DNA of 64,000 nt from Shimia aestuarii (lineage in GTDB: Bacteria > Pseudomonadota > Alphaproteobacteria > Rhodobacterales > Rhodobacteraceae), in contig NZ_JAKVRD010000008.1 in NCBI RefSeq assembly GCF_022814865.1, forward strand, positions 1 to 64,000, given 5' to 3'. Below, piece by piece: positions 1 through 64,000 of this stretch. Every line of letters begins with the position of its first letter. Position 1 is the stretch's first letter. The notes below the pieces were generated by a model that did not search any database, was not told the DNA's origin, and worked only from the letters and a program-made list of their open reading frames with translations. Both the position numbers and the translations under genes were made by a program.

Positions 1-99
1 CGCCACGAGCGTCGGAATACCGATGCCGAGGTTCACATACATGCCGTCTTCGAGTTCCTGTGCCGCGCGTGCGGCCATCTGGTTACGGTCCCAAGCCAT
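1..99 (-). CDS. scoB: 3-oxoacid CoA-transferase subunit B (N-terminal fragment, cut by window edge)
   Basis: Only the first 33 codons are present, reading [16 protein letters not shown] followed by [16 protein letters not shown]. The stretch VNLGIGIPT is the hallmark N-terminus of the beta subunit of succinyl-CoA:3-ketoacid CoA-transferases, which exchange CoA between succinyl-CoA and acetoacetate in the cytoplasm. A strong AGGAGG ribosome-binding site lies just upstream of the ATG at 97-99. The nearby D-3-hydroxybutyrate dehydrogenase and acyl-CoA synthetase genes fit ketone-body or polyhydroxybutyrate catabolism. The A-subunit gene is not upstream; it may lie outside the window. The family call is firm, the exact substrate less so. 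Confidence 0.85.
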
Positions 100-362
100 G
101 GATCAAGCCTCCTCACGCGGACGGGTGTGCCGATAGGGGCGTGCACATCGAGACCGTTGTGATCGCTCCATTCCCGCCCCTCGCCAAGCGCGCTCGCCGG
201 GGCGCGGAATTGCTGGGTGATCGAGGGGGCCGTCGCGGGCATCGTGACGGCGATGGGATCGGGGTAGCGCGGCACATAGGGCGCAGAGGCCCCTTTGGGC
301 GGCAGCCCGCCGCTACAGGCGGCGAGGAGAAGCCCGAAGGCGGGGAACAGGGCCCGACGCAC
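33..362 (-). pseudogene. truncated M23-like lipoprotein overlapping scoB
   Basis: The reading frame starts with GTG at 362, 11 bases after the bdhA stop. It encodes a lipoprotein signal (MRRALFPAFGLLLAAC, lipobox LAAC), a Pro-rich stretch, then SDHNGLDVHAPIGTPVR. That last piece resembles the first metal-binding motif of M23 peptidases (HxGxDxxAPxGTPV). The usual downstream HxH motif is absent. The frame instead runs through the ribosome-binding site and first 22 codons of scoB in another frame and stops at 33. A complete M23 domain is about twice this size, so I read it as a 3'-truncated gene. It could also be a real short lipoprotein; the M23 assignment rests on one motif. Confidence 0.5.
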
Positions 363-373
363 CGCCCCCGCCC

Positions 374-1177
374 CTATTGCGCGGTCCAGCCGCCATCGAC
401 GGGAATCGAGGTTCCCGTGATGTTATGGGCGACCGGGTTGCAGAGCCAGAGCGCGAGCGCGCCGATCTCCGAAGGGTCCGAGGTACGTTGCGAGGGCTGT
501 TTCTCGGAGAGGAGTTCCGCGATCCCGGCATCCCGGTCGCCGCCATGCGCGGCGGCGCGGGCTTCGATCTGGGGTTCGATGATCGCGGTTTCGGTCCAGC
601 CGGGGCAGATGCAGTTGACGGTCACACCGCCCGCCGCTTTGGTCCCTTGGTTGGCATACTCGAGCGCGGCGACGCGGCTTAGACCGACGAGGCCAAACTT
701 AGCGGCGCAATAGGGGGCTTTTTCCTTGGAGGCGACAAGACCATGCACCGAGGCGATATTGATCACCCGGCCAAAGCCGCGTTCGGCCATGCCGGGCATG
801 GCGGCCTGCATGGTGTGGAACGCCGCCGAAAGGTTGATCGCAAGGATCGCGTCCCATTTCTCGGCAGGCATGTCGGCGAGGGCGGCGGTATGCTGGATAC
901 CGGCGTTGTTGACGAGGATGTCGGCCCCGCCCCATGCGGCGATGTCGTCCATCATGGCGGAGATCGCGGCCGGGTCACGCATATCGGCGTCAAAGAAGCG
1001 GGTCTCTGGCGCGCCCTTGGCGTCGAGCACGCGGCAGGTCGCGGCGCCCTCTTCGGCGGTGGCAAGGCCATGCACGGCGATCCGCGCGCCCGCACCTGCC
1101 AGAGCTTCTGCGATGGCGAGGCCGATGCCCTGGACCGAGCCGGTCACGAGGGCGGTTTTTCCTTTGAGGTCGGTCAT
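374..1177 (-). CDS. bdhA: D-3-hydroxybutyrate dehydrogenase (SDR family)
   Basis: The 267-residue protein is a classical short-chain dehydrogenase. The nucleotide-binding glycine motif is VTGSVQGIG at residues 11-19, NNAG lies at about 90-93, and the catalytic triad reads S143, Y156, K160 (ASVHG, then YCAAK). It closely resembles the 3-hydroxybutyrate dehydrogenases that interconvert D-3-hydroxybutyrate and acetoacetate with NAD(H) in the cytoplasm. Its start overlaps the stop of the upstream acyl-CoA synthetase by 4 bases (ATGA), which implies translational coupling. The CoA-transferase gene further downstream would activate the acetoacetate formed. Family membership is certain; the substrate is inferred from similarity and context. 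Confidence 0.87.
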   Translation of the reverse strand: MTDLKGKTALVTGSVQGIGLAIAEALAGAGARIAVHGLATAEEGAATCRVLDAKGAPETRFFDADMRDPAAISAMMDDIAAWGGADILVNNAGIQHTAALADMPAEKWDAILAINLSAAFHTMQAAMPGMAERGFGRVINIASVHGLVASKEKAPYCAAKFGLVGLSRVAALEYANQGTKAAGGVTVNCICPGWTETAIIEPQIEARAAAHGGDRDAGIAELLSEKQPSQRTSDPSEIGALALWLCNPVAHNITGTSIPVDGGWTAQ

Positions 1178-2685
1178 TCCTGTTCCTCCAGTTTGCTGCG
1201 CAGCTCGGTCTTCAAGACCTTACCGTAGTTGTTCTTGGGCAGTTCCTCCAAGGCGAAATAGGCCTTGGGGCGTTTGAAGCGGGCGATCTGGTCGAGGCAA
1301 TGGGCGTCAAGCGCGGCGGCGTCCATCTCTCCGTTGCAGACCACGAAGGCGACCACATCCTCGCCCCATTCGGGATGGGGACGGCCAATGACCGAAACCT
1401 CGCGCACAGATGGGTGCAGCAGAAGCGCCTCTTCGACTTCGCGGGGGTAGATATTGGTACCGCCGGAGATGATGACATCCTTGGAGCGGTCCTTGAGCGT
1501 CAGGTAGCCGCCCGCGTCGAGCGTCCCCATGTCGCCGGTCATCAGCCAGCCATCGACCACCGTCTTGGCCGTGGCTTCGGGGTTTTGCCAATAGCCTGCC
1601 ATGATCGCATCGCCGCGCACCATGATCTCGCCGACCTCACCCGCCGGGAGCGGAGTGCCGTCCGCGTCGCCAATCGCAACCTCGACCACGGATTGCGCGC
1701 GGCCCACGGAGGCAAGGCGCGCTTGCCAGTCGGGATGGGTGCGGTCGGCCACTTCTTCGCGCGTGAGCGCCGTGATGCACATGGGGCATTCGCCCTGACC
1801 GTAAATCTGTACGAAGATCGGGCCGAAATGGTCGACCGCCTCGACGATATCGGCGACATACATCGGCCCGCCGCCATAAACGATGGTGCGCAGGCCCTCG
1901 CCGCTTTCGCCTGTGGCTTTGGCGGTGTCGGTCATGCGTTTGACCATGGTGGGGGCGGCGAACATGTGGACGCGGGCGTGATGGCGCGCGAGGTCGAAAA
2001 TCTCGGCCTCGTCAAAGCCGCCAGAAACGGGCGTCACATGGCGCGCGCCCTTGAGGACATGCATCAGGTTGTAGATACCCGCACCATGGCTCATCGGGGC
2101 GGCGTAGAGGGCGGTGTCCTCGCCCGTGACCTCGTCCACATCCGCGAAATAGCTCAGCGCCATGGCGTGCAGCATGCGGTTGGTGATGGTGACGCCCTTG
2201 GGGCGCCCCGTGGTGCCGGAGGTGTAGAAGAGCCAAGAGAGGTCTTCGGGGCCGCGCGGCACGATGGTGTCGAGCGGGGCATGGGCAAGCGCGGCTTCGA
2301 AGTCGGTGCCGGTTACGTCATGGCAGGGAATGTCGCTCACCGTGACAAGCCCCTCGTGCAGGCCCGGCGACGTAAAACAGCGCGCTGCGCCTGCATTGTC
2401 GAGAATCCATGCGGCTTCGCGCGCGTGAAGTTTGGCATTGATCGGAACGACGGCGGCCCCTGCGGCCCAGACCCCGTATTGCGCGACGAGGTATTGCGGC
2501 AGGTTCTTCAGGAATAGACCGACCCGGTCGCCGGGCCCGACGCCCGCAGCCTTGAGCCAGCCCGCGACGGCCATGGCGCGGGCGTAGAACTCGCCATAGG
2601 TCGCATCAAGGTCGCGTCCGTGAAAAAGCGCCGGGCGTTCGGGCGCAGCTTTGGCCACCCGCTCCAGCCATTGTGCCAGGTTCAT
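1174..2685 (-). CDS. AMP-dependent acyl-CoA synthetase (ANL superfamily)
   Basis: This 503-residue protein has the full architecture of ANL acyl-CoA ligases. The AMP-binding loop YTSGTTGRPKG lies at residues 154-164, followed by the YGQGE motif, GWLMTGDMG, and the C-terminal lysine segment NNYGKVLKTEL. It should adenylate a carboxylic acid and transfer it to CoA in the cytoplasm. The substrate cannot be read from sequence; short- or medium-chain acids, or acetoacetate, would fit the coupled bdhA gene. It is the first gene of a minus-strand operon, and a PAS-LuxR regulator gene starts divergently about 110 bases away. Confidence 0.85.
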   Translation of the reverse strand: MNLAQWLERVAKAAPERPALFHGRDLDATYGEFYARAMAVAGWLKAAGVGPGDRVGLFLKNLPQYLVAQYGVWAAGAAVVPINAKLHAREAAWILDNAGAARCFTSPGLHEGLVTVSDIPCHDVTGTDFEAALAHAPLDTIVPRGPEDLSWLFYTSGTTGRPKGVTITNRMLHAMALSYFADVDEVTGEDTALYAAPMSHGAGIYNLMHVLKGARHVTPVSGGFDEAEIFDLARHHARVHMFAAPTMVKRMTDTAKATGESGEGLRTIVYGGGPMYVADIVEAVDHFGPIFVQIYGQGECPMCITALTREEVADRTHPDWQARLASVGRAQSVVEVAIGDADGTPLPAGEVGEIMVRGDAIMAGYWQNPEATAKTVVDGWLMTGDMGTLDAGGYLTLKDRSKDVIISGGTNIYPREVEEALLLHPSVREVSVIGRPHPEWGEDVVAFVVCNGEMDAAALDAHCLDQIARFKRPKAYFALEELPKNNYGKVLKTELRSKLEEQE

Positions 2686-2797
2686 GTTGTCCCCTCCTCC
2701 TGTGTGGGCCGAGAGTTACCCTTGGGCGGTGCGCGGGGGCAATTCGTAGAAATACTCGGCCCTTGGCCTCCCCCGCGCTTCGGTGCATGGTGCGTGG

Positions 2798-3340
2798 ATG
2801 GAGCTTGATGCGATTGCCTTTGATTTCGCGCCCGTGGGGCTTGCCGTGCTGGAGAACCGGATCATCCGGCGCTGTAACACGGCCTTTGGGGAGATGTTCC
2901 GGCAAGACCCGAAGGATTGCGAGGGCGTGTCGCTTGGCGAGTTCTATGCCAGCGAGGAGGATTTCCAGACCATTGGTGAACGCGGCCTTGCCGTCATGCG
3001 CGAGACCGGGCGCTATCATGACGAGCGCGTCATGCGGCGGCGTGACGGGGCGTTGTTCTGGTGCCGGGTGCGGGGGCAGTCGCTCACGCCGGAAAACCCG
3101 TTTCAGCGCGGCATCTGGTCCTTTGCGGACCTGTCGGAAGAGCGCCCCATTGTCGAGCTGACCCAGCGCGAGCGGGAAGTGGCGATCCTGACCTGCCGGG
3201 GTCTCACGAGCAAGGAGGTCGGGCTCGAGCTTGGCCTCAGCTATCGCACTGTCGAGGAATACCGCGCGCGTCTGTTGCGCAAGTTCGGGGCGCGCAAGCT
3301 TGCAGAGCTTGTGGCCAAACTCTCGGGTATGCCGCTCTAG
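2798..3340 (+). CDS. PAS domain / LuxR-type HTH transcriptional regulator
   Basis: About 180 residues. The N-terminal two thirds is a PAS-like sensor fold (GLAVLENRIIRRCNTAFGEM, later RRRDGALFWCRVRG). The C-terminal 60 residues are a LuxR/GerE helix-turn-helix (LTQREREVAILTCRGLTSKE, then GLSYRTVEEYRARLLRKFGA). I chose the ATG at 2798; an in-frame GTG at 2783 would add five residues, and neither has a clear ribosome-binding site. The gene is divergent from the acyl-CoA synthetase-bdhA operon, so it may control that operon. The sensed signal is unknown. There is no receiver domain, so it is not a typical two-component regulator. Confidence 0.8.
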   Translation: MELDAIAFDFAPVGLAVLENRIIRRCNTAFGEMFRQDPKDCEGVSLGEFYASEEDFQTIGERGLAVMRETGRYHDERVMRRRDGALFWCRVRGQSLTPENPFQRGIWSFADLSEERPIVELTQREREVAILTCRGLTSKEVGLELGLSYRTVEEYRARLLRKFGARKLAELVAKLSGMPL

Positions 3341-3493
3341 CAAAAACAGGCTTGGACATGAGGCCGAAAAGACCCATGTTAACGTGAACACCTGCGCTTT
3401 TCACCTGCGCGGTTCTGCCATATAAGGCCGACCCAGGGGAAACCAAAAAGACTCAACACGCGCGCATCGAAGCGCTGCAGAGGATCGACACAG

Positions 3494-3994
3494 ATGAGCA
3501 AAAAGAACCACGACACCGACGTTGCCTTTATTCAGGCCCTTGCAGAGCTTCTGCGGGAGAACGATCTCACGGAACTCGAAGTGATGCGCGAATATGGCCA
3601 GGACGACAGCCTGAACGTGCGCGTGAGCCGTCAGACCCAAGTCGCCGCGAGCGTCGTGGCACAGGCACCCGTGGCCGCCGCACCGGCGGCAGCCCCCGTC
3701 GCGGCCCCGGCCGCCGCGCCCGCCGCAGCCGCCCCGGCAGAGGACGACCCGGCCAACCACCCCGGCGCCGTGATCTCGCCGATGGTTGGCACGGTCTACC
3801 TTCAGGGCGAGCCGGGCGCACCGGCCTTCGTCAGCGTCGGTGACAAGGTCTCCGAAGGCGACACGCTTCTGATCGTTGAAGCCATGAAGACCATGAACCA
3901 CATTCCCGCTCCCAAGGCTGGCACCGTCAAGCGCATCCTCGTGGGCGACGGCGACTCGGTCGAATACGGCGCGCCGCTGGTCATCCTCGAATAA
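3494..3994 (+). CDS. accB: biotin carboxyl carrier protein of acetyl-CoA carboxylase
   Basis: The 166-residue protein carries biotin for acetyl-CoA carboxylase, the first committed step of fatty-acid synthesis. The N-terminal helical region (1-45) is followed by a flexible Ala/Pro-rich linker (about 50-83) and a biotinyl domain ending in [11 protein letters not shown], with the biotinylated lysine at K132. The residue after the lysine is threonine where most carriers have methionine (EAMKTMN rather than EAMKMMN). accC follows 10 bases downstream, the usual accBC operon. The 153-base spacer upstream must hold the promoter. Confidence 0.95.
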
Positions 3995-4004
3995 GGGCGT
4001 GGCC

Positions 4005-5357
4005 ATGTTTGACAAAATCCTGATCGCCAACCGCGGAGAGATCGCCCTGCGCGTCATCCGTGCGTGCCGCGAAATGGGCATCCAGAGCGTTGCCGTGCAC
4101 TCGACCGCCGATTCCGACGCCATGCACGTGCGCATGGCCGACGAGAGCGTCTGTATCGGCCCGCCTTCGAGCACCGAGAGCTATCTCAACATGGCATCGG
4201 TGATTGCCGCCTGTGAGGTCACCGGTGCGCAAGCGATCCACCCCGGCTATGGCTTTCTGTCGGAGAACGCCAATTTCGTGCAGATCATCGAGGATCACGG
4301 CCTGACCTTTATCGGCCCGACCGCGGAACACATCCGCGTCATGGGCGACAAGATCACCGCCAAGGACACGATGAAAGCGCTTGGCGTGCCCTGTGTGCCC
4401 GGCTCCGAGGGCGGCGTGCCCGACCTCGATGCGGCGCTCAAGATCGGCGAAGAGTTCGGCTATCCGGTCATCATCAAGGCCACCGCCGGCGGCGGCGGCA
4501 AGGGGATGAAGGTCGCCCACACCGCAGAAGAGATGAAATCCGCGTTCCAGACCGCACGTGCGGAAGGCAAGGCGAATTTCGGCAACGACGAAGTCTATAT
4601 CGAGAAATACCTCACCACGCCGCGCCATATCGAGATTCAGGTCTTTGGGGACGGCAAGGGCAACGCGGTGCATCTTGGCGAGCGGGACTGTTCGCTCCAG
4701 CGCCGTCACCAGAAGGTTTTCGAAGAGGCCCCCGGCCCTTGTATCTCGGAAGAGGAACGCGCGCGGATCGGTAAGATCTGTGCCGACGCTGTCGCCAAGA
4801 TCAACTATATCGGCGCGGGCACAATCGAGTTCCTTTACGAGAATGGCGAGTTCTATTTCATCGAGATGAACACCCGCCTTCAGGTCGAACACCCGGTGAC
4901 CGAAGCGATCTTTGGCGTCGACCTCGTGCGCGAACAAATTCGCGTCGCCGAGGGCCTGCCGATGTCGTTCACACAGGACGATCTTGCGATCAATGGCCAC
5001 GCGATCGAGGTCCGGATCAACGCCGAGCGCCTGCCGAATTTCGCCCCCTGCCCCGGCAGGATCACGCAATACCACGCCCCCGGCGGGCTTGGTGTGCGGA
5101 TGGATTCGGCGCTTTATGATGGCTATTCGATCCCGCCCTACTATGACTCGCTCATTGGCAAACTCATCGTGCATGGGCGCGACCGGGCCGAAGCGCTGGC
5201 GCGGCTCAACCGGGCGCTTGGCGAGATCATCATCGACGGGATCGATACCACGCTGCCGTTGTTTGCCGCCCTGCTTCAGGAAGACTCGATCCATAGCGGC
5301 GAGTACAACATCCATTGGCTCGAACATTGGCTCGAGTCGAACATGGCCGATGGCTGA
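4005..5357 (+). CDS. accC: acetyl-CoA carboxylase biotin carboxylase subunit
   Basis: The 450-residue protein begins MFDKILIANRGEIALRVIRA, the canonical biotin carboxylase N-terminus. It has an ATP-grasp domain with the glycine-rich loop KATAGGGGKGMK and the signature FIEMNTRLQVEHPVTE. It carboxylates the biotin on AccB with ATP and bicarbonate. I chose the ATG at 4005 because it gives the conserved N-terminus; an in-frame GTG at 3999 is possible. Its stop overlaps the start of aat (TGATG), so the three genes accB, accC and aat look translationally linked. Confidence 0.96.
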   Translation: MFDKILIANRGEIALRVIRACREMGIQSVAVHSTADSDAMHVRMADESVCIGPPSSTESYLNMASVIAACEVTGAQAIHPGYGFLSENANFVQIIEDHGLTFIGPTAEHIRVMGDKITAKDTMKALGVPCVPGSEGGVPDLDAALKIGEEFGYPVIIKATAGGGGKGMKVAHTAEEMKSAFQTARAEGKANFGNDEVYIEKYLTTPRHIEIQVFGDGKGNAVHLGERDCSLQRRHQKVFEEAPGPCISEEERARIGKICADAVAKINYIGAGTIEFLYENGEFYFIEMNTRLQVEHPVTEAIFGVDLVREQIRVAEGLPMSFTQDDLAINGHAIEVRINAERLPNFAPCPGRITQYHAPGGLGVRMDSALYDGYSIPPYYDSLIGKLIVHGRDRAEALARLNRALGEIIIDGIDTTLPLFAALLQEDSIHSGEYNIHWLEHWLESNMADG

Positions 5358-6010
5358 TGAGCGACGGCGCGCCTGAGACGGAGATCACACCGTCTCTTCT
5401 CATGCGCGCCTACGCCAGCGGCGTATTTCCCATGTCCGAACACCGCGACGACCCAGAGATTTTCTGGGTCGATCCGGTGATGCGCGGGGTGTTTCCGCTC
5501 GACGGCTTCCATATCTCCCGTTCGCTTGCCAAGGCGATCCGTCGGGCCGACTATGAGGTCACGCTCGATGCGGATTTCGAAGGGGTGCTCAGCGCCTGTG
5601 CCGACCGGACAGACACTTGGATCAACGCGCCGATCCACGCCCTCTACACAGAGCTGCATCTCCGCCAACAGGCCCATTCCATCGAGGTGTGGCGCGAAGG
5701 ACGCCTGATCGGTGGGGTTTATGGTGTCGTGCTTGGGCGCGCCTTTTTCGGGGAAAGCATGTTCTCGCGCGCCCGCGACGCCTCAAAGATCGCGCTGGCC
5801 TGGCTTGTCGATCACCTGCGTCGCTGTGGCTATGTGCTTTTTGATACGCAATTCATCACGCCGCATCTCGCCTCGCTTGGGGCGATCGAGATTCCCCGCG
5901 CCGCGTATCGCGCGGCACTGGCCGAGGCGCTCGAGGTGGATGCGGATTTCTACTCGGTCTCGCCGGATTCGGCGGCGGGTGTCTTGCAGCGCAGCACCCA
6001 AACGTCATAG
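5357..6010 (+). CDS. aat: leucyl/phenylalanyl-tRNA--protein transferase
   Basis: The 217-residue protein transfers Leu or Phe from aminoacyl-tRNA to the N-terminus of proteins starting with Arg or Lys, marking them for ClpAP under the N-end rule. Family motifs are visible: LLMRAYASGVFPMSE, WVDPVMRGVFPLDGFHISRS, LIGGVYGVVLGRAFFGESMF and FDTQFITPHLASLGA. The ATG shares a base with the accC stop codon, indicating coupling. Its last 61 bases overlap the convergent DUF2155 gene on the opposite strand. The location beside accC recurs in this bacterial group as far as I recall. Confidence 0.95.
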   Translation: MSDGAPETEITPSLLMRAYASGVFPMSEHRDDPEIFWVDPVMRGVFPLDGFHISRSLAKAIRRADYEVTLDADFEGVLSACADRTDTWINAPIHALYTELHLRQQAHSIEVWREGRLIGGVYGVVLGRAFFGESMFSRARDASKIALAWLVDHLRRCGYVLFDTQFITPHLASLGAIEIPRAAYRAALAEALEVDADFYSVSPDSAAGVLQRSTQTS

Positions 6011-6468
6011 CGCGCGTGGTCCAGCGCCGAGAGCGCCGGGGATGAGGCGATCATCCAGCCTTGGAAGACTGGCGGCTCGGACGCTTCCTCGCCGCTATAG
6101 ATCGTCAGAAACGCAAAGGCCTCACCGGCGGCGTTGTCCTCGGGGTGGCGACATTCGGCAAGATCAACGCGCAGGTCGCCGAACATCACGCTATAGCCGT
6201 TGTCCAAGGTGAAATCGACGGTCTTGCCGTTGAGCTTGTCAAGGCCGCGCAGTTGAGCGCCGGTGCCGGTCACCACAGGCGTGACCAGTTCCGAAGTCAC
6301 GCGCCCGAGGTCTTCTTCCAGCGGTGAGAGGGAAAAGACCTCGCGGTCGGGCTGTTCGATGATGACGGGCGGCTCTGTCGGATCGAGCGATTCGACAGTG
6401 ATCGACTGCGCCGCGAGCGGCGTCGCGAGGATCAGCGGCAAAAGCGACAGGGCGGTCCGGCGGATCAC
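5950..6468 (-). CDS. DUF2155 domain-containing periplasmic protein
   Basis: The 172-residue protein has a cleavable signal peptide (MIRRTALSLLPLILATPLAAQ). The C-terminal part contains features of the DUF2155 family: LRGLDKLNGKTVDFTL, then GYSVMFGDLRVDLAECRHPEDN, EAFAFLTIY, VFQGWMIASSPALSALDHARYDVWVLRC. The biochemical role of this family is unknown to me. It is the last gene of the NDUFA12-mlaD-DUF2155 run, overlapping mlaD by 4 bases (ATGA). Its C-terminal coding region overlaps the 3' end of aat by 61 bases, tail to tail. Confidence 0.85.
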   Translation of the reverse strand: MIRRTALSLLPLILATPLAAQSITVESLDPTEPPVIIEQPDREVFSLSPLEEDLGRVTSELVTPVVTGTGAQLRGLDKLNGKTVDFTLDNGYSVMFGDLRVDLAECRHPEDNAAGEAFAFLTIYSGEEASEPPVFQGWMIASSPALSALDHARYDVWVLRCKTPAAESGETE

Positions 6469-6914
6469 TCGTCGTCCCCGCCAGTCACGAATTTCATCAG
6501 CAGGCCGACCAGGCTCACCGCGCTTTGCGTGTCCTCGATCTCGGCGCCTTCTTCGAAATTGAAGGGCGACCCCCCCGGCAGGATCTCGACGAAGTTGCCG
6601 CCAAGGAGGCCCTCGGAAGAGATCACCACGGCGCTGTCGTCAGGCAGGATGATGCCGTCCTTGATGGTGAATTCGGTATCGGCGCGGAAGGTCTGGGGGT
6701 TGAGCGAGATGCCCGTGACCGAGCCGATCTTGACCCCCGCAAGGCGCACATCCGTGCCGACCGTCACCCCCTCGAGCGAGCGGAAGGAGGCCGAGAGCGG
6801 GTAGCCCGCATTGCCCGACGAGACGCCGGTAAACTGGCTCGCGTAGATGAGAAACCCTGCAGCGACCGCCACAACGGCGGCCCCAACGGTCACTTCTGTG
6901 CGGTGGGCAGACAT
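6465..6914 (-). CDS. mlaD: outer-membrane lipid asymmetry protein MlaD (MCE domain)
   Basis: A 149-residue protein with one N-terminal membrane anchor (VTVGAAVVAVAAGFLIYASQ) followed by a single MCE domain (YPLSASFRSLEGVTVGTDVR, later IKDGIILPDDSAVVISSEGLLGGNFVEI). MlaD forms the periplasmic substrate-binding hexamer of the MlaFEDB phospholipid transporter. I place the start at MSAHRTEV because this gives the usual short cytoplasmic leader. The mlaF and mlaE genes are not in this window, so mlaD is separated from its partners and placed between an NDUFA12-like gene and a DUF2155 gene. Confidence 0.87.
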   Translation of the reverse strand: MSAHRTEVTVGAAVVAVAAGFLIYASQFTGVSSGNAGYPLSASFRSLEGVTVGTDVRLAGVKIGSVTGISLNPQTFRADTEFTIKDGIILPDDSAVVISSEGLLGGNFVEILPGGSPFNFEEGAEIEDTQSAVSLVGLLMKFVTGGDDE

Positions 6915-6933
6915 ATCGCGCGTGTTCCCTTGG

Positions 6934-7317
6934 TTATTCCGGCACCCAGGCTTCGTAGTCCCGGCGGTCGGCCGGAGCGCCCTTGCGGATCGACCCGGCG
7001 GGCGCATAGGCCATCGCCGTCCCGGTCAGGTTCTCCACATGCGGTTTTTCCCAAGCCTTGTGCGGCAGCGGTTTTTCCGACGGGATCTCGTCAAAGGTGC
7101 GATGCAGCCAGCCATGCCAATCGGCACTGATGCGGCTTGCCTCGGCCTCGCCGTTGAAGATCACCCAGCGCTTGGAATCATCCTTGGTGTGGTAATAGAC
7201 GTTGCCCTGATCATCTTCGCCGACCTTGATGCCCTTGCGACGGGTAAAAAGACGGGTGTTGAGGGTCGCCCCGTTCCACCAGGTGAAGATGCCGTTGATC
7301 GTGCTCAGAATGCCCAT
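6934..7317 (-). CDS. NADH:ubiquinone oxidoreductase accessory subunit, NDUFA12 family
   Basis: The 127-residue protein begins [20 protein letters not shown]. It contains the family pattern [42 protein letters not shown] and a C-terminal [10 protein letters not shown]. This is the bacterial relative of complex I subunit B17.2/NDUFA12, a supernumerary subunit kept by alphaproteobacteria and mitochondria. It is expected on the cytoplasmic peripheral arm of complex I. The start ATG (7315-7317) gives the conserved N-terminus. It lies 19 bases upstream of mlaD in the same direction and is probably cotranscribed. The nuo genes are elsewhere. Confidence 0.9.
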
Positions 7318-7418
7318 GTTCGTCTCCGATGGTCTGCACCCGATATGCCGCAAATTGGATCGGAGGTCCAGTCAGTAGACCACCCGGACAGCACCTTCCC
7401 GCCTTGCACCGCGCGACA

Positions 7419-8681
7419 TCAGCCCGCGGTGGCGGATTCCTTGTCGGCCTCGGCATGGATCATCAGCGGCGCGGCCTCCGAGGTCACGGCCTCTTCGTTC
7501 ACAACCACTTCCTTGACGCTCTCCATCGCGGGCAGTTCGAACATGGTGTCGAGAAGGATATCCTCGAGGATAGACCGCAGGCCACGGGCGCCTGTCTTGC
7601 GCTGAATGGCGCGCTTGGCGATCGCCTTGAGCGCATCATCGGTAAAGGTCAGGGCCGCATCTTCAAGCTCGAACAGGCGCTGATACTGCTTCACAAGCGC
7701 GTTCTTCGGCTCGGTCAGGATCGTCACAAGCGCATCCTCGTCGAGATCCTCGAGCGTCGCCAGAACCGGCAGACGACCGACAAATTCCGGGATCAGGCCG
7801 AATTTCAAAAGATCTTCCGGCTCGAGCTCTTTGAAGAGTTCGCCCACACCGCGATCGTCATTGTCGCGCACATCGGCGCCAAAGCCCATCGCCGAGCCCT
7901 TGCCACGCTGCGCGATGATCTTGTCGAGACCGGCAAAGGCCCCGCCACAGATGAAGAGGATGTTGGTGGTGTCGACCTGAAGGAATTCCTGCTGCGGATG
8001 CTTGCGTCCGCCCTGCGGCGGCACGGAGGCGACAGTACCCTCCATGAGCTTCAAGAGCGCCTGCTGCACCCCCTCGCCCGAGACATCGCGGGTGATCGAG
8101 GGGTTTTCCGACTTACGGGTGATCTTGTCGACCTCGTCGATATAGACGATGCCGCGCTGTGCGCGCTCGACGTTATATTCCGACGCCTGCAACAGCTTGA
8201 GAATGATGTTCTCCACATCCTCGCCGACATAGCCCGCCTCGGTGAGCGTCGTGGCATCGGCCATGGTAAAGGGCACATCAAGGATGCGCGCCAATGTCTG
8301 CGCCAGCAGCGTCTTACCACAGCCCGTCGGACCGATCAGAAGGATGTTCGATTTCGAAAGCTCGATATCGCCACTCTTTTGCGCGTGGTTGAGACGCTTG
8401 TAATGGTTGTGCACCGCGACCGAGAGCACACGCTTGGCCATCGCCTGACCGATCACGTAATCGTCGAGCACATCGCAGATCTCCTGCGGCGTCGGCACGC
8501 CTTCAGACGCCTTGAGGCCGCTCGACTTGGTCTCTTCGCGGATAATGTCCATGCAAAGTTCAACGCATTCATCACAGATGAACACGGTCGGCCCGGCAAT
8601 CAGTTTGCGTACCTCGTGCTGGCTCTTGCCGCAGAAGCTGCAATAGAGGGTGTTCTTGCTGTCACCGGAGTTGTTCGACAT
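7419..8681 (-). CDS. clpX: ATP-dependent Clp protease ATP-binding subunit ClpX
   Basis: The 420-residue AAA+ unfoldase has the N-terminal zinc-binding domain with cysteines C14, C17, C36 and C39 (CSFC and CDEC). Walker A is GPTGCGKT at 117-124, with a VYIDEVDKI Walker B and the pore region GYVGEDVEN. It unfolds tagged substrates and threads them into ClpP. clpP lies upstream on the same strand with a 143-base gap containing a hairpin, so clpX may have its own promoter as well as read-through from clpP. Confidence 0.97.
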
Positions 8682-8788
8682 GTCCTACCTTTCGGTCCCC
8701 CGCGATAAATGCCGGGGGCAATCTGCGTCGCGTCTTCGTCTCACCCAAGTCTAAGGCAGCTTGAAACGGGCTACAATGGGCGAATTTA

Positions 8789-8818
8789 GCGCCCCTCGAA
8801 CGGCTGTCCAAGGGGCGC
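8789..8818 (-). terminator. hairpin between clpP and clpX
   Basis: The inverted repeat GCGCCCCT (8789-8796) and AGGGGCGC (8811-8818) forms a perfect 8-bp stem with a 14-base loop. On the minus strand it follows clpP and is followed by TAAATT, a poor U-tract. It is probably a partial terminator or an mRNA-stabilising stem that sets the ratio of clpP to clpX transcripts. Confidence 0.55.
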
Positions 8819-8824
8819 AAACCC

Positions 8825-9454
8825 TTACGCCTCGTCGTCGCCCTTGGCGCGCGACTCGACGATTTCGTCAATAAGACCCCAATCTTTGGCGTCTTCGGGG
8901 CTCATGAAGTTGTCCCGTTCGAGCGCGGCTTCCACGGCCTTGAGCTTCTGGCCCGTGTGGCGCACGTAAATCTCGTTCAGGCGTTTCTTGAGCTTCAGGG
9001 TTTCCTCGGCGTGGATCATGATATCCGTCGCCTGACCCTGATAGCCGCCCGAGGGCTGGTGCACCATGATCCGGCTATTGGGGAGCGAAAAGCGCATCCC
9101 CGGCGCGCCTGCCGTCAGCAGAAGCGAGCCCATCGACGCCGCCTGCCCGATCACAAGGGTCGAGACCTTGGGGCGGATATACTGCATCGTGTCATAGATC
9201 GAGAGACCAGACGTCACCACACCACCGGGCGAGTTGATATACATCGAAATTTCTTTCGACGGGTTCTCGGCCTCGAGGTGCAGAAGCTGCGCCACGATCA
9301 GGCTCGACATGCCGTCATGGACGGGGCCGTTGACGAAGATGATCCGCTCCTTGAGCAGGCGCGAGAAAATGTCATACGCGCGCTCGCCGCGGCTTGTTTG
9401 CTCGACCACCATGGGCACGAGGGTGTTCATATATGTCTCGAAAGGGTCTGTCAT
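8825..9454 (-). CDS. clpP: ATP-dependent Clp protease proteolytic subunit
   Basis: Counting from [20 protein letters not shown], the protein is 209 residues. The serine-protease triad is S107 (GQAASMGS), H132 (MVHQPSGG) and D181 (ERDNF). It forms the tetradecameric chamber that degrades substrates delivered by ClpX or ClpA. I chose the ATG at 9454 because it gives the conserved N-terminus; two further in-frame ATGs lie 5' of it. clpX follows on the same strand. Confidence 0.96.
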
Positions 9455-9566
9455 ATCCGCCTGCCTGTTGTTCGCGTGCATCGCTTCGGCCAAAGCCTAA
9501 TACAAGAGTCTTAGTGCTGCCCCGAGGGGGCTGCAAGAGCACCCCGTAAAATTCGCCGCATCCCCC

Positions 9567-9596
9567 GGCTTCCCCTTTGTGAAAATACTCCGGGGG
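9567..9596 (+). repeat. diverged copy of the AAATACTCC intergenic repeat (clpP-soxF spacer)
   Basis: This copy reads GGCTTCCCCTTTGTGAAAAT followed by ACTCCGGGGG. It shares the CTT-rich left flank and AAATACTCC core with the other copies but differs after that point. It lies about 180 bases beyond the soxF stop. Confidence 0.6.
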
Positions 9597-9726
9597 TGAG
9601 CGAAGGTTTTGCCTCGCAAAAGCATCGCGAGGGGGCCGCGCCCCCTGCTCCGCGCCTGACAAGGCGCTCCCCCTGCGCGCGCCCTGCGGGCGCGCTCCAC
9701 CCAGCAACAGGAAGGGCCAGCAACAA

Positions 9727-9752
9727 GAAGGGCGCCACAAAGGGCGCCCTTC
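9727..9752 (-). terminator. hairpin downstream of soxF
   Basis: GAAGGGCGCC (9727-9736) and GGCGCCCTTC (9743-9752) form a perfect 10-bp stem with a six-base loop. It lies 24 bases beyond the soxF stop. On the minus strand it is followed by TTGTTGCTGG, a moderately T-rich tail. It is the likely end of the soxEF transcript. Confidence 0.7.
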
Positions 9753-9776
9753 CGGTGTGAGGTGTCGGCCGTGAGA

Positions 9777-11048
9777 TCAGCCGAACATGTCGGTGGTGAT
9801 ACCCGCATACCAGCCGACGCTCTCCTCGAAGGTGCGCTGGCGCAGGTCCGCGTCCTCGCCCACCTTGGAGATGAAGCCATCGACCTTGGCGATCTTCTCG
9901 TCGGTCGCCTGATAGGAGGCCCCGACCTTCACGCCATCGTTGGAGTCGATGAGCGACCAGCATGTGTTGGTGAACTTCGCCGGGAAGACCTTGGACCCGG
10001 TGAGCGCACCGCGCACCGCCATTGCCGCAACCTTGGCCTGGCTGTTGGCCGAGAAACCCGACTTTGGCATGTCGCCCTGGTTGGTGGCGTCGCCGAGCAC
10101 GTGGATGTTCTCGTCAACGCGGCTCTGCATGGTGTGGCCGCTCACAGGCGCCCAGTTGCCTTCGGTGATGCCCGCCATTTCGCAAATCCGGCCCGCTTTC
10201 ATCGCCGGGATGACGTTGCAAACATCGACCTTGGTCACTTCGCCATCGATCGAGAGCGTCATCTCGTCGGCGTTGACCTCGACATTGCCGCCGCCGAAAT
10301 CCGGGCCGAGCCATTCAATCATGCCATCGTAGTGCCGGCTCCAGCCATCCTGGAACAGCGCCATCTTGGAGAATTTCGGCTTGGGGTCGGCGATGATGAT
10401 CTTCGCGGTCGGGTTCTTCTCTTTCAGCACATGCGCCACCATCGAAATCCGCTCATACGGCCCCGGCGGGCAACGGAACGGGTTCGGCGGGGCGACCATG
10501 GCATAGGTGCCGCCCTGCGGCATGGATTCGATCTGCCGCTTGAGCAGTTCGGATTGCGACCCGGCCTTATAGGCATGGGGCATCTTGTTCTGCTTGCTCA
10601 CGTCCCAGCCCGGCACGGCACCATCGACGAAATCAATACCCGGCGACAGGATCAGCCGATCATACGGCAGCTTGGCCCCACCTGCGAGGCTCACCGTCTT
10701 GGCATCGCGATCGACGCCCACGGCCCAGTCATGCACAACGTTGATGCCATATTCGGCCGCCAGCGTGCCATAGGTATGGGCAATCGACTCCAGCGAACGG
10801 AAACCGCCCATGTAGAGGTTGGAGAAGAAACAGGTGTAATAGGTGCGGGTCGGCTCGACGAGGGTCACGTCGATCTCGCCCTTGCTATCCTTCGCGATAT
10901 AGCGTGCCGCAGTGGCCCCGCCTGCCCCGCCGCCGATCACGACGACGCGCGGCTTGCCGGACGACATGCCCCAGACCTGCGGCGCGGAGAGCGATGCGGC
11001 GGTCGTGGCTGCGGCCACACCAAGGAATTTCCGTCTGTTCAAAGTCAT
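9777..11048 (-). CDS. soxF: SoxF, flavoprotein subunit of flavocytochrome c sulfide dehydrogenase
   Basis: The 423-residue protein has a twin-arginine signal (NRRKFLGVAAATTAASL) and the FAD-binding motif VVVIGGGAGGATAARY. C73 (YYTCFFSN) corresponds to the cysteine that covalently binds FAD in the Allochromatium enzyme. C193 (FRCPPGPYER) and C363 (NTCWSLI) correspond to the redox-active disulfide. The family oxidises sulfide and passes electrons to a cytochrome partner, here SoxE, whose gene is immediately upstream. In Paracoccus, SoxF is not essential for thiosulfate oxidation but stimulates the Sox system. I chose the ATG at 11048 because it gives the Tat signal right at the N-terminus. No soxG or soxH follows; clpP is next. 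Confidence 0.93.
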   Translation of the reverse strand: MTLNRRKFLGVAAATTAASLSAPQVWGMSSGKPRVVVIGGGAGGATAARYIAKDSKGEIDVTLVEPTRTYYTCFFSNLYMGGFRSLESIAHTYGTLAAEYGINVVHDWAVGVDRDAKTVSLAGGAKLPYDRLILSPGIDFVDGAVPGWDVSKQNKMPHAYKAGSQSELLKRQIESMPQGGTYAMVAPPNPFRCPPGPYERISMVAHVLKEKNPTAKIIIADPKPKFSKMALFQDGWSRHYDGMIEWLGPDFGGGNVEVNADEMTLSIDGEVTKVDVCNVIPAMKAGRICEMAGITEGNWAPVSGHTMQSRVDENIHVLGDATNQGDMPKSGFSANSQAKVAAMAVRGALTGSKVFPAKFTNTCWSLIDSNDGVKVGASYQATDEKIAKVDGFISKVGEDADLRQRTFEESVGWYAGITTDMFG

Positions 11049-11077
11049 TCTGGTCTCCTCCCTATGGAACGCCCGGG

Positions 11078-11779
11078 TTATTCGAGCGTTTCGAAATATG
11101 CAGCGAGCGCCGCAATCTCTTCGTCCGAAAGCCGGCTGGCCATCATCTGCATGACCGGGTGCGGACGTAATTTCTGTTTGTAGGCGTGCATGGCGATGAC
11201 GAAATCTTCCTGCGGCCATTGAATAATCGAGGGAATCCCCTGGTCCGAGCCGTCGCGCTGGTGACAGGTCGTGCATTCGCTCGACAGATACTCACCATAG
11301 GCCGGATCGCCCTCCATCGCGAGCACTTCGGGATCGAGGTGGGGATAGTTCGGCTCGGCGGTCGGTTCGGCCTCGGGAATGTTGGCCGGGTTGTCCGATT
11401 TCGAGCGCAGAAACGCGAGAAGATCGGCCCGGTCGCCATCGTCCTTGAGGCCGCGGTAGCTCATCCGCGTGCCGGAAACGAGCGCTTTGGGGTTGTGAAT
11501 ATATGCGTCGAGCGTCTCGAGCCGCCAGACAAGGCCATCCTTGCCCGCCCGCGCCATCGACTTGGAATACCGAAAATCCTCGACCGAGGCGGCGCGGCGG
11601 CCGAAAATGCCATTCAACTGCGGGCCGATGCGGTTTTCCGCACCGGCGCCAATCTGGTGGCAGCCTTTGCATTGGTTCCAGAGCTTGGCCCCTTTGTCGG
11701 GGTCGCCGATCTCTTCGGCACGGGCCGAAAGGGCCAATCCCAGCGCGCAAATCGCAGAAAGTAAAATTGTCTTTTTCAT
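11078..11779 (-). CDS. soxE: SoxE, diheme cytochrome c
   Basis: The 233-residue secreted protein has a signal peptide (MKKTILLSAICALGLALSARA) and two c-type heme motifs, CKGCH (37-41) and CTTCH (169-173), one in each half. This is the diheme cytochrome partner of the SoxF flavoprotein, accepting electrons in the periplasm. The start at ATG 11779 is supported by a GGAAG site six bases upstream. soxF follows after 29 bases, so the pair is surely cotranscribed. A strong hairpin separates it from soxD, suggesting that soxEF is a separate transcription unit or is expressed by read-through. Confidence 0.92.
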   Translation of the reverse strand: MKKTILLSAICALGLALSARAEEIGDPDKGAKLWNQCKGCHQIGAGAENRIGPQLNGIFGRRAASVEDFRYSKSMARAGKDGLVWRLETLDAYIHNPKALVSGTRMSYRGLKDDGDRADLLAFLRSKSDNPANIPEAEPTAEPNYPHLDPEVLAMEGDPAYGEYLSSECTTCHQRDGSDQGIPSIIQWPQEDFVIAMHAYKQKLRPHPVMQMMASRLSDEEIAALAAYFETLE

Positions 11780-11977
11780 AGCTTCCAAGCCTGCGCCATT
11801 TCCCCGACTCGATCAACATATTTTGCACGGATTTCGGGCAAAAAATGCGGAAATTCGCATACTTTCTGCGCGCCATGAAAACTCTTTTTTACCAATAGGT
11901 TAATCTTTTCTCCCAGATGCGAAATCACGCCCATGTGATGCTGCGGCGCGGCGCGGCGGCGGTGGGTCCAAAACGCA

Positions 11978-12005
11978 AAAAGCAGCCCCCGCAGAGGCTG
12001 CTTTT
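11978..12005. terminator. bidirectional-looking terminator between soxD and soxE
   Basis: AAAAGCAGCC (11978-11987) and GGCTGCTTTT (11996-12005) form a perfect 10-bp stem. On the minus strand the hairpin ends in TTTTT, a good intrinsic terminator 41 bases after the soxD stop. A second short hairpin (GGCCC...GGGCC, about 12019-12035) sits between it and soxD. Confidence 0.8.
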
Positions 12006-12045
12006 CAAAGCTGTCTTCCGGCCCATTTTCGGGCCAAGGCGAAGA

Positions 12046-12687
12046 TTACTCTTCGTCCTCCGGCGTCACGTCGAGAACGGCGGCGCGCATGGTGATTTCG
12101 ACCTTGTCCTTGCAGTTCTCCATGCAGGGTTCATCGGTCCAGAAATGCGCTTCCGAAGTTTCGCGATCGTCAACGATAAAGCCACCAGCGTTCGGCATCT
12201 CCACGTCGAGGAAGGTCTCTTTCGAGAGCTCGAACTCATCATCAATGAGGTCGTTCGAGTAGAGGATGTAGGCCACGATCGCATAGACCTCGTCATTGGT
12301 CAGCGTCTGGGCCGAGCCAAACGGCATCGAGCGGCGCACATAGTCGAAGGTCGTCGAGAGATACGGCCAGTAGGAGCCCACGGTCTTCAGCGGGTCATCA
12401 TGGTTCAGCGTATCCATACCCCCGGCCAGTTTCGGCCAGTTGTCGACACCCTCGGCAAAGTCGCCGTGGCAGGCGGCGCAATAGTCGGCGAAGATTTCCT
12501 CGCCGTCATAGGCATTGCCCGAACCTTCGGGAAGGCCGGTGCCGTCGGGAGCCACGTCGAGATCCCACGCGGCGATCTCTTCCTCGAGCGCCGGGCGGCC
12601 AAGGCCGTATTCCCCTGCGATCACGGGCGCGGCGATCAGGCTCGATGCCAGTGCTGTTCCGGCTACGAGATTAAGAAACTTCGACAT
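12046..12687 (-). CDS. soxD: SoxD, cytochrome c subunit of sulfane dehydrogenase (short, single heme)
   Basis: The 213-residue protein has a signal peptide (MSKFLNLVAGTALASSLIAA) and a single heme motif CAACH (70-74). The fold region LTNDEVYAIVAYILYSNDLI follows, with a cysteine pair in PCMENCK near the C-terminus. The protein ends AAVLDVTPEDEE. In Paracoccus pantotrophus, SoxD is nearly twice as long and has a second heme domain after this point; that domain is missing here. The partner SoxC is encoded immediately upstream with a 17-base overlap. Together they oxidise the sulfane sulfur bound to SoxY. I see no trace of the second heme in the following 260 bases. Confidence 0.92.
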   Translation of the reverse strand: MSKFLNLVAGTALASSLIAAPVIAGEYGLGRPALEEEIAAWDLDVAPDGTGLPEGSGNAYDGEEIFADYCAACHGDFAEGVDNWPKLAGGMDTLNHDDPLKTVGSYWPYLSTTFDYVRRSMPFGSAQTLTNDEVYAIVAYILYSNDLIDDEFELSKETFLDVEMPNAGGFIVDDRETSEAHFWTDEPCMENCKDKVEITMRAAVLDVTPEDEE

Positions 12688-13948
12688 TCTCTGCCTCCCC
12701 GTTCGATTTGACCCACCAGGTCTGGATACAGTTGTTGTGATAGATCGAGTTCAGGCCACGCACTTCGCGAAGCTGGGCCTTGGTCGGCTGGATATAGCCG
12801 CTCGAGTCCCGCGCACGCGACTGGAGGAACATCTCTTCACCGTTCCAGTTGATGTCGAGATAGAAGCGGGTCAGCGCCTTGTCGGTCCCTGGTGCGCCGA
12901 GGCGTGCTTCTTGCCAGGTCATGCCACCGTCAAGCGACACGTCCACGCCGGTGATCGCACCACGGCCCGACCATGCGAGGCCGGTGACGACCAGCGGGCC
13001 TTTGCCGTGCTTGATCGGCGATTGCGGGCTGGGCGAAGTGACGACCGATTTGGCGTCCATGACCCAAGTCCATTTGCGCGAGGTGCCGTCTTCGAGCGTG
13101 TCGGTGTATTTCGACGTCTCTTCGCGGCTCTCGATGGGCATGTCGGTGACTTCGATGCGACGCAGCCACTTGACCCACATGTTGCCTTCCCAACCCGGCA
13201 CCACGAGGCGCACCGGATAGCCATGCTCCATGCGCAGCGCTTCGCCGTTGGCCTTGAACGCGACGAGCACGTCATCGAGCGCCTTTTCCATCGGGATCGA
13301 GCGACCGTTCGAGGAGGCGTCCGCGCCTTCGACATAGACCCATTTGTCCTTGAGCTCGCCCGCGGCATCGAGGCCTGCTTCTTCGAGCAGGGTGCGCAGG
13401 GAAACGCCGGAATATTCCATATTGTGGATCATGCCGTGGGTGAACTGGGCGCCGTTGAGCTGCGCGCCGGCCCATTCCATGCCGGTGTTGGCGGCGCATT
13501 CACAGAAATACACGTGGTTCTCGCGCGGGAAGCGTTCGAGATCTTCGTAGGTGAAGACCAGCGGCGTATCGACAAGGCCGTTGATCATCAGGCGGTAGTC
13601 TTCCTTGCGCAGCTCAATCGCGCCCGAGTGGTGGCGTTCAAACGCACAGCCCTGCGGGGTGATCGTGCCGTCCAGCGCGTGGATCGGGGTAAAGTTGATC
13701 GACGAGATCGTGTCTGCGGTCAGCCATTCCACGTTCCGGCGCACCACGTCCGATTCGAACTCGATCGGAAGACCGTAGGGGGTCGCATCCACACCGTCGC
13801 CGGTATAGGACGCCCAATCCTGGACCTCGGTGATCAGCGGATCGGCCTCGGCCTTGGCCACGCTGGCGCTGGCAAGGGTGCCACCGGCCGCGACAGCGCC
13901 CTTGAGGAACGCGCGGCGCGAGGGCTTGCCTTTGAAGCTCATTGTCAT
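12671..13948 (-). CDS. soxC: SoxC, molybdenum cofactor subunit of sulfane dehydrogenase
   Basis: The 425-residue protein belongs to the sulfite oxidase family. It has a twin-arginine signal (PSRRAFLKGAVAAGGTLASA) and the motif VYFCECAANTG; C151 is the expected Mo-ligating cysteine. Further motifs are GYPVRLVVPGWEGNMWVKWL and the C-terminal dimerisation domain with DVSLDGGMTWQEA. With SoxD it forms the periplasmic enzyme that removes six electrons from SoxY-bound sulfane. The ATG at 13948 has an AAGGAGG site 9 bases upstream; a second ATG two codons later is also possible. It lies 76 bases downstream of soxB and overlaps soxD by 17 bases. Confidence 0.95.
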   Translation of the reverse strand: MTMSFKGKPSRRAFLKGAVAAGGTLASASVAKAEADPLITEVQDWASYTGDGVDATPYGLPIEFESDVVRRNVEWLTADTISSINFTPIHALDGTITPQGCAFERHHSGAIELRKEDYRLMINGLVDTPLVFTYEDLERFPRENHVYFCECAANTGMEWAGAQLNGAQFTHGMIHNMEYSGVSLRTLLEEAGLDAAGELKDKWVYVEGADASSNGRSIPMEKALDDVLVAFKANGEALRMEHGYPVRLVVPGWEGNMWVKWLRRIEVTDMPIESREETSKYTDTLEDGTSRKWTWVMDAKSVVTSPSPQSPIKHGKGPLVVTGLAWSGRGAITGVDVSLDGGMTWQEARLGAPGTDKALTRFYLDINWNGEEMFLQSRARDSSGYIQPTKAQLREVRGLNSIYHNNCIQTWWVKSNGEAENVEVS

Positions 13949-14024
13949 CTGGCTATGCCTCCTTTTCATCCAATTGCCCGGCTGACGAAATAGTCAGCCG
14001 GATGTGTCAATCTGTGGTGCCGGA

Positions 14025-15722
14025 TCAGACCCCGGTCACCTTCACGTTTTCATGCGGTTCGACGTGAACCGTGCCCTTCTTGCGGATGTGGTTTTCCACC
14101 ACATCCCAGATCTGCGGTCCTTCGGTGCCTTCGTTGACCGAGGCCCAGCCCGCGACCTGATATGTCTTCGAGGGGTCGATCGCCTCGCCGGTCTTGAGCA
14201 GCGTCATCTCGGAGATGCGCGAGCCCTGCGGCTTGGAAACGTCGATCTTGTAGCCCATGCCACCGATCCGAACCATGTCGCCGCCCTGCTGGTAATAGGG
14301 GTCGACGTTGAACAGGTTGTCGGCCACGTCTTCCATGATCACGTGAATGAATTCACCTGTCATTTCAGTGCGATAGGCCTCGCCATAGGTCATCGAGGTC
14401 ACGTTCCAGATATCCTCGCGGGTGATGTCCTGACCCGGCAGGATCGACGGACCCCAGCGCACGCCGGGCGACATGGAGATGTCGGCCTCGCGCTCTTCGA
14501 TGAGCGCCTGGCAAATCAGGTCGTCCCAGGTGCCGTTGAAGTTGCCGCGACGATAGAGAAGCGAGTCGGTTTGGCCGATCACTTCGGTCAGTTGATCGAG
14601 ATAGGGCGCGCGCTGTTCCTCGATGACCTTGGTGACAACCGGGTCTGGCGTGATCACGTCCGAGAAGATCGGGATCAGCTTGTGACGGAAGCCCATCATC
14701 TTGCCATTCTGGATGTCGAGGTCGACGCGGGAGACGAACTTGCCGTTCGAGCCGGAGGCGACAACGATGGTTTCACCAACGAGGACCGGTTCCGGCAGGG
14801 CGTCGTGGGTGTGCCCGGAGAGGATCACGTCGATACCCTTGACGCGGCCCGCCATCTTCTTGTCCACGTCGAAACCGTTGTGCGACAGCACGACGACGCA
14901 CTCTGCGCCCTTGGCGCGAACTTCGTCGACCATCTGCTGCATGTGCTCGTCGCGAATCCCGAAGGAGTATTCCGGGAACATCCAGCCGGGGTTGGCGATC
15001 GGCATATAGGGGAAGGCCTGACCGATGACGGCGATGTTGACGCCACCGCGCTCGAAGAACTTGTAGGGAGGAAACAGTTCTGCGGGCTCGTCCCATTCGG
15101 CGTCAAAGATGTTCTGGCCGAGGGCTGCGAAGGGCAGGCCTTCGACGATCTCGTTCACACGCTCGGAGCCGAGGGTGAATTCCCAGTGGAAGGTCATCGC
15201 GTCAGGCTTCAGCGCGTTCATCACATTGACCATGTCCTGCCCCTGCGTCTGATAGCAGGTGTAGGAGCCGTGCCACGTATCGCCACCGTCGAGCAGGAGC
15301 GCATCGGGGCGGTCCGCGCGGATCGCGTTGATCACAGTAGACACCCGATCCATGCCACCGACGCGGCCATAGGCCTGCGCCAGCGAGGTGAAGTCGTTAT
15401 AGGTCAGGGCGTAATGCGACATCGAACCATCTTCGATGCCATACATCTTGCGGAAATCCGCACCGGTCACGTGCGGCACCTGCCCGCGGGCATCGCCAAC
15501 GCCAAGGTTGATCTCGGGCTCGCGGAAATAGATCGGCATCAGCTGGGCGTGGATGTCGGTCACGTGGATGAGCGAGACATTCCCGTAGGTGTCAAACTGA
15601 AGCAGGTCATCCTGAGTGAGCGTTTGCTGCGCTGCGAGGCGGGCCCAATTGCCAAAGCCGGACGCACCGACCATGGCCGAAGCCGCCATAGAGACCTGAA
15701 GAAAATCGCGACGAGAGATCAT
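14025..15722 (-). CDS. soxB: SoxB, sulfate thiol esterase of the Sox system
   Basis: The 565-residue protein has a Tat signal (ISRRDFLQVSMAASAMVGA) and the dinuclear metal motifs of the 5'-nucleotidase/metallophosphoesterase fold: HVTDIHAQL, LLDGGDTWHG, VLSHNGFD and LSGHTHD. It hydrolyses sulfate from the S-sulfonate carried by the SoxY C-terminal cysteine. The ATG at 15722 gives MISRRDFLQ, the N-terminus seen in Paracoccus. Upstream lie an ATTC-N8-GAAT operator and, beyond it, a terminator for soxA, so soxB appears to begin a second transcription unit (soxBCD). Confidence 0.96.
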   Translation of the reverse strand: MISRRDFLQVSMAASAMVGASGFGNWARLAAQQTLTQDDLLQFDTYGNVSLIHVTDIHAQLMPIYFREPEINLGVGDARGQVPHVTGADFRKMYGIEDGSMSHYALTYNDFTSLAQAYGRVGGMDRVSTVINAIRADRPDALLLDGGDTWHGSYTCYQTQGQDMVNVMNALKPDAMTFHWEFTLGSERVNEIVEGLPFAALGQNIFDAEWDEPAELFPPYKFFERGGVNIAVIGQAFPYMPIANPGWMFPEYSFGIRDEHMQQMVDEVRAKGAECVVVLSHNGFDVDKKMAGRVKGIDVILSGHTHDALPEPVLVGETIVVASGSNGKFVSRVDLDIQNGKMMGFRHKLIPIFSDVITPDPVVTKVIEEQRAPYLDQLTEVIGQTDSLLYRRGNFNGTWDDLICQALIEEREADISMSPGVRWGPSILPGQDITREDIWNVTSMTYGEAYRTEMTGEFIHVIMEDVADNLFNVDPYYQQGGDMVRIGGMGYKIDVSKPQGSRISEMTLLKTGEAIDPSKTYQVAGWASVNEGTEGPQIWDVVENHIRKKGTVHVEPHENVKVTGV

Positions 15723-15761
15723 AGACGAGGCGCCTTTCAATCTGTTGCTCACACAGCTTAT

Positions 15762-15777
15762 ATTCGCATGTGTGAAT
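15762..15777. promoter_or_regulatory. putative SoxR/SqrR-type operator upstream of soxB
   Basis: The sequence ATTCGCATGTGTGAAT matches ATTC-N8-GAAT, the site class reported for SqrR and related persulfide-sensing ArsR repressors. It lies 40 bases upstream of the soxB start. A second perfect palindrome, TTACATGTAA, lies at 15781-15790. The likely binder is the SoxR encoded at 20211. Confidence 0.72.
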
Positions 15778-15791
15778 TCATTACATGTAAC

Positions 15792-15829
15792 AAAGGCCCG
15801 CCCCGTTTTACGCTCGGGAGCGGGCCTTT
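15792..15829 (-). terminator. intrinsic terminator between soxA and soxB
   Basis: AAAGGCCCGC (15792-15801) and GCGGGCCTTT (15820-15829) form a perfect 10-bp stem, with further CCCG/CGGG pairing inside the loop. It starts seven bases after the soxA stop on the minus strand and is followed by TTTGTT. It should end most soxXYZA transcripts before soxB. Confidence 0.8.
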
Positions 15830-15835
15830 GCGGTG

Positions 15836-16690
15836 TTAGTTGCGGACCGAGGGCCCTTCGACCGAGAGGCCGTTGCCGCGCGAGGCGACATAAAGCTCAA
15901 GCGCGACGAACTCGTCCGAACCCGGCTTGTAGGTCTCGGCGCGGGTATCGCGCACGCAGCCCTTGAAGCGACCGTGGGCTGTGGTGAGTTTCGCGTTCTT
16001 CAGACGATACACCGGGAAGCCGTTGATCTGGCCCTGGCTGAGATGGTCCGAGCGAATGTGGTTGCCATAGTTTTCTTCGTGGCAGGACGCGCAGGACAGG
16101 TCGAGCTGACCAGTGCGGGTATAGTAGAGCTCTTTGCCCCACTCCCAGGTCGCTTCGGCCGGGCCGTCGATCGCCACGTTGACCGGCATGCCGCGCGACT
16201 GCACGGAGATCAGAGCCTCCATACGGGCCATTTGTGCGCCGGATTTCTTCCAGGCTTCTGCGCCCATACCGTCGGTGAGGCAGTCGTTGATCTGCATCTC
16301 CATGGTGTAGACTTTCTCCTTGCTGTCATTCCATTTCGGATAGACAGCGCGGACGCCTTTCATGCTTTCTTCGACGTCACCGTGGCAGGACGCGCAGGAC
16401 TTGCCCTTGGTGCCCATCTCGGTGTTCCAGTCATCCATCGCCTGTTCGACGAAGATCATGCCGGGGTTGTCGAAATCATCTGCCTGCATCACCTGGGTCT
16501 CATCCGAGCGGAAGTGCCAGCCCGACATGATGGTGTCCAGTGCGTCCGACAGGTGTGCCGGCGCGGCGGTCTTGGTGACCATTTCTGTCTCGCCATTGAG
16601 GACGAGCGTGTCGTCGTCCGGATCCGCCAGCGCCAACGCCGGCAGCGAGATCACAAGTGCGGCAATCGCAGTTGTTGCCTTGAATTTCAT
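15836..16690 (-). CDS. soxA: SoxA, diheme cytochrome subunit of SoxXA
   Basis: The 284-residue protein has a signal peptide (MKFKATTAIAALVISLPALALA) and two CASCH heme motifs (99-103 and 200-204). The family's catalytic cysteine, which becomes a persulfide heme ligand, is C245 in RFKGCVRDTR. It belongs to the diheme SoxA type found in Paracoccus and Rhodovulum. With SoxX it joins thiosulfate to the SoxY cysteine, releasing two electrons in the periplasm. It lies 75 bases downstream of soxZ across a spacer containing a stem-loop, and is followed by a terminator. Confidence 0.96.
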   Translation of the reverse strand: MKFKATTAIAALVISLPALALADPDDDTLVLNGETEMVTKTAAPAHLSDALDTIMSGWHFRSDETQVMQADDFDNPGMIFVEQAMDDWNTEMGTKGKSCASCHGDVEESMKGVRAVYPKWNDSKEKVYTMEMQINDCLTDGMGAEAWKKSGAQMARMEALISVQSRGMPVNVAIDGPAEATWEWGKELYYTRTGQLDLSCASCHEENYGNHIRSDHLSQGQINGFPVYRLKNAKLTTAHGRFKGCVRDTRAETYKPGSDEFVALELYVASRGNGLSVEGPSVRN

Positions 16691-16713
16691 CGCATTTCCT
16701 CCCTTGGAACCGC

Positions 16714-16736
16714 CCTGCCCCTCTCGTGGGGGCAGG
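16714..16736 (-). other. stem-loop in the soxZ-soxA spacer
   Basis: CCTGCCCC (16714-16721) and GGGGCAGG (16729-16736) form an 8-bp stem with a seven-base loop, located 24 bases upstream of the soxA start. There is no T-run after it on the minus strand, so it is more likely an mRNA processing or stability element than a terminator. Confidence 0.5.
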
Positions 16737-16765
16737 ACAGATGTGCCTTGGTCTAGCGGCCAGAT

Positions 16766-17095
16766 TTAGCCGATAGCGACAGCTTTGGTTTCGTCGTACA
16801 CGTCGCCATCGTCGTCATACCACGTGAACTTGAGCTCACCCGCTTCCGGGATCGTCGCTTCAAATTCGAAATACGGGTTGGTCGAGATCGCGGGCTCAAG
16901 GGTCACGTCGATCACGTTCTTACCGTTAAAATCGCAGGTAAAACGGTTGATGATCGAACGCGGGATGAGGTTGCCCTCTTTGTCCTTGCGCTGACCCGAT
17001 TCCATCTTGTGAGAGATGAGGGTCTTGATGGTCACAACTTCGCCGGCTTCTGCCTTCTTCGGAGCTTTGACGCGGGGTTTCACACCAGATGCCAT
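16766..17095 (-). CDS. soxZ: SoxZ, partner of the sulfur carrier SoxY
   Basis: The 109-residue protein has no signal peptide, as is typical, since SoxZ is exported with SoxY. Family features are PRVKAPKKAEAGEVVTIKTL, ISHKMESGQRKDKEGNLIPR, and the C-terminal KFTWYDDDGDVYDETKAVAI. It forms the heterodimer with SoxY that carries sulfur intermediates between the Sox enzymes. It lies 18 bases downstream of soxY in the soxXYZA unit. The length is normal. Confidence 0.95.
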   Translation of the reverse strand: MASGVKPRVKAPKKAEAGEVVTIKTLISHKMESGQRKDKEGNLIPRSIINRFTCDFNGKNVIDVTLEPAISTNPYFEFEATIPEAGELKFTWYDDDGDVYDETKAVAIG

Positions 17096-17113
17096 GTTCC
17101 TATTCTCCTCTGA

Positions 17114-17530
17114 TTAGCCGCCGCAGCCGCCGATGGTGACTTTGACGGTCGACGATGCCTTTGCGAACGAGCCGTCCGCCATCTTGGCAATGGCAACCAC
17201 GTCCTGGGTGCCGGCAAGACGGATACGGGTCGACGCCATCTGCGAGCCAGCCAACTCGCCGAAGTTGAAGGTCGCAACGCCCGGGGTCGGGTTGCCCGTT
17301 GCGAGCAGCAGGATCGACACGGCGCCCTCTGCATCAACGCTGATCGGAACGGTGTTGCCGTTCTCAGCGATCTCCGGGGCGGTCAGGTCAACGCCGCCAT
17401 CGGCAACGTCCGCACCGCCGGTGAATGCTGCGATCGCTTCGTCGGCGGCAGCGTGCACACGGAAGGGAAGAACGGTCAGCGCCGCCGCCCCTGCACCGAG
17501 TGCCAGAGTTTCACGTCTCGTGAAGTCCAT
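17114..17530 (-). CDS. soxY: SoxY, sulfur-carrier protein
   Basis: The 138-residue protein has a Tat-type signal (MDFTRRETLALGAGAAALTV) and the flexible C-terminal swinging arm VTIGGCGG. The cysteine in GGCGG carries the covalent sulfur intermediate. It is the central substrate carrier for SoxXA, SoxB and SoxCD and is the likely export partner of SoxZ, encoded 18 bases downstream. The gene follows soxX by 37 bases. Confidence 0.97.
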   Translation of the reverse strand: MDFTRRETLALGAGAAALTVLPFRVHAAADEAIAAFTGGADVADGGVDLTAPEIAENGNTVPISVDAEGAVSILLLATGNPTPGVATFNFGELAGSQMASTRIRLAGTQDVVAIAKMADGSFAKASSTVKVTIGGCGG

Positions 17531-17567
17531 CTGATTCTCCTTGGGTATTAAGTTTATGTGTCCCTCG

Positions 17568-18044
17568 TCACTCGTCTTTGAGTGTCGAGAGGAAAGCGAT
17601 TACATCTTCGATCTGCTGGGCGCTCAGGAGCGGATCCAGCGGACCTTCCGCTGCTTTGCCGGTATAGGCGTTGCCCGGACGGGTGAACCCGTCGACAACA
17701 TAATAGGCCGGCATCACGGTGCCCTCGTAGGTCTTCTTGGCGTTGCTGAGGATGCCGCGCAGTTCGGCAAGGTTCCAGCGATCACCAACCCCGTCCAGCG
17801 ACGGACCGACGTTCCCGTGGAACGGCGCTTCGCTCAACGCGGTGACCTGGTGGCAAGCAATACAGTTGCCCAGCGATTTCGTGGTCATCACCTTGGCACC
17901 GTTCGCGGGATCGCCCGCAGTGCCCGACAGCGATGTTTCCACGGCGCCATATTCCGTATAGGCCACATCGGCAGGGGCCACCGGGCCGGCGATTGCGGTG
18001 CCGGCGGCAAGCGAGGCCACCAGTGTCAATGTCGAAAGCTTCAT
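17568..18044 (-). CDS. soxX: SoxX, monoheme cytochrome subunit of SoxXA
   Basis: The 158-residue secreted cytochrome has a signal peptide (MKLSTLTLVASLAAGTAIAG) and one heme motif, CIACH (61-65), followed by the typical GNVGPSLDGVGDRW segment. A methionine in TVMPAYY is the likely second axial ligand. It pairs with SoxA to start thiosulfate oxidation. It is the first gene of soxXYZA. A perfect-arm ATTC-N8-GAAT operator lies 83 bases upstream within the 196-base spacer that separates it from soxW, so the unit likely has its own regulated promoter. Confidence 0.95.
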   Translation of the reverse strand: MKLSTLTLVASLAAGTAIAGPVAPADVAYTEYGAVETSLSGTAGDPANGAKVMTTKSLGNCIACHQVTALSEAPFHGNVGPSLDGVGDRWNLAELRGILSNAKKTYEGTVMPAYYVVDGFTRPGNAYTGKAAEGPLDPLLSAQQIEDVIAFLSTLKDE

Positions 18045-18126
18045 GTTTCCTCCCTTTGGCTACCTTACTCTGGCTAGGTAAGCTCGGTATACCGTAGGCT
18101 ACCGGTCCCCCTTAACGCAACAACAA

Positions 18127-18142
18127 ATTCACGTTAGTGAAT
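18127..18142. promoter_or_regulatory. putative SoxR/SqrR-type operator upstream of soxX
   Basis: The sequence ATTCACGTTAGTGAAT is an inverted repeat with perfect 6-base arms (ATTCAC/GTGAAT) and matches ATTC-N8-GAAT. It lies in the soxW-soxX spacer, upstream of soxX. It is the best operator candidate in the window for the ArsR-family SoxR. Confidence 0.78.
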
Positions 18143-18240
18143 AATTGCACGCGAAATCGCGGGCCAGAGCGGCTTTTCATTTGTTTTCAATAGACCCCGG
18201 CGCGCGCAATAATCATATCCGCGCGCCGCATGTTTTGGAT

Positions 18241-18819
18241 TCAATCGCCCTGCTCGGCGCGACGCTCCCGAATCATCCGCGCATGGTAGCGCTGGAAATC
18301 CTCTTCGGACTGGTCGAGATAGCGCTCTTCGAGCACCCATGTCAGCAGGTCATATGTCGTGCCCGGCTTGAACGCGCCCGGCATGACGGCAACGGCCTGG
18401 CGGATCGCGGGGGTTTCTTCGTCCAGGTCCGGCGGCATGAAGATCATAGTGGGCGTGAACATCACCCCCCATTTGCGCGCCGCCGCGCGTTCCTCCATCG
18501 CTTCGCCATCGGTGTCGACCATCTCGGTCGCGCCGTGCAGGTTGATGCGGATCGGATAGTAATCCTCAGTCAGGCGCGCCTGCACCTTCTCATCCTTGAA
18601 GGAGGTCTCGTGCATCTCGCGGCAATATATGCAGCCGCGCTGCTCTACGATGATGAGAAGGCGTTTGCCCTCTTCCTTGGCCGTGGCAAAGTCTTCTTGC
18701 AGGTCTTTCCAGGTGTCCTGATACCAATCGACCTTGTGCAGGCCGTCCGCATCCACATCCGCGGCCCAAACCGGCACGGCAAAGAGAACGGCGAGAAAAG
18801 CTGTGAAAAGGCGTGTCAT
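18241..18819 (-). CDS. soxW: SoxW, periplasmic thioredoxin
   Basis: The 192-residue protein has a signal peptide (MTRLFTAFLAVLFAVPVWA) and a thioredoxin-like domain with the active site GCIYC (C63, C66). In Paracoccus, SoxW is a periplasmic thioredoxin that receives electrons from SoxV. The ATG at 18819 has a GGGAGGG site upstream; an ATG 30 bases further 5' would add a non-signal leader. soxV ends 35 bases upstream on the same strand, and the two form the soxVW unit. A 196-base spacer separates it from soxX. Confidence 0.9.
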   Translation of the reverse strand: MTRLFTAFLAVLFAVPVWAADVDADGLHKVDWYQDTWKDLQEDFATAKEEGKRLLIIVEQRGCIYCREMHETSFKDEKVQARLTEDYYPIRINLHGATEMVDTDGEAMEERAAARKWGVMFTPTMIFMPPDLDEETPAIRQAVAVMPGAFKPGTTYDLLTWVLEERYLDQSEEDFQRYHARMIRERRAEQGD

Positions 18820-18854
18820 ATATGGTCCCTCCCCTGGCACTGATGACATTGCGA

Positions 18855-19595
18855 TCAGCCGATCCCCGAAAGCCAGGACGGCCCGTATTCGATCATAAAG
18901 TTGGCGATGTGATTCACGCTATTGGTCGCGATGAGTATAGCGAAGATGAGCAGCATCACCCCCATCACTTTTTCCACGTAAGGCAGATAGCGGCGGTTGC
19001 GGTGCATCCACTTCAGGAACGGCTGGGCAAACAGCGCGGCGATGATGAAGGGGGCGGTCATGGCAAGACCATAGACGAAGAGCAAAAGCGCGCCGCGCCA
19101 CAGATCGCCCATGCCTGAGGCCACCATCAGGATCGAGGCCAGCGCCGGGCCAACGCAGGGCGTCCAGCCAAAGCCGAAGGCCAAGCCCATGACATAGGCG
19201 CCAAGGATGGTCTTGGGTTCGGCGGTGCTTTCGATCTTGGCCTCGCGGTAAAACAGGCCGATCTTGAGGATGCCAAGGAAATGCAGACCAAACAGCGCCA
19301 GAAGCGCCGCCGCCGCATAGGACAGGGGCTGTTTCCATTGGGCGAAGGCCTGACCGAGCGCGGTTGCCCCCATGCCGAGCAGCACGAAGATCGTGGTCAC
19401 CCCAAGCGCAAAGAAGATCGCAGAGATCACCAGGCGGCGTTGCGCCCCCTTGGCGATTCCGCCGTCGCCTTGCAGTTCCGACATGGAGATCCCGGCCATG
19501 TAGCACAGGTAAAACGGCACCATGGGTAGAACACAGGGTGTGAAAAACGATAGAAGCCCGGCAACGGCCGCTCCCACGAAGGATATTTCAAGCAT
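18855..19595 (-). CDS. soxV: SoxV, CcdA/DsbD-like transmembrane thiol-electron carrier
   Basis: The 246-residue integral membrane protein has about six hydrophobic segments and the CcdA-family motifs FFTPCVLPMVPFYLCYMAGI and FGWTPCVGPALASI; their cysteines form the intramembrane redox pair. It moves reducing equivalents from cytoplasmic thioredoxin to periplasmic SoxW and thereby to the Sox proteins. A very strong purine-rich site (GGAGGAGGGGAGG) precedes the ATG. It is divergent from soxS across an AT-rich spacer of 73 bases that must hold both promoters. Confidence 0.93.
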   Translation of the reverse strand: MLEISFVGAAVAGLLSFFTPCVLPMVPFYLCYMAGISMSELQGDGGIAKGAQRRLVISAIFFALGVTTIFVLLGMGATALGQAFAQWKQPLSYAAAALLALFGLHFLGILKIGLFYREAKIESTAEPKTILGAYVMGLAFGFGWTPCVGPALASILMVASGMGDLWRGALLLFVYGLAMTAPFIIAALFAQPFLKWMHRNRRYLPYVEKVMGVMLLIFAILIATNSVNHIANFMIEYGPSWLSGIG

Positions 19596-19668
19596 CCTCC
19601 CCTCCTCCTTGCCTTATGCATATATTCAAATTATATTTTGCGTAATGCGCTCGTCTACCGGATTTTTC

Positions 19669-20037
19669 ATGACGCTACGTTCTGTGCTCTTGTCTGTCGC
19701 CCTTCTGTTTGGCTCTCTCCTGCCCGCCTGGGCCGTGGAGCTTGTCATCGTCGAGCAGAAAGGCTGTTATACCTGTCGCCTCTGGAACGAGGAGATTGCC
19801 CCGATCTACCCCAAGACCGAGGCCGGGCAGTTTGCGCCGTTGCGCCGCGAGGACCTTCGCAAGGCACCGGACGATCTTCGCTATGCGCGCGCGATCAACT
19901 ACACGCCGACCTTCCTTCTGATCGACGAAGGCCGGGAGGTTGCCCGTCTCGAAGGCTATCCGGGTGAGGATTTTTTCTGGTGGCATATCGAAAAGATGCT
20001 GGCCGACAACACTGCATTCGAAGGCAGCACCCGTTAA
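19669..20037 (+). CDS. soxS: SoxS, periplasmic thiol-disulfide oxidoreductase
   Basis: The 122-residue protein has a signal peptide (MTLRSVLLSVALLFGSLLPA) and a thioredoxin-like core with GCYTC (C33, C36) and the cis-proline segment NYTPTFLLID. In Paracoccus pantotrophus, SoxS reactivates SoxY by reducing its cysteine. I placed the start at ATG 19669; an in-frame ATG at 19645 would lengthen the leader by eight residues, and neither has a clear ribosome-binding site. It is divergent from soxV and lies 173 bases upstream of soxR. Confidence 0.88.
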   Translation: MTLRSVLLSVALLFGSLLPAWAVELVIVEQKGCYTCRLWNEEIAPIYPKTEAGQFAPLRREDLRKAPDDLRYARAINYTPTFLLIDEGREVARLEGYPGEDFFWWHIEKMLADNTAFEGSTR

Positions 20038-20210
20038 GACACAGGCGCCGGACCGCCCAACGCGACGCAGCGTTCCGGATAGACGCCCCCCGAAACAGCG
20101 TTGCATGAGGGATAGAAACGACGGCCCGGGTCCGAAACAGGCACCCGCGAAGGCACAAAGAGGCCCGGCCTCCCCAACACGGGGACCCGACAGGAGCGAG
20201 GACAGATCCC

Positions 20211-20549
20211 ATGGCACTTCCGGTGTTCAACGACGACATCAGCGACGAAGAAATGGACGCCATGGTCGCCAATGCGACCAAGGCCTCGAACTTCATGAAA
20301 GCAATCAGCCACGAAGGTCGATTGATGATCCTCTGTCACCTCGTCAATGGCGAGAAATCAGTGACCGAACTCGAAGACCTCCTCTCGGCTCGGCAGGCCG
20401 CCGTCTCGCAGCAACTCTCCCGCCTGCGCCTCGAAGGGCTCGTCATTCCGCGCCGCGAAGGCAAGACGATCTATTATAGATTGGCGGATCACCGTCCAAG
20501 GCGTATACTCGAAGTGGTCTACGATCTCTTCTGCAACGGTAACGACTGA
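20211..20549 (+). CDS. soxR: SoxR, ArsR-family persulfide-sensing repressor of the sox genes
   Basis: The 112-residue protein has an ArsR winged helix-turn-helix (SVTELEDLLSARQAAVSQQL, then LRLEGLVIPRREGKTIYYRL). Two cysteines, C42 (MILCHLV) and C108 (DLFCNG), are 66 residues apart, the same spacing as C41/C107 in SqrR of Rhodobacter capsulatus, which form a polysulfide bridge in the presence of persulfides. No CxC metal site is visible. It likely represses sox transcription at ATTC-N8-GAAT sites upstream of soxX and soxB until sulfane sulfur accumulates. An AGGAG-containing leader precedes the ATG. soxT follows after 54 bases. Confidence 0.92.
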   Translation: MALPVFNDDISDEEMDAMVANATKASNFMKAISHEGRLMILCHLVNGEKSVTELEDLLSARQAAVSQQLSRLRLEGLVIPRREGKTIYYRLADHRPRRILEVVYDLFCNGND

Positions 20550-20603
20550 CCGCGCCTCGGGGATCGGGACACGCACACCGGTACCTGAGGAGAGCAACCG
20601 GAC

Positions 20604-21671
20604 ATGCTGGCACTTTTGGAATATCTGGGCGGCGCCAATATGGTCGCCCTATTGGGCTGTCTCGGGGGCGTGGTCCTCGGACTTGCGGCGCGACTTGGAC
20701 GGTTCTGCACCCTCGGCGCGATTGAAGACCTTCTCTACGGTGGCTCCGACCTGCGCATGCGCATGTGGGGCATTGCCATCGGCACCGCAGTGCTTGGCTC
20801 CTTCACGCTCATTGCATCGGGGCATCTCGAACCGGAAGCCTCCTTCTACTACTCGATCCGCTGGATGCCGCTGGCCTCGGTGCTCGGGGGGCTGATGTTC
20901 GGCTATGGCATGGCGCTTTCAGGGAACTGCGGTTATGGCGCGATTGCGCGGCTTGGCGGCGGCGACCTGCGCAGCTTTGTGATCGTCCTTGTGATGGGGG
21001 TTTCGACCTACGTTGTCCTCGCCGGGCCGCTTGCGCCCCTGCGCAACTGGGCCTTTCCACAAATCGAAGTCACAAGTGCCGTTCCGCCCAGCATCGCGCA
21101 TCAGCTTGGCGCATGGACCGGGGTTGCCCCGGCCTTTGTCGGCCTTGCCATCGGGGCGCTGATCCTCATCGGCGCGCTGGCCTCGCGTGAAATGCTACGC
21201 GAGCCGAAATCGATCTTCTGGGCCGTTGCCGTGGGCCTTGCCGTGGTCTCGGGCTGGGCCGGAAGCCAATGGGTCTCCAGCAATAGTTTCAGCGCCACGC
21301 CGCTCGTGTCGCATAGTTTCTCCGCCCCGGTGGGCGAAAGCATCCTCTGGGCCATGAATGGCTCGGTGCGCCCGCTCTCCTTTGCGGTGGGATCGGTCGC
21401 GGGAGTCTGGCTCGGGGCCTTCATCGGGTCGATGATCCGGGGGCATTTCCGTTGGGAAGCCTGCGAAGACCCGCGCGAACTCCGCCGTCAGATCGTCGGC
21501 GCGATGATCATGGGCGCGGGCGCGATCCTCGCCATCGGTTGCACTGTGGGGCAAGGCATCACCGCCTTTTCGCTTCTGGCGATTTCCGCGCCGGTCACCT
21601 TCCTCGCGATCTTTGCCGGGGCGGCCATTGGTCTGCGCCAGTTGATCGAAGGCTTCCAGCCCGCGGAATAA
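20604..21671 (+). CDS. soxT: SoxT, YeeE/YedE-family sulfur-compound transporter
   Basis: The 355-residue membrane protein has about nine to ten hydrophobic segments and the two YeeE/YedE repeats. Three family cysteines are visible: C35 (RFCTLGAIEDLLYGG), C109 (GNCGYGAIARLGGG) and C313 (IGCTVGQGITAFSLLA). In YeeE (TsuA) such cysteines relay thiosulfate across the membrane. SoxT proteins occur in sox clusters of alphaproteobacteria next to soxR and are thought to import sulfur compounds or feed the sensor. Here it is the third plus-strand gene after soxS and soxR. The transported species is inferred. Confidence 0.85.
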   Translation: MLALLEYLGGANMVALLGCLGGVVLGLAARLGRFCTLGAIEDLLYGGSDLRMRMWGIAIGTAVLGSFTLIASGHLEPEASFYYSIRWMPLASVLGGLMFGYGMALSGNCGYGAIARLGGGDLRSFVIVLVMGVSTYVVLAGPLAPLRNWAFPQIEVTSAVPPSIAHQLGAWTGVAPAFVGLAIGALILIGALASREMLREPKSIFWAVAVGLAVVSGWAGSQWVSSNSFSATPLVSHSFSAPVGESILWAMNGSVRPLSFAVGSVAGVWLGAFIGSMIRGHFRWEACEDPRELRRQIVGAMIMGAGAILAIGCTVGQGITAFSLLAISAPVTFLAIFAGAAIGLRQLIEGFQPAE

Positions 21672-21690
21672 TCGCGGGCGGACGCCTTCC

Positions 21691-22101
21691 TTACCGCTGC
21701 ACCGTCTCGAGATAGGCCAGAAGCGCCGCAAGCGGGCGCGGTGTGGGCGTAAGCGTGCCGTCATCGGTCTCGACCGGGACGAGATCGCCCTCGAGCAACT
21801 CGCCAAACTCCGGCATGTCATCCCCGCCCTCGCCCTTGAGATAGCCATCCACCTGGCTCAGCACGCGGTTGACCGGGAAGGCGCCGCCATTGCCGCGCGC
21901 CAAGGTGGTCAGGTCCGCAGGCGCCGGCACCATGCCCGCCGCGACATCCCCCTGCCCGCGCCCATCCGCGCCATGACACATGGCGCAATGCGCGTCATAG
22001 ATTGCCCGGCCTTCGCGGTTCTCGGGCATTTCATATGCCGTACACGCCAGAAGCACCGCCACGGCTCCGCCCGTGGCCAAGATCGTCAGCGCCGTTTTCA
22101 T
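21691..22101 (-). CDS. lipoprotein monoheme cytochrome c (copy 1 of 3)
   Basis: The 136-residue protein has a lipoprotein signal with lipobox LLAC (C20) and one heme motif, CAMCH (39-43). A GRGQGD turn follows, then PADLTTLARGNGGAFPVNRV and DDMPEFGELL, whose methionine is the likely sixth ligand. It should be a membrane-anchored periplasmic electron carrier. Its start overlaps the stop of the next cytochrome gene by 4 bases. The set of three converges on soxT. I do not know a named family member with a proven role. Use as an electron acceptor for the Sox enzymes is an inference from position. Confidence 0.85.
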   Translation of the reverse strand: MKTALTILATGGAVAVLLACTAYEMPENREGRAIYDAHCAMCHGADGRGQGDVAAGMVPAPADLTTLARGNGGAFPVNRVLSQVDGYLKGEGGDDMPEFGELLEGDLVPVETDDGTLTPTPRPLAALLAYLETVQR

Positions 22102-22508
22102 TTCTGCACCCCCTCAAGGTAGACCGTAAGATCGGCCACCGGTTGGCTTGTCATGATCGGCTGGCCCGTCTCGGTCTTCAGCGCGAGATCGCGCCCCTCA
22201 AAGAGCGAACCATAGACCGGCATCGGGCTCCCGTGCGAGACCAGCGGGTCGCGCCCGTCGATCCGCTTGATGACCCGGACAAGCGGAAAGACCCCGTCGT
22301 TTCCGGCACTGAGCGCCGTCAGGTCGGAGGGCTTGATGATCATCACCCCCGCCATCGGCCCCTTGCCCTCAAGATCGACGCCGTGACAGGCGACACAATG
22401 CTCAAGATAAAGCGCCTCGCCCCGTTCCGGATCGCCTTCGGCGGCCCCAAGACAAGCGCCAAGCACGCTCAACACGGCCGAAGCTGTCAATGCAGGTAAG
22501 TATTTCAT
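22098..22508 (-). CDS. lipoprotein monoheme cytochrome c (copy 2 of 3)
   Basis: The 136-residue protein has lipobox LGAC (C19) and heme motif CVACH (38-42), followed by PSDLTALSAGNDGVFPLVRV, IDGRD and SPMPVYGSLFEG, whose methionine is the likely axial ligand. The order of motifs matches the two flanking cytochromes, so the three are tandem paralogs. It overlaps copy 1 by 4 bases and lies 26 bases after copy 3. Copies 2 and 1 both end in a YLE(G/T)VQ-type helix. Confidence 0.85.
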   Translation of the reverse strand: MKYLPALTASAVLSVLGACLGAAEGDPERGEALYLEHCVACHGVDLEGKGPMAGVMIIKPSDLTALSAGNDGVFPLVRVIKRIDGRDPLVSHGSPMPVYGSLFEGRDLALKTETGQPIMTSQPVADLTVYLEGVQK

Positions 22509-22534
22509 CTCGCTCTCCTCCCCCGAAAAGGGGT

Positions 22535-22900
22535 CTATTGCTGGATGCTCTCAAGATAGGCGACCACTGCCTCAAGCTGACTATCCGGTGCGATCCCCGA
22601 CACATCCAGATCCGAGAAATCAGGCATCGCCCCGCTAAAGTGCGCATCCCGGCCCTCGCCTGTGATCGAAAGCGCCACCCGTGTCGCCGGAAACGTCCCG
22701 CCATTCTCGCGCGCAAGACGCGTCAGATCGGGCGGCAGGCTCAGAAGCTGGTCGGCAAAATATCCATCACCGCGCCCGCTCTCTCCATGACACATCACGC
22801 AATGCAGATCATAGACCGTGCGGCCACGTGACTCGACCGACGCACATCCAATCACAACGCCCGCAAGGGCCAGTGCCGCTATTCCCAATGCTCGCCGCAT
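22535..22900 (-). CDS. lipoprotein monoheme cytochrome c (copy 3 of 3)
   Basis: From the ATG at 22900 the protein is 121 residues. It has lipobox VIGC (C19) and heme motif CVMCH (34-38), followed by GESGRGDGYF, PPDLTRLARENGGTFPATRV and SGAMPDFSDL. I chose this start because AGGAG lies 10 bases upstream. Two upstream in-frame ATGs would add a highly charged leader. It is the first gene of the three-cytochrome unit, with the promoter presumably in the spacer shared with the divergent thioesterase gene. Confidence 0.82.
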   Translation of the reverse strand: MRRALGIAALALAGVVIGCASVESRGRTVYDLHCVMCHGESGRGDGYFADQLLSLPPDLTRLARENGGTFPATRVALSITGEGRDAHFSGAMPDFSDLDVSGIAPDSQLEAVVAYLESIQQ

Positions 22901-23046
22901 CCGTCGCTTTCTCCTGTCGTCCTGTGGCCCCATGATCGAGCCCATCACAAGGGCGCGCCTTGATCCCGATCATATGCAGGTGACATTTCCCGGAACAACC
23001 GCCATTCTCGCCTACGACAGGACATTCGCGGGGGGAGACGCGCACC

Positions 23047-23457
23047 ATGAGCATGACACCGGCACAGGCCCAGACGATTCTGGGCGAGTATTTCGCGCCG
23101 TGGGTTCGGGCGCTCGACCTGACGATCGACGAGATCTCGCCCTCCGGCGCCACGCTCTCGATGCCGATCACCCCCGAGCTGTCCCGCTTTGGCGGAATCG
23201 TCTCAGGCCAAGCGCTCGCCGCCATGGCGGATACGGCGATGGTCTTTGCCGCGATTGGCCATTTTCAAGCCCCCGCCCCCGTCGCCACCACGAATCTCGA
23301 CCTCCAGTTCCTGCGCCCCGGAAAAGGCGAGCGTATCCGCTGCGATGCGGAGATCGTGCGCGCGGGCAAGGCGCTTCTGTTCACCCGCGCGACGATGGTC
23401 GCGCTTCCCGATGACAAGCCCGTGGCCACGGCCACCGCCACCTTCTACAACCCTTGA
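23047..23457 (+). CDS. PaaI-family hotdog-fold thioesterase
   Basis: The 136-residue protein has the hotdog thioesterase pattern: MPITPELSRFGGIVSGQALAA with an MADTAMVFAA helix, then VATTNLDLQFLRPG and FTRATMVA. Such enzymes hydrolyse acyl-CoA thioesters in the cytoplasm; the substrate cannot be deduced. A GGGGGAG site precedes the ATG. A small permease gene begins 22 bases downstream. The gene is divergent from the cytochrome trio and shows no evident link to sulfur oxidation. Confidence 0.82.
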   Translation: MSMTPAQAQTILGEYFAPWVRALDLTIDEISPSGATLSMPITPELSRFGGIVSGQALAAMADTAMVFAAIGHFQAPAPVATTNLDLQFLRPGKGERIRCDAEIVRAGKALLFTRATMVALPDDKPVATATATFYNP

Positions 23458-23479
23458 TCGATCACACGAGGACGCGCCC

Positions 23480-23926
23480 ATGCCGCCGACCAGCATCTAC
23501 GCCACCACTATGCTCGCCGCAGGAATCGGCATCCCTGTGCTTGCCGCGCTCAACGCCGCCCTCGGCCAACGCCTCGGCGCGCCCGTGGCGGCGGGGGTGA
23601 TCCTGTTTCTCGTGGCGCTCTCGGCGGCGGTCGTCACGCTTGTCCTGACCGGCAGCGCACCGGCACTCGCCAAGGCCTCTGGCGCACCGAAACACCTCTT
23701 TCTCGCGGGTCTGCTCGTGGCCTTCTACGTGCTGTCGATCACCTATGTCGCGCCGCATTTCGGCGTCGGCAACGCGGTGTTCTTCGTGCTTCTGGGGCAA
23801 TTGATCTCGGCCGCCGCGATTGACCATTTCGGACTTTTCGGTGCGCAAGTCTCTCCGCTCTCGCTCACACGGTCCGGCGGCATCGCCTTGATGGCGGCAG
23901 GCGTCTGGCTCACGCAACAGGCCTGA
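23480..23926 (+). CDS. YdcZ/DUF606-type small multidrug-transporter-like permease
   Basis: The 148-residue protein has about five hydrophobic segments and the DUF606 pattern: AALNAALGQRLGAPVAAGVILF, then FYVLSITYVAPHFGVGNAVFFVLLGQLISAAAIDHFG and a terminal GIALMAAGVWL. It belongs to the drug/metabolite transporter clan. The substrate is unknown. It follows the thioesterase gene by 22 bases on the same strand, and converges on lolD with almost no gap. Confidence 0.82.
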   Translation: MPPTSIYATTMLAAGIGIPVLAALNAALGQRLGAPVAAGVILFLVALSAAVVTLVLTGSAPALAKASGAPKHLFLAGLLVAFYVLSITYVAPHFGVGNAVFFVLLGQLISAAAIDHFGLFGAQVSPLSLTRSGGIALMAAGVWLTQQA

Positions 23927-23929
23927 TAG

Positions 23930-24613
23930 TCAGGCGGATGTGAGCCCGCCTGCATCGAGCCGCAGAACCCTGTCCATCCGACGCGCCAGATCAAGGTTAT
24001 GCGTCGCGATCAGCGCCGCAAGACCGGTCTCGCGCACCAATCCCATGAGCGTGTCAAAGACCTGATCCGAGGTCGTCGGATCAAGGTTTCCTGTCGGCTC
24101 GTCCGCGAGCAAAAGACGCGGCGCATTGGCGAGCGCACGGCAGAAAGCAACCCGCTGTTGTTCACCGCCCGAAAGCGCCGCCGGACGATGATCTGCGCGC
24201 TCAGCAACACCCACCCGCGCGAGCAAATCCTGCGCCCGTGCGTCAGCCTCCTTGCGGGAAATACCATTTGCCAATTGCGGCAGAGACACATTCTCCATCG
24301 CATTAAACTCGGGCAATAAGTGATGGAATTGATAGATAAATCCGATATCGCGCCGACGCGCAGAAGTGCGTTTGCGATCCGAGCGCCCGGTGAGCACTTC
24401 GCCAGCGATGGCGACCTCTCCCGCATCCGGCGTGTCGAGCAATCCAGCGATGTGCAGCAGCGTTGATTTCCCGGCGCCGGAGGGCGCGACAAGGGCAACG
24501 ATTTCGCCCGCCGCGATCTCGAGGTCGATACCGCCAAGCACGTTGACTTCGCTCTCCAAACCTTTGTTATAGCTCTTCTCGACGCCGCTCAGGCGCAGGA
24601 TCGGATCACTCAT
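23930..24613 (-). CDS. lolD: lipoprotein-releasing system ATPase LolD
   Basis: The 227-residue ABC ATPase has Walker [10 protein letters not shown], the LolD-type Q-loop region [19 protein letters not shown], signature [15 protein letters not shown] and Walker [13 protein letters not shown]. It powers extraction of lipoproteins from the inner membrane by the LolCDE complex. It overlaps the permease gene upstream by 8 bases, which supports coupling. Confidence 0.92.
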
Positions 24614-25892
24614 AGCGCAACGCCTCCACCGGGTTCATCCGCGCCGCCCGGCGCGCCGGGAAGATCGTCACCCCAAATGATAGCCCAAGCGACAGGCCAA
24701 CCGCGCTCATCACATCCGCGAATTCAAGCTTTGCAGGGAGCTGATAAATGCCGCGAATGGACGGATCCCAGACGCCACCGCCCATCATCATGTTTACAAA
24801 AGCGAACACTGGATCAATATAGATCGCAAAAAGACATCCGAGCAGCACGCCAAAAAAGGTTCCAATAAGGCCCGTAAACGCCCCGCAGATAAAGAATACT
24901 CTGAGAACCGATCCCTCGGAGAGCCCCATGGTGCGCAGTATACCGATATCGCGCCCCTTGTTCTTTACCAACATAATGAGACCTGAGACGATATTCATCG
25001 CCGCGATCAACACGAGGATCGACAAAATGATGAACATCACGTTGTCCTCGACCTCGAGCGCTCGCAGGAACCCGCCCGAGGCGTCTTTCCATGTCCAGAG
25101 CAGCGTGCGATCGCCGCCCGCCCGCAACAGAGCCACGGACATGTCGGCGACCTTTTCCGGCGCCTCAACCATCACTTCAATTTCGTCCGCCACACCGTCG
25201 CGGTCAAAGAAGTTCTGCGCCTCGGCAAAGGGTAGGTAGACGCGCGTGCGGTCAATGTCATAGCGCCCCGCCGAGAAGATATAGACCACCTCGTAGGCAC
25301 TCACGCGTGGCGATGTGCCAAAGGCCGTCTTAACGCCATTGGGCGAGATGAGCTTGATCCGGTCGCCGACGATGGCGCCCAGTTCCTGCGCCACACCCGA
25401 GCCGATGGCGATGCCCTCCTCGAAGCGCGCGATGTCGCCTCGTCCAGTTTCCGGGTCCGCGATCCGAGGCAACTCGGCAAGGTTTTCCTGCCGGATTCCA
25501 AAAACTTCCACGCCGGCGTTACGGTTGCGCAGGTTGGACATGACCTGCCCCTTGACGAGTGGCGCCGCGCGCACCACGCCCGGCACCTCGCGCAGGCGCT
25601 CGGCCACGGCTTCGAAATCCTGAATCGTGCGATCAATGCGGCCGTTCTCGGCAACTTCGCCCGAGCGGTAGACCGTCACATGGGCGTTAGAGCCAAGGAT
25701 CGTGTCGACGAATTCTGCCCGAAATCCCGAGCGCACCGCCAGCGTCGCAATCAGTGCGAACACCGCAAGCGTGATCCCGACAAGGCTGATCCAAGTCATC
25801 ACGCTCACGCCGCCCTCGGCGCGCCGCGCACGAAGGTAACGCCACGCGATCATCCACTCGAACGCGGCAAAAGGAGGGGGTGTGCCTGCCAT
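24606..25892 (-). CDS. lolC: lipoprotein-releasing system permease LolC/E
   Basis: The 428-residue protein begins [30 protein letters not shown], the LolC/E N-terminus. It has one N-terminal transmembrane helix, a large periplasmic domain (about 60-270) and three C-terminal helices of the FtsX type ([40 protein letters not shown]). Alphaproteobacteria often use a single LolC/E-type permease (called LolF) as a homodimer, which fits the presence of only one permease here. It overlaps lolD by 8 bases. Confidence 0.9.
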
Positions 25893-25957
25893 GTCTGCTC
25901 CGGCTCTCTAGTCGGCCTTTTTCTTGCGCTGAACCCTAGGCCGCGGCGCAGGGCGCG

Positions 25958-26584
25958 TCAAGAAAGCCCCAACCGCCCCGCTACCACATTGCGCAGGGCA
26001 AGGCCGAGGGCCCGGCTGTCCGCCGCCTCGAGATGATAGCCATCCGCCGTGCTTGCCCGCGCGACGCTGGCCGCATCGAAGAACCCCACATCCATCGCCT
26101 CGGCCAGCGGCGCAATCGCCGCGGCGAGCGCTTCGGACCGAGAGACTTTCTGCGCCGTCACATCCGCATCCCAACAGGGCGTCATCGGCGGTGGCGAGAC
26201 GAGCAGGATATCGGGCACATCGGTCTCTGGCAGACGCCAGGGATGGTGCCGCACGATCTCGACCAAGCGCATCAACCCGTCACGCACATGCGACACATCC
26301 CAACCTTCGCAAAGATCATTGATCCCGAGCATGATCACCACGAGGTCCACCGGCGCGTGGCTATGGAGCAGCACAGGCAGGATGCGCCCACCATTCATAT
26401 CCGCCGGTGCCGTGGGGCGGTCATAAACCGTGCTGCGCCCGCGCAAGCCCTCGGCGATGATCTCCACCCCGACAAGCGTCTCGCCAAGCGCCACAGGCCA
26501 ACGATCCGCGTGTCCGTGCCGCCCACCGGTCTGTGGGCAAGACCCCCAGGTCAGGCTATCACCGAAACAAAAAACCGTTTTCAT
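25958..26584 (-). CDS. SGNH/GDSL-family hydrolase
   Basis: The 208-residue protein has the SGNH blocks: FCFGDSLTWG with the nucleophile serine, the glycine in GLRGRSTV, LGINDL with the asparagine, and a C-terminal DGYHLEA with the catalytic Asp/His. It is likely an esterase or arylesterase; no signal peptide is visible, so it should be cytoplasmic. The start is at ATG 26584 (MKTVFCFGDSL). The downstream neighbour is proS on the same strand, separated by a repeat-containing spacer. Confidence 0.85.
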   Translation of the reverse strand: MKTVFCFGDSLTWGSCPQTGGRHGHADRWPVALGETLVGVEIIAEGLRGRSTVYDRPTAPADMNGGRILPVLLHSHAPVDLVVIMLGINDLCEGWDVSHVRDGLMRLVEIVRHHPWRLPETDVPDILLVSPPPMTPCWDADVTAQKVSRSEALAAAIAPLAEAMDVGFFDAASVARASTADGYHLEAADSRALGLALRNVVAGRLGLS

Positions 26585-26631
26585 ATCTGCCTCCCGAACT
26601 GATGTGCGCGTCCCTGTCTTCACCTTTGCAC

Positions 26632-26651
26632 AAATACTCCCGCCGGAGGCA
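26632..26651 (+). repeat. copy of the AAATACTCCCGCCGGAGGCA intergenic repeat
   Basis: This copy has the exact 20-base core and lies 85 bases downstream of the proS stop, between proS and the SGNH hydrolase gene. Identical cores occur at 45665-45684 (reverse orientation) and 56436-56455; diverged copies occur at 9567-9596 and 38488-38517. Confidence 0.75.
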
Positions 26652-26735
26652 AGACTGCGCAGGCAGCGCCCCCGATCAGGGGGGGCTGACGAGAAAACCT
26701 GTGCGCCTGCAAGGCGCGCCGATCAGAACCGCAGA

Positions 26736-28088
26736 TCAGAGACCGCGCACCATGTGGGATTCGTAAATCCCGGCAAGCTTCGCAACCGCCTGTTCGGGCG
26801 GCAGTTCTTCGCTCTCACCAGTGCGTCGGCAGGTGAGCTCAACCACACCGTTCTTGAGGCCGCGCGGACCGACAGTGATCCGCCACGGCAGGCCGATCAG
26901 GTCCATGGTGGCGAATTTCGCCCCGGCACGTTCCTTGCGGTCATCATAAAGCGGCTCGAGGCCCAGCGCGGTCAGCGACTTGTAAAGCGCGTCACAGGCC
27001 GCATCGGCCTCGTCATCGCCTTGCTTGAGGTTGACGATACCGCAATGGAACGGCGTCACGCCCTCAGGCCAGATGATGCCCTTGTCGTCATGGCTGGCCT
27101 CGATGATCGCGCCGAGGAGACGCGACACGCCAATACCGTGGCTGCCCATGTGGACCGGAACCTTATTGCCGTCCTTGTCCTGCACGGTAGCGCCCATGGC
27201 TTCGGAATACTTGGTGCCGAAATAGAAAATCTGACCGACCTCGATACCGCGCGCCACCCGGCGGCGCTCTTCGGGCACTTGGTTGAACAGGGCTTCGTCA
27301 TGGGTTTCGTCGGTGCGGGCGTATTTCGAGGTGAACTCTTCAAGAACGCCCTGACACTGCGCCACGTCGTCATAGTCGATCTCGCGGTCGCCAAAGGTCA
27401 GGTCGGTCACGGCGCTGTCATAGAACACTTCCGACTCGCCGGTTTCGGCCAGAACGAGGAACTCATGCGTATCGTCGCCGCCGATCGGGCCACTATCGGC
27501 GCGCATCGGGATCGCCTGAAGGCCCATGCGCTCGTAGGTGCGCAGGTAGCTCACGAGGTGACGGTTATAGGCGTGCAGCGCGTCTTCCTTGGAAAGGTCA
27601 AAGTTATAGCCGTCCTTCATGTAGAACTCGCGGCCCCGCATGACGCCGAAACGCGGGCGGATCTCGTCGCGGAATTTCCACTGGATCTGATAGAGGGTCA
27701 GCGGCAGATCCTTGTAGGAGGAGACATGCGCGCGGAAGATATCCGTCACCATCTCTTCGGCGGTCGGCGTATAGAGCATGTCGCGGCCGTGCCGGTCCTG
27801 CATCCGCAGCATTTCCTGTCCATAGTCGTCATAGCGCCCGGATTCGCGCCACAGGTCCGCGCCCTGAAGGATCGGCATCTGGATCGGAATATGGCCCGCA
27901 CGGATTTGTTCCTCGTGGACGATATTCTCGATCTTGCGCAGCACCTTGAAGCCGAGCGGCAGCCAGGAATAAATCCCGGCGGATTGCTGTTTGATCATGC
28001 CCGCGCGCAGCATGTAGCGGTGGCTCACGATCTGCGCCTCGGAAGGCGTCTCTTTCAGAACGGGCAGGAAGTAGCGGGAGAGGCGCAT
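26736..28088 (-). CDS. proS: prolyl-tRNA synthetase
   Basis: The 450-residue enzyme begins [20 protein letters not shown]. It carries class II synthetase motifs (IREEQ-like [49 protein letters not shown]) and a C-terminal anticodon-binding domain. It charges tRNA-Pro. At about 450 residues it is the short alphaproteobacterial form lacking the insertion editing domain of the 570-residue E. coli type. The ATG at 28088 gives the conserved N-terminus; the frame is open further 5' but the extra sequence is not conserved-looking. Confidence 0.95.
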
Positions 28089-28276
28089 GTCGGCTCCATC
28101 GGCGTTAAACTTGGGTTTCGTCCTCCGTTTATGGCTTTGCACGCGCCCGCACAAGGGTGCAGAGCCGCAACGCGGGGGTGCGCGCATCTTCGCCGGGGGA
28201 CGATATAATTTCCCTGCCCTCTTGAACTGGCGCGCGCGGTGGGCAATGTGGAAGAACAAGCGACAAAGAGGGGGCC

Positions 28277-29350
28277 ATGGCGCTACCGATCCGCGACCAG
28301 ATGAAATACTGGGGTGTTGCACTGGCCGTCTTCGGCCTCGCACTCTGGTATCTTGGCGACATCATGCTGCCGTTTATCCTTGGCGGCGCGATTGCCTATT
28401 TCCTCGACCCGGTGGCCGACCGTCTCGAGACGATGGGGCTTAGCCGGGTGATGGCAACCGTGGTGATCACGCTTGTCGCGCTGGTGATCTTTGTCGTCCT
28501 TGCCCTGGCTGTCATTCCGACCTTGATCCAACAGCTTGTGACCCTGTTCAATATCGCCCCCGATATTGCCCGCGACCTCCAGAGCTTCCTCAATGAACGC
28601 TTCCCGGATCTCCTGCGTGAAGGATCGGCAGCGCGTGAGACGCTGATGAAGGTCGGCCAAGCGGTGCAGGAACGCGGCGGCGCGCTTCTGCAAGGCGTGC
28701 TGAGCTCGGCGCTTTCGCTTCTGAATATCGTGTTGCTCTTGGTGATCGTGCCGGTTGTGGCCTTTTACCTCTTGATGGACTGGGACAACATGGTGGCGCA
28801 GGTCGACAACCTCCTGCCCCGCGATCATGCCCCGACCATCCGCAAGCTTGCGGGGGAGATCGACACCACGCTCGCCTCTTTCATTCGCGGCATGGGCACG
28901 GTCTGCCTTGTGCTTGGCACCTACTACGCCATCGCGCTGATGCTGGTGGGGCTGCAATTCGGCCTCGTCGTCGGGGCCTTTGCGGGGCTGATTACCTTTA
29001 TTCCCTACGTCGGCGCGATCCTTGGTGGCGCACTGGCCATCGGCCTCGGCCTGTTTCAGTTCTGGGGCGATTGGGTCTCGCTTGGCCTTGTCGCGGGGAT
29101 CTTCATCCTTGGGCAGGTGGTCGAGGGCAATATCCTGACCCCGAACCTCGTCGGATCGTCCGTGGGGTTGCACCCGGTCTGGCTCATCCTTGCGCTTTCG
29201 GTCTTCGGGGCGCTTTTCGGCTTTGTCGGGATGCTCGTCGCGGTGCCTGTGGCGGCCTCGATGGGTGTGCTCGCACGCTTTGCCATTGGTCACTACAAGG
29301 GGTCTCGCCTCTATACCGGCCTTTCCGGCAGGGCGGAGTCTGAGGACTGA
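28277..29350 (+). CDS. AI-2E family transporter (PerM-like)
   Basis: The 357-residue membrane protein has the UPF0118/AI-2E architecture: paired N-terminal helices, a central soluble helical region (NLQSF-like, about 75-145), then helices including [19 protein letters not shown], the [20 protein letters not shown] segment and a final [18 protein letters not shown]. Family members export autoinducer-2 or act as Na+/H+ antiporters, so a specific substrate cannot be assigned. An AGAGGGGG site precedes the ATG. hdaA starts 2 bases after its stop. Confidence 0.87.
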
Positions 29351-29352
29351 AC

Positions 29353-30051
29353 ATGCCCGAGCAGTTAAACCTCACCCTTCCAGTGCGCACCGCGCTGGGG
29401 CGCGACGACTTCTTTGTCAGCCCCGCCAACGCCATGGCGCTTGGTCTTGTCGAAAGCTGGCCGAACTGGCCGGGGGGGAAATTGCTCCTGTCCGGCCCCG
29501 CCGGAGCAGGCAAAACGCACCTGACCCATGTTTGGGCCGCGCGGTCCGGCGCGACGATCCTTGCCGCACAGGCTCTGGCAGAGGCCGATATCCCGGCCCT
29601 TGCTGGCGGGCCTGTCGCCGTCGAGGACGTGCCGGAAATCGCCGATGACCCAGAGGCGCAGACCGCGCTGTTTCACCTGCACAACCTTGTGCTTGCTGAG
29701 GGCCATAGCCTTCTGCTTAGCGGGCATGGCGATCCGGCGCATTGGGGGCTGACGCTCCCTGATCTCAAGAGCCGGATGCAGGGCACCACAGTGGCCACCC
29801 TTGAAGAACCGGATGATACGCTTCTGGCCGTGGTCCTCGCCAAGCTTTTCAGCGACCGGCAACTGACGCCGCACACGGATGTGATCCCCTATCTTGTCGG
29901 ACGCATGGACCGCTCTTTTGACGCCGCGCGCCAGATTGTCGAGCGCCTTGATGCGCTCTCTCTCAGCGAACAACGCCCGCTCACCCGTGCCCTCGCCCGG
30001 CGGGTCTTCGAGCACTCCGAGAACCCGCCCCTGCCCGGCTGGACTTCCTGA
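29353..30051 (+). CDS. hdaA: HdaA, DnaA-related regulator of replication initiation
   Basis: The 232-residue protein resembles the AAA+ part of DnaA and lacks its DNA-binding domain IV. The N-terminal clamp-binding-like peptide QLNLTLP precedes FFVSPANAMAL, and Walker A is SGPAGAGKTH (47-56). A LPDLKSRM arginine segment and a C-terminal lid follow. With the DNA-polymerase clamp, Hda proteins stimulate ATP hydrolysis by DnaA and prevent over-initiation. It follows the AI-2E permease gene by 2 bases and precedes ppk. Confidence 0.88.
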   Translation: MPEQLNLTLPVRTALGRDDFFVSPANAMALGLVESWPNWPGGKLLLSGPAGAGKTHLTHVWAARSGATILAAQALAEADIPALAGGPVAVEDVPEIADDPEAQTALFHLHNLVLAEGHSLLLSGHGDPAHWGLTLPDLKSRMQGTTVATLEEPDDTLLAVVLAKLFSDRQLTPHTDVIPYLVGRMDRSFDAARQIVERLDALSLSEQRPLTRALARRVFEHSENPPLPGWTS

Positions 30052-30066
30052 AAAAACAGGCAGATA

Positions 30067-30084
30067 GTGTCATTTCTCCGTTAC
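30067..30084 (+). promoter_or_regulatory. possible PHO box upstream of ppk
   Basis: The sequence GTGTCATTTCTCCGTTAC can be read as two 7-base direct repeats spaced by 4 (GTGTCAT, TTCT, CCGTTAC). It resembles the PhoB consensus CTGTCAT-N4-CTGTCAC with three mismatches in 14. It sits 22 bases upstream of the ppk start. Phosphate control of polyphosphate kinase would make biological sense, but the match is imperfect. Confidence 0.35.
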
Positions 30085-30106
30085 CTGACGATGCGATATC
30101 AACGCC

Positions 30107-32281
30107 ATGACACAAGCTGACTTTCTGAAATCCGACTTCCCCGCCGCTGTTGATATCCCCGAGATTGATCCCGAGGGCCCAAGCCGCTTCTACAATCGCG
30201 AGCTGAGCTGGCTTGGTTTCAACTGGCGTGTGCTGGAGGAATCGGAGCATATGCGCGTGCCGCTTCTGGAACGGCTGCGCTTCCTCTCCATCTCGGCCAC
30301 CAACCTTGACGAGTTCTATACCGTCCGCGTCGCCGGCCTGCGCGAGCTTGTGCGCGAGAACAACACCACCCCGGCCCAGGACGGATTGACGCCCGCCGAG
30401 CAACTTATCCTCATCAACGAGGACGCCCGCAACCTCCTGCAATCGCAGCAGCGCATGTTCCGGTCCCTGCGCGCCGAGATGGAAGCGGAGAATATCCATA
30501 TCCTCGACCACAAGGCGATTGAGCCCGAGGACCGGGAGTTCCTTGCCGATACCTTCCTCAACAAGGTGTTTCCGGTGCTGTCGCCGCTGGCCATCGACCC
30601 GGCGCACCCGTTCCCCTTTATCCCCAACACCGGCTATTCCCTTGCGCTGCAGCTTGAGCGGAACAAGGACAAGGGCACACTCAAGGCGCTCTTGCCGATC
30701 CCGCATCAGATTGATCGCTTCATCTTTTTGCCCTCGCCCGATGGGGTGACGCGGGCGTTGCCGCTTGAAGAACTGCTGCTTCTGCATCTCGATAGCCTGT
30801 TCCCCGGCTACAAGGCCAAGGGGCATTGTTCGTTCCGCGTGCTGCGCGATAGCGATCTCGAGGTTGAGGATGAGGCCGAAGACCTCGTGCGCGAATTCGA
30901 GGTGGCACTCAAACGTCGCCGTCGCGGCGAAGTGGTGCGGATGAAAATCTCGACCGACGCGCCCGACGCGCTCAAATCGCTCATCATGGAAGAGCTGCAC
31001 GTGACCGAGGACGAGGTCGTCGAGATCGACGGCATGATCGGCCTTGCAGACCTCAAGGAACTTGTCGTGGACGAGCGCCCGGACCTTTTGTGGCCGTCCT
31101 TCATCCCGCGCGTGCCTGAGCGGGTGCAGGATTTCGACGGCGACATGTTCGCCGCGATCCGCCAGAAGGACATGCTCCTGCATCATCCCTATGAGACCTT
31201 CGACATGGTGGTGCGCTTCCTGCAACAGGCAGCGCGCGATCCCAACGTGGTGGCGATCAAGCAGACGCTTTATCGCACCTCGAAGAATTCTCCCATCGTC
31301 GAGGCGCTTTGCGAGGCGGCGGAAGACGGCAAATCCGTGACCGCGCTTGTGGAACTCAAGGCCCGCTTCGACGAGGCCGCCAACATTCGCCAGTCCCGCC
31401 GCCTTGAACGCGCCGGCGCGCATGTGGTCTATGGGTTCACCGACTGGAAGACCCACGCCAAGATATCAACCGTGGTGCGCCGCGAGGGCGACAACCTCGT
31501 GACCTATACCCATTACGGCACCGGCAACTATCACCCGATCACCGCGAAGATTTACACGGACCTCAGCCTCTTTACCTGTGATCCCGAACTCGGCCGCGAC
31601 GCAACCAAGGTGTTCAACTATCTCTCTGGCTACGTAAAACCCGAGAAGCTTGAAAACCTTGCGATTTCGCCCCATTCGCTCAAACCGCGCCTGATCGAGA
31701 TGATCGACCGCGAGATCGAACACGCAAAGGCGGGCAAACCTGCGGAAGTCTGGGCCAAGATGAACGCCCTGATCGACGCCGAGGTCATCGACGCGCTTTA
31801 TCGGGCAAGCCAGGCGGGGGTGAAAATCTCTTTGGTGATCCGCGGCATCTGCGGATTGCGTCCCGGTGTCAAAGGGCTGTCCGAGAACATCCGGGTCAAA
31901 TCCGTGGTCGGCCGGTTCCTCGAACATTCGCGCATCGTCTGTTTCGGCAATGGCGCCGGGCTGCCGTCCAAGAAAGCACGGGTGTTCATCTCGTCAGCCG
32001 ACTGGATGGGGCGCAACCTCAACCGCCGGGTGGAGACACTTGTCGAAATCAACAACGCCACCGTGAAGGCCCAGATCGTGAGCCAGATCATGGCCGCGAA
32101 CCTTGCCGACGTGGCACAGAGCTGGGTCATGAAACCGGATGGTCATTTCCAGCGCGCCGAGATCCCCGAGGGCGAGTTCGCCTTTTCCTGCCACCGCTTC
32201 TTTATGGAGTATCCGTCGCTTTCAGGCCGCGGTTCGGCGGGCGCGTCGGACGTTCCGAAACTGACGCATACCGAGGACTAA
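30107..32281 (+). CDS. ppk: polyphosphate kinase 1
   Basis: The 724-residue enzyme has the Ppk1 layout. The N-terminal domain begins FYNRELSWLGFNWRVLEE; next comes the head domain with LSPLAIDPAHPFPFIPN; the two catalytic phospholipase-D-like domains follow, with KQTLYRTSKNSPIVEAL, the catalytic histidine in DWKTHAKIS and the second histidine in LEHSRIVCFGNG. It reversibly makes polyphosphate from ATP. ppx follows after 91 bases, the usual ppk-ppx pairing. A hairpin lies between the two genes. Confidence 0.96.
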   Translation: MTQADFLKSDFPAAVDIPEIDPEGPSRFYNRELSWLGFNWRVLEESEHMRVPLLERLRFLSISATNLDEFYTVRVAGLRELVRENNTTPAQDGLTPAEQLILINEDARNLLQSQQRMFRSLRAEMEAENIHILDHKAIEPEDREFLADTFLNKVFPVLSPLAIDPAHPFPFIPNTGYSLALQLERNKDKGTLKALLPIPHQIDRFIFLPSPDGVTRALPLEELLLLHLDSLFPGYKAKGHCSFRVLRDSDLEVEDEAEDLVREFEVALKRRRRGEVVRMKISTDAPDALKSLIMEELHVTEDEVVEIDGMIGLADLKELVVDERPDLLWPSFIPRVPERVQDFDGDMFAAIRQKDMLLHHPYETFDMVVRFLQQAARDPNVVAIKQTLYRTSKNSPIVEALCEAAEDGKSVTALVELKARFDEAANIRQSRRLERAGAHVVYGFTDWKTHAKISTVVRREGDNLVTYTHYGTGNYHPITAKIYTDLSLFTCDPELGRDATKVFNYLSGYVKPEKLENLAISPHSLKPRLIEMIDREIEHAKAGKPAEVWAKMNALIDAEVIDALYRASQAGVKISLVIRGICGLRPGVKGLSENIRVKSVVGRFLEHSRIVCFGNGAGLPSKKARVFISSADWMGRNLNRRVETLVEINNATVKAQIVSQIMAANLADVAQSWVMKPDGHFQRAEIPEGEFAFSCHRFFMEYPSLSGRGSAGASDVPKLTHTED

Positions 32282-32282
32282 G

Positions 32283-32306
32283 AGCGTTTTCTTTCGCGAA
32301 AACGCT
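32283..32306 (+). terminator. hairpin after ppk
   Basis: AGCGTTTTC (32283-32291) and GAAAACGCT (32298-32306) form a perfect 9-bp stem immediately after the ppk stop. It is followed by GCCTTGC rather than a T-run, so it may attenuate transcription into ppx rather than stop it completely. Confidence 0.6.
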
Positions 32307-32372
32307 GCCTTGCATGGTTGACCTGCACCGGGCCGGGGCGGATAAACTGGCCCGAGACGAACCGGGGGAATC

Positions 32373-33914
32373 ATGGACGGCGATATCGACGCAGCACAGG
32401 ATTGGGGCGTCTTCGGTCGGCCCCTGTTCAAGGATCCCTCCTCCCGCGCCCTGAGCCGGGTCGGGGTTGTCGATGTCGGGTCAAACTCTGTCCGCCTCGT
32501 GGTGTTTGATGGTGCCGCACGAAGCCCGGCCTATTTCTACAACGAAAAGATCATGTGCGCCCTGGGTGCGGGGCTGTCGGAGACCGGACGGCTCAACCCC
32601 GAAGGCCGCGCGCGCGCCCTCTCGGCGATCCGACGGTTTCAGGCCCTTGCAAGCCAGATTTGTCATGGTGAGCTGACTGCCGTCGCAACCGCCGCCGTGC
32701 GCGAAGCCGAGGATGGGCAGGATTTTTGCGCCGAAGTGCTGCGCGAGACCGGCCTCAAGATTCACGTGATCGACGGCCAGGAAGAAGCCCGCCTCTCGGC
32801 GCAGGGGGTGCTTCTCGGCTGGCCCGGCTCCTATGGGCTTGTCTGTGATATTGGCGGCTCGTCCATGGAGCTTGCAGAGATCAACGATGGCGAGGTCGGC
32901 AAGCGCGTTACCTCTCCCCTTGGCCCCCTCAAGCTCAAGGAAATCAAGGGCGGTAAAAAGGGGCGCAAGGCCTTTATCAAAGAGACGCTCGCCCAGCTCG
33001 AGGACACGATGGGCAGCCAGCGCAACCGCCTGTTCCTCGTCGGCGGTTCATGGCGCGCCATCGCGCGCATCGACATGGAGCGGCGCGGCTATCCCTTGCA
33101 CGTGCTGCACGAATATCGGATGAGCGCCAAGGCGATCAACGCCACCGCGAAATACATCGCCGCGCATGATCCCGAAGAGCTGCGCACGCGCTGTGGCGTA
33201 TCGTCGAACCGCATGGCCCTCGTGCCTTACGCGATCGACGTGCTCAAAGCCGTGGTGCGCCAGTTCAAGCCACATGACATCGCGGTCAGTTCCTACGGTA
33301 TCCGCGAAGGCATGCTCTACGAACAGATGCCCGACCCGCTGCGCGCCCGCGATCCGCTGATCGAGGCCTGCCGCTTTGCCGAGGATAAGGACGCACGCCT
33401 GCCCGGTTTCGGACGGCAGCTCTACTACTTCATCCGCCCGCTCTTTAACTCGGCCCGCCACGATACGCTGCGCCTCGTGCGGGCGGCGTGCCTGTTGCAT
33501 GACGTAAGCTGGCGGGCGCATCCCGATTACCGCGCCGAGGTCTGTTTCGACAACGCCACCCGCGCCAATCTCGGCGGTCTGCGCCATTCCGAACGCGTCT
33601 TCCTTGGTCTCGCCCTGCTGCACCGCTACCGCAACAAGCGCGAGGGGACACGGTTCGAGGGCCTCTATGACCTGATCGACGAGAAGACCCAAAAGAAGGC
33701 CGAAGTCCTAGGCAAGGCGATGCGCTTTGGCGCGATGCTCTGGATGGACCCCTCCGCCGACCTTGGCAATCTCAAGTGGCGTCCGAAAAAGGGCGAGTTG
33801 GAGTTGCACCTGCCACAAGGCTCGGAAGCACTCTTCGGAGAAGTTGCCGAGGCGCGATTTGCCTCGCTCGCCGCCGCACTCGAGGCGACGCCGATCGTCA
33901 AGATCAAGCGCTAA
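32373..33914 (+). CDS. ppx: exopolyphosphatase (Ppx/GppA family)
   Basis: The 513-residue protein has the actin-like phosphatase domain (GVVDVGSNSVRLVVFDGA; LVCDIGGSSMELAEI; FLVGGSWRAIARI) and a C-terminal HD-like helical domain. It degrades polyphosphate or pppGpp. Together with ppk it controls polyphosphate levels. It ends 3 bases into the 3' end of the convergent small exported-protein gene. The start ATG at 32373 follows a GGGGG-rich site. Confidence 0.92.
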   Translation: MDGDIDAAQDWGVFGRPLFKDPSSRALSRVGVVDVGSNSVRLVVFDGAARSPAYFYNEKIMCALGAGLSETGRLNPEGRARALSAIRRFQALASQICHGELTAVATAAVREAEDGQDFCAEVLRETGLKIHVIDGQEEARLSAQGVLLGWPGSYGLVCDIGGSSMELAEINDGEVGKRVTSPLGPLKLKEIKGGKKGRKAFIKETLAQLEDTMGSQRNRLFLVGGSWRAIARIDMERRGYPLHVLHEYRMSAKAINATAKYIAAHDPEELRTRCGVSSNRMALVPYAIDVLKAVVRQFKPHDIAVSSYGIREGMLYEQMPDPLRARDPLIEACRFAEDKDARLPGFGRQLYYFIRPLFNSARHDTLRLVRAACLLHDVSWRAHPDYRAEVCFDNATRANLGGLRHSERVFLGLALLHRYRNKREGTRFEGLYDLIDEKTQKKAEVLGKAMRFGAMLWMDPSADLGNLKWRPKKGELELHLPQGSEALFGEVAEARFASLAAALEATPIVKIKR

Positions 33915-34306
33915 AGCTCTGTCGACCCGTCTTCGTCAAGTTCGACCTCTGGCGTCTCTTCCGGCGTGATCTCCGGCTTGCGGCGCAGAATGATATCGCC
34001 ATTGGGCAACATCTCCGGCGCCTCATAGACGCTCCAATCCTCGACCTTGCCAGCCATCTCCGAAAGCGCGGGCCCCATTTCCTTCAGGAAAGAGCCGAAC
34101 GCCGGGCCAACCTTTGAGGCGAAATCCTCGACCCCATCAAGGGCTGGTTCCATCTGGCTCTGAAGCCCCTTGAGGAAGAGCTTTGCCCCCTCTTCCATGA
34201 GCGAAAACCCCTCGCTTGGGGCCTCAGCTTCGGGCGCGGCGTCCTCCTGCGCAGCGACGGGCAACGCAGTCAGAGCAAGGGAAAAGGCGATCACGATGGG
34301 TTTCAT
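33911..34306 (-). CDS. small exported protein of unknown function
   Basis: The 131-residue protein has a clear signal peptide (MKPIVIAFSLALTALPVAAQ), an acidic Ala/Glu/Pro-rich stretch, and an amphipathic helical core (GFSLMEEGAKLFLKGLQSQM, later FASKVGPAFGSFLKEMGPALSEMAGKVEDW). It ends YEAPEMLPNGDIILRRKPE followed by an acidic tail. I recognise it as a type of protein common in this group but cannot name a function. Starting at ATG 34306 avoids a 12-residue non-signal leader. It overlaps the ppx stop by 4 bases tail to tail. Confidence 0.8.
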   Translation of the reverse strand: MKPIVIAFSLALTALPVAAQEDAAPEAEAPSEGFSLMEEGAKLFLKGLQSQMEPALDGVEDFASKVGPAFGSFLKEMGPALSEMAGKVEDWSVYEAPEMLPNGDIILRRKPEITPEETPEVELDEDGSTEL

Positions 34307-34345
34307 GGCATATATTTGGGGGCGCGATGCCCCTGTTTTCAAGGG

Positions 34346-35371
34346 TCAGATATCAATATCAAGCGTCACGGGGAAATGATCCGACGCCGCAAGCAGGGCT
34401 GCGCGCAAGTCTGGCACGGACCAGCAATCGACATCGTTGAACGGGTGCCAGATACGCCATTGCGGATCGTGACCGCGCAAGTCCTGCGAAATCATCACAT
34501 AGTCCAGCAACGCCTGAAGATAGCGTTTCTCGTTGGCAAGGTAGAAGCGCGAGGTGGTCGCCGCCGCGCCGATCCGGCTCCCAAGGGCTTCGCGGGCATG
34601 AGGGTCGTAAAGGCAAGGTTCAGCCCCATTGCCCATGATGATCTCGACCGAGGAACGCCCGAAGAGATGCTCGTATTCATCCAATCCCGGACCATCGTTG
34701 AGATCGCCCAGAACGATCAACGCATCCCCTGCCGCCAAATGCCCCTCGACCCGACGCCGAAGCCAGATCGCCTGCGCCAACTGCTTGCGCCGGTTGGCGA
34801 TCGACATGCGCATGACTTCGTCGCGCCCGCGCGCACCATGCGGCGCCTTGGACTTGAGATGCGCGCCGATGAGGCGCAGCTCCGTGCCTTTCGCAGTCTC
34901 GAGCGCGACCTCCAAAGGCGGCTTGGAGAACCGCACCATGTCCTCGGTCGCGTCGATATCAAGGTCGATCCGGAACACCCCGTCAAAGCGCGGCGCATCC
35001 TCGGCGCCCTTCTTGCCAGTCTCGGGCCCGAGCGGGTCATGCCGCGCCGTGACGGCCTCGGGATCGTAAAGAAGCGCGATCTCCTGCTGGGTGTCGTTGC
35101 GAAACCCAAGAAGCGCTTTCTTCGCTCGCAAGCCAAAGGCGGCGGCAAAAGTCTCGAGCGCTGCCACAGTCGAACGTTTGCCGTTCTCATCCGGTGCTTC
35201 GATGACCATGATCGCGTCGGCGTCAAGCGCCGTGAACACAATGCCAAGCGCCTCGATCTGCTGCGCCCGCGTGACGTCTTGGCGCCCTGACCACCCATCG
35301 TCCATCAATAGATGACCTTGCTCGTCAAAGAGGTTGGTGAACCATTCGACGTTGTAGGTCGCGATCCGCAT
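34346..35371 (-). CDS. endonuclease/exonuclease/phosphatase (EEP) family protein
   Basis: The 341-residue protein begins MRIATYNVEWFTNLF and carries EEP motifs: the N-terminal Asn/Glu (TYNVEW; MVIEAPDENG), LIGAHLKSKAP, LIVLGDLNDGPG with the catalytic Asp/Asn, and a C-terminal SDHFPVTLDI. It should be a metal-dependent phosphodiesterase acting on nucleic acid, phosphate esters or lipid head groups. No signal peptide is seen. It shares a base (TGATG) with the upstream TerB-DnaJ gene, so the two are coupled. Confidence 0.85.
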   Translation of the reverse strand: MRIATYNVEWFTNLFDEQGHLLMDDGWSGRQDVTRAQQIEALGIVFTALDADAIMVIEAPDENGKRSTVAALETFAAAFGLRAKKALLGFRNDTQQEIALLYDPEAVTARHDPLGPETGKKGAEDAPRFDGVFRIDLDIDATEDMVRFSKPPLEVALETAKGTELRLIGAHLKSKAPHGARGRDEVMRMSIANRRKQLAQAIWLRRRVEGHLAAGDALIVLGDLNDGPGLDEYEHLFGRSSVEIIMGNGAEPCLYDPHAREALGSRIGAAATTSRFYLANEKRYLQALLDYVMISQDLRGHDPQWRIWHPFNDVDCWSVPDLRAALLAASDHFPVTLDIDI

Positions 35372-36054
35372 CAGGCCTCGGCCTTTTCGTTGATCGCCTC
35401 CCAGGCGCGGTTGAGCGCGATGAGCCGGGTTTCGGCCATCTGCACCGCCTCTTCCGGCACGCCGCGCGCGATCATGCGGTCGGGATGGGTCTCGCGCACC
35501 TGCGCGCGCCAGGCCTTGCGAATCTCCGGGATCGGCGTCGTCGGTGTCACGCCAAGGATCGTGTAGGGGTCCGGCTCTGCATCCGGCACGAGCCGCGCCC
35601 GCATCGAGGCGAATTCCGCCTCGCTCATGCCGAATATCTCGGCCACCCGCCACAAGAACCGATCCTCGTTCTCGTGATATTCGCCATCCGCCATCGCGAT
35701 ATGGAAAAGCCCTTCCATGAGATCGCAGTAGCTCTCGTTCTCCTGCCCGAAGAGGCCCTTGATGCGCATGGCGTATTCTTCGAATCCCGCCACGTCCTGA
35801 CGGGCGAGGTTGAAGACACGCGCCGCGCCGGCCTCATCCTCGGGCGCGATGCGGAACACCTCGCGAAAGGCCGTCACCTCATCCCGCGTCACAAGGCCGT
35901 CCGCCTTGGCCATCTTCGCCCCAAGCGCCACCACCGCAATGGCAAAGGCGACCGAGCGTTCCGGCGGTGCTTTCAGTCGGTCAAAAACAGCCGTCAGCCC
36001 CTCGCCCTTGGTCAGGGCGGCCAGCGCGTCGGATATGCGGGTCCAGATCGACAT
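35371..36054 (-). CDS. TerB-like / DnaJ-domain protein (DjlA-like)
   Basis: The 227-residue protein has an N-terminal TerB-type helical domain (about 30-150: AFAIAVVALGAKMAKADGLV, later GLFHIAMADGEYHENEDRFL). A C-terminal J-domain (about 163-227) contains PYTILGVTPTTPIPEIRKAW and the HPD motif in RETHPDRMIARG. It resembles DjlA, a J-protein that stimulates DnaK, but lacks the N-terminal membrane anchor of E. coli DjlA. It is the first gene of a coupled pair with the EEP-family gene. Confidence 0.87.
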   Translation of the reverse strand: MSIWTRISDALAALTKGEGLTAVFDRLKAPPERSVAFAIAVVALGAKMAKADGLVTRDEVTAFREVFRIAPEDEAGAARVFNLARQDVAGFEEYAMRIKGLFGQENESYCDLMEGLFHIAMADGEYHENEDRFLWRVAEIFGMSEAEFASMRARLVPDAEPDPYTILGVTPTTPIPEIRKAWRAQVRETHPDRMIARGVPEEAVQMAETRLIALNRAWEAINEKAEA

Positions 36055-36120
36055 GGGCCAAGCCTATCGTGGCAAAGCAGGAAAGTCAGGCGCGAAATGC
36101 TGCACTGGCAAAATGGCGCA

Positions 36121-36600
36121 TCAGAGGATTTTCTGCATCAAGACAAGCGCCATCCAACGGTCGAACTTCTGCCCGACCTCCGGCATCCGCCCGACCTCTG
36201 CAAAGCCAAGGGCCGCGTGAAAGGCGACTGCGCCGGGGTTCTCGGCGCTGATCCCGGCGACAAGCACGTGGATGCCCGCATCGCGCGCCTCAGCCTCCAG
36301 CGCCCGCATGAGCGCCCGCCCAACCCCGCGCCCGCGCGCGCCCTCACCAAGGAGGATGGTATGTTCGCGCGCATGGGCATAGCCCGGCCCACCGCGAAAC
36401 GCGCCATAGCCCGCGAAACCAAGAACGACACCGTCCTCCTCTGCAACGAGCCATCGGCCCTCGGGCGCGGCAATCATCGCCTCAAGCCCGGCAGCGGTCT
36501 TTTCCTCCGTTGTGAAGGTGATGGCCGTATCGCGGATGATCGGGTTCCAGATCGCCGCCATTGCCGCCACATCGCCCGCCCGCGCGCTCCGAACCATCAT
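36121..36600 (-). CDS. GNAT-family N-acetyltransferase (PAT/Bar-like)
   Basis: The 159-residue protein begins MMVRSARAGDVAAMAAIWNPI and has the acetyl-CoA-binding motif ILLGEGARGRGVGRALMRAL and ISAENPGAVAFHAALGFAEVG. The pattern IWNPIIRDTAITFTTEE is typical of phosphinothricin/methionine-sulfoximine-type N-acetyltransferases. The true substrate is unknown. It overlaps the upstream VOC gene by 4 bases, so the two are cotranscribed. Confidence 0.82.
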   Translation of the reverse strand: MMVRSARAGDVAAMAAIWNPIIRDTAITFTTEEKTAAGLEAMIAAPEGRWLVAEEDGVVLGFAGYGAFRGGPGYAHAREHTILLGEGARGRGVGRALMRALEAEARDAGIHVLVAGISAENPGAVAFHAALGFAEVGRMPEVGQKFDRWMALVLMQKIL

Positions 36601-37202
36601 CTGAGCACCCGTTCGCCATGCGGGGTCTCAAACGTTGCGCGCATCTCTGCTGCGCCTTCCGTGAAGATCACCCGCGCATCCGCAAGCGGCACCACATCGC
36701 GCAGCCAACGCGCTTCGGGATGGGCGATCTCGAACCGCGCAAGGCGGATGCCCTTGCCCGGCAGGGTATCGCCCGGAAGCGTCTCGACCTGCCACTGGAT
36801 CAGCGCCGGAAACGCCCCGCCGCAAGGCAAGCGTCCGTCCGGCGGCACCGCCATGCGCCAGCGCAGGTCGCCGCGCGCAAGGTCCACGGGCCTGCCCGCC
36901 CCCTCCGGTAGGCTCTTGAGGCTGGCCTCAAGGTCGTCCACGCGACAGATCCAATTGCCGATCCGCGGCGCGCCGTGAAAATCGTCCAGCGCGAACCAAC
37001 GCCGATAGGAGAGCGGACTTGCCGAGGGATCAATGGCGATCGCCTCAAGATACAGCCCCGCCTCAAGACCGATCAGACGGTTGTGCGTTCCGAAATGCGC
37101 ATGCTTCCCACCCGGCCCCATTTCCACGCCAAGCGCCTCTTCCACATGTGCAACCGCCGCCTTGAGCGTCTCGCCAGCGACGGCCAAATGATCCAATAAC
37201 AT
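36597..37202 (-). CDS. VOC-superfamily protein (glyoxalase-like domain)
   Basis: The 201-residue protein begins LLDHLAVAGETLKAAVAHVE and contains GGKHAHFGTHNRLIGLEAGLYLEAIAIDP, the pattern of the glyoxalase-like domain family within the vicinal-oxygen-chelate fold. Two paired halves are visible. The function is unknown. It is the first gene of the pair with the GNAT gene and is divergent from nhaA across an 83-base spacer. Confidence 0.78.
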   Translation of the reverse strand: MLLDHLAVAGETLKAAVAHVEEALGVEMGPGGKHAHFGTHNRLIGLEAGLYLEAIAIDPSASPLSYRRWFALDDFHGAPRIGNWICRVDDLEASLKSLPEGAGRPVDLARGDLRWRMAVPPDGRLPCGGAFPALIQWQVETLPGDTLPGKGIRLARFEIAHPEARWLRDVVPLADARVIFTEGAAEMRATFETPHGERVLR

Positions 37203-37285
37203 GCGCGTTTCCCCACTTTTTGGTATTGTCCTGACGCCAAATCACCCCATCTGTCATAGAACGACAATTTGACTCAGGGATACAG

Positions 37286-38461
37286 ATGATCATCGCCGCT
37301 ATAGACCGCTTTTTCAAACATGAAGCTGCCGGGGGCATCATGCTGATGCTGGCTACGGTGGCCGCCATGCTGATCGCCAACTCCGGCTTTGCGCCTGCCT
37401 ACAACTTTATCCTCGAAACCATCGGCGAAGTGTCGATGAACGGCAAGGGGATCGAGAAGCCGATGATCCTTTGGATCAATGACGGGCTTATGGCGGTGTT
37501 CTTCTTCCTGATCGGCCTTGAACTCAAACGCGAACTTCTGGAAGGCAAGCTCAAGAACCCGCGCGATGTGCTCCTTCCCGGCGCCGCCGCCGTGGGCGGC
37601 ATGGCCTTTCCCGCCATCATCTTTGCCGCGCTCAACTGGAACAGCCCCGAGACCCTCTCAGGCTGGGCCATTCCGGCGGCAACGGACATCGCCTTTGCCC
37701 TTGGTATCCTTGCTCTCGTGGGGGCCCGCGCCCCGACCTCTCTCAAGGTCTTCCTGCTAACGCTGGCGATCCTCGACGATATCGGCGCGATCCTCATCAT
37801 CGCCCTGTTCTATACCGCCAACCTCAAAGTGCATTTCCTCGTCATGGCGCTGGCGCCGCTGGCGGCGCTCTTCGTGTTGAACCAGATGAAGATCCACCGC
37901 ATCGCGCCCTTCATCCTGCTTGGCACGGTGCTTTGGGTCTTGGTGCTGAAATCCGGTGTCCACGCGACGCTCGCCGGTGTGGTCACCGCCTTCTTCATCC
38001 CGCTCTATGACCGTTGGGGCAAATCCCCGCTGCACTCGATCGAGCACGGCCTGACGCCCTATGTCTATTTCTTCATCGTACCGGTCTTTGCCTTTGCCAA
38101 CGCCGGCGTGGTGCTTTCGGATCTGTCGCTCTCGGCCTTCACCGACCCGCTCACGCTCGGCATCATCCTCGGTCTCGTGATCGGCAAACAGGTCGGCGTC
38201 TTCGGCTTTACATGGCTCTTGGTGAAGATGGGCCTTGCGCGCCTGCCGCACGGGGCAACGTGGCGCCATATCTACGCCATCGCCTGCCTTGCCGGGATCG
38301 GCTTTACCATGTCGCTCTTTATCGGCGGGCTGAGTTATGCCGCCCCCGCCCTGATGAACGAGACCCGCCTCGGCGTCCTGACCGGCTCGCTGATCTCGGG
38401 GCTGCTGGGCTATTTCCTGCTCGTCACCGCACCGCAGGAAGAACCGGTGGCTGCCGAATAG
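37286..38461 (+). CDS. nhaA: Na+/H+ antiporter NhaA
   Basis: The 391-residue membrane protein has NhaA motifs: FFKHEAAGGIMLMLATVAAML, WINDGLMAVFFFLIGLELKRE, AIPAATDIAFALGILALVGA with the ion-binding Asp pair nearby (LAILDDIGAILIIALFYT), and a C-terminal GFTMSLFIGGLSY. It exports sodium in exchange for protons at alkaline pH or high salt, consistent with a marine or saline habitat. A hairpin terminator follows. Confidence 0.95.
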   Translation: MIIAAIDRFFKHEAAGGIMLMLATVAAMLIANSGFAPAYNFILETIGEVSMNGKGIEKPMILWINDGLMAVFFFLIGLELKRELLEGKLKNPRDVLLPGAAAVGGMAFPAIIFAALNWNSPETLSGWAIPAATDIAFALGILALVGARAPTSLKVFLLTLAILDDIGAILIIALFYTANLKVHFLVMALAPLAALFVLNQMKIHRIAPFILLGTVLWVLVLKSGVHATLAGVVTAFFIPLYDRWGKSPLHSIEHGLTPYVYFFIVPVFAFANAGVVLSDLSLSAFTDPLTLGIILGLVIGKQVGVFGFTWLLVKMGLARLPHGATWRHIYAIACLAGIGFTMSLFIGGLSYAAPALMNETRLGVLTGSLISGLLGYFLLVTAPQEEPVAAE

Positions 38462-38467
38462 GAAAAA

Positions 38468-38485
38468 CGGCCCCCACGGGGGCCG
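38468..38485 (+). terminator. hairpin terminator after nhaA
   Basis: CGGCCCCC and GGGGGCCG form a perfect 8-bp stem with a two-base apex, starting six bases after the nhaA stop. A T/C-rich tail (CCTCTTCTTCTCTGT) follows. The tail runs into a diverged copy of the AAATACTCC repeat. Confidence 0.7.
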
Positions 38486-38487
38486 CC

Positions 38488-38517
38488 TCTTCTTCTCTGT
38501 AAATATACTCGCGACGT
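38488..38517 (+). repeat. diverged copy of the AAATACTCC intergenic repeat (nhaA-mutase spacer)
   Basis: This copy reads TCTTCTTCTCTGTAAATATA followed by CTCGCGACG. Its left half matches the minus-strand flank of the pccB copy (CTTCTTCTCTGTAA). It lies between the convergent ends of nhaA and the mutase gene, about 30 bases from the mutase stop. Confidence 0.6.
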
Positions 38518-38546
38518 GGGGGGCAGCCAGCCCCCCGCCCTTTGCG

Positions 38547-40673
38547 TCAGGCGCGGGCTTCGCGGATCAGGCGCAGAATGTCCTGAGCCGCTTCCGGGAT
38601 ATTGGTGCCGGGGCCAAAGATCGCCTTCACCCCCGCCTTCATCAGGAAGTCGTAATCCTGCTGCGGGATCACGCCACCACAGATCACGAGGATATCCTCA
38701 GCCTCACGCTCCTTGAGCGCTTGGATAAGCTGCGGCGCGAGGGTCTTGTGGCCCGCCGCCTGCGAGGAAATGCCGATCACGTGCACGTCGTTGTCAACCG
38801 CGTCCTGCGCCGCCTCATCAGGCGTCTGGAACAGCGGGCCCACGTCCACGTCAAAGCCGATATCGGCAAAGGCCGTGGCGATGACCTTGGCGCCGCGGTC
38901 ATGGCCGTCCTGCCCCATTTTCACCACCAACATCCGCGGACGACGGCCTTCGGCCTCGGCAAAATCTTCAACCGATTTCTGGATCGCGGCAAAGCCCTCG
39001 TCGCCCTCATAGGCGGCGCCATAGACCCCGGCCAGCGTCTTGACCTCGGCGCGGTGACGGCCGAATTCCTTTTCCATAGCCATGCTGATTTCCCCAACAG
39101 AAGCCCGTGCACGCGCCGCCTCCACGGCCGCCTCGAGCAGGTTGCCCCCCTCTTTCGCCCGGCGGGTCAGCTCGTTCAGAGCCGCCTCGCAGGCATCGGT
39201 GTCGCGTGTCGCACGCATCTTCTCGAGGCGGGCGATCTGGCTTTCGCGCACGGCCACGTTGTCCACGTCGAGAATGTCGATCGGGTCTTCCTTGTCCTTG
39301 CGGTACTTGTTGACCCCGACGATCACCTCGTCGCCCTTGTCGATCATCGCCTGACGGGTCGCGGCGGATTCCTCGATCCGCAGCTTCGGCATGCCAGAGG
39401 CCACGGCCTTGGTCATACCGCCCATCTCCTCGACCTCTTGCATCAACTCCCACGCCTTCTCGATCAGCTCGTTGGTGAGGCTCTCGACATAGTAAGATCC
39501 CGCCAGCGGATCGACGACATTGGTCACGCCGGTCTCTTCCTGAAGGACAAGCTGGGTGTTGCGCGCGATGCGGGCCGAGAAGTCGGTCGGCAGCGCGATG
39601 GCTTCGTCAAGCGCGTTGGTATGCAGCGACTGGGTGCCACCAAGGACCGCCGAAAGCGCCTCATAGGCGGTGCGGATCACGTTGTTATAGGGGTCTTGCT
39701 CCTGCAGGCTCACGCCCGAGGTCTGACAGTGGGTGCGCAGCATCTTGGAGCGTTCGCTCTTGGCGCCGAACTCAGTCATCACGCGATGCCAGAGCGTGCG
39801 CGCCGCGCGCAGCTTGGCCGCTTCCATGAAGAAGTTCATACCGATGGCAAAGAAGAACGACAGACGGCCTGCGAACTTGTCGACATCCATGCCCGCATCC
39901 ATCGCCGCGCGCACGTATTCGCGCCCATCGGCCAGCGTATAGGCCAGCTCCTGCACGAGGTTCGCGCCCGCTTCCTGCATGTGATAGCCGGAGATCGAGA
40001 TCGAGTTGAATTTCGGCATCTCGTTCGAGGTATACTCGATGATGTCCGAGATGATCTTCATCGACGGTTCCGGCGGGTAGATATAGGTGTTGCGGACCAT
40101 GAACTCCTTCAGGATGTCGTTCTGAATGGTCCCTGCCAGAAGCGATTTGTCATGGCCCTGCTCTTCGCCGGTGACGATAAAGTTGGCGAGGATCGGGATC
40201 ACCGCGCCGTTCATCGTCATCGAGACCGAAACCTTGTCGAGCGGGATACCGTCAAACAGGACTTTCATATCCTCGACCGAGTCGATGGCCACACCGGCCT
40301 TGCCCACGTCGCCGACAACGCGCGGATGGTCCGAGTCATAGCCCCGGTGCGTTGCAAGGTCGAAGGCGACCGAGACGCCCTGCTGTCCTGCCGCGAGATT
40401 GCGGCGGTAGAACGCGTTGGATTCCTCCGCGGTGGAGAAGCCCGCGTATTGGCGGATGGTCCAGGGACGACCCGCATACATCGTCGCCTTGGGGCCACGG
40501 GTGAAGGGACCGAACCCCGGCAGGCTGCCCATATGCGGCAGATCCTTGGTATCCTCTTCGGTGTAAAGCGGCTTGACCGTGATACCTTCGAGCGTGTTCC
40601 AGTTCAGGTCTTCAAGCGGGCGCCCGCGAAGCTCCTTCTCCGCCAGTGCCGACCACTCGTCTTTCTTGGTCAT
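38547..40673 (-). CDS. scpA: methylmalonyl-CoA mutase (single-chain, B12-dependent)
   Basis: The 708-residue enzyme has the (beta/alpha)8 substrate domain with [42 protein letters not shown] and [13 protein letters not shown]. The C-terminal B12-binding domain has [15 protein letters not shown]591 is the lower cobalt ligand. It converts methylmalonyl-CoA to succinyl-CoA, the last step of propionyl-CoA assimilation after PccAB. A GAGGA site precedes the ATG. It is minus-strand like pccA and pccB, but the plus-strand DUF4174 gene lies between, so it has its own promoter. Confidence 0.95.
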
Positions 40674-40778
40674 GTTCCAGTCCTCTTTGCTTGTCAGACC
40701 GCAATCTGCGTTCCGACCATGTTAGCTCTATGAATTGCCTTGCTGCGACCTATATTGAACCCGACAGGAGGGTTCCAG

Positions 40779-41231
40779 ATGCGCCGCTTGGCACTTGTTT
40801 TGATTGCGTTTCTCACCGGCCCCGCCCTTGCGGCGGAAGAGGCGGGCGAGCCCGAGGCTGATCCGCTCTTCGTGGACGGCACAGAGATCGAGATTGATGC
40901 GTTCCATTGGTTGAAACGCACCGTCGTCGTCTTTGCCGACAGCCCCAACGACCCCCGGTACATCCAGCAGATCGATCTTCTTGAAGAGCGACCCGAAGCG
41001 CTGCGCGAACGCGATGTGATCGTCTTGACCGATACCGACCCCAAGTCCGAGTCCGCCCTGCGCGAACGGCTGCGCCCGCGTGGATTCATGATGGTGCTGA
41101 TCGGCAAGGACGGCACGATCTACCTGCGCAAACCCTTTCCTTGGGACGTGCGCGAGATCTCTCGTTCCATCGACAAGATGCCGTTGCGCCAGCAGGAAAT
41201 CAAAGACCGCCGCGCCGATCCGATCCGCTAG
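40779..41231 (+). CDS. DUF4174 domain-containing exported protein
   Basis: The 150-residue protein has a signal peptide (MRRLALVLIAFLTGPALA) and a thioredoxin-fold-like core: FHWLKRTVVVFADSPNDPRY, ALRERDVIVLTDTDP, GFMMVLIGKDGTIYLRKPFPW. This is the DUF4174 pattern; no catalytic cysteines are present. AGGAGG precedes the ATG at 40779, which decides the start. It is divergent from the mutase and convergent with pccA. The function is unknown. Confidence 0.85.
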   Translation: MRRLALVLIAFLTGPALAAEEAGEPEADPLFVDGTEIEIDAFHWLKRTVVVFADSPNDPRYIQQIDLLEERPEALRERDVIVLTDTDPKSESALRERLRPRGFMMVLIGKDGTIYLRKPFPWDVREISRSIDKMPLRQQEIKDRRADPIR

Positions 41232-41336
41232 GTGCGAAAGGCGCCCCACCGTGATCTGGGCGCAGCCCGGCCACGTCGCGCGGGGCATGGCCCCGAGCGA
41301 AAGCAGTCCGTGGTATGGCTGCGCCATCGTCATGGT

Positions 41337-43382
41337 TTATTCGAACTCCATGATCACGTCGTCCACCGCGAGACTATCGCCAGCGCCCGCGTTGATCTTG
41401 GTGACAACGGCCTTCTTCTCGGCGCGCAGGATGTTCTCCATCTTCATCGCCTCGATGGTGCAAAGGGCCTGGCCTTCCTGCACTTCATCACCCACCTCAA
41501 CGTCGAGTTTCACGACGAGGCCCGGCATCGGGCAGAGCAGCATCTTGGACGTATCCGGCGGCAGTTTCTCCGGCATCAGCTCGGCCAGCTCGGCCTGACG
41601 CGGGGTGCGCACATGCACCTTGAGGTCCGCGCCCCGAGTACGCAGGCGGAAGCCGCCCGAAACCTTACCAACCTTGAGCACCAGCGGCGTGCCATCGAGA
41701 TCAATCTCGGCAAGTTGGTCGCCCGGCGTCCAATCCGACGCAACACGCATCACCGCGCCATCATCAAACGTCACGGTCGAGCCGTCATGATCCGCCGCGA
41801 TGGTGACCGGGAAGGAATGATCCTGCAGCGTCACGACCCAATCGGTGCCGACGCGGCGCTCGTGGTTGTCCATGCGGCCCGACACGCGGGTGCGACGGAT
41901 CTCCGCCACACGGTGCATTGCCGCCGCCGCCGCTGCCACGCGACGCAGGTCCTTCTCGCCAAGCGCGACGCCCTGGAAACCGTCCGGGTACTGCTCTTCG
42001 ATAAAGGCGGTGGTCATGTCGCCGGAAATGAAAATCGGGTGATCCATCACCGCGCTCAGGAACGGCAGGTTGTGACCGATGCCTTCGACCTCGAAACTGT
42101 CGAGCGCGATACGCATCGCCTCGATCGCCTCTTCACGAGTCGGAGCCCATGTGCAGAGCTTGGCGATCATCGGGTCGTAATACATCGAGATCTCGCCGCC
42201 CTCGTAGACGCCGGTATCGTTGCGCACGGCCACGTCGCCCTTCGGCGCGTCGCCCTGCCACTTGTCATTGACGAGCATCGGGCCAGCCGCGATTTCCGCC
42301 GGCGGACGATAGCGCGTCAGGCGACCAATCGAGGGCAGGAAGTTGCGATACGGGTCTTCGGCATAAAGACGGTTTTCAATCGCCCAACCAGTCAGCTTTA
42401 CATCGTCTTGCGTGATGGTGAGCGGCTCGCCCGCGGCGACGCGGATCATCTGCTCCACAAGGTCGACCCCGGTGATGAGTTCGGTCACAGGGTGTTCCAC
42501 CTGAAGGCGGGTGTTCATCTCGAGGAAGTAGAAGTTCTTGTTGCCATCAACAATGAACTCCACGGTGCCCGCGCTGGCATAGCCCACGGCCTTGGCAAGC
42601 GCCACGGCCTGTTCGCCCATGGCCTTGCGGGTTGCCTCGTCAAGGAACGGCGACGGCGCCTCTTCGACGACTTTCTGGTTGCGGCGCTGGATCGAGCATT
42701 CGCGCTCGCCAAGATAGACGCCGTTGCCATGCGCGTCGCAGAGCACCTGAATTTCGATGTGGCGCGGTTGCGTCACGAACTTCTCGATAAAGATCCGATC
42801 ATCCCCAAAGGAATTCGCGGCCTCGTTCTTGGACGACTGAAAGCCCTCGCGTGCCTCGTCATCGTTCCATGCGATGCGCATGCCCTTGCCGCCGCCGCCA
42901 GCCGAGGCCTTGATCATCACCGGATAGCCGATCTCGTTAGAGATCTTCACCGCTTCCTCGGCATCCTCAATCAGGCCCATATAGCCCGGCACGGTCGACA
43001 CGTCGGCGTCCTGTGCGATCTTCTTCGAGGTGATCTTGTCGCCCATTGCCTCAATCGCGCCTTTCGGCGGGCCGACAAAGGCCACGCCAGCAGCCTCGAG
43101 CGCCTCAGCGAATTTCGAGTTCTCCGACAGGAAGCCATAGCCCGGATGCACCGCCTGCGCGCCGGTTTCCTTGATCGCTGCCATGACATTGTCGATCACG
43201 ATGTAGGACTGGTTCGCCGGGGGCGGGCCGATATGCACCGCCTCGTCCGCCATCTGCACATGCAACGCCTGCTTGTCGGCATCGGAGTAGATCGCGACGG
43301 TCTTGATGCCCATCTTGCGGGCGGTCTTGATCACTCGGCAGGCGATTTCGCCCCGGTTGGCAATCAGGATCTTGTCGAACAT
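41337..43382 (-). CDS. pccA: propionyl-CoA carboxylase alpha subunit (biotin carboxylase + carrier)
   Basis: The 681-residue protein begins MFDKILIANRGEIACRVIKT. It has an ATP-grasp biotin carboxylase domain (KASAGGGGKGMR; FLEMNTRLQVEHPVTE), a BT linker region and a C-terminal biotinyl domain with the canonical EAMKMEN; the biotin lysine is K647. With PccB it carboxylates propionyl-CoA to methylmalonyl-CoA. Several small genes lie between pccB and pccA on the same strand, and a terminator hairpin precedes pccA, so it may depend on its own promoter or on read-through. Confidence 0.96.
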   Translation of the reverse strand: MFDKILIANRGEIACRVIKTARKMGIKTVAIYSDADKQALHVQMADEAVHIGPPPANQSYIVIDNVMAAIKETGAQAVHPGYGFLSENSKFAEALEAAGVAFVGPPKGAIEAMGDKITSKKIAQDADVSTVPGYMGLIEDAEEAVKISNEIGYPVMIKASAGGGGKGMRIAWNDDEAREGFQSSKNEAANSFGDDRIFIEKFVTQPRHIEIQVLCDAHGNGVYLGERECSIQRRNQKVVEEAPSPFLDEATRKAMGEQAVALAKAVGYASAGTVEFIVDGNKNFYFLEMNTRLQVEHPVTELITGVDLVEQMIRVAAGEPLTITQDDVKLTGWAIENRLYAEDPYRNFLPSIGRLTRYRPPAEIAAGPMLVNDKWQGDAPKGDVAVRNDTGVYEGGEISMYYDPMIAKLCTWAPTREEAIEAMRIALDSFEVEGIGHNLPFLSAVMDHPIFISGDMTTAFIEEQYPDGFQGVALGEKDLRRVAAAAAAMHRVAEIRRTRVSGRMDNHERRVGTDWVVTLQDHSFPVTIAADHDGSTVTFDDGAVMRVASDWTPGDQLAEIDLDGTPLVLKVGKVSGGFRLRTRGADLKVHVRTPRQAELAELMPEKLPPDTSKMLLCPMPGLVVKLDVEVGDEVQEGQALCTIEAMKMENILRAEKKAVVTKINAGAGDSLAVDDVIMEFE

Positions 43383-43436
43383 GTCATGTCCCTTCTGGTT
43401 CTTGGCCTGCCGGGATCGCGGCAGGCATCTGGCAAC

Positions 43437-43473
43437 AAAAAAGCCACCGGCGGCCCAAAGGCGCCGATGGCTT
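43437..43473 (-). terminator. intrinsic terminator after the glycine-zipper gene
   Basis: AAGCCACCGGCG (43441-43452) pairs with CGCCGATGGCTT (43462-43473) with one mismatch, forming a 12-bp stem. On the minus strand it is followed by TTTTTT. It lies 43 bases after the small lipoprotein stop and 54 bases before pccA. Confidence 0.82.
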
Positions 43474-43516
43474 GGTCTCGGTGGTCAGCGCGCCGAAACG
43501 CGCCGAGGAATTCAGA

Positions 43517-43726
43517 TTAGTCGCACTTGCTCGGGTTTTCGCGGCAATAAAGCACGTTTGCCCCAGCCCCGATGACAGCGCCGGTGACAAGGTTCCCGTC
43601 AAGAATGGCCGAAGCGGCCGCGCCGGTGCCTGCACCATAGAGGGCCTGTTCGCCCATCGTGTCCCCGCATGCCGCGAGCGAGAGCGCCGCGAAGCCTGCA
43701 AGGACCGCAATCGAAGTTCTACGCAT
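43517..43726 (-). CDS. small glycine-zipper lipoprotein
   Basis: The 69-residue protein has a lipoprotein signal (MRRTSIAVLAGFAALSLAAC, C20 in the lipobox) and an Ala/Gly-rich hydrophobic hairpin, ALYGAGTGAAASAILDGNLV followed by GAVIGAGANVLYC, with GxxxG spacing like glycine-zipper outer-membrane proteins. It ends CRENPSKCD. GAGGA precedes the ATG. A 20-base inverted repeat lies 15 bases upstream of the start and a terminator follows the gene. Function unknown; envelope location inferred. Confidence 0.82.
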   Translation of the reverse strand: MRRTSIAVLAGFAALSLAACGDTMGEQALYGAGTGAAASAILDGNLVTGAVIGAGANVLYCRENPSKCD

Positions 43727-44075
43727 TGGTCTTTTCCTCTCGAATGTACTGCTACATTCGGATTTAGAACCCTCCGACGCGGGAAAGAAAGGCCTTTCGC
43801 AAGACCCCGCCCGGTATCGGCAAGCTTTCGCTTGCGTAACGGGTTGGTCTCAAACGAAAAACACAGATCGGAAAGAAAAACGGGTGATCCGCAGGGAACG
43901 CGAGCGGACCACCCGGAAGGGGAAGGGTAACGAATACTGTTACAAGCAGAGGCCCTGGTCAGCCCGTCTGCCATGACACCAACTTGGGTGGCCGAATGCG
44001 TTCCCGCAACCACCCCCTGTGACAAATCCCGGAAATAGGCCGCTTTCTGCGCAGCAGGACGGGTCATCGGCGAAT
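43727..44075. other. 349-base intergenic region, one inverted repeat, no convincing gene
   Basis: Next to the glycine-zipper gene lies the inverted repeat CGAATGTACTGCTACATTCG (43741-43760). The rest holds no good coding region: open frames on the minus strand cross the neighbouring genes in other frames and lack conserved character. It probably contains the promoter for the small lipoprotein and the 3' end of the upstream transcript. Confidence 0.5.
43741..43760. promoter_or_regulatory. 20-base inverted repeat before the glycine-zipper gene
   Basis: CGAATGTA-CTGC-TACATTCG has perfect 8-base arms around a 4-base centre. It sits 15 bases upstream of the small lipoprotein start, where it would lie in the 5' leader or over the promoter start. 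It could be an operator or an RNA stem-loop affecting translation. Confidence 0.55.
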
Positions 44076-44435
44076 TCATGCCCAATCCTCCCCGTCAAAC
44101 ACCTCGGGGAAAGACGCGCGCGCAACTTCCACGTCAATCTGCAAAAGCGCGTCGTAACTGGCCGGATCAAAAGGCTCTTCCGCCGCCACAACTTCGCGCT
44201 CGAAAAGCCAGCTGATGCGCCCGGCATCAAGGTTGCCGCGCTCGAAAGGCGCATCGCCGAACTGTTCCCAAAGCGCCTTGAGAAAGCCGACATCGGCGCG
44301 CTTATCGGCGGGACGGCGGTCGCGATAGCGTTCCCGGCGCACGATCTCCGTCACACCACGCGGGTTGGCGCGGCGGATGGTGAATTGAAAATCCGTGCCC
44401 GGAAGTCTGCTGGGAAAGCCACGATGTTTTAGCAT
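44076..44435 (-). CDS. hypothetical protein in the pcc locus
   Basis: The 119-residue protein begins MLKHRGFPSRLPGTDFQFTI and contains DKRADVGFLKALWEQFGDAP and AGRISWLFEREVVAAEEPFD. I see no signal peptide, membrane segment or known motif. It is charged and Arg/Asp/Glu-rich, so probably cytoplasmic. The start at ATG 44435 is preceded by GAAAGGG; an upstream extension is possible. It lies between the small lipoprotein genes on the same strand as pccB and pccA. Confidence 0.6.
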   Translation of the reverse strand: MLKHRGFPSRLPGTDFQFTIRRANPRGVTEIVRRERYRDRRPADKRADVGFLKALWEQFGDAPFERGNLDAGRISWLFEREVVAAEEPFDPASYDALLQIDVEVARASFPEVFDGEDWA

Positions 44436-44470
44436 ACCGCACCCTTTCGTGACGGAAGGGAACGGGAATC

Positions 44471-44490
44471 GGCGGGCCGAACGGCCCGCC
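44471..44490 (-). terminator. hairpin downstream of the 48-residue lipoprotein gene
   Basis: GGCGGGCC (44471-44478) and GGCCCGCC (44483-44490) form a perfect stem with a GAAC apex, 17 bases after the stop of the small lipoprotein gene. No clear T-run follows on the minus strand, so termination may be incomplete. Confidence 0.5.
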
Positions 44491-44507
44491 AAGAGGTCAG
44501 TGTGGGA

Positions 44508-44654
44508 TTATTTCCACTTGCCGGTGTAGACCGGCTCTTCCGAGATGGGCTCGGGATCGACCACGACGTATTCTTCGACCGGCGCGGTGTCCGCGCAGGC
44601 TGCGACAAAGGCCACGAGGCCAAGCGCGAGGAGTGCTTTGAAGCTGTTCGACAT
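44508..44654 (-). CDS. 48-residue lipoprotein
   Basis: A very short gene encoding MSNSFKALLALGLVAFVAAC (lipobox VAAC, C20) and then an acidic tail ending VYTGKWK. The lipoprotein signal is complete and the mature peptide would be only 29 residues, rich in Glu, Pro and Val. A purine-rich site lies upstream (CTGGAGTAAGAC before ATG). Such small lipoproteins with a GKWK or GKYK end recur in this bacterial group to my knowledge. Function unknown. Confidence 0.75.
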   Translation of the reverse strand: MSNSFKALLALGLVAFVAACADTAPVEEYVVVDPEPISEEPVYTGKWK

Positions 44655-44868
44655 GTCTTACTCCAGTTTTCTGTCTTTGTTTGAACAAGGTCTTTTGACC
44701 CTGCCTGCCCCAGTTTCTTATACGAGGTCACTTGGGTGTAACCGAGGCGCAGAATAGAGGATTCAGACGTAAAAATATAGAGATAGACGTCACCGTTGAA
44801 GTGTTGTGGCCGGAAAGACGCATTTGCCGCGCCCCCATCGGCACAGGCCGCAAGATATAGTGGTGCCA

Positions 44869-45279
44869 TCAGAAACCCTCCCAGATACAGGCCCCGTTTT
44901 CGACGCGAAACGCCTCGAAATACTGGGTTGCTTCGGGGGCGGGCTCGCCGAAAGGCGTCTCCTGATCGGCCAGAGAGATGATCACCTGCACGACGGTTTC
45001 GTCATTCGCAGACAGCACCGGAACCGCCACGGACGCACAGAGATAGGGGAAATCCGCCTCTACCGCGCCATACCCAAGCGGCACCTCGGCGATCGCGGGC
45101 ATCACATAGCGCAGGCGCAGCACGCGGCTCTGGTCAGTGCGGGTCTCAAAGAAGCTCTGTTGCAGGTAGAGGTGATAGCCGGAGGGCACGGCCGGGGTCT
45201 CCTCAGCCCCGGCCATGGCCGCGCCCGCAAGGGTCCCTCCAAACGCGGCAATGTTCAAAATCTGCAAGAGCCTACCCAT
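44869..45279 (-). CDS. DUF6497-family exported protein
   Basis: From ATG 45279 the protein is 136 residues, with a signal peptide (MGRLLQILNIAAFGGTLAGA). The mature part has SGYHLYLQQSFFETRTDQSR, VLRLRYVMPAI, VVQVIISLADQETPFGEPAP and the C-terminal TQYFEAFRVENGACIWEGF. This matches the pattern I associate with DUF6497, a family typical of Rhodobacterales. Its start overlaps the upstream gene by 8 bases. Its stop (TGATG) shares a base with a downstream ATG. Function unknown. Confidence 0.75.
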   Translation of the reverse strand: MGRLLQILNIAAFGGTLAGAAMAGAEETPAVPSGYHLYLQQSFFETRTDQSRVLRLRYVMPAIAEVPLGYGAVEADFPYLCASVAVPVLSANDETVVQVIISLADQETPFGEPAPEATQYFEAFRVENGACIWEGF

Positions 45280-45628
45280 GGCGCACCTCGCGATGCGCCG
45301 CATGAGCGCTCCAACGGGCACGGGTCTTGGGCTCGGCCAAAAGATCGGCAATCTCGGCCTCCAGACGCGCCTTGGCAAAGCGCCCCTCGATCCGCCCCCC
45401 AGCCCGCACGTGGCAGCGATCTCCCTCGCGGGTGACCTCAATCACCGGCGAAAAGCCGCGCTGCCCCTGCAAGCGGCGCCAGAGATCCTGACGCACTTGC
45501 CGCGCGATCGCCAGACGGCTGCCATCGGGCAGCACCGTCTCGGCGCTCACGTCAAAGCGCACAGGCACCTGACGCGCCAACGTCAGGCGCGTGTCGTCAC
45601 GCAAGATATGCCAGTCATTTCGGGCCAA
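45272..45628 (-). CDS. hypothetical protein downstream of pccB
   Basis: The 118-residue protein begins MARNDWHILRDDTRLTLARQ and contains LPDGSRLAIARQVRQDLWRRLQGQRGFSPVIEV and RFAKARLEAEIADLLAEP. It is basic, without signal peptide or membrane segment. I do not know its function; it looks like the conserved hypothetical gene that accompanies pccB in this group. It overlaps DUF6497 by 8 bases, and lies 74 bases after pccB across a repeat-containing spacer. Confidence 0.72.
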   Translation of the reverse strand: MARNDWHILRDDTRLTLARQVPVRFDVSAETVLPDGSRLAIARQVRQDLWRRLQGQRGFSPVIEVTREGDRCHVRAGGRIEGRFAKARLEAEIADLLAEPKTRARWSAHAAHREVRHG

Positions 45629-45656
45629 GCCGGTCTCCTTACGTCCCGCCGGGAGC

Positions 45657-45684
45657 AGATTTCATGCCTCCGGCGGGAGTATTT
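45657..45684 (-). repeat. copy of the AAATACTCC intergenic repeat after pccB
   Basis: Read on the minus strand this copy contains the 20-base core AAATACTCCCGCCGGAGGCA followed by TGAAATCT. All 28 bases are identical to the copy at 56436-56463. It lies about 20 bases past the pccB stop. Confidence 0.78.
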
Positions 45685-45702
45685 GTTACAGAGAAGAAGC
45701 GA

Positions 45703-47235
45703 TCAGAGCGGGATGTTGTCGTGTTTCTTCCACGGGTTGGTGAGCTTCTTGTTGCGCAGGCTCGCAAAGGCGCGCGACACGCGGCGGCGGGTCGAACGCG
45801 GCTGGATCACCTCGTCGATAAAGCCCCGCTCGGCGGCCACGAAAGGATTGGCAAAGCGATCTTCGTAATCCTTGGTATGCGCCGCGATCTTCTCTTCGTC
45901 GCCAAGGTCGGCACGGTGGATGATCTCGGTTGCGCCCTTGGCGCCCATCACGGCGATCTCGGCGGTCGGCCAGGCATAGTTGAAGTCGCCGCGCAGATGC
46001 TTCGACGCCATCACGTCATAGGCACCACCATAGGCCTTGCGGGTGATGACGGTCACTTTCGGCACGGTCGCTTCACCATAGGCAAAGAGCAGTTTCGCAC
46101 CGTGCTTGATGACGCCGCCATATTCCTGGCTCGTCCCCGGCAGGAAGCCCGGCACGTCCACGAGGGTGAGGATCGGGATTTCGAAACAGTCGCAGAAACG
46201 CACGAAACGCGCCGCCTTGCGGCTCGAGTCGATGTCGAGACAGCCTGCAAGCACCATCGGCTGGTTGGCGACGACGCCCACGGTCTGACCTTCGAGGCGG
46301 ATGAAGCCGGTGATGATGTTCTTGGCGTAGTCTTCCTGAATCTCGTAGAAATCGCCCTCATCCGCCACTTTGGTGATGAGCTCTTTCATGTCATAGGGCG
46401 TGTTCGGGTTTTCCGGGATCAGCGTATCCAGGCTGTCCTCGATGCGGCCCGGCTCATCGAAGAAGGGGCGCACCGGCGGCTTTTCGCGGTTGTTGAGCGG
46501 CAGGAAGTCAACAAGGCGGCGCACTTCGGCGAGGGCTTCGACATCATTGTCGAACGCACCATCCGCGACCGAGGATTTCTTGGTGTGGGTCGAGGCTCCG
46601 CCAAGCTCTTCTGCGGTCACGTGTTCGTTGGTCACGGTTTTCACAACGTCAGGGCCGGTCACGAACATATAGGACGTGTCTTTCACCATGAAGATGAAGT
46701 CGGTCATCGCCGGGGAATAGACCGCGCCGCCCGCACAGGGGCCCATGATCACAGAGATCTGCGGCACGACACCAGAGGCCATGATGTTGCGCTGGAACAC
46801 ATCGGCATAGCCGGCAAGCGAGGCCACGCCCTCTTGGATACGCGCACCGCCCGAGTCGTTGATGCCGATGACCGGCGCGCCATTCTGCACCGCCATATCC
46901 ATGATCTTACAGATCTTCTCGGCGTGGGTTTCCGAGAGCGAGCCGCCAAACACGGTAAAGTCCTGGCTGAAGACATAGACCATACGGCCATTGATCGTGC
47001 CCCAACCGGTCACGACACCATCGCCATAGGGTTGTTGTTTTTCCATGCCGAAATCGGTGCAGCGATGGGTCTTGAACATGTCGAACTCTTCAAAGGAGTC
47101 CTCGTCGAGCAGAAGCTCGATGCGTTCGCGCGCCGTGAGCTTGCCCCGGCCATGCTGACTGTCGATCCGTTTCTGGCCACCGCCAAGACGCGCGGTGTCG
47201 CGGCGTTCTTCCAACTGCTGAAGAATATCTTTCAT
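45703..47235 (-). CDS. pccB: propionyl-CoA carboxylase beta subunit (carboxyltransferase)
   Basis: The 510-residue protein begins [20 protein letters not shown]. It has the carboxyltransferase motifs [58 protein letters not shown] and [19 protein letters not shown]. It transfers the carboxyl group from biotin on PccA to propionyl-CoA. The start is the second of two adjacent ATGs (47235 or 47238) after an AGGGG site. Its upstream region carries TTTGCAAA-type PccR sites. The downstream small genes and pccA lie on the same strand. Confidence 0.96.
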
Positions 47236-47299
47236 CATAGGTCCCCTTGAATTTGTCGCGACACTAAGAGGTCTTGGCCCAGACACAAAGAAGAATCCG

Positions 47300-47352
47300 G
47301 CAAATTTGCAAATCACAGAAAATACAGACGGTGAATATTGCAAACTTGCTAA
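47300..47352. promoter_or_regulatory. PccR (ScfR-type) operator region upstream of pccB
   Basis: The region contains the perfect palindrome GCAAATTTGC (47300-47309) overlapping TTTGCAAA (47305-47312). Further out is ATTGCAAA (47337-47344) followed directly by CTTGCTAA. TTTGCAAA is the half-site reported for PccR of Rhodobacter sphaeroides in front of propionyl-CoA carboxylase genes. The region lies 65-117 bases upstream of the pccB start. Confidence 0.7.
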
Positions 47353-47530
47353 GTTCACGCCGGGCATAGACGCCCAATCAATCCATGCCCCTCGAGAGGG
47401 AGAACACGCGTCCTCGTCATAGGCAGGATGGCCACTTTCCACAATATCGCGCAGAGGACGTCCCGTCACCTTTCCGCGAGACGCTGGGAAAAGGTTGCAT
47501 AAGTCAACTGTCTGACCTAGGTCAGAAGAC

Positions 47531-48745
47531 ATGACTGATCGCCCCGAGTCGCGATACCTCGACCGCGCCACACCGCCCCATATCAGCACGCTGATCCTGC
47601 TCACCGGGATTTCCGCGCTTTGCATGAACATCTTCCTGCCATCGCTGCCGGCGATGACGGAATGGTTCAACACGGACTATCACATCATGCAGCTTTCGGT
47701 GGCGCTTTACCTCGCGGTGAACGCCTTCCTGCAAATCCTCGTCGGCCCGATCGCGGACAAATTCGGGCGGCGCCCCGTGGTGCTCTGGGGTCTGTCGCTG
47801 TTCCTCGTGGCGACGATCGGCTGTATCTACGCCCCGACCGCTGAGATTTTCCTCGCCTTCCGCATGGCCCAGGCGACCGTGGTCGCCGCGATGGTGCTTG
47901 GCCGGGCCGTGGTGCGCGACATCTTTCCCCAGGACGAAGCGGCGGCGATGATCGGCTATGTCACGATGGGCATGGCCGTGGTGCCGATGTTCGGACCTGT
48001 GATTGGCGGCGTCCTCGAGGGGTTCTTTGATTGGCGCGCCAATTTCTGGCTTTTGTTTATCGTCGGCGCGCTGGTCCTGTTCCTGACATGGAAAGACCTT
48101 GGGGAAACCGGGCGCAAGAGCGGCCTCTCCCTTGGCCGCCAATTCCGCGAATACCCCGAACTCCTCAAGAGCCCGCGCTTTTGGGGCTATGCGCTCTCCT
48201 GCGGCTTCTCCTCGGGGGCGTTCTTCTCGTATCTCGGTGGTGCGCCCTTCGTCGCGACCGAGCTTTTCGGCATGAACCCCACGATGATGGGATTTTACTT
48301 CGGTGCGCCCGCGCTTGGCTATTTCTTCGGCAACTTCCTCTCAGGCCGCTATTCGGCACGGATCGGCGTCGACACCATGGTCAAATGGGGCTGCTATATC
48401 AATTTTATCGGCATTGCCTTGTCGCTCCTCCTCTTTGCCGTCGGTCTTGGCTCAGCCGAGAGCTTTTTCGGCCTGATGACGCTTGTCGGCCTCGGCAACG
48501 GCATGTCGATCCCCAACGCCACCTCTGGCGCGCTTTCGGTGCGTCCGCACCTTGCCGGGACGGCGTCGGGCCTATCGGGCGCGATCATGCTTGGCGGCGG
48601 CGCGGGGCTTTCGGCCCTCGCAGGCGCGCTCTTGTCGCCGGAAACCGGGGCCTACCCCCTCCTCGGCCTGATGCTCATCACGGCCATCGGTGCGATCATC
48701 GCGATCCATCTCGTGATCCGCCGCTCTCGCCGCCTCCACATCTGA
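47531..48745 (+). CDS. Bcr/CflA-family MFS efflux transporter
   Basis: The 404-residue protein has about 12 hydrophobic segments and the MFS motif A region [20 protein letters not shown]. The N-terminus [20 protein letters not shown] is typical of Bcr/CflA drug efflux pumps. Substrate unknown. It lies between pccB (divergent) and pccR (same strand, 73 bases downstream), so it could be influenced by the pccB operator region. A link to propionate is not shown. Confidence 0.88.
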
Positions 48746-48773
48746 GGCGAAATCAGGGGGCTGACGCGCAGGG

Positions 48774-48795
48774 TTTGCAAAGCTATATTTGCAAC
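48774..48795. promoter_or_regulatory. PccR-type operator upstream of pccR (probable autoregulation)
   Basis: TTTGCAAA (48774-48781), a six-base spacer GCTATA, and TTTGCAAC (48788-48795) form a tandem pair of half-sites 23 bases before the pccR ATG. The same half-site occurs before pccB. Confidence 0.72.
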
Positions 48796-48818
48796 AGCAA
48801 AGCAATCCCGGACCGCTC

Positions 48819-50219
48819 ATGGCAACCCAGAAACTCTACGCCGGCGCCAAGCTGCGTGAAATTCGCTCTCGGCTCGAACTGACGCAAAAGGAGTTTGCCG
48901 CCAAGCTCGGCGTCTCCCTGCCCTACCTGAACCAAATGGAGAACAACAACCGCCCGGTCTCGACCACGGTGGTGCTCGCGCTGGCGCAGGAGTTCGGCTT
49001 TGACGTCACCGAATTGTCGACCGGCGATAGCGAGCGGTTGGTGTCTGACATGCGCGAGGCGATGGCCGACCCGGTTCTGGCCGAGGCCACAGCCCCGCTT
49101 GCCGATCTGCGCCTGACGGCCTCCAATGCGCCCGCCTTTGCCCGAGCCTTTCTCGAATTGCACCGCGCCTACCGCCAGACCCACGAACGCCTCGCCTCGC
49201 TCGACGAGGCCCTTGGGCGCGAAGACGTGCGGATGCAGCCCTCTCCCTGGGACGAGGTGCGCGATTTCTTTCACTACTGCGACAACTATATCGACGCGGT
49301 GGACCACGCCGCCGAGAATTTTGCCAATCGCGCGCTGGCGGCTGACGGCATCCGTCCCGCAGTGATCCGAACCCTCGCCGATCTTGGCATCACGCTCGAG
49401 CTGACCGACGCCGACCGCCTGCGCCACTACGACCCTGAAACGCGGCGGCTCTATATCTCGGCCCGCGCAGCGTTCGAGACCCAGACCTTTCAGATGCTCC
49501 TGCAACTGGCGCTTTTGCAGTCGGATAAGCTTCTCGAGGCGACGCTCGACCTCGCCCGCTTCCAATCCGACGCCGCCCGCGCCATCGCCAAGATCGGCCT
49601 TGCCAACTACTTCGCCGGGGCCGCGATGATGCCCTACACGCGTTTCCTTGAGGCCGCCCGCGACACGCGCCATGATCTCGAGGTGCTCGCCAACCGGTTC
49701 GGCGCCTCCATCGAACAGGTCGCGCACCGGCTCTCGACCCTGCAACGCCCCGGCGCCAAGGGCATTCCCTTCTTCTTTGTCCGCGTCGATCAGGCCGGTA
49801 CGATCACCAAACGCCACTCCGCGACCCGCCTGCAATTCGCGCGCTTCGGCGGGGCCTGTCCCTTGTGGAACGTGCACCGCGCCTTCGAGACGCCGGGCCG
49901 CTTCCTGCGCCAATTGGCCGAGACGCCGGACGGGGTCCGCTATATTTCGCTGGCCCGCGATGTCTCCAAGCCCGGCGGCCATTTCGGCGCGCCGGTGCGC
50001 CGCTACGCCATCGCTTTGGGCTGTGAGGTGCGCCATGCCGACGCCCTGATCTATGCCGATCATATGGACATCACGACCCCCGAAGCCTTTGAGCCGATCG
50101 GCATTTCCTGCCGCATCTGTGAACGCACCCATTGCCACCAACGCTCGGTCCCACCGCTCGAACGCCGCCTGACCATCCGCGAGAACGAACGCGGCGTGTT
50201 GCCTTATGAGGTCGACTGA
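48819..50219 (+). CDS. pccR: PccR, short-chain fatty acyl-CoA regulator (ScfR family)
   Basis: The 466-residue protein has an N-terminal XRE-type helix-turn-helix (AKLREIRSRLELTQKEFAAK, then SLPYLNQMENNNRPVS), an IrrE/ImmA-like middle domain, and the C-terminal ScfR domain with ISCRICERTHCHQRSVPPLE. In Rhodobacter sphaeroides, PccR activates propionyl-CoA carboxylase genes in response to propionyl-CoA. The ATG at 48819 gives the normal N-terminus; an in-frame TTG at 48789 lies inside the operator and is unlikely. TTTGCAAA sites lie upstream of this gene and of pccB. Confidence 0.9.
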   Translation: MATQKLYAGAKLREIRSRLELTQKEFAAKLGVSLPYLNQMENNNRPVSTTVVLALAQEFGFDVTELSTGDSERLVSDMREAMADPVLAEATAPLADLRLTASNAPAFARAFLELHRAYRQTHERLASLDEALGREDVRMQPSPWDEVRDFFHYCDNYIDAVDHAAENFANRALAADGIRPAVIRTLADLGITLELTDADRLRHYDPETRRLYISARAAFETQTFQMLLQLALLQSDKLLEATLDLARFQSDAARAIAKIGLANYFAGAAMMPYTRFLEAARDTRHDLEVLANRFGASIEQVAHRLSTLQRPGAKGIPFFFVRVDQAGTITKRHSATRLQFARFGGACPLWNVHRAFETPGRFLRQLAETPDGVRYISLARDVSKPGGHFGAPVRRYAIALGCEVRHADALIYADHMDITTPEAFEPIGISCRICERTHCHQRSVPPLERRLTIRENERGVLPYEVD

Positions 50220-50220
50220 C

Positions 50221-51066
50221 ATGCGCGGGCTGCTGCGCCTTGGCGTGGTTCTGCTGATCCTCGCCGCCGCGACGGTCGCTCTCGGAAGCATGGCCGAACG
50301 CTGGGTGCTCTATCCCTTTGACGCGACCCGTGCGCCCCCTGCCGAGGCCGGTCTCCCGGGCGTCGAGGAACTCCACTTCGACAATGACGGCGAGACCCTC
50401 ATCGCTTGGACCGCAGCCCCCAAGCGCGGCAAGCCAGTGATCTTCTACCTGCATGGCAATGCCGGAAACCTCGCCGCCCGCGCGGGCCGCTTCCGCCGTT
50501 TCCTTGATCGCGGCTATGGTCTCTTCGCGCCGGCCTATCGTGGTTCTTCGGGCAGCAGCGGCACCCCAAGCGAGGCCGCCCTCATCTGGGACACGGAGGT
50601 CGCGTTCCACAGGCTCTTCGCCGAGATGCCCGCTCTCACCGCGCGCCGCGTTGTCCTTTACGGCGAGAGCCTCGGCACGGCGGTCGCGCTCTCCCTCATG
50701 GCCTCCCCCGCGCTGCACCCGGAAAAAGGCCACGGCCCGCTCGCCGGTGTCATCCTAGAAGCACCGTTCACCTCGATCCCCGATCTGGCGGAACATCACT
50801 ACCCCGGCACCCGCGCCCTTGCCGCGAACCTCGACAGTGCGTGGCCAAGCCTCACCCGCGCTGCCGACCTCCAAGCGCCGCTCCTTGTCCTGCACGGCAC
50901 CGAAGACGCGCTCATCCCAATAGAAATGGGGCGGCAGATCACCTCTGCCGCCCCATCCCGAAACAAGAGCTTCCTGCCCGTCAAGGGCGCAGGTCATACC
51001 GATCTCTGGCGGACCGACATGCTCCCGCGCCTCTGGGCTTTCATCGATCAGTTCGCCTTGAGATAG
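50221..51066 (+). CDS. alpha/beta hydrolase, membrane-anchored
   Basis: The 281-residue protein has an N-terminal hydrophobic anchor (LLRLGVVLLILAAATVALGS), then an alpha/beta-hydrolase core: VIFYLHGNAGNLAARAGRFR with the oxyanion HG, VVLYGESLGTAVALSLM with the nucleophile serine, LLVLHGTEDALIPIEMGRQI with the acid and GAGHTDLW with the histidine. It resembles the BEM46/ABHD13 type. Substrate unknown. The ATG follows the pccR stop by one base. The 3' end overlaps the convergent DUF465 gene by 19 bases. Confidence 0.85.
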   Translation: MRGLLRLGVVLLILAAATVALGSMAERWVLYPFDATRAPPAEAGLPGVEELHFDNDGETLIAWTAAPKRGKPVIFYLHGNAGNLAARAGRFRRFLDRGYGLFAPAYRGSSGSSGTPSEAALIWDTEVAFHRLFAEMPALTARRVVLYGESLGTAVALSLMASPALHPEKGHGPLAGVILEAPFTSIPDLAEHHYPGTRALAANLDSAWPSLTRAADLQAPLLVLHGTEDALIPIEMGRQITSAAPSRNKSFLPVKGAGHTDLWRTDMLPRLWAFIDQFALR

Positions 51067-51287
51067 GCGTAGATCTCGTCCTTGAGCGCGGCGCGGCGCT
51101 TGCGCAGGTCCACTTCGGCAAGTTCCTCGCGCGGCTGGACGTTGGTTTCGGCAAGGTGGACCTTGTCGTTGAGTTCCTGATAGTCGCCGGCCAGCTTCGC
51201 AAAGTGCTTGTCGCTGACTTTCAGCTCGCTCATCTTCTCTGCGAATTCCGGGAATTCCGCGGCAAGATCGTGCGGGACGTGAGACAT
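51048..51287 (-). CDS. YdcH family protein (DUF465)
   Basis: The 79-residue protein begins MSHVPHDLAAEFPEFAEKMS. It is all-helical and charged with the DUF465 pattern KVSDKHFAKLAGDYQELNDKVHLAE and DLRKRRAALKDEIYAYLKA. Members are small cytoplasmic coiled-coil proteins of unknown role. GAAGGAA precedes the ATG. Its last 19 bases overlap the end of the convergent hydrolase gene. Confidence 0.85.
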   Translation of the reverse strand: MSHVPHDLAAEFPEFAEKMSELKVSDKHFAKLAGDYQELNDKVHLAETNVQPREELAEVDLRKRRAALKDEIYAYLKAN

Positions 51288-51384
51288 GTTGTGCGTTCCT
51301 TCTTCTAACGTTCGACCGACCTTAGCGATGCCCGCCCGCCACCTGCTTTGACAGGGATCAAAAAGAAACGCGCAACACTACTTT

Positions 51385-53043
51385 TTATCGCTGCGCAGTC
51401 TGCCAGTCCGAATGCACCCACGCCTCGCCCGGATCGCGCGGCAAAAGAGGCCGCCCGAGGATATGATCCGCCGCCTTTTCGCCGGTCATGATCGAGGGGC
51501 CGTTGAGGTTGCCATTGGGAATGCGCGGAAAGATCGAGCTATCCGCAACGCGAAGCCCCTCAACCCCGATCACCCGGCACTCCGGATCAACCACTGCGCC
51601 CGGATCGTCCTTCGCCCCCATCCGGCAGGTGCCGCAGGGGTGATAGGCGCTCTCGGCATGTTCTTTGAGAAAGGCGTCGATCTCGGCATCGCTCTGCGCC
51701 GCGACACCGGGCTGAATCTCGTGTTTCACGAAGGGCGCAAAGGCCTCTTGTCCGAAAATCTCCCGCGTGAGGCGCACACAGGCGCGGAAATCGGCCCAGT
51801 CCTCTTCACGACTCATATAGTTGAAAAGGATCTCCGGCGGCGCCGCCGGATCCGCACTCGCCAATGTGACCGCCCCGCGCGAGGCGGACCGCATCGGCCC
51901 AACATGGGCCTGAAACCCGTGGCCCTCCGCCGCCGCCTTGCCGTCATAGCGCACCGCGATGGGCAGGAAATGAAACTGGATATCCGGATAGTCGATCCCG
52001 GCGCGCGAGCGGATGAACCCCGCGCTCTCGAACTGGTTCGACGCCCCAAGCCCCGCCTTGGTCAAAAGCCAGCGCGCCCCGATCATCCCCTTCGAGATGA
52101 GGTTCCAATGGCGGTAGAGCGTGATCGGCTGCTTGCTCGCCATCTGCATGTAGACCTCTAGGTGGTCCTGTAGGTTCTTCCCCACACCGGGGCGATCCGC
52201 AACAAGCTTGATCCCGCGCTCCACAAGGTGCCGCCCCGGCCCGATCCCCGAGAGCATCAAGAGCTTGGGCGAATTGAACGCCGAGGCCGCGAGGATCACC
52301 TCGCGCTCGGCCCGGATCACCTCTCTCTGCCCCTTGCGTGTGACCTCAACCCCCACGGCGCGGCCGTCTTCGATCACCACGCGCTCGGCAAAAGCGCGCA
52401 GAAGGGTGCAATTCTCGCGCTTGAGGGCGGGGCGCAGATAGGCATTGGCTGCCGACCAGCGTCGCCCCTTCCACACCGTCATCTCCATCGGGCCAAAGCC
52501 TTCTTGCTGTTGGCCGTTGTAATCCTCAGTGACCGGATAGCCCGCCTGCCGCCCTGCTTCGACAAAGGCGGCATGGAGCGGATTGTCCCGCGGCCCACGC
52601 GTCACATGAAGCGGTCCGTCCGCACCACGCCACGCCGGATCGCCCCCCTGCCCGCCGTCGTGCCAATGCTCCATGCGTTTGAAATAGGGAAGCACGTCGC
52701 CATAGCCCCATCCCGTCGCGCCGGCCTCCTGCCAATGGTCATAGTCGCGGGCATGGCCGCGCACATAGACCATGCCATTGATCGAACTGGACCCGCCCAC
52801 GACCTTGCCACGCGGCGCCGCAAGCCGACGCCCGCCAAGATGCGGCTCAGGCTGCGTCTGATAGTCCCAATCATAGCGGCGCATGTTCATCGGATAGCTG
52901 AGCGCGGCGGGCATCTGGATGAACGGGCCAGCGTCGCTGCCGCCATGTTCGATCACGATCACGCGCTTTCCGGCCTCGGCAAGCCGATAGGCCAGCGCAC
53001 AGCCCGCGCTCCCCGCCCCGACGATCACATACTCGGCTTGCAT
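51385..53043 (-). CDS. betA: choline dehydrogenase (GMC oxidoreductase)
   Basis: The 552-residue flavoprotein begins [20 protein letters not shown]. It has GMC motifs: the FAD-binding [29 protein letters not shown], and the C-terminal catalytic block [25 protein letters not shown]. It oxidises choline to betaine aldehyde. The start at ATG 53043 removes a leader that would cross the operator palindrome. It is divergent from betI. No betB gene is in the window. Confidence 0.93.
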
Positions 53044-53072
53044 CCTGTTCTCCGGCTCCAGATTCGCATTTC

Positions 53073-53088
53073 TTGTATGATCATACAA
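53073..53088. promoter_or_regulatory. BetI operator between betA and betI
   Basis: TTGTATGATCATACAA is a perfect 16-base palindrome in the betA-betI divergent spacer. Its position and TetR-like symmetry make it the probable BetI operator controlling both genes. A weaker related stretch, TTGACACATCAAACAA, follows at 53093-53108. Confidence 0.75.
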
Positions 53089-53149
53089 TTTTTTGACACA
53101 TCAAACAATTCGCCTTGCCGCGCCCGCAAGCCCGCGCCACACTGGGCGC

Positions 53150-53758
53150 ATGGCACGACGCAAGATCCGCGATATTCGGCATGAAGAACTGATCGCTGGC
53201 ACGATCCGCGCTGTGCAGGCGCATGGCTTTGCCGCGGTGACCATGGCCGACATCGCTACCGAGGCCGGTAGCACCGCGCCCTCGATCACCTATTATTTCG
53301 GCTCCAAGGACCGGCTCATGGAAGACACCATGCGCCATCTCCTGCGCCTCTTGCGTGCCGCATTCCTTGATCGAATCCGCACCGCCCGCACCCTCGAGGA
53401 CCGCCTCCTCGCCGTGGTCGAGGCGAATTTCGCAGACCGTCTCTTTACCCCGGCCCAATGCGCCCTCTGGACCCAATTCTGGGCCAACGCGCCCCATGCG
53501 CCGGGCCTTGCGCGGCTGCACCGGATCAACCGCGCTCGGGTTGCGGCGCATCTCGACCACGCGCTCGCCCCCCTCGTCGCAGCCGACCGCCGCGACACGG
53601 TGCGCCACGTGCTGCAAAGCTACATGGACGGGGTCTGGCTCGAAGCGGCACAATCGCAAACACCGCCCGACGCCGCCACCGCCCGCGCCGAAGCCCGCGC
53701 CGTGGCCCGGCTCTTGCTCTCCCGCCCGCCCGAGACACAAACCCACCAAGAAAAATGA
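53150..53758 (+). CDS. betI: BetI, TetR-family repressor of choline genes
   Basis: The 202-residue protein starts MARRKIRDIRHEELIAGTIR with a TetR helix-turn-helix (FAAVTMADIATEAGSTAPSITYYFGSKDRLME), then the ligand domain with QCALWTQFWANAPHAPGLARLHRINR, which is characteristic of BetI. It represses bet genes in the absence of choline. ATG 53150 is the conserved start. The EamA permease gene follows 67 bases downstream on the same strand. Confidence 0.92.
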   Translation: MARRKIRDIRHEELIAGTIRAVQAHGFAAVTMADIATEAGSTAPSITYYFGSKDRLMEDTMRHLLRLLRAAFLDRIRTARTLEDRLLAVVEANFADRLFTPAQCALWTQFWANAPHAPGLARLHRINRARVAAHLDHALAPLVAADRRDTVRHVLQSYMDGVWLEAAQSQTPPDAATARAEARAVARLLLSRPPETQTHQEK

Positions 53759-53825
53759 CACGACGCGGCGTGTTTCACATGTGAACTGCCTCGACATCCC
53801 GCGCCTGCCGGGTCTTAATGCCCGC

Positions 53826-54731
53826 ATGAGCGAGAGTGTGAATGCGCGCCCCATCGTCGGGGTCTTGTGGATGTTGGTGACTGGCGTCTGTTTCGTCATG
53901 GTGACCGCGCTGGTGAAATATCTCGGCCCTAGCGTGCCCGCACCCGAAGCAGCTTTCCTGCGCTATGCGCTTGGCCTTGTCTTCCTGCTGCCCATGATCC
54001 GACCACTCTTGCGCACCCGGCTCACCAAGCGCCAGATCGGCCTCTTTGGCCTGCGCGGCGTGGCGCATACGATCGGGGTCTCTTTCTGGTTCTTTGCCAT
54101 GACCCAGATCCCAATCGCCGAGGTGACGGCGATGAACTATCTCTCGCCGATCTTTGTCACCATCGCCGCCGCTTTGTTCCTTGGCGAAACCCTCGCCGTG
54201 CGTCGCATCCTCGCCGTCATTGCCGCCTTGCTTGGGGCGCTTCTCATCCTACGGCCCGGCTTTCGCGAGCTTAGCCCCGGCCATATTGCCATGCTTGGCA
54301 CTGCCGTCGTCTTTTCCGTCGGCTATCTCATCGCCAAGATCATGAGCGAAGAAGTCAGCCCCGCCATGGTGGTCGCCATGCTCTCGGTGACGGTCACCAT
54401 CGGCCTTGCCCCGCTCGCGGCGCTGGTCTGGGTCACACCGACACTCTGGGAAGTGCTTATCCTGTTCGGGGTCGCCACCTTCGCAACGGCGGGTCACTAC
54501 ACGATGACCCTCGCCTTTGCTGCCGCCCCCATCACCGTGACCCAACCCGTCGCCTTCCTGCAATTGGTCTGGGCCGTTTTGATGGGCTGGCTGGTGTTCG
54601 ACGAAGGTGTCGACATCTGGGTGTTGATCGGCGGCGGCATCATCATCTCCGCCATCACTTTCATCACGTGGCGCGAAGCGGTGCTGAAACGCCGCGCCGT
54701 GACCCCTTCTGTAAACGCCCCCAAGGTCTGA
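53826..54731 (+). CDS. EamA/DMT-family permease in the choline locus
   Basis: The 301-residue protein has ten hydrophobic segments in two EamA repeats (VLWMLVTGVCFVMVTALVKY, then VAHTIGVSFWFFAMTQIPIA and TYMTLAFAAA-like segments). It is a drug/metabolite exporter or importer of unknown substrate. It is flanked by betI and betC on the same strand, which suggests a role with choline, choline sulfate or betaine, but the family gives no direct support. Confidence 0.8.
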   Translation: MSESVNARPIVGVLWMLVTGVCFVMVTALVKYLGPSVPAPEAAFLRYALGLVFLLPMIRPLLRTRLTKRQIGLFGLRGVAHTIGVSFWFFAMTQIPIAEVTAMNYLSPIFVTIAAALFLGETLAVRRILAVIAALLGALLILRPGFRELSPGHIAMLGTAVVFSVGYLIAKIMSEEVSPAMVVAMLSVTVTIGLAPLAALVWVTPTLWEVLILFGVATFATAGHYTMTLAFAAAPITVTQPVAFLQLVWAVLMGWLVFDEGVDIWVLIGGGIIISAITFITWREAVLKRRAVTPSVNAPKV

Positions 54732-54811
54732 TCCGGTCCAATTCGCGATTGACCCGCGCCACGCCGCGGGCCTAGCGTGGCGCGCAATTCCAACCCGTGC
54801 CGGAGACGCTC

Positions 54812-56326
54812 ATGAGCCGCCCCAATATTCTCATCATCATGGTGGACCAACTCAACGGAACTCTGTTCCCCGATGGCCCTGCCGACTGGCTCCATGCACC
54901 GAACCTGAAGGCTCTTGCGGCACGCTCGACCCGTTTCGCCAATGCCTACACCGCCTCGCCGCTCTGCGCGCCGGGCCGGGCGAGCTTTATGTCGGGCCAA
55001 CTGCCCTCTGGCACCCGTGTCTACGACAACGCGGCCGAGTTCGCCTCGTCGATCCCGACATACGCCCACCACCTGCGCCGCGCGGGCTACCAGACCTGCC
55101 TCTCGGGCAAGATGCATTTCGTCGGCGCCGACCAACTGCACGGCTTCGAGGAACGCCTAACCACCGATGTCTACCCGCCCGATTTCGGCTGGACGCCCGA
55201 CTATCGCAAACCCGGCGAGCGCATCGACTGGTGGTATCACAACATGGGCTCGGTCACCGGCGCAGGCGTCGCCGAGATCACCAACCAGCTCGAATACGAC
55301 GACGAGGTCGCCTATCACGCGACCCGCAAAGTCTATGATCTTGCGCGCGGCGGCGATGACCGTCCGTGGTGCCTCACCGTCTCCTTCACCCACCCGCATG
55401 ACCCCTATGTGGCACGGCGTAAATATTGGGATCTCTACGAGGATTGCGAGCACCTTTTGCCCACCGTCCCGGCGATGGACTACGAGGATCAGGACAACCA
55501 TTCCAAGCGCATCTTCGACGCCAATGACTGGCGCAGCTTCAACATCACCGAAGACAATATCCGCCGCTCACGCCGCGCCTATTTCGCCAATATCTCCTAT
55601 CTCGACGACAAGATCGGCGACATCCTCACCGCGCTCGAGACCACCCGACAGGACAAGGACACGGTCGTGCTCTTCGTGTCCGATCACGGCGACATGCTCG
55701 GCGAGCGCGGTCTCTGGTTCAAGATGTCCTTCTTCGAAGGCTCCGCCCGCGTCCCCGTCATGGTCTCGAGCCCCGATATGGCACCGGGCCGCGTCGACAC
55801 ACCGGTAAGCAATATCGACATCTGTCCGACGGTCTGTGACCTCGCAGGTGTCAGCATGGAAGAGGTCATGCCCTGGACCACCGGCGAAAGCCTCGTGCCA
55901 CTCGGTCAAGGCCAGAGCCGCACAAGCCCCGTCGCCATGGAGTACGCCGCCGAAGCGTCCTACGCACCGATGGTGGCGTTGCGGGCGGGCAAATGGAAAT
56001 ACACCCGCTGCACCCTCGACCCGGAACAGCTTTTCGATCTAGAGGCCGATCCGCATGAGCTGACCAACCTCGCAAGCGATCCGGCCCATGCCGAGACGCT
56101 GGCCGAGTTCCGCGCCGAGGCCGATGCGCGCTGGGATCTCGATCGGTTCGACGGCGACGTCCGCGAAAGTCAGGCCCGGCGCTGGGTCGTCTATGAGGCG
56201 TTGCGCAATGGCGCCTATTACCCATGGGATTACCAGCCGCTGCAGAAAGCCTCGGATCGCTACATGCGCAACCACATGGATCTCAACGTGCTGGAAGAAA
56301 ACCAACGCTTCCCGCGCGGCGAATAG
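54812..56326 (+). CDS. betC: choline-sulfatase
   Basis: The 504-residue enzyme begins MSRPNILIIMVDQLNGTLFP. It has the sulfatase signature SPLCAPGRASFMSG; C52 would be converted to formylglycine. Metal and substrate residues appear in MVDQLNG and FVSDHGDMLGERGLW. The C-terminal AYYPWDYQPLQKASDRYMRN matches choline sulfatase. It releases choline from choline-O-sulfate for betaine synthesis. No signal peptide, so cytoplasmic. CGGAG lies six bases before the ATG. Confidence 0.95.
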   Translation: MSRPNILIIMVDQLNGTLFPDGPADWLHAPNLKALAARSTRFANAYTASPLCAPGRASFMSGQLPSGTRVYDNAAEFASSIPTYAHHLRRAGYQTCLSGKMHFVGADQLHGFEERLTTDVYPPDFGWTPDYRKPGERIDWWYHNMGSVTGAGVAEITNQLEYDDEVAYHATRKVYDLARGGDDRPWCLTVSFTHPHDPYVARRKYWDLYEDCEHLLPTVPAMDYEDQDNHSKRIFDANDWRSFNITEDNIRRSRRAYFANISYLDDKIGDILTALETTRQDKDTVVLFVSDHGDMLGERGLWFKMSFFEGSARVPVMVSSPDMAPGRVDTPVSNIDICPTVCDLAGVSMEEVMPWTTGESLVPLGQGQSRTSPVAMEYAAEASYAPMVALRAGKWKYTRCTLDPEQLFDLEADPHELTNLASDPAHAETLAEFRAEADARWDLDRFDGDVRESQARRWVVYEALRNGAYYPWDYQPLQKASDRYMRNHMDLNVLEENQRFPRGE

Positions 56327-56435
56327 CGACGCCCGTCCAGATTTCATTTTCAATTGGGAGGCCAGCCCCCCAAACCCCCCGGGATATTTACGGCAAGAGG
56401 AAGACAGGGGCGCATTCCCGGCTTCTTCTTTGGTG

Positions 56436-56463
56436 AAATACTCCCGCCGGAGGCATGAAATCT
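56436..56463 (+). repeat. copy of the AAATACTCC intergenic repeat between betC and argO
   Basis: This copy is identical over 28 bases to the reverse complement of 45657-45684. It lies between the convergent ends of betC and argO, 14 bases from the argO stop. The upstream flank GGCTTCTTCTTTGGTG is shared in diverged form with other copies. Confidence 0.78.
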
Positions 56464-56476
56464 ATGCGATGCCGGA

Positions 56477-57076
56477 TCAGGCGAGCACAAGTTTCGCCGC
56501 AATCGCCCACATGGTCAGCCCGACCAGCACGTCGAGCACCTGCCACGCCCGCGCGCTGGTGAACAGAGGGCGCAAGAGCCGCGCACCAAACCCGAGCGAG
56601 AAGAAAAAGAAAAAGCTCGAGAGCACCGCACCCGCGCCGAAAGCAAGCGCCGGGTCATATTGCGCCGAGATACCGCCGAGGAGGACCACCGTGTCGAGAT
56701 AGACATGCGGGTTGGCCCATGTGAGCGTCAGGCAGGTCAAGAGCGCCGCAGCGAGCGGCACACGTTCGCGCCCCTCTGTCGCCAATGCCTCACCACCGCG
56801 CCACGCGGCACGAAAGCTCATCGCGCCGTAGACCATGAGGAATGCCGCGCCACCCCAGCGCGCGATCTCGACCGCCGCTGGGAACCGCTCGACGAGGACA
56901 CCGAAGCCCGCCACGCCCGCCACGATCAGCACCGCATCCGAAAGCGCACAAGTCAGCACCACGGGCAACACATGCTCGCCGCGCAACCCCTGTCGCAGAA
57001 CGAAGGCGTTCTGTGCGCCGATGGCAAGGATCAGCGAAAACCCGAGCGCGAACCCGGCAATGGCAGCTTGCAACAT
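56477..57076 (-). CDS. argO: LysE/ArgO-family amino-acid exporter
   Basis: The 199-residue membrane protein has the LysE/ArgO pattern: GFALGFSLILAIGAQNAFVLRQGLRGEHVL, then LTCLTLTWANPHVYLDTVVLLGGISAQ and six hydrophobic segments. It exports basic amino acids such as arginine or lysine. Four 11-base tandem repeats lie upstream of the start, a possible regulator-binding array. No LysG/ArgP-type regulator gene is adjacent. yebC lies upstream on the same strand. Confidence 0.9.
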   Translation of the reverse strand: MLQAAIAGFALGFSLILAIGAQNAFVLRQGLRGEHVLPVVLTCALSDAVLIVAGVAGFGVLVERFPAAVEIARWGGAAFLMVYGAMSFRAAWRGGEALATEGRERVPLAAALLTCLTLTWANPHVYLDTVVLLGGISAQYDPALAFGAGAVLSSFFFFFSLGFGARLLRPLFTSARAWQVLDVLVGLTMWAIAAKLVLA

Positions 57077-57107
57077 GATGTGACCCCTCCCTGGTGCCGC
57101 GCGGTTT

Positions 57108-57151
57108 CGAGACAGACGCGATACCGACGCAATACCGACGTGATACAGACC
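57108..57151. repeat. four tandem 11-base repeats upstream of argO
   Basis: The units are CGAGACAGACG, CGATACCGACG, CAATACCGACG and TGATACAGACC, directly adjacent. The 11-base period is about one helical turn, so a protein could bind the same face repeatedly. It lies 32 bases upstream of the argO start. Confidence 0.6.
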
Positions 57152-57175
57152 CCCGTTTCCGAGGCCAACCCAAGA

Positions 57176-57200
57176 AAAAACGGCGCCCCGCAGGACGCCG
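57176..57200 (-). terminator. intrinsic terminator after yebC
   Basis: On the minus strand a GC-rich hairpin (CGGCG...CGCCG) is followed by TTTTTT. It lies 23 bases after the yebC stop and separates yebC from argO. Confidence 0.82.
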
Positions 57201-57223
57201 CCTCAACACCTGTCAAAGACGGA

Positions 57224-57964
57224 TCAGAGCTGATCCATGACCTCGTCGGAAGCTTCGAAATTGGTCGTGACGCGCTGCACGTCGTCGTCATCCTCAAGCG
57301 CGTCAATGAGCTTCATCAGCTTCTGCATGCTCTCAAGGTCCATCTCGGTTGTGGTGGTCGGACGCCAGACGAGCTTGGTCGACTCGGATTCGCCAAGCTC
57401 CGCCTCGAGCGCGTTCGACACTTCGTTGAGATCGGTGTCGGCGCACCAGATGACATGGCCGTCCTCGCTCGACTCCACGTCTTCCGCACCGGCCTCGATT
57501 GCTGCCATCATGACAGTGTCTGCATCGCCAACAGAGGCCGGATACGACACCTCGCCCTTGCGTTCGAACATGAACCCGACCGAGCCCGTTTCGCCGAGGT
57601 TGCCGCCGTTCTTGGAAAAGGTCGAGCGCACCGTCGAGGCGGTCCGGTTGCGGTTGTCGGTCATCGCCTCAACGATCACCGCGACGCCGTTCGGGCCATA
57701 GCCCTCATAGCGGATTTCTTCGTAATCGTCGCCTTCCCCGGCGGTCGACTTCTTGATCGCGCGTTCGATCACGTCCTTGGGCACCGATTGCGTCTTGGCT
57801 TCTTTAACCGCGAGGCGCAGGCGCGGGTTCTTCTCGGGATCGGGGTCGCCCATCTTGGCGGCGACGGTGATCTCCTTGGAAAGTTTAGAGAAAAGTTTCG
57901 ACCGCGCGGCGTCCTGACGTCCTTTGCGGTGCTGGATATTTGCCCATTTACTATGGCCGGCCAT
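57224..57964 (-). CDS. yebC: YebC/PmpR-family transcriptional regulator or translation factor
   Basis: The 246-residue protein begins [20 protein letters not shown]. It has the YebC/TACO1 pattern: [26 protein letters not shown], then [26 protein letters not shown] and [11 protein letters not shown]. Family members are described as DNA-binding regulators and, more recently, as factors that help ribosomes through proline-rich stretches. The ATG at 57964 gives the conserved N-terminus. A clear terminator follows. Confidence 0.95.
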
Positions 57965-58121
57965 ATCTACGCGTGCCCTGTTTGTTGCTAAATCTGGCTC
58001 CCTATAGCGCAACCGCGGGCAGGCCTGCAAGCTGAGCGGAGACACGCCTTTTTCCCCGCAAGCACCGCTTGCCATCGCGGCGTGGCTGCGTTTGGGTAGG
58101 GCAACGCGTGAAAGGCAGACC

Positions 58122-59894
58122 ATGACCCAAGACCAGATTATCCTGTTCTCTCTCTTCGGCGCAGTGTTCGCCCTGCTTCTGTGGGGGCGTTTTCGCTATG
58201 ACCTCGTGGCGTTCACGGCGCTCATGGTGGGGGTCGTGGCGGGCGTTGTGAAGGTCGATGATGCCTTTAGCGGGTTTGGCCATCCGGCAACGCTCGTGGT
58301 GGCGCTCGTGCTCGTGGTCTCGGCCGGGCTGATGCGCTCGGGAGCGGTCTTTCTCATCACCCGCACCTTGGTCGATAGCTCGCGCAAGCTTGGCAGCCAC
58401 ATCGCCCTCATGGGCGGGATCGGCGCGGTGCTTTCGGCCTTCATGAACAACGTGGCGGCGCTTGCCCTGCTGATGCCGGTCGATGTGCAAACCGCACGCA
58501 AGGCCGGGCGCAGCCCCGCGCTGTCGCTGATGCCGCTCTCCTTCGCAACGATCCTTGGCGGCATGGCAACGCTCATCGGCACGCCCCCCAACATCATCAT
58601 CGCGACGATCCGCGAGGAATCCCTTGGCGCCCCCTACCGTATGTTCGATTTCGCCCCTGTGGGCGGCATCACGGCGCTGGCTGGCCTGATCTTCGTGGCC
58701 CTGATCGGCTGGCGCCTGATCCCTGCGCGCGAGGACGCAGGCAAGAAGGTTTCCGATCTGGATCAATACCTTGCCGAACTAACTGTGCCCGAAGAAAGCA
58801 AGCTGATCGGCAAACGCCTTGGCGAACTTCAGGGACAGGCCGACGATTCCGATGTCGCTCTGATCGGCCTCATGCGGGACGACAAGCGCCGCTATGGGGC
58901 CGCACGCAATACCGTGCTCGAGGCGGGCGATGCGATCCTGATCGAGGCAACACCGGATGCGCTCGACGAATTCCGTGCCGCGCTTGACCTCGACTTTGCC
59001 GATTCCAAACGCGAGGAACATCTCAAGGCGGCTGGCGAAGGACTTGATATGGTCGAATTGGTGGTGCCGGAAACCGCGCGCATCAATGGCAAGACCGCAC
59101 AGAGCCTTGGTCTTGCCTGGCGTCAAGGCGCGGTGCTCTTGGGGATTTCCCGCGAAGGTCGCCGCATCCGCAGCCGCATCCGCAAAACGGAGGTCCGGCC
59201 CGGCGATATTCTTTTGCTTCTGGTGCCCAAGTCGCGCGGTGCGGACATTACGGAATGGCTCGGCTGTCTGCCGCTCGCCAATCGCGGCTATGCGGTGACC
59301 AACAATCGCAAGGTCTGGCTCGCGATTGGTCTCTTTGGGGCGGCCGTTCTGGCGGCCTCGATCGGCCTTGTGTACCTGCCTATCGCGCTTGGCCTCGTGG
59401 TTATTGCCTATGTGCTGTCGGGCATTTTGCCGGTCACGGAAATCTATGATCAGATCGAATGGCCCGTGGTGGTGCTGCTCGGGTCGATGATCCCGCTCGG
59501 CGCGGCGCTCGAAGATGCGGGTGGCACCGAGTTGATCGCCGGTTCCCTTGTGACGATCACCGAAGGCATGCCGACCTGGGCCGTGCTAACGCTTCTGATG
59601 ATGGTGACGATGACGCTCTCGGATGTGCTCAACAACACCGCGACGACCATTGTCGCCGCCCCCGTGGGTATCCAAATGGCGCAATCGCTCGACGTCTCGG
59701 CCGATCCGTTCCTGATGGCTGTCGCCGTTGCTGCCTCCTCGGCCTTCCTGACCCCGATCGGGCACAAGAACAACACGCTGATCCTTGGTCCTGGCGGCTA
59801 TCGCTTTGGCGATTACTGGCGCATGGGCTTGCCGCTCGAAATCCTTGTGGTCGCGGTTTCGGTGCCTGCGATCCTCGTCTTCTGGCCGCTCTAG
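58122..59894 (+). CDS. SLC13-family permease with two TrkA-C (RCK_C) domains
   Basis: The 590-residue membrane protein has SLC13/DASS repeats ([84 protein letters not shown]). A central cytoplasmic insert of about 170 residues contains two RCK_C-like domains ([15 protein letters not shown], then [20 protein letters not shown]). Such proteins move sulfate, C4-dicarboxylates or related anions; sulfate export or uptake would suit the sulfur metabolism here but is not shown. Confidence 0.87.
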
Positions 59895-59904
59895 GACACT
59901 AGAT

Positions 59905-60912
59905 TTACCTGCCGCGCCCCGCCATCAGGCGCGCCATATCGAGCATGCGACAGGAAAACCCCCATTCGTTGTCATACCAGCCAAAGACCCGCAAAAGCCC
60001 GCCGACCGACACTGACGTCTCGCGCCCCGAGAGGATGAGCGACTCGGGCCGCGCGCGCAGGTCGGTCGAGACCAGCGGCTTCTCGGTCCACCCCAAGACA
60101 CCACCGTGCGCCACTTCGCCCTTCAAGAGCGTATTGACCCCCTCCACCGTGGTTTCGACCTCGGTCTGAATCGTCAGGTCGATGGCCGAGACAGAGGCGG
60201 TCGGCACCCTGATCGCCCGCGCAAGAACCCGCCCCGCAAGATCCGGCAACACCGCGTCAATCAAGCGCCCGGCGCTTGTCGTGGTCGGCACCATCGAAAG
60301 CGCTGCCGCCCGGCTTCGGGCCAACCCGCCACCGCGGGGCTTGTCAACGGTTGGCTGGCTCCCGGTATAGCAATGCACTGTGGTCATGTGGCCGCTGATG
60401 AGACCATAGGAAGCATCCAGAACCTTGAGAAGCGGGGCCAGCGCGTTGGTGGTGCAGGATGCATTGGAGACGATCCGGTGATCCCCGAGTTCCGCCTCGT
60501 TCGCGCCCATGACAAGGGTCACGTCCGCCTCATCCGACGGCCCGGAAATCAACACCGCGCCCGCCCCAGCGGCCAGCCCGCGTTCAGCCACAGCGCGCGA
60601 CCCGGCCATGCCGGTGCATTCGAGCACCACATCCACGTCGCCCAAGTTCAGCTCGGACAAATCCCGCACCCCATGAAACGGGATCGCTTTGCCATCGAGG
60701 ATCAACCGCCCTGCCGCGGTCTCGACCGTGCCGCCATAGGGGCCGAAAACGCTATCATATTCAAAGAGATAAGCACAGGTCTCGAGCGGCTCGATATCGT
60801 TGATGCCGACGATCTCGATATCGCCGTATCCGCCTTGCCCGAGGATGCGCAGAAGGGTCCGGCCAATCCGGCCAAACCCGTTGAGAAATACTGTCGTGCG
60901 ATGCTCGCCCAT
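59905..60912 (-). CDS. gap: glyceraldehyde-3-phosphate dehydrogenase paralog
   Basis: The 335-residue protein has the NAD-binding start TVFLNGFGRIGRTLLRILGQ, the catalytic SNASCTTNALAPLLK (C153) and H180 in GHMTTVHCYTG, and the terminal GWYDNEWGFSCRMLDM. The anion-site loop reads RSRAAALSMVPTTTSA rather than the usual RRARAAALNIIPTSTGAA, so it is a diverged member. It could act as GAPDH or erythrose-4-phosphate dehydrogenase. The gene converges closely on the SLC13 permease gene. The start ATG is at 60912. Confidence 0.87.
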   Translation of the reverse strand: MGEHRTTVFLNGFGRIGRTLLRILGQGGYGDIEIVGINDIEPLETCAYLFEYDSVFGPYGGTVETAAGRLILDGKAIPFHGVRDLSELNLGDVDVVLECTGMAGSRAVAERGLAAGAGAVLISGPSDEADVTLVMGANEAELGDHRIVSNASCTTNALAPLLKVLDASYGLISGHMTTVHCYTGSQPTVDKPRGGGLARSRAAALSMVPTTTSAGRLIDAVLPDLAGRVLARAIRVPTASVSAIDLTIQTEVETTVEGVNTLLKGEVAHGGVLGWTEKPLVSTDLRARPESLILSGRETSVSVGGLLRVFGWYDNEWGFSCRMLDMARLMAGRGR

Positions 60913-61001
60913 GCGCGTCTCCCCTGATTGCCCCTGTTTCACAAGGTTTGCAGCCCGAGGACAAGCGCGTTTTCGTGATGCCCCCCATCACGCAGCATGG
61001 A

Positions 61002-61814
61002 TCAGAGCGGCATATGCCGGTTCACGTCCTTGTAAAGGAGGTAGCGGAACTTGCCTGGTCCCCCCGCATAACAGGCCTGCGGGCAGAAGGCGCGCAACCA
61101 CATGTAATCGCCCGCCTCGACCTCGACCCAATCCTGATTGAGCCGATAGACCGCCTTGCCCTCAAGAACATAAAGCCCGTGCTCCATGACATGAGTTTCG
61201 GCAAAGGGGATGACCGCCCCCGGCTCGAAGGTGACGATATTGACATGCATGTCGTGGCGCAGGTCATCCGGCTCGACAAATCGCGTCGTCGCCCACTTGC
61301 CCTCGGTATCGGGCATGGCGTTGGGCGCGACCTCGGTCTCGTTGGTGACAAAGGCCTCCGGCGCATCAAGCCCATCGACCGCCTCATAGGCTTTGCGCAC
61401 CCAATGAAAGCGCGCCGGTTCTGTGCCCTCATTGCCAAGCGTCCAGTCACTCCCGGCAGGGATATAGGCATAGCCTCCCGGCGCCATCTCGTGACGCGTG
61501 CCCTCGATCGTGAGGACCACCTCACCCTCGACCACGAATAGCACCGCTTGCGCCTCGGGATCGGTCTCGGGCCGCGTGCTGCCCCCGCCCGGAAGCACCT
61601 CGGCGATATAGTGCGAGAACGTCTCGGCAAAACCCGACAAGGGCCGCGCCAGAACCCAGAACCGCGAGTCGGTCCAGAACGGAAGCTGCGACGTCACGAT
61701 ATCGCTCATCGTGCCGCGCGGGATGACCGCATAGGCTTCGGTGAACATGGCGCGATCGGTCAAAAGCTGGGTCTGGGGCGGCAATCCCCCTTTGGGCGCG
61801 TAATATTGGGTCAT
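61002..61814 (-). CDS. allE: (S)-ureidoglycine aminohydrolase (bicupin)
   Basis: The 270-residue protein has two cupin domains (PGGGSTRPETDPEAQAVLFVVEGEVVLTIEGT; HVNIVTFEPGAVIPFAETHVMEHGLYVLEGKAVYRL) and the family ending DYMWLRAFCPQACYAGGPGKFRYLLYKDVNRH. The enzyme releases ammonia from ureidoglycine in purine/allantoin catabolism. I favour ATG 61814 because GGAG lies 9 bases upstream; an ATG at 61829 is also possible. No other ureide genes are nearby. Confidence 0.88.
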   Translation of the reverse strand: MTQYYAPKGGLPPQTQLLTDRAMFTEAYAVIPRGTMSDIVTSQLPFWTDSRFWVLARPLSGFAETFSHYIAEVLPGGGSTRPETDPEAQAVLFVVEGEVVLTIEGTRHEMAPGGYAYIPAGSDWTLGNEGTEPARFHWVRKAYEAVDGLDAPEAFVTNETEVAPNAMPDTEGKWATTRFVEPDDLRHDMHVNIVTFEPGAVIPFAETHVMEHGLYVLEGKAVYRLNQDWVEVEAGDYMWLRAFCPQACYAGGPGKFRYLLYKDVNRHMPL

Positions 61815-61920
61815 CTGTGTGGTCTCCATCGGCTTACCCCATCATGGCGCGTCGGATCGCCCCGGTCCAATCCGATCCGTGGGTTTGCACCATGAAACAT
61901 TCGTTGGAATTATTTGAAAA

Positions 61921-62580
61921 TCACGACTCAAGCGGCTCGATAAGCTCTGGCCCGCCGGCGCGGTTGGAATTGACCGCCCGGTCCACCTGATGAAAGGACA
62001 AGAGGTCCTCGGGCGGTGCGCTCATCAAAGGCGCCGCTCCATGCCCCGCTTCACCAAGCCAAAGCGCCCAGTCCTCATGCCCGATCACCACCGGCATCCG
62101 ATGGTGAATGCGGGCCATGTTGCGGTTCGCCCCTGTGGTCACGATGGCGCATGTTTCCAGCCGCCCATCTGGCCCGTCCCAGTCCTGCCATATCCCCGCA
62201 AGCGCCAACGGCCCTTCCGCATGGATATACCATGGCCAGCGCACGCCCTCGCCATCCTTGGTCCATTCATAGAAGCCGCTCACCGGGATCAGGCAACGCC
62301 GTGCCCGACAGGCGGCTCGGAACGCAGGTTTGGTCGCGATGGTCTCGGCCCGGGCATTGATCAGAAGCGGGCCATCGTCCACCGCCTTGTACCAGGTCGG
62401 CACAAATCCCCAGCGCATCCCCAGAAGCTGTCGCTCCCCCTCAGCCGCGCGCACCACATGAACCCGCGTCGTCGGGCAAACATTGAAATTCGGGATATCC
62501 GGCAGGTCATTGGCCGGGGCAGCGTCAAAAAGGCGCGCCATGGCATCATTGGGCAAGGTGATTGCAAATCTTCCACACAT
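61921..62580 (-). CDS. SOS response-associated peptidase-fold protein (YedK/HMCES)
   Basis: The 219-residue protein begins MCGRFAIT; C2 is the residue that crosslinks to abasic sites in SRAP proteins after removal of the initiator methionine. Other conserved positions are the asparagine in INARAETIATKPAF, the glutamate in PVSGFYEWTKDG and the histidine in HHRMPVVI. It protects abasic sites in single-stranded DNA by forming a covalent link. It is divergent from the TPR-sulfotransferase gene. Confidence 0.94.
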   Translation of the reverse strand: MCGRFAITLPNDAMARLFDAAPANDLPDIPNFNVCPTTRVHVVRAAEGERQLLGMRWGFVPTWYKAVDDGPLLINARAETIATKPAFRAACRARRCLIPVSGFYEWTKDGEGVRWPWYIHAEGPLALAGIWQDWDGPDGRLETCAIVTTGANRNMARIHHRMPVVIGHEDWALWLGEAGHGAAPLMSAPPEDLLSFHQVDRAVNSNRAGGPELIEPLES

Positions 62581-62654
62581 GTATACACCCTACCACCGGG
62601 CCACGCTTGGCTCATGCGGAAAATCGCCCTTCGCAAAAAGGATCAGACCCGAAA

Positions 62655-64000
62655 ATGGCAGTCACCGTTCAACAGCACGCCCAGAAAATCATGGGTCTTA
62701 TGAACAGCGGTAGTTTCAAGGCTGCGGCCAAGGCGGCCAAAGGGGCGATGAAAGCCTTCCCGCACGAAGCCAATTTCGTCAACCTCGCCGCCTCCGCCAT
62801 GGCCCAGAGCGGTGATGGGCGCGCGGCGATCACGATGTTCTCCAAGGCGCTCAAGATGCGCCCCGGCGATGTCGAGATACAGAATAACCTGATCCAGGCC
62901 CTGATCCAGACCGGCCAGCACGTCAAGGCACAGGAATTGATCGCCAAGCTCTTGCCCAAACGCGCCGATCCGAGCGCGCTTTGGTTCTTCAAAGGCGCGT
63001 CACTCTCCCAGAGCGGCGACTCCAAGGGCGCGATCGCGGCGCTGACCAAGGCGATCGAGGCCAACCCGAAACATGCGATGGCCTATAACCTGCGCGGCAT
63101 TGCCCATGCGACCGAGAACGATGAGCAAAGCGCCATCGCCGATTTCCGCCGCGCGCACGAGTTGAACCCGCGCGATCCCGACCCGCTTGCCAATATCGGC
63201 CTGCCTTTGGCGCGCACGGGGGATCCCGACGCCGCGCTTGCAGCGGTCGAAAAGGCGCTCGCGATCAATCCCAACCATGTCAATGCACTGCACCGTCAGG
63301 CGATCCTGCTGGCCGAGGAAGGCCGGATCGAAGACGCGATTGCCGCCTATACCTACCTGCTGACCATTGATCCGCTGCACGCCGAAGGCTACGCGGAACT
63401 CGCGGCGATGCAATCGCGCGAAGAAAACCGCGCCCTTTTGCCGGACATCCTGACGGCGCAAAAGAAGCTGCCGCCGAGATCGCCCTTTCAGGCCGACCTC
63501 AACCGCGCAGTCGGAAATATCCACTTTCAACTCGGCGACTACGGCAAGGCCGCCACGGCTCTGGCCCGGTTCAACGACTGGAACGCCAAGCTGCGCCCCT
63601 ATGACAGCGGGGCTGAGGCCGCCGAATGTGACCGAATTCTCGCCGCCTTCCCGCTGGGCGCGCCGCTGCCGGCCGGTGGAGACCGCGACACGCCGACCCC
63701 CATCTTCGTGCTCGGCCAGCCTCGCTCGGGCACCACGCTGAGCGAGATGATCCTGACCGCACATCCGCAGGTGCAATCCTGTGGCGAATTGGACATGGCA
63801 CGCCGACTCGTGGCCGCGCTTGAAGAAACCGGCGAGGCCTTTGACCCCGCCGCCTTTGCCGCCGGGTTCCGGGCCGACATGCCGCCGGTTGCGGCACAGG
63901 CACGTGCCTTCGTCGACAAAATGCCGCTCAACTATCGCTATATCGGCTATCTCCTCGCCGCCTTCCCCGAGGCGCCGATCCTCCATATTGCCCGCGATCC
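62655..64000 (+). CDS. TPR-repeat sulfotransferase (cut by window edge)
   Basis: The first 448 residues are present with no stop. The N-terminal 300 residues contain about seven tetratricopeptide repeats (e.g. GDSKGAIAALTKAIEANPKHAMAYNLRGIA, GDPDAALAAVEKALAINPNH). The C-terminal part begins a sulfotransferase domain with IFVLGQPRSGTTLSEMILTAHPQV, the PAPS 5'-phosphosulfate-binding motif. No signal peptide is visible. Fusions of this kind act on proteins or carbohydrates; the substrate is unknown. GAAAATGG surrounds the ATG, without a strong ribosome-binding site. Confidence 0.88.
   Translation, partial: MAVTVQQHAQKIMGLMNSGSFKAAAKAAKGAMKAFPHEANFVNLAASAMAQSGDGRAAITMFSKALKMRPGDVEIQNNLIQALIQTGQHVKAQELIAKLLPKRADPSALWFFKGASLSQSGDSKGAIAALTKAIEANPKHAMAYNLRGIAHATENDEQSAIADFRRAHELNPRDPDPLANIGLPLARTGDPDAALAAVEKALAINPNHVNALHRQAILLAEEGRIEDAIAAYTYLLTIDPLHAEGYAELAAMQSREENRALLPDILTAQKKLPPRSPFQADLNRAVGNIHFQLGDYGKAATALARFNDWNAKLRPYDSGAEAAECDRILAAFPLGAPLPAGGDRDTPTPIFVLGQPRSGTTLSEMILTAHPQVQSCGELDMARRLVAALEETGEAFDPAAFAAGFRADMPPVAAQARAFVDKMPLNYRYIGYLLAAFPEAPILHIARD

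Follow-up and report, generated by a model that had tools for sequence, protein, structure and literature searches.

The 64-kb stretch of Shimia DNA analysed here (the window) carries a sox cluster in which soxV through soxB are read on one strand and soxS, soxR and soxT on the other (Table 1). The soxSRT order is one described in PMC11582611.

Table 1. Genes and regulatory features of the sox cluster, in order along the window
Feature	Position	Strand	Basis or remark
soxB	14025..15722	-	TIGR04486
ATTC-N8-GAAT operator (predicted) upstream of soxB	15762..15777	.	39 nt before ATG; exact match
Hairpin followed by TTGTT, soxA-soxB spacer	15790..15831	-	-30.9 kcal/mol, z -5.1; likely terminator or attenuator
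soxA	15836..16690	-	TIGR04484
soxZ	16766..17095	-	TIGR04490
soxY	17114..17530	-	TIGR04488
soxX	17568..18044	-	TIGR04485
ATTC-N8-GAAT operator (predicted) upstream of soxX	18127..18142	.	82 nt before ATG; exact match
soxW	18241..18819	-	weak DsbD-model matches below cut-off; named by synteny
soxV	18855..19595	-	DsbD-like; match below cut-off, plus synteny
Degenerate operator-like element, soxV-soxS spacer	19616..19631	.	6 of 8; 20 nt before soxV
Predicted soxV promoter, TAGACG-N16-TATAAT	19630..19657	-	consensus scan, 10 of 12; prediction only
soxS	19669..20037	+	divergent from soxV; no Pfam or NCBIfam match; named by position and synteny
soxR	20211..20549	+	ArsR-family repressor, 112 aa, Cys42 and Cys108
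soxT	20604..21671	+	YeeE/TsuA-like transporter, directly 3' of soxR; NCBIfam TsuA models, below cut-off

The SoxR protein

SoxR has exactly two cysteines. It belongs to the ArsR/SmtB winged-helix proteins (NF033788, 81.1 bits against a cut-off of 55), and its best solved match, a chain of the 13ct/6o8l set entitled ‘Transcriptional regulator, ArsR family’, is identical to it at 62 of 97 positions in an ungapped alignment over residues 15-111, with cysteines at 42 and 108 of each. We take that chain to be SqrR of Rhodobacter capsulatus, and C41/C107 to be the native numbering of its cysteines. The SqrR spacing, which the original prediction had ascribed to the protein, is borne out by this register. 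Both residues are nearly invariant in relatives, Cys42 being kept in 71/72 SoxR rows and Cys108 in 70/72 (a count made without locus L081, whose sole SoxR-like match lies ~10 kb from sox).

In a tree, SoxR falls in a clade with support 100/97, of which 34 of 36 rows are sox-linked; SqrR stands outside it on a long branch, in an alignment of 111 columns only and with its own row cut to residues 15-111. The alignment and the relatives' rows support the view that SoxR is an SqrR-type two-cysteine ArsR sensor, encoded next to sox in the soxSRT order.

Predicted operators before soxX and soxB

The motif ATTC-N8-GAAT occurs exactly twice in the window, upstream of soxX and of soxB, just where it had been placed. 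The soxX copy has the perfect 6-base arms attributed to it (ATTCAC/GTGAAT); the arms of the soxB copy match at 5 of 6 bases. The soxX copy also abuts a conserved TTGTTG block.

One way to understand two such palindromes is as chance matches in AT-rich spacers. By count alone this would do: shuffled windows hold 1.20 matches on average and at least two in 37/100 cases, so that the observed number is not significant. The two spacers that hold the copies, soxW-soxX and soxA-soxB, together span 309 bases, and the chance of at least two matches there is ~1.7e-5 at the shuffle rate, for spacers picked after the sites had been seen. What disposes of the chance explanation is position. The comparison set consisted of the window and the best 80 related sox loci out of no fewer than 592 candidates; depending on the spacer, 70 to 79 of the 81 loci could be measured, the others being lost to contig ends, absent genes or limits on length. 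With the window included, the exact site is present in 54/71 soxW-soxX spacers, against 0.15 expected from composition, and in 22/79 soxA-soxB spacers, against 0.35 expected, with 57/79 of the latter matching at 7 or more of the 8 positions; six other spacers, serving as control, yield 0/439. The columns of the soxX site are conserved in a MAFFT alignment of soxW-soxX spacers that was built without the motif, and in some relatives a site stands before soxC as well. On this conservation we reject chance as the explanation.

Judged by conservation, then, operator sites are present at sox promoters. Their tie to SoxR draws support from a second trend: the soxX site score declines as SoxR identity declines (rho 0.57, against 0.44 for SoxB identity), and the partial correlation with SoxR identity given SoxB is 0.45 (70 loci in each case); related sox loci are not independent samples, and SoxB identity likewise tracks the score. 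Conservation at both promoters, together with this fall in score as SoxR diverges, is what supports the proposed link between sensor and operator.

The soxA-soxB spacer is less uniform. In relatives the form ATTC-N8-GCAT, set inside another palindrome (ATATGCGCATAT), is commoner than the exact site, and for this reason a different regulator may possibly read that position. The spacer also contains the hairpin of Table 1, which a separate terminator scan (loop limit 8) does not list. Hairpins of -15 kcal/mol or stronger precede a T run in 60/79 of these spacers, and they accompany the site: 50/57 spacers with 7 or 8 matching positions have one, against 10/22 of the others (Fisher 2e-4). A strong hairpin ahead of its operator may explain why soxB would require a promoter of its own.

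A third element and sites beyond sox

The soxV-soxS spacer had been described as holding an ATTC half-site and no clean operator. The second part stands: the best match in the window is 6 of 8, and the strict motif is exact in 1/74 such spacers. The half-site, though, is part of a conserved degenerate element. Of 74 soxV-soxS spacers (window included), 35 agree with TAATNTGAATATGTGAAT at no fewer than 13 of its 17 positions, a descriptive count against a consensus read from these very spacers; the columns of the element are conserved in alignment. The predicted -10 box of soxV overlaps it (the promoter scan returned 4 promoter-like matches in 4.6 kb, against 1.4 expected), and the conserved TAAT may be due in part to that box. 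From its conservation, the element is likely a third sox operator.

The genome as a whole has 30 exact sites; by a crude ORF rule, 14 of them look intergenic (12 besides the two at sox) and 16 lie inside likely genes. A relaxed scan with AWWTTCA-N6-TGMATWT, allowing one mismatch, gave 27 strand-wise matches. Relatives retain sites ahead of no fewer than six genes outside sox, among them those for a rhodanese, TsoY, a YgaP-like protein, a SoxH-like hydrolase, an AidB-like hydrolase and HemA. The hemA site is kept in the closest relatives; its alignment covered 13 of 29 sequences, all from close relatives (L273 was dropped for too little upstream DNA). In the largely open-access papers mentioning SqrR that were searched, hemA does not occur. 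A second SoxH-like gene of the same genome (L186) lacks the site, with a best match of 5 of 8. A SulP permease gene beside a sulfide:quinone reductase-like gene is not counted as a target: the site is exact in 6/29 relatives, but the other columns of the alignment are just as conserved as those of the site. Further sites lie near mbfA (L003), L004, L015, L127 and L138.

The original prediction confined SoxR to two main promoters, soxXYZA and soxBCD, each with one operator. That the window holds just two exact sites speaks for this restriction; the conserved soxV-soxS element and the non-sox sites kept in relatives speak against it, as does Bradyrhizobium, where deletion of soxR derepresses soxS, soxV, soxW and soxY (PMC5748708). 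With the soxC sites of relatives added, the restriction is not supported, and we regard it as improbable; the SoxR regulon is probably larger.

A broader perspective would make sox, in this bacterial family, one branch of a genome-wide sulfane-sulfur regulon. One operator code would be read interchangeably by SoxR and by one or more SqrR-type paralogues, with the flanks (AAATTCA at soxX and soxC, YATTC elsewhere) tuning the binder; the code would reach the rhodanese, TsoY, YgaP-like, SoxH-like and AidB-like genes and, in close relatives, hemA; persulfide would then increase the haem available to the sox cytochromes, and SqrR-type repressors would be loosened by haem. We hold this full scheme to be tentative, with the odds somewhat against it.

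The probable reader of the sites and its proposed circuit

The sox sites do not single out SoxR, because the genome encodes a paralogue (G000:C23:23877-24206) with Cys35 and Cys101 and a similar recognition stretch, RQAAVSQ being common to both proteins. On these grounds it may read the same sites, which weakens the exclusive assignment to SoxR and leaves the link itself supported. Could the orphan be the principal reader, or both sensors together, with SoxR a minor or equal partner? The paralogue has the same 66-residue cysteine spacing, 58% identity to SoxR and the same SqrR chain as best solved match, and in Hyphomicrobium sHdrR and SoxR, which may share sites in this way, bind the same four fragments (PMC12423496). 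Against this, the sensor linked to sox, here and in nearly all of its clade, is SoxR, and it is SoxR divergence that the site score tracks. Moreover, genome G007, in which SoxR is the sole match (searches at 1e-15 and 1e-12), keeps exact sites before the rhodanese, TsoY and SoxH-like genes; SoxR alone therefore seems able to maintain such sites. We consider this alternative rather unlikely.

The reading we prefer, with a probability of roughly 0.8, is that SoxR is an SqrR-type repressor that acts on the sox cluster from three ATTC-N8-GAAT operators, one of them degenerate, and is released by sulfane sulfur. That is, a thiol-state SoxR dimer most likely binds before soxX, before soxB and at the degenerate soxV-soxS site; at the last it would cover the soxV -10 box and could control soxSRT, the operon that encodes it, as well; between soxA and soxB a hairpin terminator would come first and the operator directly behind it; given thiosulfate, sulfane sulfur would enter through SoxT and form a polysulfide bridge between Cys42 and Cys108, taking SoxR off the DNA; soxVW, soxXYZA and soxB onwards would then be transcribed. 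The same code would extend to other sulfane-sulfur genes and is probably common to SoxR and the orphan paralogue.

The chemistry is borrowed from known systems. In Hyphomicrobium, SoxR binds DNA of the sox region and polysulfide releases it (PMC10451225), while SoxT1B signals to SoxR (PMC11582611); the Hyphomicrobium protein is also reported to gain +32 to +96 Da in mass on polysulfide treatment. By analogy with its release, persulfide or sulfane sulfur would open the sox promoters here. The SoxR proteins of Hyphomicrobium denitrificans (PMC10451225), Paracoccus pantotrophus and Pseudaminobacter salicylatoxidans are likewise ArsR-type sox repressors in soxSRT order, with two conserved cysteines stated, as here, for the first and third, and with sulfane-sulfur release demonstrated for the first. 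Shimia differs in a code defined by conservation, in a soxB operator behind a hairpin and in the degenerate soxV-soxS site, the latter two species being compared through the descriptions of later papers (a SoxR operator consensus may already have been published, as by Rother 2005 or Mandal 2007). The main texts of the Hyphomicrobium papers (PMC10451225, PMC12423496) contain neither ATTC nor ‘palindrome’, and that of PMC12423496 does not contain ‘consensus’; PMC10451225 does mention conspicuous inverted and direct repeats.

R. capsulatus SqrR, alike in sequence and cysteine register, has ATTC-N8-GAAT as its deduced site (PMC9774250) and regulates sqr and a rhodanese (PMC9995734); Shimia SoxR differs in being encoded inside the sox cluster and in a clade that excludes SqrR. 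BigR of Xylella and Agrobacterium is of the same regulator family, and SoxR matches the Xylella-type BigR chain 3pqj, but it scores 93.3 bits on the NCBIfam BigR model (NF040642), below the cut-off of 155. YgaV of Escherichia coli is far less similar to SoxR (E 2e-10, against 7e-37 for the SqrR chain), and we know of no sox link for it. As PMC9774250 describes it, this homologue of SqrR and BigR has a similar site at the promoter of ygaVP, whereas its katG target has none.

A sulfane-sulfur-responsive SoxR repressor (in Hyphomicrobium) and the motif (for SqrR) are thus already published, and the Shimia circuit is, solidly, a mostly expected example of known control, wider than first described. 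It supplies an operator code for SoxR that can be tested, makes a third operator within sox likely, and ties sox control to other sulfur genes, some of them poorly understood (TsoY, YgaP-like, AidB-like). It also poses the question of how one DNA site is shared between two sensors whose cysteine pairs are the same.

Sites within the sox cluster

Re-reading of the window sequence bore out the coordinates, the SoxR cysteine pair and both exact palindromes of the original prediction (see table). The genes soxX, soxY, soxZ, soxA and soxB exceed the cut-offs of their own NCBIfam models; soxV, soxW and soxT are named from weaker model matches together with gene order, and soxS from gene order only. 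As a count, ATTC-N8-GAAT is ordinary: two matches in the 64 kb window against a mean of 1.20 in shuffles, and 30 exact copies across the 3.97 Mb genome. It is placement of the copies, rather than their number, that carries significance. Past soxT, on the reverse strand (21691-22948), three successive small ORFs with CxxCH appear by eye to encode c-type cytochromes.

With SoxB as query, at least 592 candidate stretches came up, and the analysis kept the 80 best loci; gene order is the same in nearly all with a long enough contig. Each spacer comprised the intergenic DNA plus 30 nt of both flanking genes, with the window counted in, and expected numbers were computed spacer by spacer with a first-order Markov model. 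An exact site is present in 54 of 71 soxW-soxX spacers (0.15 expected), 22 of 79 soxA-soxB spacers (0.35), 7 of 75 soxB-soxC spacers (0.25) and 1 of 74 soxS-soxV spacers (0.25); sites matching at least 7 of 8 bases occur in 57/79 soxA-soxB (6.05 expected) and 38/74 soxS-soxV spacers (6.8). No exact site occurs in the 439 examples of six other spacers (V-W 71, X-Y 73, Y-Z 76, Z-A 76, S-R 73, R-T 70). When the soxX upstream regions were aligned blind to the motif, the half-sites and adjoining TTGTTG ranked with the best conserved columns. Over 70 loci, the soxX site score correlates with SoxR identity at rho 0.57, against 0.44 for SoxB identity; the partial correlation with SoxR, given SoxB, is 0.45.

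The candidate soxB operator lies 39 nt upstream of the gene, directly past a hairpin (-30.9 kcal/mol, z -5.1) and a short T run. This hairpin, omitted by a terminator scan with a loop limit of 8 (its loop is 9), is read as a terminator after soxA, leaving soxB dependent on its own repressed promoter. By our own rule, which asks for a hairpin at least as stable as -15 kcal/mol ahead of a T run, 60 of 79 soxA-soxB spacers have one: 50 of the 57 with a 7-8 site and 10 of the 22 lacking such a site (Fisher 2e-4, which overstates independence because the loci are related). At seven loci (L032, L033, L037, L043, L044, L054 and L084) soxC is itself preceded by an exact site; the soxB-soxC spacers there are longer (85-128 nt; the median is 33), and five of the seven lack the soxB operator; soxC sites of 7-8 are commoner without a soxB site (7/18) than with one (6/56; Fisher 0.012, subject to the same relatedness). 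Among relatives, ATTC-N8-GCAT inside a longer ATATGCGCATAT palindrome outnumbers the exact form at the soxA-soxB site, which leaves room for another reader there.

The soxV-soxS spacer had been described as holding a half-site only. The half-site is present, but it belongs to a longer element, TAATNTGAATATGTGAAT; at least 13 of its 17 positions match in 35 of 74 such spacers, window included (the consensus is drawn from the same spacers). The window form is TAATTTGAATATATGCAT, with a 6/8 site; it overlaps the -10 box of the region's top promoter-like match (10/12, for soxV), so the conserved TAAT may partly be promoter. In Bradyrhizobium, loss of soxR is reported to derepress soxS, soxV, soxW and soxY (PMC5748708); such soxR-dependence would fit a functional candidate site in this spacer.

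Features in the window and elsewhere in the genome (G000; C, contig; L, stretch examined)
Feature	Position	Remarks
soxR	20211-20549 (+)	112 aa; Cys42, Cys108
soxX site	18127-18142	exact
soxB site	15762-15777	exact
soxV-soxS element	19616-19631	6/8
Orphan SoxR/SqrR-like sensor	G000:C23:23877-24206 (L126)	Cys35/Cys101
TsoY-family membrane protein	L133 240-1466 (G000:C12)	exact upstream site
hemA (5-aminolevulinate synthase) promoter site	L013 1501-1516 (G000:C4:210363)	ATTC-N8-GAAT
AidB-like metallo-hydrolase	L008 535-1455 (G000:C3)	model below cut-off; exact upstream site

SoxR and a second sensor

SoxR aligns without gaps to its best match among solved chains, that of Rhodobacter capsulatus SqrR: 62 of 97 residues are identical, with the cysteines in register. 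Among relatives (locus L081 excluded), C42 is kept in 71/72 rows and C108 in 70/72. A 62-row tree (60 distinct, few columns) gives the SoxR clade support of 100/97, with sox-linked rows at 34/36; two more sox-linked rows sit outside it, as does SqrR, on a long branch. The orphan second sensor is 58% identical to SoxR, and its clade takes in 14 other genomes among 61 sampled. By eye, the adjoining gene resembles an Lhr-type helicase; no such neighbor was seen beside the sensor's relatives.

Sites outside the sox cluster

By a crude rule, 14 of the genome's 30 exact sites appear to be intergenic, both sox sites included. For seven of the twelve non-sox sites, downstream genes were named and then checked in 61 family genomes (own excluded), over 200 nt upstream and, as control, the DNA 3' of the same gene. 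Relatives carry exact upstream sites before rhodanese (17/21), TsoY (15/21), a YgaP-like transmembrane protein (10/14), the AidB-like hydrolase (14/27), a SoxH-like hydrolase (12/25) and, from the best 30 matches each, hemA (11/28) and SulP (6/29); chance predicts 0.02 to 0.20 per set, and the downstream controls of all seven hold none. Upstream alignments covered five sets: site columns are distinct for rhodanese, SoxH-like and hemA, less so for TsoY, where relatives have a tandem pair of sites that the alignment slips between, and do not stand out for SulP. All 11 hemA sites fall within the group of the 12 closest matches, in which conservation extends to other upstream columns. In the own genome, another SoxH-like gene has no such upstream site. 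The AidB-like and SoxH-like genes adjoin in several genomes, as judged by position. An exact site also precedes a 78-aa ORF without family matches (L138 1501, G000:C28).

In R. capsulatus, SqrR is reported to regulate sqr and a rhodanese (PMC9995734); haem binding is reported to weaken DNA binding by SqrR, although in normal growth only 1.7% of SqrR carries haem (PMC9143464).

One relative (G007), in which SoxR is the sole sensor match, has exact sites before the rhodanese, TsoY and SoxH-like genes and a 7/8 site before the AidB-like gene, with none upstream of SulP; another (G012), whose sole sensor match lies outside the SoxR clade, also keeps the rhodanese site. Judging from these two genomes, both sensor types seem able to read the core motif. 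The flanks vary: A precedes ATTC in 92% of soxX half-sites and in 79% of those before soxC, whereas most others have C or T there.

Proposed mechanism

Repression and release by SoxR is the most likely mechanism at the sox cluster. That is, the thiol form of SoxR would repress at three sox points; a polysulfide bridge would release it from DNA; SoxT would provide the signal. Both binding and release are predictions here, made by likeness to Hyphomicrobium, for which SoxR repression with polysulfide-bridge release (PMC10451225) and signal supply by SoxT (PMC11582611) are reported. The kind of system is already known; what is usefully added is a map of the operators together with a broader, conserved set of sites.
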